Made by a program: the position numbers and the translations under genes | Origin: a virus | DNA: 20,649 nucleotides | Reading direction: 5' to 3' (one strand) | Virus record (IMG/VR): IMGVR_UViG_3300017917_003183 | Coordinates: 1 to 20,649 of that record | Part shown: one piece after another, positions 1-20,649 of the stretch | Position numbering within the stretch: position 1 is the stretch's first letter | How the letters are laid out: every line of letters starts with the position of its first letter | Notes under the pieces: model-generated | The model's input: the letters and a program-made list of their open reading frames with translations, nothing else | Database searches by the model: none | Told to the model about the DNA's origin: nothing

Positions 1-1053
1 AATAACATCTTCTTCTAAGGCGCTTCTTCCTGCTTGTGATGCAGTCCAAACTGGTATTCCATATTCCCCTGCCATTCCCCTTAACTCTTCGTACAACTCC
101 TCTAAGGCTTCGTGTTTGTCCTTTTTTGCATTGATCTTTAACAAGTCACCATAATCTACAATTACTAATGCTGGTGTTTTGCCTAACATGATTGTTTTTT
201 CCAAATGTGCTTTTATGCCCATTACACCAACTGATTTAGTTGGATAATACTTTATGATTAACTCGCCTCGAATAGATTTCATTTTTTCTTCAACGGTATC
301 CTGATGATTCTTAAGAGTTTGTGCATTGATACCTGTTATAACAGAGTCATAGCGTTGACCTACATAATTTTCATTAAGCTCTAATGTATAATGTATTACA
401 GTCTTACCTGCCTTAACAGCATTAGCTCCAATATTAATTAACATCCATGATTTACCAATACCCGCAGGAGCCATTACAACTCCTAATTCTCCCGGAGCTA
501 AACCGCCGTCCATTAAATCATCTATAACATCCCAACCGGTTGTAATAGTATGGCGAGAGGCTTCAGCATACCGAGCTGCAATGTTTAGCTTGTATTCTAA
601 TCCAATGTCAGTATCAGCGCCTGCCTTCATTGCACCATCAATCTTATTCTTTATTTCATCGTAATTACCCATTTTGAGTAATCCTACCGAATCCATAATA
701 GCTCGTTTAATTTCTTGATTCTTACAAAATCTTAAAATCTCATCTTTTACAAATGAAAGATCATCTGACTCCATGTATCGAAAAACTTCTTTGAGTTGTT
801 CCAATACAGCAGTTTTTAAAATGTCATTATCGATCTCCGTAATTTTAACTTTAAGTACGTCTTTTGACGGAGGAGATTTATATTCTTGAAAATGTGCTAA
901 TGTTGTTTCTAATAACCAACTATTTGCATCTGATTCAAAATAATCAGGTTGAATGATATCTGCAATTTGTTGTAAGAATGCTCGGTCGGTAAATAATGCC
1001 GCTATTGTTTTTACTTGAAAACTATAACCATACTCACTAAGGCGATCAGTCAT
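1..1053 (-). CDS. DnaB/gp41-like replicative DNA helicase (3' end beyond the window)
   Basis: This is the ATP-driven 5'-3' helicase that unwinds DNA ahead of the phage replication fork. The reading frame is open from an ATG at 1053 to the left edge, giving 351 codons, so the C-terminus is missing. Residues 195-202 form a Walker A loop (APAGIGKS) after the 'GGL.PGEL' lead-in typical of the RecA-fold core of DnaB helicases. LVIVD at 296-300 is Walker B. TASQAGRSA at 338-345 is the polar sensor and arginine region of this family. Residues 1-165 are the less conserved N-terminal domain. The start is supported by a very strong Shine-Dalgarno (GGGAGGT) 5 nt upstream. The first 8 nt overlap the end of the HNH gene. 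T4 gp41 is 475 residues, so roughly 100 residues probably lie outside. The family call is firm. Confidence 0.93.
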   Translation of the reverse strand, partial: MTDRLSEYGYSFQVKTIAALFTDRAFLQQIADIIQPDYFESDANSWLLETTLAHFQEYKSPPSKDVLKVKITEIDNDILKTAVLEQLKEVFRYMESDDLSFVKDEILRFCKNQEIKRAIMDSVGLLKMGNYDEIKNKIDGAMKAGADTDIGLEYKLNIAARYAEASRHTITTGWDVIDDLMDGGLAPGELGVVMAPAGIGKSWMLINIGANAVKAGKTVIHYTLELNENYVGQRYDSVITGINAQTLKNHQDTVEEKMKSIRGELIIKYYPTKSVGVMGIKAHLEKTIMLGKTPALVIVDYGDLLKINAKKDKHEALEELYEELRGMAGEYGIPVWTASQAGRSALEEDVI

Positions 1054-1651
1054 TTTTACCTCCCTTTCGAAGTATCCATGATTCTTTTATTTTTTGTCTA
1101 CGTAACATTTCTTTTTCTGGTGTTGATGCTTTGCCCGTAACTTTGGGATTATTTGTTAGAACTTTTGAAAGATTTTCGCGATGAATATCAGAAAATTTTC
1201 TGCCTTTTGCTTTTTCAGACATTTTCTTTTTTGTTTCAGATGAATGTCGATACCCATTTAATTTTCTCGTTTCTTGTTGTTTTTCAATTATTTTAGAATC
1301 TCTAGGCGGTAATTTTCTACCTCGTAAAGTGTTGCCAATTTTTTCGTTTGCTAACATCCTAATTCGTTCAAATTCGCGAGAACTTACATAATATGTTCTT
1401 TCATTATCTTTACTATTTTTCATAACTGCCATCATACGATATGCAAAAAATATCTTATCATTATTTGGATATATTTCACAAAGAAGCTTATGTATAATAA
1501 AATGTTCTCGTGCTGATAATTCAACTAAATTATTCGATTCATCAGTGCCACCTAAACACCTAGGAATAACATGATGCCGTTCATAATAGCCTTGCAACTT
1601 TCGATTACGAGCTCTATCAATTATAGCATCATGTATTCTTTGGTAATTCAT
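1046..1651 (-). CDS. HNH homing endonuclease with NUMOD3 repeats (copy 1)
   Basis: This is a free-standing phage homing endonuclease that would nick or cut DNA lacking the insertion and spread by recombination. The HNH core is ERHHVIPRCLGG at residues 24-35 followed by NLVELSAREHFIIHKLL at 41-57, so His26, His27, Asn41, His50 and His54 are candidate metal or catalytic residues. The C-terminal half is lysine-rich and carries NUMOD3-like DNA-binding segments (SSETKKKMSEKAKGRKFS and a following SDIHRENLSKV). It is paralogous to the HNH gene at 4731-5372, about half identical by eye over the first 100 residues. It sits between the exonuclease and helicase genes and overlaps the helicase start by 8 nt. 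I see no Shine-Dalgarno before its ATG; a TATAAT ends 7 nt upstream, so the message may be nearly leaderless. Confidence 0.9.
   Translation of the reverse strand: MNYQRIHDAIIDRARNRKLQGYYERHHVIPRCLGGTDESNNLVELSAREHFIIHKLLCEIYPNNDKIFFAYRMMAVMKNSKDNERTYYVSSREFERIRMLANEKIGNTLRGRKLPPRDSKIIEKQQETRKLNGYRHSSETKKKMSEKAKGRKFSDIHRENLSKVLTNNPKVTGKASTPEKEMLRRQKIKESWILRKGGKND
1057..1063 (-). promoter_or_regulatory. Strong helicase ribosome-binding site inside the HNH gene
   Basis: The minus-strand sequence AAAGGGAGGTAAAAATG places a near-perfect anti-16S match (GGGAGGT) 5 nt before the helicase ATG at 1053. In the HNH frame the same bases encode its last residues (K-G-G-K-N-D-stop). The helicase start is therefore well fixed, and its initiation signal depends on the 3' end of the homing endonuclease gene. 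Confidence 0.75.
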
Positions 1652-1658
1652 TATTAAA

Positions 1659-1686
1659 ATTATAATAAAAACAATGTTAAAATCAA
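1659..1686 (-). promoter_or_regulatory. Candidate sigma70-like promoter for HNH copy 1
   Basis: On the minus strand TTGATT (1686-1681) and TATAAT (1664-1659) are separated by 16 nt. They fill the 36-nt gap between the exonuclease stop and the HNH ATG. The -10 hexamer ends 7 nt before the start codon, which would put the transcript start at or next to the AUG. The match is good, but the region is so AT-rich that chance matches are likely. Confidence 0.4.
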
Positions 1687-1687
1687 A

Positions 1688-2746
1688 TTATTTTTGTGTT
1701 TGTTTTGCGAAAGCGTTTAATGATAACCAAGTATTGTTTAACCAATCCGGTAAATTTTTCATTATTGCCCACATTTTGTCTTCATAAAAAAGACGTTGAA
1801 ATTCTGCTCTATTCAATTCGGTAACAGGCTGTTCCATAATGCCTCGAATCTTGCTAGCAGTTTGTGCCGGAATATCTAGCAATTTAATATTCATTAGTTG
1901 ATAATTTTGATGCAATACTCGTTCATTATCTAATATCTTTTGATATGACTTAGATTCCTTTAAACTGATTTTGCTTTTTTCTATCAACGCATCAACTGTA
2001 AACTCTTCTGGGTGTGATAATTCTGGAATTAGTTTTAAAATAGTCTTAGGGCCTATACCATTAACTCCAGGAATATTATCTGATGCATCTCCCGTAAATG
2101 ATCTGTATACAACCATATTAGCTGGATGTATTCCGAACTCTTCTATTACCGCTTCGGTATCATACATTTTCTTTTTAATAGGAGACCATACTTGAATTCT
2201 GTCATCTACAAGTTGATAAAAGTCTCTATCCGTTGAAACGACGGTAATTTTTTTACATTCCGTTTCATACATTTGAGCTATGTATGCAATTGCATCGTCT
2301 GCTTCAATACCATCAATTGCCATAAATGTAACCGGCAAACAATCTAAATATGAAACTAATCTACTAAACTGATGTCGCATTGATTCTTGTTCTTCTTCAA
2401 TTGATGTGTCATGATGATCGTGTCGTCGCAGTTTAGTCTTATTGGCTCGATTACCTTTATAATCTCCATAAATCTTTCTGCGGCGGGCATTACCACCTTT
2501 GCCATCAAATACAATTATCAATCTGCTTGGTTTGAAATCTCTAACAATTTTGCCTATAGAATATAAAAATCCAGTAATACCACCGATATGGTCACCGTCT
2601 TCATTATATGCAGGTGTTGCTCCGAAACTTCTGATAAAGGTGTTCAACCCGTCCACTACCATGAGATGATCATTGGGAGCAGACGGATTAGAACTCTTTT
2701 CTTGTTGTAACTGTTTAAATAATTCTTGATACTTATTCTTCATCAT
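1688..2746 (-). CDS. 5'-3' exonuclease / flap endonuclease (T4 RNase H-like)
   Basis: This is a structure-specific 5' nuclease that would remove RNA primers and 5' flaps during lagging-strand synthesis. The two-metal active site is visible as the usual series of acidic residues: VVDGLN (Asp32), VFDG (Asp81), the arginine/lysine clamp NARRRKIYGDYKGNR (86-100), EADD (148-151), STDRDF (Asp173, Asp175) and GDASDNIPG (Asp220, Asp223). The last runs into a helix-hairpin-helix (GVNGIGPKTILKLI, 227-240). The length of 352 is close to T4 RNase H (305) plus a short N-terminal extension. ATG at 2746 was chosen; a second ATG follows immediately. Its start overlaps the 3' end of the recombinase gene by 14 nt, which suggests coupled translation. 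Fully intact. Confidence 0.94.
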   Translation of the reverse strand: MMKNKYQELFKQLQQEKSSNPSAPNDHLMVVDGLNTFIRSFGATPAYNEDGDHIGGITGFLYSIGKIVRDFKPSRLIIVFDGKGGNARRRKIYGDYKGNRANKTKLRRHDHHDTSIEEEQESMRHQFSRLVSYLDCLPVTFMAIDGIEADDAIAYIAQMYETECKKITVVSTDRDFYQLVDDRIQVWSPIKKKMYDTEAVIEEFGIHPANMVVYRSFTGDASDNIPGVNGIGPKTILKLIPELSHPEEFTVDALIEKSKISLKESKSYQKILDNERVLHQNYQLMNIKLLDIPAQTASKIRGIMEQPVTELNRAEFQRLFYEDKMWAIMKNLPDWLNNTWLSLNAFAKQTQK

Positions 2747-3512
2747 AAACTTCGTCAGTGATTATTACATCATCAATACCGCCGTCGATACCTGCTTGGT
2801 ATTTGAAAATATAAGCATCGCAAATTCTTTGATATAACCTTTCTTTTACTTCTGCGTTAGAAATAACTTTGTCAATAAAGTTTTTAGATTGAAATTTAAT
2901 TTCACCAAATGACTCTCCAGTTTCGATATCAACATCTTCCAATGTATAATGTGCTCCGGATTGTTTAACTAAATCAAACTTTTTCATTGTTTCTAACCAT
3001 CCTCCATAATTGTCAATTCCAGAATCATAATAAATTTCGTAATTAACTTTTCTATGAGGAGGCCCCATTCTATTCTTAACAACTTGAACTTCTGTTTTAC
3101 TTCCTACAACTTGTTCAACGCCATTAATTTTAGCTTTGATCATGCCTGTATTTTTCAAACGAAGTCTAACTGATGCGTGGAATGGAATTGCTTTTCCACC
3201 TGCAGTTGTCCATTGGTCACCAAATGATACACCCATTTTGGTACGTAACTGATTGGTAAATATGAGACAAATTCTTTCTCTAGCAATCCAATTGGTAACT
3301 TTACGCATTGCTTTTGATAGAATAATTGATTTTGATGTTGCATAACCATCTTTATCATATTCTGCAGACATTTCAATTTTAGTTGAAGCACCCATTATTG
3401 AGTCTACAATGATTGTAACTAAACGATCTTTGTCTGACTTACGGACTTGTTCAACTATAGTTTCAATTGTTTCGAATATTTCTTCAACTGTTTCTAACGG
3501 AACGTACAACAT
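2733..3512 (-). CDS. recA: RecA/UvsX-family recombinase, C-terminal fragment
   Basis: This is the downstream part of a RecA-fold strand-exchange protein. It starts, if translated independently, at an ATG eight codons after an in-frame UAA. LVTIIVDS (31-38) is the Walker B strand with Asp37. IFTNQLRTKMG followed by TTAGGKAIPFHASVRL corresponds to the region around DNA-binding loop L2 in RecA (compare E. coli INQIRMKIG and TTGGNALKFYASVRL). VVKNRMGPP is the next conserved RecA segment. The C-terminus ends acidic (DEVYDEE), as in many RecA proteins. It lacks Walker A and the catalytic Glu, which lie in the upstream fragment, so it cannot hydrolyse ATP alone. The sequence between UAA and ATG (A-I-G-V-D-L-K-T) is clean RecA homology in the same frame, so the true product is presumably one chain of about 386 residues. 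No convincing Shine-Dalgarno precedes the ATG. Confidence 0.88.
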   Translation of the reverse strand: MLYVPLETVEEIFETIETIVEQVRKSDKDRLVTIIVDSIMGASTKIEMSAEYDKDGYATSKSIILSKAMRKVTNWIARERICLIFTNQLRTKMGVSFGDQWTTAGGKAIPFHASVRLRLKNTGMIKAKINGVEQVVGSKTEVQVVKNRMGPPHRKVNYEIYYDSGIDNYGGWLETMKKFDLVKQSGAHYTLEDVDIETGESFGEIKFQSKNFIDKVISNAEVKERLYQRICDAYIFKYQAGIDGGIDDVIITDEVYDEE

Positions 3513-3536
3513 GGTTTTTAAATCAACACCAATAGC

Positions 3537-3893
3537 TTACAAAAATTCACTACTAGTTGCGGCTTCTGTATCAATATAAACAGCTAAGCCGCCCTTCTTT
3601 TGTGTTTCTGCTAAGGTATGTGATGCTAATAAAGATTTACCCGATGCTTCAAGTCCAGTTATCTCAGTTATTCTTCCTACCGGAAAACCTCCGTGTGGTC
3701 TATTAGATATTGCTAAATCCAATGAATCACAACCAGATGAAATCCATTCTTTTACATTGCTAGGAGAATCATCATCGCCGGCTAAAAAGAAAGCAGTTTT
3801 TAGCGATTGCCCTTTGAATTGTTTGTTGATTGATTCTGCAAGGGTGTTTGCTAAGCTGTCCTCGATTTCCAGTTTACTTTTACTTTTTGCCAT
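3537..3893 (-). CDS. recA: RecA/UvsX-family recombinase, N-terminal fragment ending at an in-frame UAA
   Basis: This is the first 118 codons of the phage recombinase. Residues 80-87 (GLEASGKS) are Walker A. VYIDTE at 105-110 ends in the Glu equivalent to the catalytic Glu96 of E. coli RecA (FIDAE). Residues 1-45 resemble the polymerising N-terminus of RecA proteins. The frame ends '...TSSEFL' then TAA (3539-3537), exactly where RecA relatives continue without a break, and the codons after TAA stay in frame and homologous. One substitution (CAA, GAA or AAA to TAA) explains it. The start is well supported: the SSB stop merges with AAGGAG, 7 nt before this ATG. It lies between SSB and exonuclease, the normal recombination/replication company. 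The interruption may be real, an assembly error, or read through. Confidence 0.9.
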
Positions 3894-3906
3894 TTATAAC
3901 TCCTTC

Positions 3907-4677
3907 TTAAGAATTGAATAGATCATCAAATGCAGATGCTACATCTGTTTGTTTAGTTGCTGCTGGTTTAGCTGCTTTTGCAGGAGCCGGTGCTACCGTT
4001 TCTTCCTCATCTTCTTCAACATCAGAATCTGCATTTTCTGGATTCATCCATTCTGCTAATGCTTTTTCTAATTCTTCATAAGTTGGCTCAGGAAATAAAT
4101 CAGTGATTTGAGGTTGATTCATAATCTTTTGTGCAATTTCTTTGTCTTCTGTAGCTGGTTGTGTATTAGGCTTAACACGAATTGCTGTTTTAGGATATGC
4201 GCCACCTTCTGCTGGAGTAAATTCTACGTCAATGTCACGACCATTGATTAAGTCTGTAATATCACCATAATCTGGATCTGAAATAATGCTTAACAATTCA
4301 GTATAAATTGTTTTACCGAATCCCCAAAACTTAACTCCTTCAGATTCTTTACCACGAATAATAACGGGAACATAAGTACGCATCTTAGGTTCAATTTTAC
4401 GACCCATTAGCCATTCATCTTTATCGCCAGTCTTTTTTAGCTTTTCTGCAAATTCAACAATCGGATCTGCATTACCAAATGTAATTGGAGACAACATAGA
4501 CTTCTTACCGATGTCATAATGAAAATACAATTCTAAAAACGGATTGTCTTTGCGATGAACGTAAGGTACTACGCGGATTCTTGTTTTTCCGGCTTCGGGT
4601 TTCCAAAGATTCTGCTTTTTGTCATCGGTTTTGTTTAATTGATTAAGTTTCGCTTTTATAGCGTCTAAGTTTAACAT
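3907..4677 (-). CDS. 32: gp32-like single-stranded DNA-binding protein
   Basis: This protein coats single-stranded DNA during replication and recombination and recruits other fork proteins through an acidic tail. The 256-residue chain matches the T4 gp32 plan. Residues 1-20 are a basic, helix-forming N-terminal segment (LNLDAIKAKLNQLNK) used in gp32 for cooperative binding. The OB-fold core follows, with KTRIRVVPY and FHYDIGKKSMLSP early and KVKFWGFGKTIY-like aromatics near the middle. The C-terminus is a flexible Ala/Pro/Lys linker after an acidic run (SDVEEDEEE), ending SAFDDLFNS. Unlike T4 gp32, no cysteines for a zinc site are seen, as in several distant relatives. The ATG at 4677 follows AAAAGGA. 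The gene leads directly into the recombinase; its TAA stop forms part of the recombinase Shine-Dalgarno, showing that UAA normally terminates here. Confidence 0.93.
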   Translation of the reverse strand: MLNLDAIKAKLNQLNKTDDKKQNLWKPEAGKTRIRVVPYVHRKDNPFLELYFHYDIGKKSMLSPITFGNADPIVEFAEKLKKTGDKDEWLMGRKIEPKMRTYVPVIIRGKESEGVKFWGFGKTIYTELLSIISDPDYGDITDLINGRDIDVEFTPAEGGAYPKTAIRVKPNTQPATEDKEIAQKIMNQPQITDLFPEPTYEELEKALAEWMNPENADSDVEEDEEETVAPAPAKAAKPAATKQTDVASAFDDLFNS

Positions 4678-4730
4678 AATTTTTCCTTTTGTTAAATGTT
4701 AATAAAATAATTAATAATAATATAATTGAT

Positions 4731-5372
4731 TTACCGGTTAAATCCAAATTTAATTTTGATTTTTTTATCTAGTCTAGTTTGTTTTAAACTCTCTCGTATT
4801 TTTTGTTTAGTTTCTTCTGAATGTGGTTTTCGCTTTTTTCCTAAATGAGCTAATCGTTTCTTTTCTTTTGTTTCATCAGAATCTTTAATAATACCCATTA
4901 CGCCTTTATTCCATGGAATATTATTTCCATTTCGGTTTCTAGATTCCCATATTTTTGTTGTGTGTTCTTTAGACTTCTTTTTACCCATTAACGCTGTTTT
5001 TATTTTTTGCTTTGTTTCAGGAGTATGTGTCCATTTTTCTCGATTGAGTTGCGTATCTCGTATAATTTCAATTACGTCTAATCGTAAGCTTTCATATTCT
5101 CGAGCAGAAATTTTATATGTTCTTTGATTTTTTTTAGATTTATATACAACCATTGCCCAAAAAGCAAGTTGTATACCTTTTATATTAGGATAAATTTCAC
5201 AAAGAAGTTTATGTGCTATGAAATGTTCTCGAGCTGTTAAGTCGACTAAATTTGATGCATCATTGTTCCCGCCTATACAACGTGGTATGATATGATGTCT
5301 TTCTTTATAACCTAGCAATGTTCTTGTTCGAGCTCGGTCAATTAATTGTGTATAAATTCGTTCATAATTCAT
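4731..5372 (-). CDS. HNH homing endonuclease with NUMOD3 repeats (copy 2)
   Basis: This is a second free-standing homing endonuclease, clearly related to the one at 1046-1651. The HNH core is ERHHIIPRCIGG (24-35) and NLVDLTAREHFIAHKLL (41-57), with the same His26, His27, Asn41, His50 and His54. The C-terminal part holds several NUMOD3-type DNA-binding repeats, recognisable as H(T/S)xETKxKI followed by GKK (around residues 116-140 and again near 185-200). Residues 143-200 include a basic stretch rich in Lys. It stands directly upstream of SSB with a 53-nt AT-rich gap and downstream of the hypothetical gene at 5465-5851. AAGGA lies 10 nt before the ATG, and a promoter candidate sits just upstream. 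It appears intact. Confidence 0.9.
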   Translation of the reverse strand: MNYERIYTQLIDRARTRTLLGYKERHHIIPRCIGGNNDASNLVDLTAREHFIAHKLLCEIYPNIKGIQLAFWAMVVYKSKKNQRTYKISAREYESLRLDVIEIIRDTQLNREKWTHTPETKQKIKTALMGKKKSKEHTTKIWESRNRNGNNIPWNKGVMGIIKDSDETKEKKRLAHLGKKRKPHSEETKQKIRESLKQTRLDKKIKIKFGFNR

Positions 5373-5396
5373 TTAATTAGTATCCTTAGTTAATTA

Positions 5397-5424
5397 ATTA
5401 TAATTTAATTAGTTATGTCGTTAA
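5397..5424 (-). promoter_or_regulatory. Candidate sigma70-like promoter for HNH copy 2 and the SSB-recombinase genes
   Basis: Within the 92-nt AT-rich gap 5373-5464 the minus strand carries TTAACG (5424-5419), 16 nt, then a perfect TATAAT (5402-5397), about 25 nt before the HNH ATG. It could drive HNH and, by read-through, SSB, recombinase and exonuclease. The gap also has TAATTAA-type inverted repeats. AT-richness makes this uncertain. Confidence 0.4.
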
Positions 5425-5464
5425 TTCAAAGTTAATTGTTAAATTTCTTTTACATATATAAATA

Positions 5465-5851
5465 TCATCGCCAACTAATTTTCTTAAAGAAAACAAGCGG
5501 AATTATGCGATATCCGCCTTCATCGGTTAAGATAAAGGAATTTTCATACATGCTCCAATTTAACATGTATGTTTTATCTAGTACTCCATTGTTTACTACG
5601 CGAATAATTTCATTAAGTGCATTAACCGTATATAATGTATTGGTTTCTTTTTTGCGATGAATGCTTATTGTATTCTGTCCTCTTTGCGTTCCTGCATCTG
5701 CATTATAAGTACAATACAAATTATCTGCAGCATCGGCATTTGCAAATACAAAGATTCGCTGTTCTGGTATTATGTAGCTTTGTTGTACATAATCTACTAC
5801 TATGTTTAAATCTGATCTATGTGCAAATGTGCAAAGTAATTGTGTTTTCAC
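5465..5851 (-). CDS. Conserved-looking hypothetical phage protein, 128 aa
   Basis: I cannot assign a function. The protein opens with MKTQLLCTFAHRSDLNIVVD, has alternating hydrophobic strands with a central positively charged segment (SIHRKKETNTLYTVNALNEIIR, about 73-94), and ends in a short basic tail. There is no signal peptide, membrane helix or cysteine cluster, so it is probably a small soluble alpha/beta protein. From memory, proteins with a 'QLLCTF...HRKKETNTLYT(V/I)NALN' layout occur as hypotheticals in marine T4-like phages; this is recollection and not a search. It lies 13 nt downstream of the 418-residue protein and is the last gene before the HNH/SSB block. The ATG at 5851 is the only early start. 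Its TGA stop abuts the AT-rich promoter-like gap. Confidence 0.72.
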   Translation of the reverse strand: MKTQLLCTFAHRSDLNIVVDYVQQSYIIPEQRIFVFANADAADNLYCTYNADAGTQRGQNTISIHRKKETNTLYTVNALNEIIRVVNNGVLDKTYMLNWSMYENSFILTDEGGYRIIPLVFFKKISWR

Positions 5852-5864
5852 TCTTCTTCATTCC

Positions 5865-7121
5865 TTACGATTGTTGTTGTATAAATTCATATTTAGGATA
5901 TACTGATTTTAATCCGAATACCCACATTCCTTGAGACAATCCTATAATAGCCCAATCTGCTGCATTTGTTACTAATGGAACTCCTGGATTATTTACATCA
6001 TATGCAATTAATCCTAAAATTTCTTGAAAGAATCTATTTTTTGTTGAATTCAATAATTGAATCATGTAATTTGGATTACGAACTAAATTATTATGTTTTA
6101 ATTTATTAAACCAAATTGCTGCATTATTTGTTTCGTTGCTAATTTGTTGTCCGATTTTAATAGAAACCTCATTAGCTTCTCCGGCGCCTTGTTGTATTTT
6201 TTCAAAATCTTCAGCCGTTATCCAGTATGACAATGTTTGACTTCCAGTTTTGATTGTTAATCTAGTATCTCGTATATCTGCATCTAAATCAGATTTCCAT
6301 AAAATATCATGAATAAGTTCCCATCCTTTATGCAATTGTGACCAACCACTCTTATAACTTATTTCAGTACTAGCTACATTATCCATTAACGGAACAAACA
6401 CTCTTTCTAATACTTGAATCAAATCATTTAATTGTTTCCATGAATGTGGATCTACTAAATCTTTTAATTCTTCAAATGAATCTCCCATATCTGCTAATGG
6501 TTTTACGATATCATTAAAAAAGTTTACGGTTTGTGTTAATAAATCTCCATCTATAGGCATACCAGATTTTGCGGGACGGAATGTTTTGCCTTCGGGAGCT
6601 TTACCCATTTCGCCAGATTTGGTTGGTCTAGGCAATTTGCCAATTTCTTTAACTTCCCATTCTCCCGTTGGCATTACGATATCATGAGATGCCGTTCCTC
6701 CTGGTTGTGAATCTTTTACTGCTAATAAGATTTGTATTTCACCCTTTCCCATACCCGCTGCTGATTTGCCGGTAGGTAACACATCATAAAATTTAGTAAA
6801 AGCTTTGTAACCACCTGACATATATGAGTCAATGGTATGTTGCCGATAATTTTTATCAAATTCTGCTTTTTCTTGCGGCGATAAATCTTCGTAACGATCA
6901 TTGATTTGTTGTGTCAAATCGTCAGATAAATTTAACTGAGAAAATTCTACTTGTTCTGATATTATGCCTTGAGCTCGATTCACCACAACGCGAGCTTCCA
7001 ATGGAGTTAATTCAGTCATTTCTAAAATAACATGATATAATAACTCATAATCTTTTGGACGCGTTGGATACCCTTTAGGTAATCTGTAACTCCATTCTGT
7101 TAGTATCGAATCTATAGTCAT
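5865..7121 (-). CDS. Unassigned protein with a PD-(D/E)XK nuclease-like residue pattern
   Basis: No firm family is recognised for this 418-residue soluble protein. The middle contains MGKGEIQILLAV (124-135), then SHDIVM with Asp147, then EWEVKEIGK with Glu156 and Lys158. The order G-x-G-E, D, E-x-K with hydrophobic strands around it is the arrangement of the PD-(D/E)XK nuclease fold, so a DNA nuclease is a plausible reading. A Pro/Gly/Lys-rich stretch (161-190) follows, and the C-terminal half looks helical with many Trp/Asn. The N-terminus (EWSYRLPKGYPTRPKDYELL) may be a separate small domain. It overlaps the polymerase stop by 4 nt (ATGA), so the two are probably translated together. It could instead be a virion protein, since it follows the tail genes. 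Confidence 0.65.
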   Translation of the reverse strand: MTIDSILTEWSYRLPKGYPTRPKDYELLYHVILEMTELTPLEARVVVNRAQGIISEQVEFSQLNLSDDLTQQINDRYEDLSPQEKAEFDKNYRQHTIDSYMSGGYKAFTKFYDVLPTGKSAAGMGKGEIQILLAVKDSQPGGTASHDIVMPTGEWEVKEIGKLPRPTKSGEMGKAPEGKTFRPAKSGMPIDGDLLTQTVNFFNDIVKPLADMGDSFEELKDLVDPHSWKQLNDLIQVLERVFVPLMDNVASTEISYKSGWSQLHKGWELIHDILWKSDLDADIRDTRLTIKTGSQTLSYWITAEDFEKIQQGAGEANEVSIKIGQQISNETNNAAIWFNKLKHNNLVRNPNYMIQLLNSTKNRFFQEILGLIAYDVNNPGVPLVTNAADWAIIGLSQGMWVFGLKSVYPKYEFIQQQS

Positions 7122-8467
7122 ATGGTGATAGTATTCATTTTATCATAAATATTGCCAACTTTACATTTAACCGGGAAATTTCCTTGTTCTAATGTATTCT
7201 TGATTTGAGGCAATAATGTTTTTGCTTCTGAAAATTCAACATCAAACAAAATTGAATCGTATGTATAAAGAATCATACGAGTTTGATGTGATTTTAATAT
7301 GTCTTGTACTTGTTGCAATTTTTGAACAGATACTTCTGTTTCTAAGGCTTGTAAATAGTAATTAAACAATTTGTTTGCAGTCATTGCCTTTAATGTGTCT
7401 GCAGTTAGGCGCCGTTTAAGAACAGGCGTTTCTACATAATGCTTTGATTTCCATTTCGCCCATAAATCATATATAAATGTATTTACTTGCCGAAAGAAAG
7501 GTATTGATAAAAATTCCGAATCAATTCCTCCATAAAGCAATCTAAATGTAATCTGTTTGCTTTCCGCACGTTGTTCTTCTGTTAATTCTGTAACACCAAA
7601 ATAAAATTGTCCTAAATAATCATGTATTGACGATTCAGGTAATTCATAACCAATAAGTTTTGCAATAAGTCTAACATGATATGAATCAAAATCCATTTCT
7701 ACCAGTGCACCATTTTCAAATCGACTACAAAATGCAGAACGGGTACCATCTTCTTTATTCATTGCTGCAAAGTTAAAACCTCGATATGCATTACTTGGCC
7801 GGCCTGTAATGGTATGATAATTATATTGCGAATAAACTAAATTGTTTTTTACTATATCCGGAAGTTTAAACTCATCATTAACATGTAGTCCTGCTGACTC
7901 AATATTAGCAAATACGCGAGGATATGTTGAATTAAACTTAACATATGAATCAGACATTTCTGCATTGACACACATCGGCCAAGCATAGTGACGAATCTTT
8001 TGACACATTTCTAAATGTTTTTGTAATGGCACAATTGCATTAACATGGGGCAATGCTGCGTGCCGTCTCCAATAAAATTGATGAGCAGAAGTTGGATAAT
8101 GTGCTTCTTCATATGATTCTCCATATGTATACCACCACAAAGTCTTTACATCCCATACAGCATCTTTTCCTCCCGTTTGAAGCCACTGTTTCTTGTCATG
8201 AATAAAGATATTCTCTAATTCTAAAAACCTTGGGACAAGTTCTAGAAACCCCTTTACTTGTTCGGTATGTCGTAATGGAACAATACATTCATTCGTAGTT
8301 TCTGAATATATGTATATTGCAACTAATGGATTTTGTGTTACGTGAATAGTTGGGCTAGAAAATATAGGAACTAGTAACGTTTTAGTATTTCGGATACGAT
8401 CAAGTACGGCTATTACGTCAGATTCGTGATCTAGTATCATACTATGATAATATGAAAAAAATTGCAA
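7118..8467 (-). CDS. Small divergent family A DNA polymerase
   Basis: A Pol I-type polymerase, recognised by its motifs in order. HTITGRPS (218-225) matches the TGRLSS segment. VEMDFDSYHVRLIA (256-269) is motif A with catalytic Asp259. R300-x3-K304-x3-F308-x3-YG is motif B (O-helix). YVETP..KRRL (344-354) and NYYLQ (369-373) match YVETLDGRRL and NAPMQ. ILYTYDSILFDV (399-410) is motif C with catalytic Asp404. Oddities: motif A Glu710 (E. coli numbering) is His264, and motif C HDE reads YDS. Between the conserved 'IESAGLHV' (189-196) and TGR there are only about 25 residues where Pol I has its thumb. The N-terminal 170 residues resemble a 3'-5' exonuclease fold without the usual acidic residues. 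The frame may start at TTG 8467 or ATG 8440 (residue 10); neither has a good Shine-Dalgarno. Confidence 0.85.
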   Translation of the reverse strand: MQFFSYYHSMILDHESDVIAVLDRIRNTKTLLVPIFSSPTIHVTQNPLVAIYIYSETTNECIVPLRHTEQVKGFLELVPRFLELENIFIHDKKQWLQTGGKDAVWDVKTLWWYTYGESYEEAHYPTSAHQFYWRRHAALPHVNAIVPLQKHLEMCQKIRHYAWPMCVNAEMSDSYVKFNSTYPRVFANIESAGLHVNDEFKLPDIVKNNLVYSQYNYHTITGRPSNAYRGFNFAAMNKEDGTRSAFCSRFENGALVEMDFDSYHVRLIAKLIGYELPESSIHDYLGQFYFGVTELTEEQRAESKQITFRLLYGGIDSEFLSIPFFRQVNTFIYDLWAKWKSKHYVETPVLKRRLTADTLKAMTANKLFNYYLQALETEVSVQKLQQVQDILKSHQTRMILYTYDSILFDVEFSEAKTLLPQIKNTLEQGNFPVKCKVGNIYDKMNTITI

Positions 8468-9085
8468 TTATCCAAGATTTATATCACGGGGAACTACGAA
8501 ATCTGTATCTGTATAGAATTCTAATGGATTTGTTAATTTTTTTGAAATACCTGTTAATGAAAATTCAGCGGCGGCAATTTGTTTTTTATTTCGCGAAATA
8601 ACTCCTGGTTTGAAAACGCCATTCTGAATAGTATCTTCTATAGGTCCTGTTATATACCATTGCAATTGAACACCTTCATATAAATTTCTATCTATTTTAT
8701 TTGATTGCCATTCCGTCCATGTTTGTTCTGAAACTTCTATAAATAAAGTTTCGTTAACTTTTTTCAAAAAGAATCGTGTAACTACACCATCAAATCGATT
8801 CTGTTCAGTAATTGTTAATTTATATGTTGAGACATTTTTAAAAGATGTTTTTGGCTTCTTTAATGATTTGTATGCATTTAACGTCGGATCTGGTTTTGTA
8901 TATGGAATCAATTTAATTGATGTTACAGGATTCCATGAAGCACCTGAATAAGTTTCACCCGTACTATTATATGCATGATATAATCCGATGTAGTTTGAAC
9001 CCAATTCAGACATTAATTCTGAACCAGATGTATACAAATTATTTGTAATTTCATCAACTGAATAATATATTTTTAATCGTCCCAT
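8468..9085 (-). CDS. Probable virion/baseplate-associated protein, 205 aa
   Basis: Function is not established. The opening KIYYSVDEITNNLYTSGSELM and the segment YIGLYHAY...GETYSGASW (around 32-52) recall a group of structural proteins in large T4-like environmental phages that carry 'LYT.GGE.......YIG.YH' near the N-terminus; this is pattern memory. The rest is strand-rich with no membrane segment, signal or cysteine motif. The gene is sandwiched one base downstream of the baseplate hub gene and directly abuts the polymerase frame (its TAA is followed at once by the TTG). The tight linkage to the hub gene supports a baseplate or tail role. The ATG at 9085 is the natural start, 1 nt after the hub TAG. 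Confidence 0.65.
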   Translation of the reverse strand: MGRLKIYYSVDEITNNLYTSGSELMSELGSNYIGLYHAYNSTGETYSGASWNPVTSIKLIPYTKPDPTLNAYKSLKKPKTSFKNVSTYKLTITEQNRFDGVVTRFFLKKVNETLFIEVSEQTWTEWQSNKIDRNLYEGVQLQWYITGPIEDTIQNGVFKPGVISRNKKQIAAAEFSLTGISKKLTNPLEFYTDTDFVVPRDINLG

Positions 9086-9086
9086 A

Positions 9087-11501
9087 CTATTCCAAACTCG
9101 GTCTCATTATGCATTTTACTTGTGTTGTCCATTCACCATTAGTGTTAACGGTATGCGTTACCGAAATCACACTAAATACTGTATTCACGCGATATCTTGT
9201 TGGTAATGCTTCAAATGTTAATACATCACCATAACGCAATCCGTTGATACCATCAATTGTAAATTCGGCAGTAAACGGAAATATCGGAGCAGTCATTAAA
9301 CTACTTAATTTAATATCATCTGTTGGATATTTAATATATTTATTCAATGCATTACGTAATGCAGTTTGTTTTTCTGGATTTTTAGGAAATGCACCAAAAT
9401 CTATTTTTGCAGTGTTTAAACTAACTTTGATAGTTTGATGATTTTCTTTATATCGTTTCAATGTAGAATTAATTTCCGCTGCATTATTTTGTTGATACAT
9501 GAAATTCAAATAAGGTGCAATTTCATCTTCGAATCCATCTTTATCTGCACCATTTAATGTATATGCTAAATTTTTTGCATTTTCTGGTAATTGTGCAGAT
9601 AATGTAAAATCTCGTACTAAAGTTCCTTTTGGATTGTTTGCAAACATCGGTACTTTATATGGCACTACAGCTTTATTTTTTTCATTATCCGTTCTCTTAA
9701 CATATTTACTATCTGCAAATAGCAATGTAGTTTGATAACGATTATCAGGTTCAGTTATCAATGACATTAATATTGCACCGCCAGTTGCTGCCGATATTTT
9801 GGCTGATATTGCAGTTAAAAATGATTTAACTGTAAATGCCGATTTACCACCAGATGCAATACCACCGGTGCCATCTTTACCCATGATTATTTCTTTAATA
9901 GTTTCTAGATTAATAAAAATTCTAGAAGGGAAAAATACAGTATCTTTTGATCTGAATACATCCGTATTGTATACTTGTTCATAGTTTGCAAAACATCCTT
10001 TCCATTCTTGCATATTGTTAATTTGCGTAGTATCAAAAAATGTTTTTGAACCGTAATTATTATGTTTTCCGGTTGGGTCTAAAAATAATATCTCCCATGG
10101 ATTTGCAGAAACCATTTCTGAATAATATGTACTATAGCATTTAGCATCACTACATAATATCTTTGCAGTACTAGCTGTATTACTTAGTTTAATTTTAATA
10201 ATATAATTATTTAAAAATTCAATTAGAGCACCTAATGTTATGTAACGATAGTAATTAGTTGCAATTGGAGATACTGTAGCATTTAATGCATCATAAAATG
10301 CTTGATTATATGGTTCTCCAACTAAATAAAATTGATCTGTTGCATCCGGTTTTGTTTTTGTTAAAATCGAAGGTAATCCTCCAAATACTAAAAGTGGCGG
10401 AATTGGGTATGCTGCATCTAGAGCATCATAAAAGGCTGATGTTGTTTGACTACTTTCGGTTGCTAATAATCTATCAACAGTATTTTGTGCTAAATTAAGT
10501 TCTTGTGCGCGTTTCTTTAAAGCATCTGCCGTTAAATTACGCAAACTATCTGCATCTGGTTTTGTAATTACAGATGCATTAATTAATTCATCTATTATAG
10601 TATTACGAGCAGTTACATCAATTTTTGGATCTAATACCGGATTAACTGGTGCTGTTGGTTTTGATTCCTTTTCCTTTGCCGTTTCGTTGGCATTTGCTGG
10701 AGTTGGCATAAACATAGAAATATCTGTATATATATTACTAGTTCCAGTTAATGATATAGATGCTTCAATAGTACCATCTTTAGTATATGAAAAATTAAAT
10801 GATGTAATTACACCTTCAAACATTACATGATTCATTTTTCTTAACTTGGTTTCAAAATCTTCTAATGATTTATTATCTTTCGTTAAATATGGATAAAATT
10901 CTTTTAATTTTTCACGATTAGGAATCGTTTCATCATCAAGTAATCCTTTAGCGTTCGGATACATTTTATTATCATTGCTAGTAATAACTGCAGAATCGGG
11001 ATGCATTATTGTTATTCGAGCATAACGTCCGGGACGAAACCATACTGTTTCAATTTGATCTAAGTCACGTAATGGATTTGGTATTATGATATTAACAACG
11101 GCTTTATTTAAAAGTCCCATTGAATGATCACCAATTGTTATAGTTGTTGTTGCGATAAACGGTCCAGTTCTGTATGATGCATCTGTAATTTTATCGGTTC
11201 TAGAAACATAAGAACTAGATGATGCATTATATTCTATAGATTTTTGTTCATATGGTGTTTCATTTAAGTACCCTGCAGGGCCACTAGGTAAATATCGACC
11301 TTCTCTGACATTGAATCCGCCTAATGTTTGAATAATCGGTGTTTGAGCATTTTCTCCTGCAAATGCAGAAATTTCTACGTTTGCAATTTTACCTACCATG
11401 AAATCTAAATCTCGTTCCGATCGATTTTTAGTACCAGCAGCTGCTCGAGCATCTAGTTCTAACTGTAACTGTTGGTCAACTTCACTATAAAATATATTCA
11501 T
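9087..11501 (-). CDS. Large baseplate hub-like protein, 804 aa
   Basis: Most likely the baseplate hub or hub-extension component that joins the tail tube to the spike. The N-terminus (FYSEVDQQLQLELDARAAAG..NRSERDLDFMVGKIANV, residues 4-43) is followed by Gly-rich structural sequence and a strand-rich domain (FEGVITSFNFSYTKDGTIEASISL). The extreme C-terminus (INGLRYGDVLTFEALP..Y and VISVTHTVNTNGEWTTQVKCIMRP) has the 'GDVF...Y......V..V.H....G.W.T....' layout of gp27/gpD-type hub proteins. A helical, low-complexity region near residues 280-345 separates the two halves. It overlaps the preceding small wedge gene by 4 nt (ATGA). The size exceeds T4 gp27 (391), so extra domains are fused or inserted; I see no lysozyme catalytic motif I would trust. 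Confidence 0.75.
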   Translation of the reverse strand: MNIFYSEVDQQLQLELDARAAAGTKNRSERDLDFMVGKIANVEISAFAGENAQTPIIQTLGGFNVREGRYLPSGPAGYLNETPYEQKSIEYNASSSSYVSRTDKITDASYRTGPFIATTTITIGDHSMGLLNKAVVNIIIPNPLRDLDQIETVWFRPGRYARITIMHPDSAVITSNDNKMYPNAKGLLDDETIPNREKLKEFYPYLTKDNKSLEDFETKLRKMNHVMFEGVITSFNFSYTKDGTIEASISLTGTSNIYTDISMFMPTPANANETAKEKESKPTAPVNPVLDPKIDVTARNTIIDELINASVITKPDADSLRNLTADALKKRAQELNLAQNTVDRLLATESSQTTSAFYDALDAAYPIPPLLVFGGLPSILTKTKPDATDQFYLVGEPYNQAFYDALNATVSPIATNYYRYITLGALIEFLNNYIIKIKLSNTASTAKILCSDAKCYSTYYSEMVSANPWEILFLDPTGKHNNYGSKTFFDTTQINNMQEWKGCFANYEQVYNTDVFRSKDTVFFPSRIFINLETIKEIIMGKDGTGGIASGGKSAFTVKSFLTAISAKISAATGGAILMSLITEPDNRYQTTLLFADSKYVKRTDNEKNKAVVPYKVPMFANNPKGTLVRDFTLSAQLPENAKNLAYTLNGADKDGFEDEIAPYLNFMYQQNNAAEINSTLKRYKENHQTIKVSLNTAKIDFGAFPKNPEKQTALRNALNKYIKYPTDDIKLSSLMTAPIFPFTAEFTIDGINGLRYGDVLTFEALPTRYRVNTVFSVISVTHTVNTNGEWTTQVKCIMRPSLE

Positions 11502-11797
11502 CGTTCTGTGTTTATTGTTCGTATATAATCTTCAAGGCCTTGTTTGGACGGAATACGTAGTCTGGTATTAGTTGGAACTAATATACTTCCTTTACCTAAT
11601 CCGTTGCATGATGCTAAAACCCACCAATATGATTCATCACCATATGCACTATATGCTAATTTATCTAATCGTTCTATAGATGTTGTTAATATAAAAGTAT
11701 CTGAATCAGATAATGGTATTACGGGCAAAATTATTGATTGTATTTTGCGATGTCCTTTATTATCTTTTACAATTTCTGCTGCGGCATATCTATTCAT
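11498..11797 (-). CDS. LysM/gp53-like baseplate wedge or tail protein X, 99 aa
   Basis: A small baseplate protein. Residues 40-86 have the signature of the LysM-like fold used by T4 gp53 and P2 gpX: RLDKLAYSAYGDESYWWVLASCNGL, then GSILVPTNTRLRIPS, in which the 'D.la...YGd..yWwvLa..N......i..G..L.IP' order is plain. In myoviruses such proteins sit at the baseplate or tail-tube end and help lock wedge or hub contacts. It lies between the 560-residue baseplate protein (15 nt upstream) and the hub gene, whose ATG overlaps this TGA, the usual place for it. Length and intact motif make the family call strong; whether it is the gp53 or gpX equivalent is uncertain. Confidence 0.82.
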   Translation of the reverse strand: MNRYAAAEIVKDNKGHRKIQSIILPVIPLSDSDTFILTTSIERLDKLAYSAYGDESYWWVLASCNGLGKGSILVPTNTRLRIPSKQGLEDYIRTINTER

Positions 11798-11812
11798 AAT
11801 ATATTACTTTCA

Positions 11813-13495
11813 TTAGGTTGGTATTGAATCGGGAAGAAAGCCTGCAGGGTTATTAAACCCACGTCGTGGTACTAAATCTGTTTGTACAATCGAATTCGAC
11901 CCGCCGGCGCTTGGTGTGTTTATTGACGCTTCGTCATTAATGGTTGCTGAAAATTTATCATTTTTCTTATTATTTTGTTCTAGTTCCGATTTATCTTCTC
12001 GTCTAGGTGCTGTATTTTTAGCATCACTTAACCAATTATTGTTTCCTTCTCTAGGAATATCATTAGAATCAAATGATTTAGCCAACGTATACATTCTTCC
12101 ACCTTTTTGTGGTAAAGAATCTCCAATCATATAGAATTGCAATGTTACTTTTACACCATGCGGTACTTGCATCATTTGCGGATCTTTTTCAATATTAATT
12201 TCCATCGGCGTTTCGCTGTCAACCAATGAATATCCAACTGATGAAAGTAATACAGGTTGTTGTACAAACAAGTCACCTAATGTAAATCGCATCCATGGCG
12301 CTGTTAAACCCAATTGACTGCCATCATAAATTGGAGCAGTATATGAAGCCAAATAGTTCAATTTTCTCCAAATTGGTTTTAATTCATCTCGATCTGTTGC
12401 ATATACTGTAAATGATACGCTTACGTCTCTAGAAAATCCACCATATTGATAATTTGGATCTGCACGGCCGATCATATTTACTGCGGTATATGATGCTTGA
12501 AATGAATCATCTACTGTTAAGTTGCATGCTCGAAATGCAAATATATCATCTTCAACTGTTCGTTCTGTTAATTTACTAGGAGCTAATTTTGGTCCTGTTA
12601 ATAAAAATTTAATGAAATCTTGAGTAACACCTGATTTATTTAACAGACTACCTAACCACGTAGCTTCATTAAAATAAGCAGGTTTCCATAAATATGCTTC
12701 CGCATATGATCGTTGACTAAAATCGATAACAGATACACGATCGCCACGAAATGGGATTGCTAATTCTAAAGGATTTGAAGTTGGAATCCATCGGCCCGGT
12801 CTCTTAGCTTCAATTTCTATTTTTAAATTAAAAATAGAAGAATATACATATTGTGCATCTTTAGTACGAACCCAGTTTGTAGTAACATGACTACTTAAAG
12901 TAAAATCATTGCGTATTGCATATGGATTATCGTGATCTCCCCAACCATATCCAAATGTTCCTATACCATCTCTATTAAATGTACTATATGCACCTATGGT
13001 AGCTGATAATCCAGCATATATCATTGCTGTTGGACTTAAACGCGTTGCTGCAGCAGTGCCATCTAATCTTTTAGATAATACTGTTGCAAAATTACCCGTA
13101 AATGCACCTTTTCTCAATCTAAAGTCTTGATATTTTATGCCAGGTATATCATTGAGTTGATTGATAGGCGATGTTGCATATTCTCTATATACTGAATTTT
13201 TATTTGCTATATCTAATATACCATTTGGTATTTGTGCTAATTGCGGTACTCCAAGGAAACTTGCAGCACTTAATGCAGCGACAGCTAATGTTCTTCTTCC
13301 GGCGTCTTCAATTTGAATATTAGTATTTTGTACATTCATTGAATATGTTGGCATATCTCCGAAACCGCCTCTACCGATACTTTTTTTACCGCGCGTTGGA
13401 TTTTCTCGTGTTAAATTAACGTTAGGTAATATATCATATGGAGCTCTAAACTGCGAGCTGGCTGATATAGTTGGATTGGTTGAAATAATTCGCAT
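11813..13495 (-). CDS. Baseplate / tail-tube-junction structural protein, 560 aa
   Basis: A structural protein encoded directly after the tape measure, where T4-like phages keep the baseplate genes that initiate the tube (gp48/gp54 region). The C-terminal half contains strand-rich segments like those of tube-junction proteins: VSVSFTVYATDRDELKPIWRKLNYL, then WMRFTLGDLFVQQPVLLSSVGYS and MQVPHGVKVTLQFYMIGD. The last 70 residues are polar and low complexity (Asn, Ser, Lys, Glu). The N-terminal 70 residues are Gly/Asn-rich and followed by a hydrophobic Ala-rich helix (AVAALSAASFLGVPQ, about 72-86), which may be buried in the assembled baseplate. A clear AAGGAG lies 7 nt before the ATG. The exact T4 equivalent cannot be fixed by eye. 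Confidence 0.72.
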   Translation of the reverse strand: MRIISTNPTISASSQFRAPYDILPNVNLTRENPTRGKKSIGRGGFGDMPTYSMNVQNTNIQIEDAGRRTLAVAALSAASFLGVPQLAQIPNGILDIANKNSVYREYATSPINQLNDIPGIKYQDFRLRKGAFTGNFATVLSKRLDGTAAATRLSPTAMIYAGLSATIGAYSTFNRDGIGTFGYGWGDHDNPYAIRNDFTLSSHVTTNWVRTKDAQYVYSSIFNLKIEIEAKRPGRWIPTSNPLELAIPFRGDRVSVIDFSQRSYAEAYLWKPAYFNEATWLGSLLNKSGVTQDFIKFLLTGPKLAPSKLTERTVEDDIFAFRACNLTVDDSFQASYTAVNMIGRADPNYQYGGFSRDVSVSFTVYATDRDELKPIWRKLNYLASYTAPIYDGSQLGLTAPWMRFTLGDLFVQQPVLLSSVGYSLVDSETPMEINIEKDPQMMQVPHGVKVTLQFYMIGDSLPQKGGRMYTLAKSFDSNDIPREGNNNWLSDAKNTAPRREDKSELEQNNKKNDKFSATINDEASINTPSAGGSNSIVQTDLVPRRGFNNPAGFLPDSIPT

Positions 13496-13506
13496 TTGTA
13501 TACTCC

Positions 13507-15297
13507 TTAACTGCTATATCTGCCTTGATTCATACCACCGCCGGTGAATGTAGGATCTATTTTTACTTCTAATTTAACACCTGATTGAAATGCTGCTACA
13601 ATTGCATTAGCTAATGCTGTTGGATCTGTGCCTGCTGAACCTGCAAGTGTTGGTTCTGTGCCTGCTGCAGCTGCAGGTGATATAGATATTTTATCATTAG
13701 GTATAATATTGCCAGCAGTATTTGGAACAAATAATTCCGGACCTACTTCTCCTACCACATATGGAGTCGATGCTGCTACTGGGCCACCCATGGCTTTTTC
13801 TTCAATGACACCGCCAACTTCTTTTATAGAGTCTCCAGCAATTATTGCGCTACCTTTTTTCGCACCTTCAGCCATCACGCCTTTCCACCCACCTTCGGCA
13901 AATGCTTTTCCTAAATCCTCTGCAACACCTTTAAGAACAAGTCCAACTTTGACAGCCATTTCTAAACCGCCCACAAATGTAGCCATGGTTGGTCCACCTA
14001 ATTTTGATATTTGAGCTAAGTTTTCAGATGCTCCTATTATTTCTGTTGATAATTGTGTTATAGCACCTGCTTGATCTGGAATATTCACTCGTATGCCGTC
14101 TGTTATTAGTTTTCGTTCAATGGATTGTAATATAGTTTCCGTAGATCTAGTGTCTTGTGATTCAGCTAATTCTTTCAGTTGTTCTTCTGTTGCCCCCATT
14201 GCTTTAGCAGCATCAAATAACTGTTGACCAGTTTCTTCAAATAATGCATCACCCCCCGGTAACTCTTCTAAAATAGATTTTTTTTGTAATGCACGGGAAA
14301 GTGCAGCTTCATCCATTCCTAACAATTCAGACATTTGTTGACGGGCAAACAAGTTATTTTTTAACGTTTCTCCTTCTTGTTCTAAGATTTTATTCATTAA
14401 ATCAGCTTGTTTAGATGAATTTCCTTGAATTGTTGCTACTCGATATTCATTAGTTAAACTTTTACCTTGTTGATCGATTAATCGTCGACCACTTAATAAT
14501 TGATATTCTAATTCTTGACCAATTGATGATTCTATATTTAATAAATTTTTACCCGTTGCTGCTAATTTTTCTATAGATAATCCTAATTTTTTAGACTTAA
14601 TTGTTGCTACTTCTAAAGTACCTGGTATTCTAGAATATTGTATTTGTAAATCTGCAGATAAGTCAGCAACGTCAGCTGTTATTTCTTTAAATAAACCAGA
14701 TTCGCCTGTTATGGTTTCTAATTCTTTAGCAATTGCATTTGTGGTCATTAAATATTCTGCTCCAGAAGAATTTGCTCCTCGGGCAAACAATTCAAAGTTA
14801 TTAGCTTGTTCACCAGATAATTGTAATGAATCTGTAATAATTTCTTGAGTTCGTAATAAATTTTTAGAAAAACTGTTATCTTTTAACTGATAGTTGCCGA
14901 TAACTGTCTTTAAATTTATAGCATACTTTCGAAGTTCATCTCCGCCTTTTTTAAAACCTGCTGACAAATTATCTAAATTTTGTCCGTATATTGCTGATTG
15001 TTTAACTGATAAACCGAATGTTTTATTTAATGCTTCATTTCGTTTTTCAAGCCAAAGTTGTTGTTTAGCTAAGTCTGTATAAGCTCTAAATAAATTTTGT
15101 GAAATAATTATTAAACGTTCAGCACCGGTTACTTGTAATGATGTTGCACTAGTTAGTTGCAATGTTGCATCTTTTACTCCAGTTAACGCACCTTTAAAGG
15201 CATCCCATGCGGATAAATCATCATCGGATGGTGGAGGCGGATTTGCACCATGTCTAAATTGTTGCTTTAAACGGTGTATGTCTATTAGATTAATCAT
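13507..15297 (-). CDS. Tail length tape measure protein
   Basis: Sets tail tube length and is injected ahead of the DNA. The 596-residue chain is mostly predicted helix with heptad-like, Gln/Leu/Ala-rich stretches (about 50-400). A small hydrophobic, Gly/Ala region around 430-500 could insert in membrane. Near the C-terminus residues 514-525 read VVGEVGPELFVP after a GGP turn, which is a hallmark of tape measure proteins, followed by an Ala/Gly/Thr tail. It follows the gp26/gp51-like pair and precedes baseplate genes, the standard order. At roughly 1.5 angstrom per residue it predicts a tail of about 90 nm, like T4 (gp29, 590 aa). The chosen ATG at 15297 has no strong Shine-Dalgarno; a TATTTATA sequence sits just before it. 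Confidence 0.88.
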   Translation of the reverse strand: MINLIDIHRLKQQFRHGANPPPPSDDDLSAWDAFKGALTGVKDATLQLTSATSLQVTGAERLIIISQNLFRAYTDLAKQQLWLEKRNEALNKTFGLSVKQSAIYGQNLDNLSAGFKKGGDELRKYAINLKTVIGNYQLKDNSFSKNLLRTQEIITDSLQLSGEQANNFELFARGANSSGAEYLMTTNAIAKELETITGESGLFKEITADVADLSADLQIQYSRIPGTLEVATIKSKKLGLSIEKLAATGKNLLNIESSIGQELEYQLLSGRRLIDQQGKSLTNEYRVATIQGNSSKQADLMNKILEQEGETLKNNLFARQQMSELLGMDEAALSRALQKKSILEELPGGDALFEETGQQLFDAAKAMGATEEQLKELAESQDTRSTETILQSIERKLITDGIRVNIPDQAGAITQLSTEIIGASENLAQISKLGGPTMATFVGGLEMAVKVGLVLKGVAEDLGKAFAEGGWKGVMAEGAKKGSAIIAGDSIKEVGGVIEEKAMGGPVAASTPYVVGEVGPELFVPNTAGNIIPNDKISISPAAAAGTEPTLAGSAGTDPTALANAIVAAFQSGVKLEVKIDPTFTGGGMNQGRYSS

Positions 15298-15311
15298 ATA
15301 CGTATAAATAT

Positions 15312-15614
15312 TTACGTTTTAGGTTTTGTAGGATATTGAGGAGGTTTTGCAACTTTATCTTGTTTCTTAGGTTTTTCTATAGGTTTCGTCTCCGGTGGTG
15401 TTAATTTATCATTTAATTTTTGAATCCAGAACGTACGTAAAAAAATAGGCATATTATAAACCGTATTCCAGTCCCATCGACCTGCGCCCCACCATATTAA
15501 ATCGAAAATCATTTCATGTATTGCTAAACGATCTTTAGGTTCAAGTCCAAAAAAGGTCCGATCCAAATTGAAACCCAGCGGTGAAGGTGCCTCCATCCTC
15601 ACCTTCAAATTCAT
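15312..15614 (-). CDS. gp51-like tail assembly protein, overlapping and out of frame with the gp26-like gene
   Basis: A small assembly protein. Residues 22-70 (FGLEPKDRLAIHEMIFDLIWWG, then WNTVYNMPIFLRTFWIQKLND) contain the 'F..VYNMP..LR.F.......' core seen in gp51-like and tail-chaperone proteins of T4-like phages. The C-terminal 30 residues are Lys/Pro-rich. The frame overlaps the preceding gene by 74 nt in the +1 (equivalently -2) register. Independent initiation could be at ATG 15614, which lacks a Shine-Dalgarno, or at the second ATG (15596, residue 7), preceded by AAGG at a 5-nt spacing. Alternatively, the conserved core, which begins after the overlap, could be reached by ribosomal frameshifting from the upstream gene. 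It stands immediately before the tape measure gene. Confidence 0.8.
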   Translation of the reverse strand: MNLKVRMEAPSPLGFNLDRTFFGLEPKDRLAIHEMIFDLIWWGAGRWDWNTVYNMPIFLRTFWIQKLNDKLTPPETKPIEKPKKQDKVAKPPQYPTKPKT

Positions 15615-16317
15615 ACGTAGTATCTAATTTAGGTGTATGATCTCCTACATATCTTCTAAATCGTTTTGATTGTTCTGATAAAAATTGATATCTAGTAAAT
15701 GTTTTGATAGATTCTGAATTACGATCGCCGTTTACTTCACGTATAATACCATTAAGTAAATCTGATATTGCATGTTCGTCTGATAAATTATTTAAAATTC
15801 TAGCCGTAGGTATTATAAATTTAAGTTTTACGGTATCTTTTACTTCATACTCAAATTCGCCATTTTCATCTGCAATTAATGTAAATTCTGCAGATCCTAT
15901 TTTATGTAAATCAATCGTACGAGTTAATTCTTTTTTTGTTTTAGGATCTTTAACTACAACGGGATATTCTGGGCCATATGCTAATATTCTTGCAGACAAA
16001 ATTAATTTTTCTTTATCAGCAACAATCAGATCATTTACATCAAACTGAGTAATAAGAAGTGATTCAATCAATCTATCAATAACAACGCCTTGTTTAATAT
16101 ATGAAGAATTAGTTAATATGTCTTCATCATATGCCGTAGGATATCGCATTTCTACAACGCCATTGCTTAATGGATGTGTAGCTGCATATGTTTTTCCTTT
16201 ACTAGGCAATTCAATTACAATTGATGGTAATTGAGAACGTTGTTGTGCTTCAAATTGTTCTCTTGCTAAATTAATAAGATTTTGTGGCGAATTAATTCGG
16301 TCTGTTGTTCTACTCAT
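15541..16317 (-). CDS. gp26-like baseplate hub assembly / tail chaperone protein
   Basis: A 258-residue assembly protein of the T4 gp26 type. The characteristic first half is IELPSKGKTYAATHPLSNGVVEMRY followed by AYDEDILTNSSYIKQGVVIDRLIESLL (about 36-86): a 'LPS.G..Y....PL..G.vemr..ta.dEdiLtn.s....g..id.Ll' pattern common in T4-like and marine phages. The middle holds strand segments around DKEKLILSARILAYG, and the last 60 residues are polar. No signal or membrane segment, consistent with a cytoplasmic chaperone absent from or minor in the virion. It follows the tube gene across a terminator and overlaps the gp51-like frame by 74 nt. The ATG at 16317 follows AAGGAAAA. A conserved AT box lies 20-31 nt upstream. 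Confidence 0.83.
   Translation of the reverse strand: MSRTTDRINSPQNLINLAREQFEAQQRSQLPSIVIELPSKGKTYAATHPLSNGVVEMRYPTAYDEDILTNSSYIKQGVVIDRLIESLLITQFDVNDLIVADKEKLILSARILAYGPEYPVVVKDPKTKKELTRTIDLHKIGSAEFTLIADENGEFEYEVKDTVKLKFIIPTARILNNLSDEHAISDLLNGIIREVNGDRNSESIKTFTRYQFLSEQSKRFRRYVGDHTPKLDTTYEFEGEDGGTFTAGFQFGSDLFWT
15549..15554 (-). other. U6 run in the gp26/gp51 overlap: candidate frameshift site
   Basis: The minus strand reads GAC CTT TTT TGG ACT TGA in the gp26-like frame. A slip of +1 or -2 on the six T residues continues in the gp51-like frame as TTT GGA CTT GAA. The run lies 6 nt before the upstream stop. Both registers can re-pair with UUU. This is a candidate only; no downstream stem-loop was verified. 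Confidence 0.4.
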
Positions 16318-16336
16318 TTGTTTTCCTTATAACTTT

Positions 16337-16348
16337 AATATAAATATG
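16337..16348 (-). promoter_or_regulatory. AT box upstream of the gp26-like gene
   Basis: Plus-strand AATATAAATATG (minus CATATTTATATT) lies 20-31 nt before the start codon. It nearly matches boxes at the same distance upstream of tube and sheath, so it is probably a promoter or other late-gene signal. It is not a T4 late TATAAATA on the coding strand. Confidence 0.4.
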
Positions 16349-16357
16349 TATGAACAT

Positions 16358-16382
16358 AAAAAATGGGGGCAAACACCCCCAT
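16358..16382 (-). terminator. Rho-independent terminator after the tube gene
   Basis: On the minus strand ATGGGGG and CCCCCAT form a 7-bp GC-rich stem around a 6-nt loop, followed directly by TTTTTT. It begins 14 nt after the tube stop codon. This is a textbook intrinsic terminator for transcripts of the tube gene. Confidence 0.88.
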
Positions 16383-16395
16383 AAATAAATGCTTT

Positions 16396-16923
16396 TTAGA
16401 AATTTAAGAATGCCCAATCATATCGCAATGTTAATGAAATTTCAACAGCCGTATCACCTGACCCCCAATCTAAGCTTCCAAATCCTGCTTCAGTAATAAA
16501 AGCACCATGCAAGATCCATTCTTCAATAACTTCACCTAATGGAGAAAGTTGCTGCAAACGTATTTCTTTTTTATAGAATGATGAATAACCATCTCGACCC
16601 GTTGCAGATTCATGATGTAAACGAACCCAATCCATTACTGCCTGTGCTCCCGATGGAACAATTGGATCATATAATGTTACAGTAATACTATTCCATTCTG
16701 ATTTACCTTTTACGTATCTTTTAACGTTGATATGATCTAATGCCATTTCTCCGTTTGAAATAGTAGGTTTATCTGTAGTTTTAATTAAATAAGCCGGAAT
16801 TCCGTTAATTTGCATGATAAAATGATTCTGGTGCTTTGGTTCCCAACTATATGCGTTAGCCCAAAATACACTTTCGCCACCTAAATCTTCCAAATTTGGA
16901 TTAACTTGATCTTGCAATGCCAT
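16396..16923 (-). CDS. 19: Tail tube protein (gp19-like)
   Basis: The major subunit of the rigid inner tail tube through which DNA passes. At 175 residues it is close to T4 gp19 (163). The chain is strand-rich and contains NHFIMQINGIPAYLIKTTDKP, INVKRYVKGKSEWNSITVTLYDP and AVMDWVRLHHES, followed by LQQLSPLGEVIEEWILHGAFITEAGFGSLDWGSGDTAVEISLTLRYDWA-type sequence spread over 125-172. This is the usual 'G..i..W.l.ga.i....fg.ldw......v.i.ltl.YD.a' ending of tube proteins. It sits directly after the sheath gene, separated by a strong terminator, and has its own AT box 23-34 nt upstream and a weak GAGG before the ATG at 16923. It is followed by another terminator, so it can be transcribed alone at high level. 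Confidence 0.94.
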   Translation of the reverse strand: MALQDQVNPNLEDLGGESVFWANAYSWEPKHQNHFIMQINGIPAYLIKTTDKPTISNGEMALDHINVKRYVKGKSEWNSITVTLYDPIVPSGAQAVMDWVRLHHESATGRDGYSSFYKKEIRLQQLSPLGEVIEEWILHGAFITEAGFGSLDWGSGDTAVEISLTLRYDWAFLNF

Positions 16924-16945
16924 TTTGTATCCTCAATATATTTTT

Positions 16946-16957
16946 ATAATAAATATG
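16946..16957 (-). promoter_or_regulatory. AT box upstream of the tube gene
   Basis: Plus-strand ATAATAAATATG (minus CATATTTATTAT) lies 23-34 nt before the tube ATG, identical over 12 bases to the box before the sheath gene. On the minus strand it continues as TATAAAA, which could be a -10 element. No good -35 is seen here because the preceding sequence is the sheath terminator. Confidence 0.45.
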
Positions 16958-16966
16958 GATAACAGT

Positions 16967-16994
16967 AAAAAAGGTAGAACCGAAGTCCTACCTT
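16967..16994 (-). terminator. Rho-independent terminator after the sheath gene
   Basis: The minus strand has AAGGTAGGAC, the tetraloop TTCG, then GTTCTACCTT, giving a 10-bp stem (one G-T pair) closed by C-UUCG-G and followed by a T run (TTTTTT across the stem foot). It lies 18 nt after the sheath stop and just before the tube box. It is the strongest terminator in the window. Confidence 0.92.
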
Positions 16995-17012
16995 TACTTG
17001 AAACTTTTTTAT

Positions 17013-19484
17013 CTATTCCGGAAAAGATGCTCCCGTTGGTTGAATATTGAAATCTAAAATAATAAATTCAGCCGTTCTTGTTGGTTGCAAAAATAATTGT
17101 CCATATAAAATGTTTTGATCAATTAAATCTGCCGTATTATTTGTTCCATCCATTACAACTCGGAATGCATATAAACCTTGTTCTGCACGTACTTGTTCTA
17201 GATATGGATTAACAATTGCTAAGAATCTATTGCGCGTTGCATTTGTATTTTGCTCAAATACTAAATATCTAGTTGAAGATGCAATAAATTTCTTAACCGT
17301 AATTAGTAAACGACGCACATTTACTCGGTCTAATGCACTTGGACGAGCTTGTAGTGTCTTTTGACCCCAAATTACTACTCCTTCGTTAGGGAAGTTCGCA
17401 ATAGGATTTACTCGGTTTTCATACAATGTATCTCTACGTGCTTGTGATAGGTTTTGATATGTATCAGAAACAGATGTTAAACCACCACGTGTCAAACCTG
17501 CTGGAGCATACCATGGAGCTGCAATTCTATCATTGAATGCTAATGCACCCGGAACTACTACTGAAGGTGGTACCCATAATGGAACATTGTTTGAAGGATT
17601 TACAATTCTTACCCATGGCCAATATGCTGCTGTGTAATTGCTATCAATCGTAGTTACTTGTGATGTTACTGTGGTATCAGAATCGCCAATTTCATTTGAA
17701 TCCATTACATAAAAAGTGTCTTGACGCGTTTCAGCCATTGTACGTACTTCTGATGTAACCGCTGAATGTAAACTGTCTAATAATCCAGGCGTTAATATCA
17801 TGTTGATATCATAATAATCTGTATTGCTTAATAAAGTCAATGCTTTTCTATAAGCTACAGTACCTGTAGTATTAGTTCCGCTACAATCAAATCCGAATGT
17901 ATTTTCATCCGTAATATTTGCACCGCTAAATTTAGGTAAATTTGGACGAGTTCCATCAAACCCACCTTGGAATGGAACAATAAACTTTCTTGTATCGATT
18001 AATATGTTTGTTGTAAATGAACCACTAACTAATGCAGCTTCCAATGATCCTGAATATGGAGCAGATGCTGGAAATAATGCAGCTGCATTTTGCGTCATGT
18101 TACCTAAATAGAAATCTGTATTGCTACCTGTAACAGAACCCGATGTTGGAATTGGTGCTAAATATGTAAGATTTGAAGTATTTGTAAAGTCAAATCCATA
18201 ATGTACATTTTTATTATATGCACCCGTATTTGCAACTTGCGATGTTTTATACGTTGCTGCATAAAAATTAATGCTTCCTGAAACCATTGGTGCTGGAGAT
18301 GTTAATGCACGGAAACCAAATGGTATCAAAGTGTTATCATTTGTTCTATTAGCTACGGCACTATCAACTTCAACGCGAATAAATTTAGATTGGTTTGGAT
18401 AATCTCCATTTACAATCAATTCATTTGATGAATTAACGGTTTGATATCTATCTCCAATTACTCTAGCAATATATCTGCTTGAATTTGGATCTAAATTAAC
18501 ATTATTAAATGTTTCTACGATGTCTTGATCAAAATCCGTATCATTTGATGAATATGGTGAGTTAGGAATACTAGTTGTATTTACGCGTCTAACTACAACT
18601 GAAAATGTTCCGTATCCGTTTGGATCAGAAACTTCTGTTGATGATTTAATATTTGTAATTGCAACTTTGGTTTCGTAATTAACAGTGGTACCATGAGATA
18701 ATGTATGAAACTTAAACAAGTTTTTAACAGCACTTCCAATTTTTTGAGATGTAATCCATGGTGTTGCGGCTGTTGAATAATCTTGTAAAAACTCATAATT
18801 TAATATTTTTTCAAGAGAAATTGTAACATCTGCTAAATTCGCAAACAATGATGTTGCTGTTTTGTTTTCGTATTGTACGTATACTGGATAATCCAATGAT
18901 TTTGGATTCTTACCAAATATTTTTGCAACGTAGTTATTAGCTGTTGGATTGATTGATGCTGAAACTGATGCGCCATTTCCTGCGATAAATGATGGTGTTA
19001 CGCCATTTATTAATTGTGTTGCAAATGATCCAGATACTTTGATTTCAAAACTACCGGACTGAAAATTGTTGATTACAGATGATTGAAATACATTATTACC
19101 CGCACCATTTGTTGATACGCCAACCGTTGGATGTAATAAGTGCGTAATTACTTCTACTGCAGTTGCACCTGATCCAGATTTTGCAACGATTGCTAATGCT
19201 CCATTAGCTAATGAATAACCATCTTCATACAAAAGACGTGTTACTGTGATTGAACCACCATTTCTTAAATATTCAGCAACCGTAAATGGTACATATGATT
19301 CATCTGTATATGAACCAAATATGCTTTGAAATTCTGAAAATGATTGAATGCGTGTCGGAATTAATGCAGGTCCTTTTACTGTTGAACCTATAATTGCCGC
19401 ACCAATTTGAGAAACTGCTCCGGGTAAAAACGATTGATCTACTTCATTCGTAAATACTCCAGGAGAAACTATTCTTTCTGCCAT
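17013..19484 (-). CDS. 18: Contractile tail sheath protein (gp18-like)
   Basis: Forms the contractile sheath around the tail tube. The N-terminus (AERIVSPGVFTNEVDQSF, then GAAIIGSTVKGPALIPTRI) is the classic sheath opening ('SPGVy..E.d.s......s....a.iG...kGp...P..i'). The C-terminal domain is also typical: NRVNPIANFPNEGVVIWGQKTLQ, RVNVRRLLITVKKFI, YLVFEQN and a closing ILYGQLFLQPTRTAEFIILDFNIQPTGASF spread over residues 690-823. At 823 residues it is longer than T4 gp18 (659); the middle (about 120-560), rich in Ser/Thr/Asn and repeatedly using 'SGS', is probably a set of surface-exposed inserted domains. AGGAG is 7 nt before the ATG at 19484. A sigma70-like promoter and the shared AT box lie just upstream, and a strong terminator follows. 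It is intact, ending in TAG. Confidence 0.95.
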   Translation of the reverse strand: MAERIVSPGVFTNEVDQSFLPGAVSQIGAAIIGSTVKGPALIPTRIQSFSEFQSIFGSYTDESYVPFTVAEYLRNGGSITVTRLLYEDGYSLANGALAIVAKSGSGATAVEVITHLLHPTVGVSTNGAGNNVFQSSVINNFQSGSFEIKVSGSFATQLINGVTPSFIAGNGASVSASINPTANNYVAKIFGKNPKSLDYPVYVQYENKTATSLFANLADVTISLEKILNYEFLQDYSTAATPWITSQKIGSAVKNLFKFHTLSHGTTVNYETKVAITNIKSSTEVSDPNGYGTFSVVVRRVNTTSIPNSPYSSNDTDFDQDIVETFNNVNLDPNSSRYIARVIGDRYQTVNSSNELIVNGDYPNQSKFIRVEVDSAVANRTNDNTLIPFGFRALTSPAPMVSGSINFYAATYKTSQVANTGAYNKNVHYGFDFTNTSNLTYLAPIPTSGSVTGSNTDFYLGNMTQNAAALFPASAPYSGSLEAALVSGSFTTNILIDTRKFIVPFQGGFDGTRPNLPKFSGANITDENTFGFDCSGTNTTGTVAYRKALTLLSNTDYYDINMILTPGLLDSLHSAVTSEVRTMAETRQDTFYVMDSNEIGDSDTTVTSQVTTIDSNYTAAYWPWVRIVNPSNNVPLWVPPSVVVPGALAFNDRIAAPWYAPAGLTRGGLTSVSDTYQNLSQARRDTLYENRVNPIANFPNEGVVIWGQKTLQARPSALDRVNVRRLLITVKKFIASSTRYLVFEQNTNATRNRFLAIVNPYLEQVRAEQGLYAFRVVMDGTNNTADLIDQNILYGQLFLQPTRTAEFIILDFNIQPTGASFPE

Positions 19485-19504
19485 TATGATACTCCTATGA
19501 TTTT

Positions 19505-19534
19505 TTTATAATAAATATGCCGTTATTGTGTCAA
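19505..19534 (-). promoter_or_regulatory. Candidate sigma70-like promoter for the sheath gene, including the AT box
   Basis: On the minus strand a perfect TTGACA (19534-19529) is 18 nt from TATAAA (19510-19505). The AT box (plus ATAATAAATATG, 19508-19519) overlaps the -10. The -35 lies in the last codons of the coiled-coil gene. Transcription would start about 14 nt before the sheath ATG, just leaving room for the AGGAG site. Confidence 0.5.
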
Positions 19535-19804
19535 ACCGCTATCAGGAGTAAAGGTTCCTTGAGCTATGTTAATTTGTCCTTCTCCATATCGTTCTCGCAT
19601 TTTGTCAATTAATGCAGATTCTTCTGATCTTAATTTTTCAAATTCTTCCAGATATTTTGCTTGTTCAGCATCCAATTGTGTGAGTTGTTGTTTAATGGCA
19701 TAAGTTTCAATTGCAATGTTTCCGAGGACATTTGCATTACGAGCAAATGCTTCTTGTAGAGATTGAATTTCGTCTAAATGTTCCTTGTCCAGTTTACGAG
19801 TCAT
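19523..19804 (-). CDS. Small coiled-coil phage protein, 93 aa
   Basis: Function unknown. Residues 4-70 are almost wholly charged/Leu/Gln helix (DKEHLDEIQSLQEAFARNANVLGNI and IKQQLTQLDAEQAKYLEEFEKL) with heptad spacing, so a coiled coil or helical hairpin is likely. It ends with RYGEGQINIAQGTFTPDSG, a short strand-like tail. Similar small 'helix then K/RYG.G.I....G' proteins occur next to structural genes in many T4-like environmental phages (recollection, not search). It may be a tail- or capsid-associated cofactor or chaperone. AAGGAT is about 9 nt before the ATG. The gene precedes sheath and carries part of the sheath promoter candidate in its last codons. Confidence 0.72.
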   Translation of the reverse strand: MTRKLDKEHLDEIQSLQEAFARNANVLGNIAIETYAIKQQLTQLDAEQAKYLEEFEKLRSEESALIDKMRERYGEGQINIAQGTFTPDSGLTQ

Positions 19805-19850
19805 AACTAGTTATCCTTTTTGTTTTATTATAAGGAAAATATTTTTATAA

Positions 19851-20015
19851 TCAAACCGTATATGGCTGTTCATCATACCAATTCCACCCATCTACAGGAT
19901 AATCGTATGTATCTTTAAATTCTCTTAATAATGTATATGTTGGTGCATATACTGCGTTGGGAGCATAAAACCATTGCTCCTCATCATACTTGTAAAATCC
20001 ACTTGTATCTTCCAT
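19851..20015 (-). CDS. Small tail-fibre-linked protein, 54 aa
   Basis: A short frame from ATG 20015 to TGA 19851. It starts MEDTSGFYKYDEEQWFYAPN, continues through YTLLREF and ends DYPVDGWNWYDEQPYTV. Tyr, Trp and Asp are strongly enriched, which is unlike random AT-rich sequence. The layout 'GFYKY....w.yAPn.v......LL.e...tY.YPVDGW.W(F/Y)D' matches, from memory, small proteins often found beside tail-fibre genes in phages of many environments. It starts 3 nt after the stop of the leucine-rich-repeat gene, consistent with coupled translation. Function unknown; a fibre-associated or chaperone role is only inferred from position. Confidence 0.75.
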   Translation of the reverse strand: MEDTSGFYKYDEEQWFYAPNAVYAPTYTLLREFKDTYDYPVDGWNWYDEQPYTV

Positions 20016-20018
20016 AAT

Positions 20019-20649
20019 TTATAATGTTACTGTCCAGTTTTTAGATGTTGCAATTAATATATCTGCGGCAGTTAAATCTGCTGCTCCGGGGTTCCTTGTT
20101 ATGGTTATTGTTTGTGTTGTTGCAGGTGTTCCTAAATCATTAAATATTTGAACCAATGCATCTCTTTCCATAGCACAATCAGTAAAATTTACATTAACTC
20201 TTAATCCAGGAACCCTTAAATTTTGTAATAAAAAACAATTTTGAAACGCATTTAATGTTGTGGTTACATTAGCTAAACTTGTAAATGTTGCTTCCCTTAA
20301 AGAATAACAAAAACTAAACATATTAAGTATAGAAGTTGCTGACGTTGATGTAATTGTTCCTACTTTAATAAGATTAGGACAACTACTAAATATTGCTTGA
20401 AAATTTGCTGTATTAGGAGCACTAAAATTACCAACCTGTCTTAAATTAGAATTTGATTGAAAAATTCCTGTTATTGCTGCTGCATTTGGAAAACTAATAT
20501 TTCCAAATTTTATTATAAGGCTTGAAGCAAATAAAGAACTTACTGATATTGCCCCTGATATAGTCATATCGCCATATTCATAAGCACCTAAAGCGCCGAA
20601 TACATTCTGTGCTTGGATAGGGGTTCCAAGATTTACTGGTAATTGAAAT
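20019..20649 (-). CDS. BspA-like leucine-rich-repeat protein, probable tail fibre part (5' end beyond the window)
   Basis: The frame is open to the right edge: codons upstream of ATG 20567 (reading F-Q-L-P-V-N-L-G-T-P-I-Q-A-Q-N-V-F-G...) continue without a stop, so 20567 is probably not the start. About 24-residue repeats are visible, each ending 'iF.sc.nL..v....' (IFQSNSNLRQVGNF, IFSSCPNLIKVGTI, MFSFCYSLREATF, AFQNCFLLQNLRV), the BspA-type leucine-rich repeat. The C-terminus has ALVQIFNDLGTP and ITRNPGAADLTAADILIATSKNWTVTL-type sequence, a module seen at the end of phage tail-fibre and Bacteroidetes surface proteins. This suggests a receptor- or surface-binding tail protein. Neighbouring small protein and sheath genes fit. 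Which exact virion part it belongs to is open. Confidence 0.78.
   Translation of the reverse strand, partial: FQLPVNLGTPIQAQNVFGALGAYEYGDMTISGAISVSSLFASSLIIKFGNISFPNAAAITGIFQSNSNLRQVGNFSAPNTANFQAIFSSCPNLIKVGTITSTSATSILNMFSFCYSLREATFTSLANVTTTLNAFQNCFLLQNLRVPGLRVNVNFTDCAMERDALVQIFNDLGTPATTQTITITRNPGAADLTAADILIATSKNWTVTL

What the first reader, a model, noticed from the sequence alone, without database searches (positions are those of the whole stretch)
7118..8467. Minimal family A polymerase with apparently dead exonuclease region and no visible thumb
Motifs A (Asp259), B (R300/K304/F308/YG313) and C (Asp404) are all present, so the palm and fingers look functional. But only about 25 residues separate the conserved 'E..GL.V' helix (189-196) from TGR (221-223), where Pol I has about 150 residues of thumb. 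The N-terminal part can be laid on a 3'-5' exonuclease domain (VPLRH at 63-67 as in 'YIPLGH'; IHDKKQW near the Exo II site), but the DxE of Exo I reads F-S-S (36-38) and the Exo II Asp is replaced. Motif A Glu710 is His and motif C HDE is YDS. The whole enzyme is 449 residues. This could be a thumbless, processivity-factor-dependent or specialised repair polymerase, or a degraded copy under residual constraint.
Basis: partly seen in the sequence, partly recalled or inferred. Interest (0 to 1): 0.76.

Follow-up and report, generated by a model that had tools for sequence, protein, structure and literature searches.

The report
Thumbless second phage DNA polymerase (divPolA1)
This gene encodes a small, conserved, probably active DNA polymerase that lacks the usual 'thumb' and proofreading site and is carried by large T4-like phages beside their normal polymerase; the family was described in 2024, but its job is unknown and it travels with an undescribed small protein.

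Summary
Window 8467/8440→7118 (minus strand) encodes a 440-449 aa family A polymerase. Motifs A, B and C are intact, the exonuclease-like domain has lost its Exo I acidic residues, and only 33 residues lie between the E..GL helix and the TGR Arg (127 in E. coli Pol I). It is not a decayed copy. Hundreds of relatives, almost all in viral contigs, share the short form; key catalytic residues are invariant in 353 of them, and median dN/dS is 0.085. An AlphaFold model (pLDDT 93) superposes on Bst Pol I without thumb helices. It belongs to a published family, divPolA1 (PMC11348598), so the main novelty claim falls. Long relatives also carry a full-size PolA or PolB (21 of 23 records) and usually a DnaG primase, so this is an accessory polymerase. 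What the paper's text does not mention: His is invariant at the Pol I E710 'steric gate' position, and a 128-aa protein of unknown fold (window 5465-5851) accompanies divPolA1 wherever the contig is long enough; in 50,697 phage records it occurs only in the six with divPolA1. Best reading: a proofreading-deficient, distributive gap-repair polymerase of the SSB/UvsX/5'-exonuclease/helicase module, helped on DNA by partners.

The parts
7118..8467 (-). divPolA1: thumb-less, exonuclease-inactivated family A polymerase (449 aa from TTG 8467; 440 aa from ATG 8440)
   Evidence: ORF; Pfam DNA_pol_A 47.5 bits; relatives; AlphaFold pLDDT 93.3; Bst Pol I Z 28.8
7961..8440 (-). N-terminal exonuclease-like domain (residues ~1-160) without Exo I acidic residues
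   Evidence: Superposes on the whole Bst/Klenow chain from its exonuclease domain onward; FSS in place of DxE; no conserved acid at residues 27-29 in 353 relatives
7799..7900 (-). Residues E181-R214: the stretch where Pol I carries its thumb; 33 aa here
   Evidence: Spacing 23-43 in 353 relatives vs 127 in E. coli Pol I; no thumb helices in the model
7670..7693 (-). Motif A, D250..R257, with invariant His255 at the Pol I E710 position
   Evidence: D250 100%, H255 100% of 353; hhalign to Pol I
7529..7570 (-). Motif B, R291..G304 (K295, F299, Y303, G304)
   Evidence: K295 99.7%, F299, Y303, G304 100%
7253..7261 (-). Motif C, Y394-D395-S396 (Pol I H881-D882-E883)
   Evidence: Y394 and D395 100%, S/A at 396
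5465..5851 (-). n128: 128-aa protein of undescribed family and unassigned alpha/beta fold, constant companion of divPolA1
   Evidence: 336 loci with both, always same strand and downstream, no true exception; phages collection hits only the same six records (vs 7); dN/dS 0.069; pLDDT 93.9
5865..7121 (-). n418: 418-aa protein between divPolA1 and n128, found in only part of the family
   Evidence: Profile hits in 119 of the 373 loci with divPolA1; no Pfam, PHROG, NCBIfam or PADLOC hit
3907..4677 (-). gp32-like single-strand DNA-binding protein
   Evidence: Pfam gp32 50.3 bits; present in 130 of 130 loci with >=8 kb downstream
2733..3893 (-). UvsX/RecA-like recombinase, interrupted by one in-frame TAA at 3537-3539
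   Evidence: Pfam RecA on both halves; reading frame continues past the TAA, Gln at that place in L005
1688..2746 (-). Stand-alone Pol I-type 5'-3' exonuclease / RNase H
   Evidence: Pfam 5_3_exonuc_N 119 bits; 129 of 130 loci with >=8 kb downstream
8468..9085 (-). n205: conserved gene immediately upstream, at the end of a run of tail and baseplate genes
   Evidence: Present upstream in 160 of 160 loci with >=8 kb upstream

Best explanation
The gene is a member of divPolA1, a second, accessory family A DNA polymerase of large T4-like phages. Shown here: a Pol I palm and fingers with an invariant two-Asp active site, a retained but Exo I-less exonuclease-like domain, no thumb, strong purifying selection, and co-existence with a full-size replicative polymerase and usually a DnaG primase. 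Inferred: it adds short stretches of DNA without proofreading and falls off quickly, because the thumb that holds the primer-template duplex is missing. In effect it is a Pol I taken apart, with the polymerase in this gene and the 5' nuclease in a separate gene of the same cluster, filling gaps and patches left by Okazaki-fragment or recombination intermediates on DNA held by the gp32-like SSB, UvsX and probably the always-present n128 protein, which would supply some of the lost grip.
For: Catalytic Asp250 and Asp395, Lys295, Phe299, Tyr303, Arg214 and Gln364 (near-)invariant in 353 relatives. Model pLDDT 93.3, pTM 0.91; Bst Pol I large fragment Z 28.8, 406 residues at 3.1 A; Klenow E 1.3e-18. 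dN/dS median 0.085, maximum 0.197. Another full-size polymerase in 21 of 23 long records: PolB ~840 aa or PolA ~780 aa. DnaG primase in 14 of 21 records. Cluster divPolA1 - n128 - SSB - UvsX - 5'-exonuclease - helicase near-universal. A family A polymerase with Ser at the E883 position is active: Tt72 pol (PMC9324360). The divPolA1 paper also infers retained polymerase activity and a replication role (PMC11348598).
Against: I found no biochemistry for any member. The gap-filling role rests on gene neighbours only, and the whole cluster is conserved, so adjacency to any one gene is weak evidence. Invariant His in place of E710 is not explained by an ordinary DNA-synthesis role. The paper notes that the context of the 'regular' polymerase is less replication-like than that of divPolA1, which could reverse their roles.
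Confidence: 0.55

Rival explanations
1. divPolA1 makes RNA or mixed RNA/DNA: the invariant His at the E710 steric-gate position lets it use NTPs, so it acts as a primer-making or transcribing polymerase.
For: H255 in 100% of 353 sequences, while the regular family A enzyme of immuto and T7 gp5 keep Glu there; E710 is reported to block ribonucleotides in Pol I (PMC9324360). Family A palms have become RNA polymerases before (T7; discussed for divPolA2 in PMC11348598).
Against: A DnaG-type primase is found in 14 of 21 records, the rest being 76-126 kb contigs, so a replacement primase is not needed. F299 and Y303, the dNTP-type motif B residues, are invariant. His is also bulky and may still exclude the 2'-OH.
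Confidence: 0.13
2. divPolA1 is the main replicative polymerase and the full-size PolA/PolB is the auxiliary one.
For: divPolA1 sits in the conserved SSB/UvsX/5'-exonuclease/helicase cluster; the regular polymerase varies in family (PolA or PolB) between relatives and has a mixed neighbourhood with groES/groEL and nucleotide genes (PMC11348598).
Against: No thumb and no proofreading site, both poor traits for copying about 150 kb. The regular enzyme is full-size and, in immuto, keeps an Exo I DTE motif.
Confidence: 0.12
3. divPolA1 is a catalytically idle scaffold or regulator that keeps the Pol I fold.
For: Loss of thumb and exonuclease residues; H255 and S/A396 remove two of the four active-site carboxylates of Pol I.
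Against: The two essential Asp and the nucleotide-binding Lys/Phe/Tyr are invariant or nearly so in 353 sequences down to 24% identity, which a scaffold would not need.
Confidence: 0.1
4. A degraded polymerase gene drifting to loss.
For: Short length; missing domain; inactivated exonuclease.
Against: dN/dS median 0.085, window vs nearest relatives 0.13-0.16; the same short architecture in 353 relatives; no frame disruption.
Confidence: 0.01

Closest known systems
divPolA1 (Flavobacterium phage immuto and related phages; Virol J 2024, PMC11348598)
   Same: Same length, truncated thumb, inactivated exonuclease, intact palm catalytic residues, second polymerase in the genome, replication genes downstream. 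34.5% identical over 84% of the protein to the immuto protein named in the paper.
   Different: Nothing that sets it apart. Its own subgroup (58% identity or more, 33-aa linker) pairs with PolB in the long records examined, whereas immuto pairs with a second PolA.
E. coli / Bst DNA polymerase I (Klenow-type large fragment)
   Same: Fold of exonuclease-like domain, palm and fingers; motifs A, B, C. The Bst exonuclease domain is also inactive (own knowledge).
   Different: No thumb (33 vs 127 residues), E710->H, H881->Y, E883->S/A, no fused 5' nuclease.
divPolA2 (barbaviruses, PMC11348598)
   Same: Second PolA-type enzyme without a recognisable thumb, beside a regular PolB.
   Different: Per the paper it has an unrelated N-terminal domain, no exonuclease-like domain and variable neighbourhoods. 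Not compared by sequence here.
T4 RegA (translation repressor next to gene 43), compared with n128
   Same: Size (122 vs 128 aa) and a place next to a polymerase gene.
   Different: No profile similarity (hhalign prob 0.3).

Membership tests
divPolA1 | Sequence homology to Flavobacterium phage immuto divPolA1 | tested here: met
   tblastn 34.5% identity, E 2e-57, residues 62-439, against MW353176; full-length alignment
divPolA1 | Palm domain with main catalytic residues kept | tested here: met
   D250 and D395 invariant; K295, F299, Y303
divPolA1 | Truncated thumb | tested here: met
   33 vs 127 residues; no thumb helices in model
divPolA1 | 3'-5' exonuclease inactivated, all three catalytic Asp replaced | tested here: inconclusive
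   Loss of the Exo I DxE is clear from sequence. Exo II and III sites were not placed by a residue-level structural alignment here.
divPolA1 | Genome also encodes a regular DNA polymerase | tested here: inconclusive
   The window's own record is a 20.6 kb fragment. Long relatives have one in 21 of 23 records, including G001, whose divPolA1 is 85% identical.
divPolA1 | Replication genes downstream | tested here: met
   SSB, UvsX and 5'-exonuclease in the window; cluster conserved in relatives
Family A DNA polymerase (Pfam PF00476) | Score above curated cut-off | tested here: met
   47.5 vs 34.3 bits
DNA polymerase I (NCBIfam NF004397 / TIGR00593) | Score above equivalog cut-off | tested here: not met
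   31.3 vs 720 and 21.8 vs 600 bits: homologous, not a Pol I orthologue
divPolA1 as a working DNA polymerase | Primer extension activity | not testable with these tools
   No biochemical data found

The most novel reading that the evidence does not exclude
divPolA1 and the 128-aa n128 protein form an obligate two-subunit polymerase in which n128 (or a complex built on it) does in trans what the missing thumb does in Pol I, making a family A polymerase with a separable DNA-gripping part.
Probability: 0.17. Interest if true: 0.72.

Novelty: new member of a known kind. Interest (0 to 1): 0.45.

Why it matters
Widespread T4-like phages keep a second, stripped-down family A polymerase under strong selection, and I found no test of what it does. 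It could show how a polymerase works without a thumb. The invariant His at the steric-gate position and the constant companion n128 make two sharp bench questions: does it use rNTPs, and does n128 bind it?

Tried and rejected
Degraded copy: rejected by dN/dS and invariance. Replacement primase: weakened by DnaG in 14 of 21 records. n128 as a separate thumb of ordinary shape: its model is alpha/beta, not a pair of long helices. n128 = T4 RegA: no profile similarity, and 1REG is not among the rows listed by Foldseek or VIA. n128 fold: no PDB match with E<=0.001. VIA rows reach only Z 6.1, mostly RRM-like halves plus T-antigen origin-binding domains at Z 5.2-5.8. Viral rows are one family member (an uncultured Caudovirales protein, 40% identity) and then Rep/NS1-type proteins at E>0.1. 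This hints at an RRM/OBD-like DNA-binding arrangement but is within the range the tool calls unspecific. Weak PHROG/Pfam hits of n128 members are scattered and inconsistent. Mirror-tree: polA-n128 has the highest partial correlation for each of the two proteins (0.45), but SSB-helicase is higher (0.84) and the within-group result is mixed, so I do not rely on it. The accession of one published divPolA1 genome (LR796625) is not in the collections. Only 6 cell-genome contigs matched, all in metagenome-assembled bins, so no evidence of a cellular version. A PADLOC hit to PDC-S21 (17 bits) covers the palm and is taken as generic polymerase similarity.

Full report
Observation. The ORF is real, on the minus strand, 8467→7118 (449 aa from TTG; most relatives start at the ATG at 8440, giving 440 aa). 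Pfam DNA_pol_A is above its cut-off. A profile of 45 relatives aligns to E. coli Pol I (hhalign prob 97.3) with D250=D705, H255=E710, K295=K758, F299=F762, Y303=Y766 and D395=D882. From the E of the E..GL motif to the Arg of TGR is 33 residues here and 127 in E. coli (E541 to R668). The AlphaFold model is confident (pLDDT 93.3, pTM 0.91) and has no helices between residues 188 and 216 of the kind that build the Pol I thumb. It superposes on the full Bst Pol I large fragment: Z 28.8, 406 of 440 residues, 3.1 A; Foldseek's best hit is Klenow, E 1.3e-18. The N-terminal domain therefore is a 3'-5' exonuclease-type domain, and its Exo I DxE reads FSS. I did not place Exo II and III residue by residue.

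Not a decayed copy. In 353 near-complete sequences (166 clusters at 90% identity, 17 at 50%), D250, H255, F299, Y303, G304, Y394, D395, R214 and Q364 are 100% conserved and K295 99.7%. The thumb-region spacing is always 23-43 residues, with group-specific lengths (23, 33, 37, 41). Median dN/dS of 60 close pairs is 0.085 (0.039-0.197); the window against six near relatives gives 0.13-0.16. Only six cell-genome contigs matched, all in metagenome bins, so this looks like a phage family.

It is a published family. Virol J 2024 (PMC11348598; preprint PMC11188092) names divPolA1 in 14 phages (Flavobacterium phage immuto and relatives), with intact palm, truncated thumb, inactivated exonuclease, a 'regular' polymerase elsewhere in the genome and replication genes downstream. 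The window protein matches the immuto protein at 34.5% identity, E 2e-57.

Genome context. In 23 long relative records, 21 carry another full-size polymerase: PolB of about 840 aa in the window's own subgroup (including G001, whose divPolA1 is 85% identical) and in Microcystis phage Mel-JY01, or PolA of about 780 aa in the immuto subgroup; the two without are fragments of 93 and 114 kb. A DnaG-type primase is found in 14 of 21 records, and the seven without are contigs of 76-126 kb. So divPolA1 is an extra enzyme in an otherwise complete replisome. The cluster order is n205 - divPolA1 - (n418) - n128 - gp32-like SSB - UvsX - 5'-3' exonuclease - DnaB-type helicase. Among loci with at least 8 kb downstream, SSB and helicase are present in 130 of 130, the 5'-exonuclease in 129 of 130 and UvsX in 125 of 130.

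A constant companion. A 128-aa ORF (window 5465-5851), without a hit for the window protein in Pfam, PHROGs or NCBIfam, lies downstream of divPolA1 on the same strand in all 336 loci that hold both. All 37 loci with divPolA1 but not n128 have less than 2.5 kb of downstream DNA, and all 22 with n128 but not divPolA1 have less than 3 kb upstream, so no true exception was seen. Many loci are close kin, and the whole cluster is conserved, so linkage alone does not prove partnership. More telling, in 50,697 phage records n128 is found in exactly six, the same six in which divPolA1 matches over at least 80% of its length, whereas SSB, RecA and helicase families occur widely in phages (own knowledge). 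n128 is under equally strong selection (dN/dS 0.069), with an invariant H-R-x-K..N..Y..N..N pattern. Its model is confident (pLDDT 93.9), but no solved structure matches with confidence. The text of the paper does not mention it, though its Figure 4b, which I could not see, may draw it.

Mechanism. Shown: Pol I-like active site, no thumb, no Exo I acids, strong constraint, extra to a regular polymerase and usually a primase. Inferred: short, unproofread DNA synthesis. Family A thumbs contact the product duplex (PMC9324360), so loss of the thumb should make the enzyme distributive or partner-dependent. The co-clustered stand-alone Pol I-type 5'-3' exonuclease suggests a Pol I in pieces for gap or primer repair in replication and recombination. 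Ser in place of E883 is compatible with activity (Tt72 pol, PMC9324360). The invariant His in place of E710, a residue reported to exclude ribonucleotides in Pol I (PMC9324360), is unexplained and leaves open an RNA-using role; the regular PolA of immuto and T7 gp5 both keep Glu there.

Verdict. Real, well conserved, very probably active, and a member of a known but uncharacterised family. Added here: the scale of the family, the absolute conservation of His at the steric-gate position, quantitative evidence against decay, and the n128 association. I rate it new member of a known kind with moderate interest.

Noticed in passing
window 3537-3539 (minus strand): The uvsX gene carries one in-frame TAA about 118 codons in; the frame continues with normal UvsX sequence and near relatives have a sense codon there (Gln in L005). 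It could be a real nonsense mutation, a sequencing or assembly error, or suppression.
   Followed up: partly
window 1046-1651 and 4731-5372 (minus strand): Two related HNH homing endonuclease genes (PHROG 655) sit in the replication cluster, one between n128 and the SSB, one after the 5'-exonuclease.
   Followed up: partly
window 5865-7121 (minus strand): n418, a 418-aa protein of unknown family that overlaps the polymerase stop codon and is present in about a third of the loci. It contains a GEWEVKE stretch that could be an ExK nuclease motif; untested.
   Followed up: no
LR756508.1 (L004 record), about 260.6-266.9 kb and 47.4-48.1 kb: The 484 kb huge phage has PolB matches split over two reading frames (1022 and 625 aa) about 5 kb apart, suggesting an insertion or split gene, plus a separate DNA polymerase III alpha-type match in a 575-aa frame.
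   Followed up: no
NC_055915.1, 32-42 kb (L399): The regular PolA of immuto lies next to groES/groEL and genes annotated for 7-deazaguanine DNA modification (DpdA, QueF, FolE), so these phages probably modify their guanines, which might matter for which polymerase copies them.
   Followed up: no
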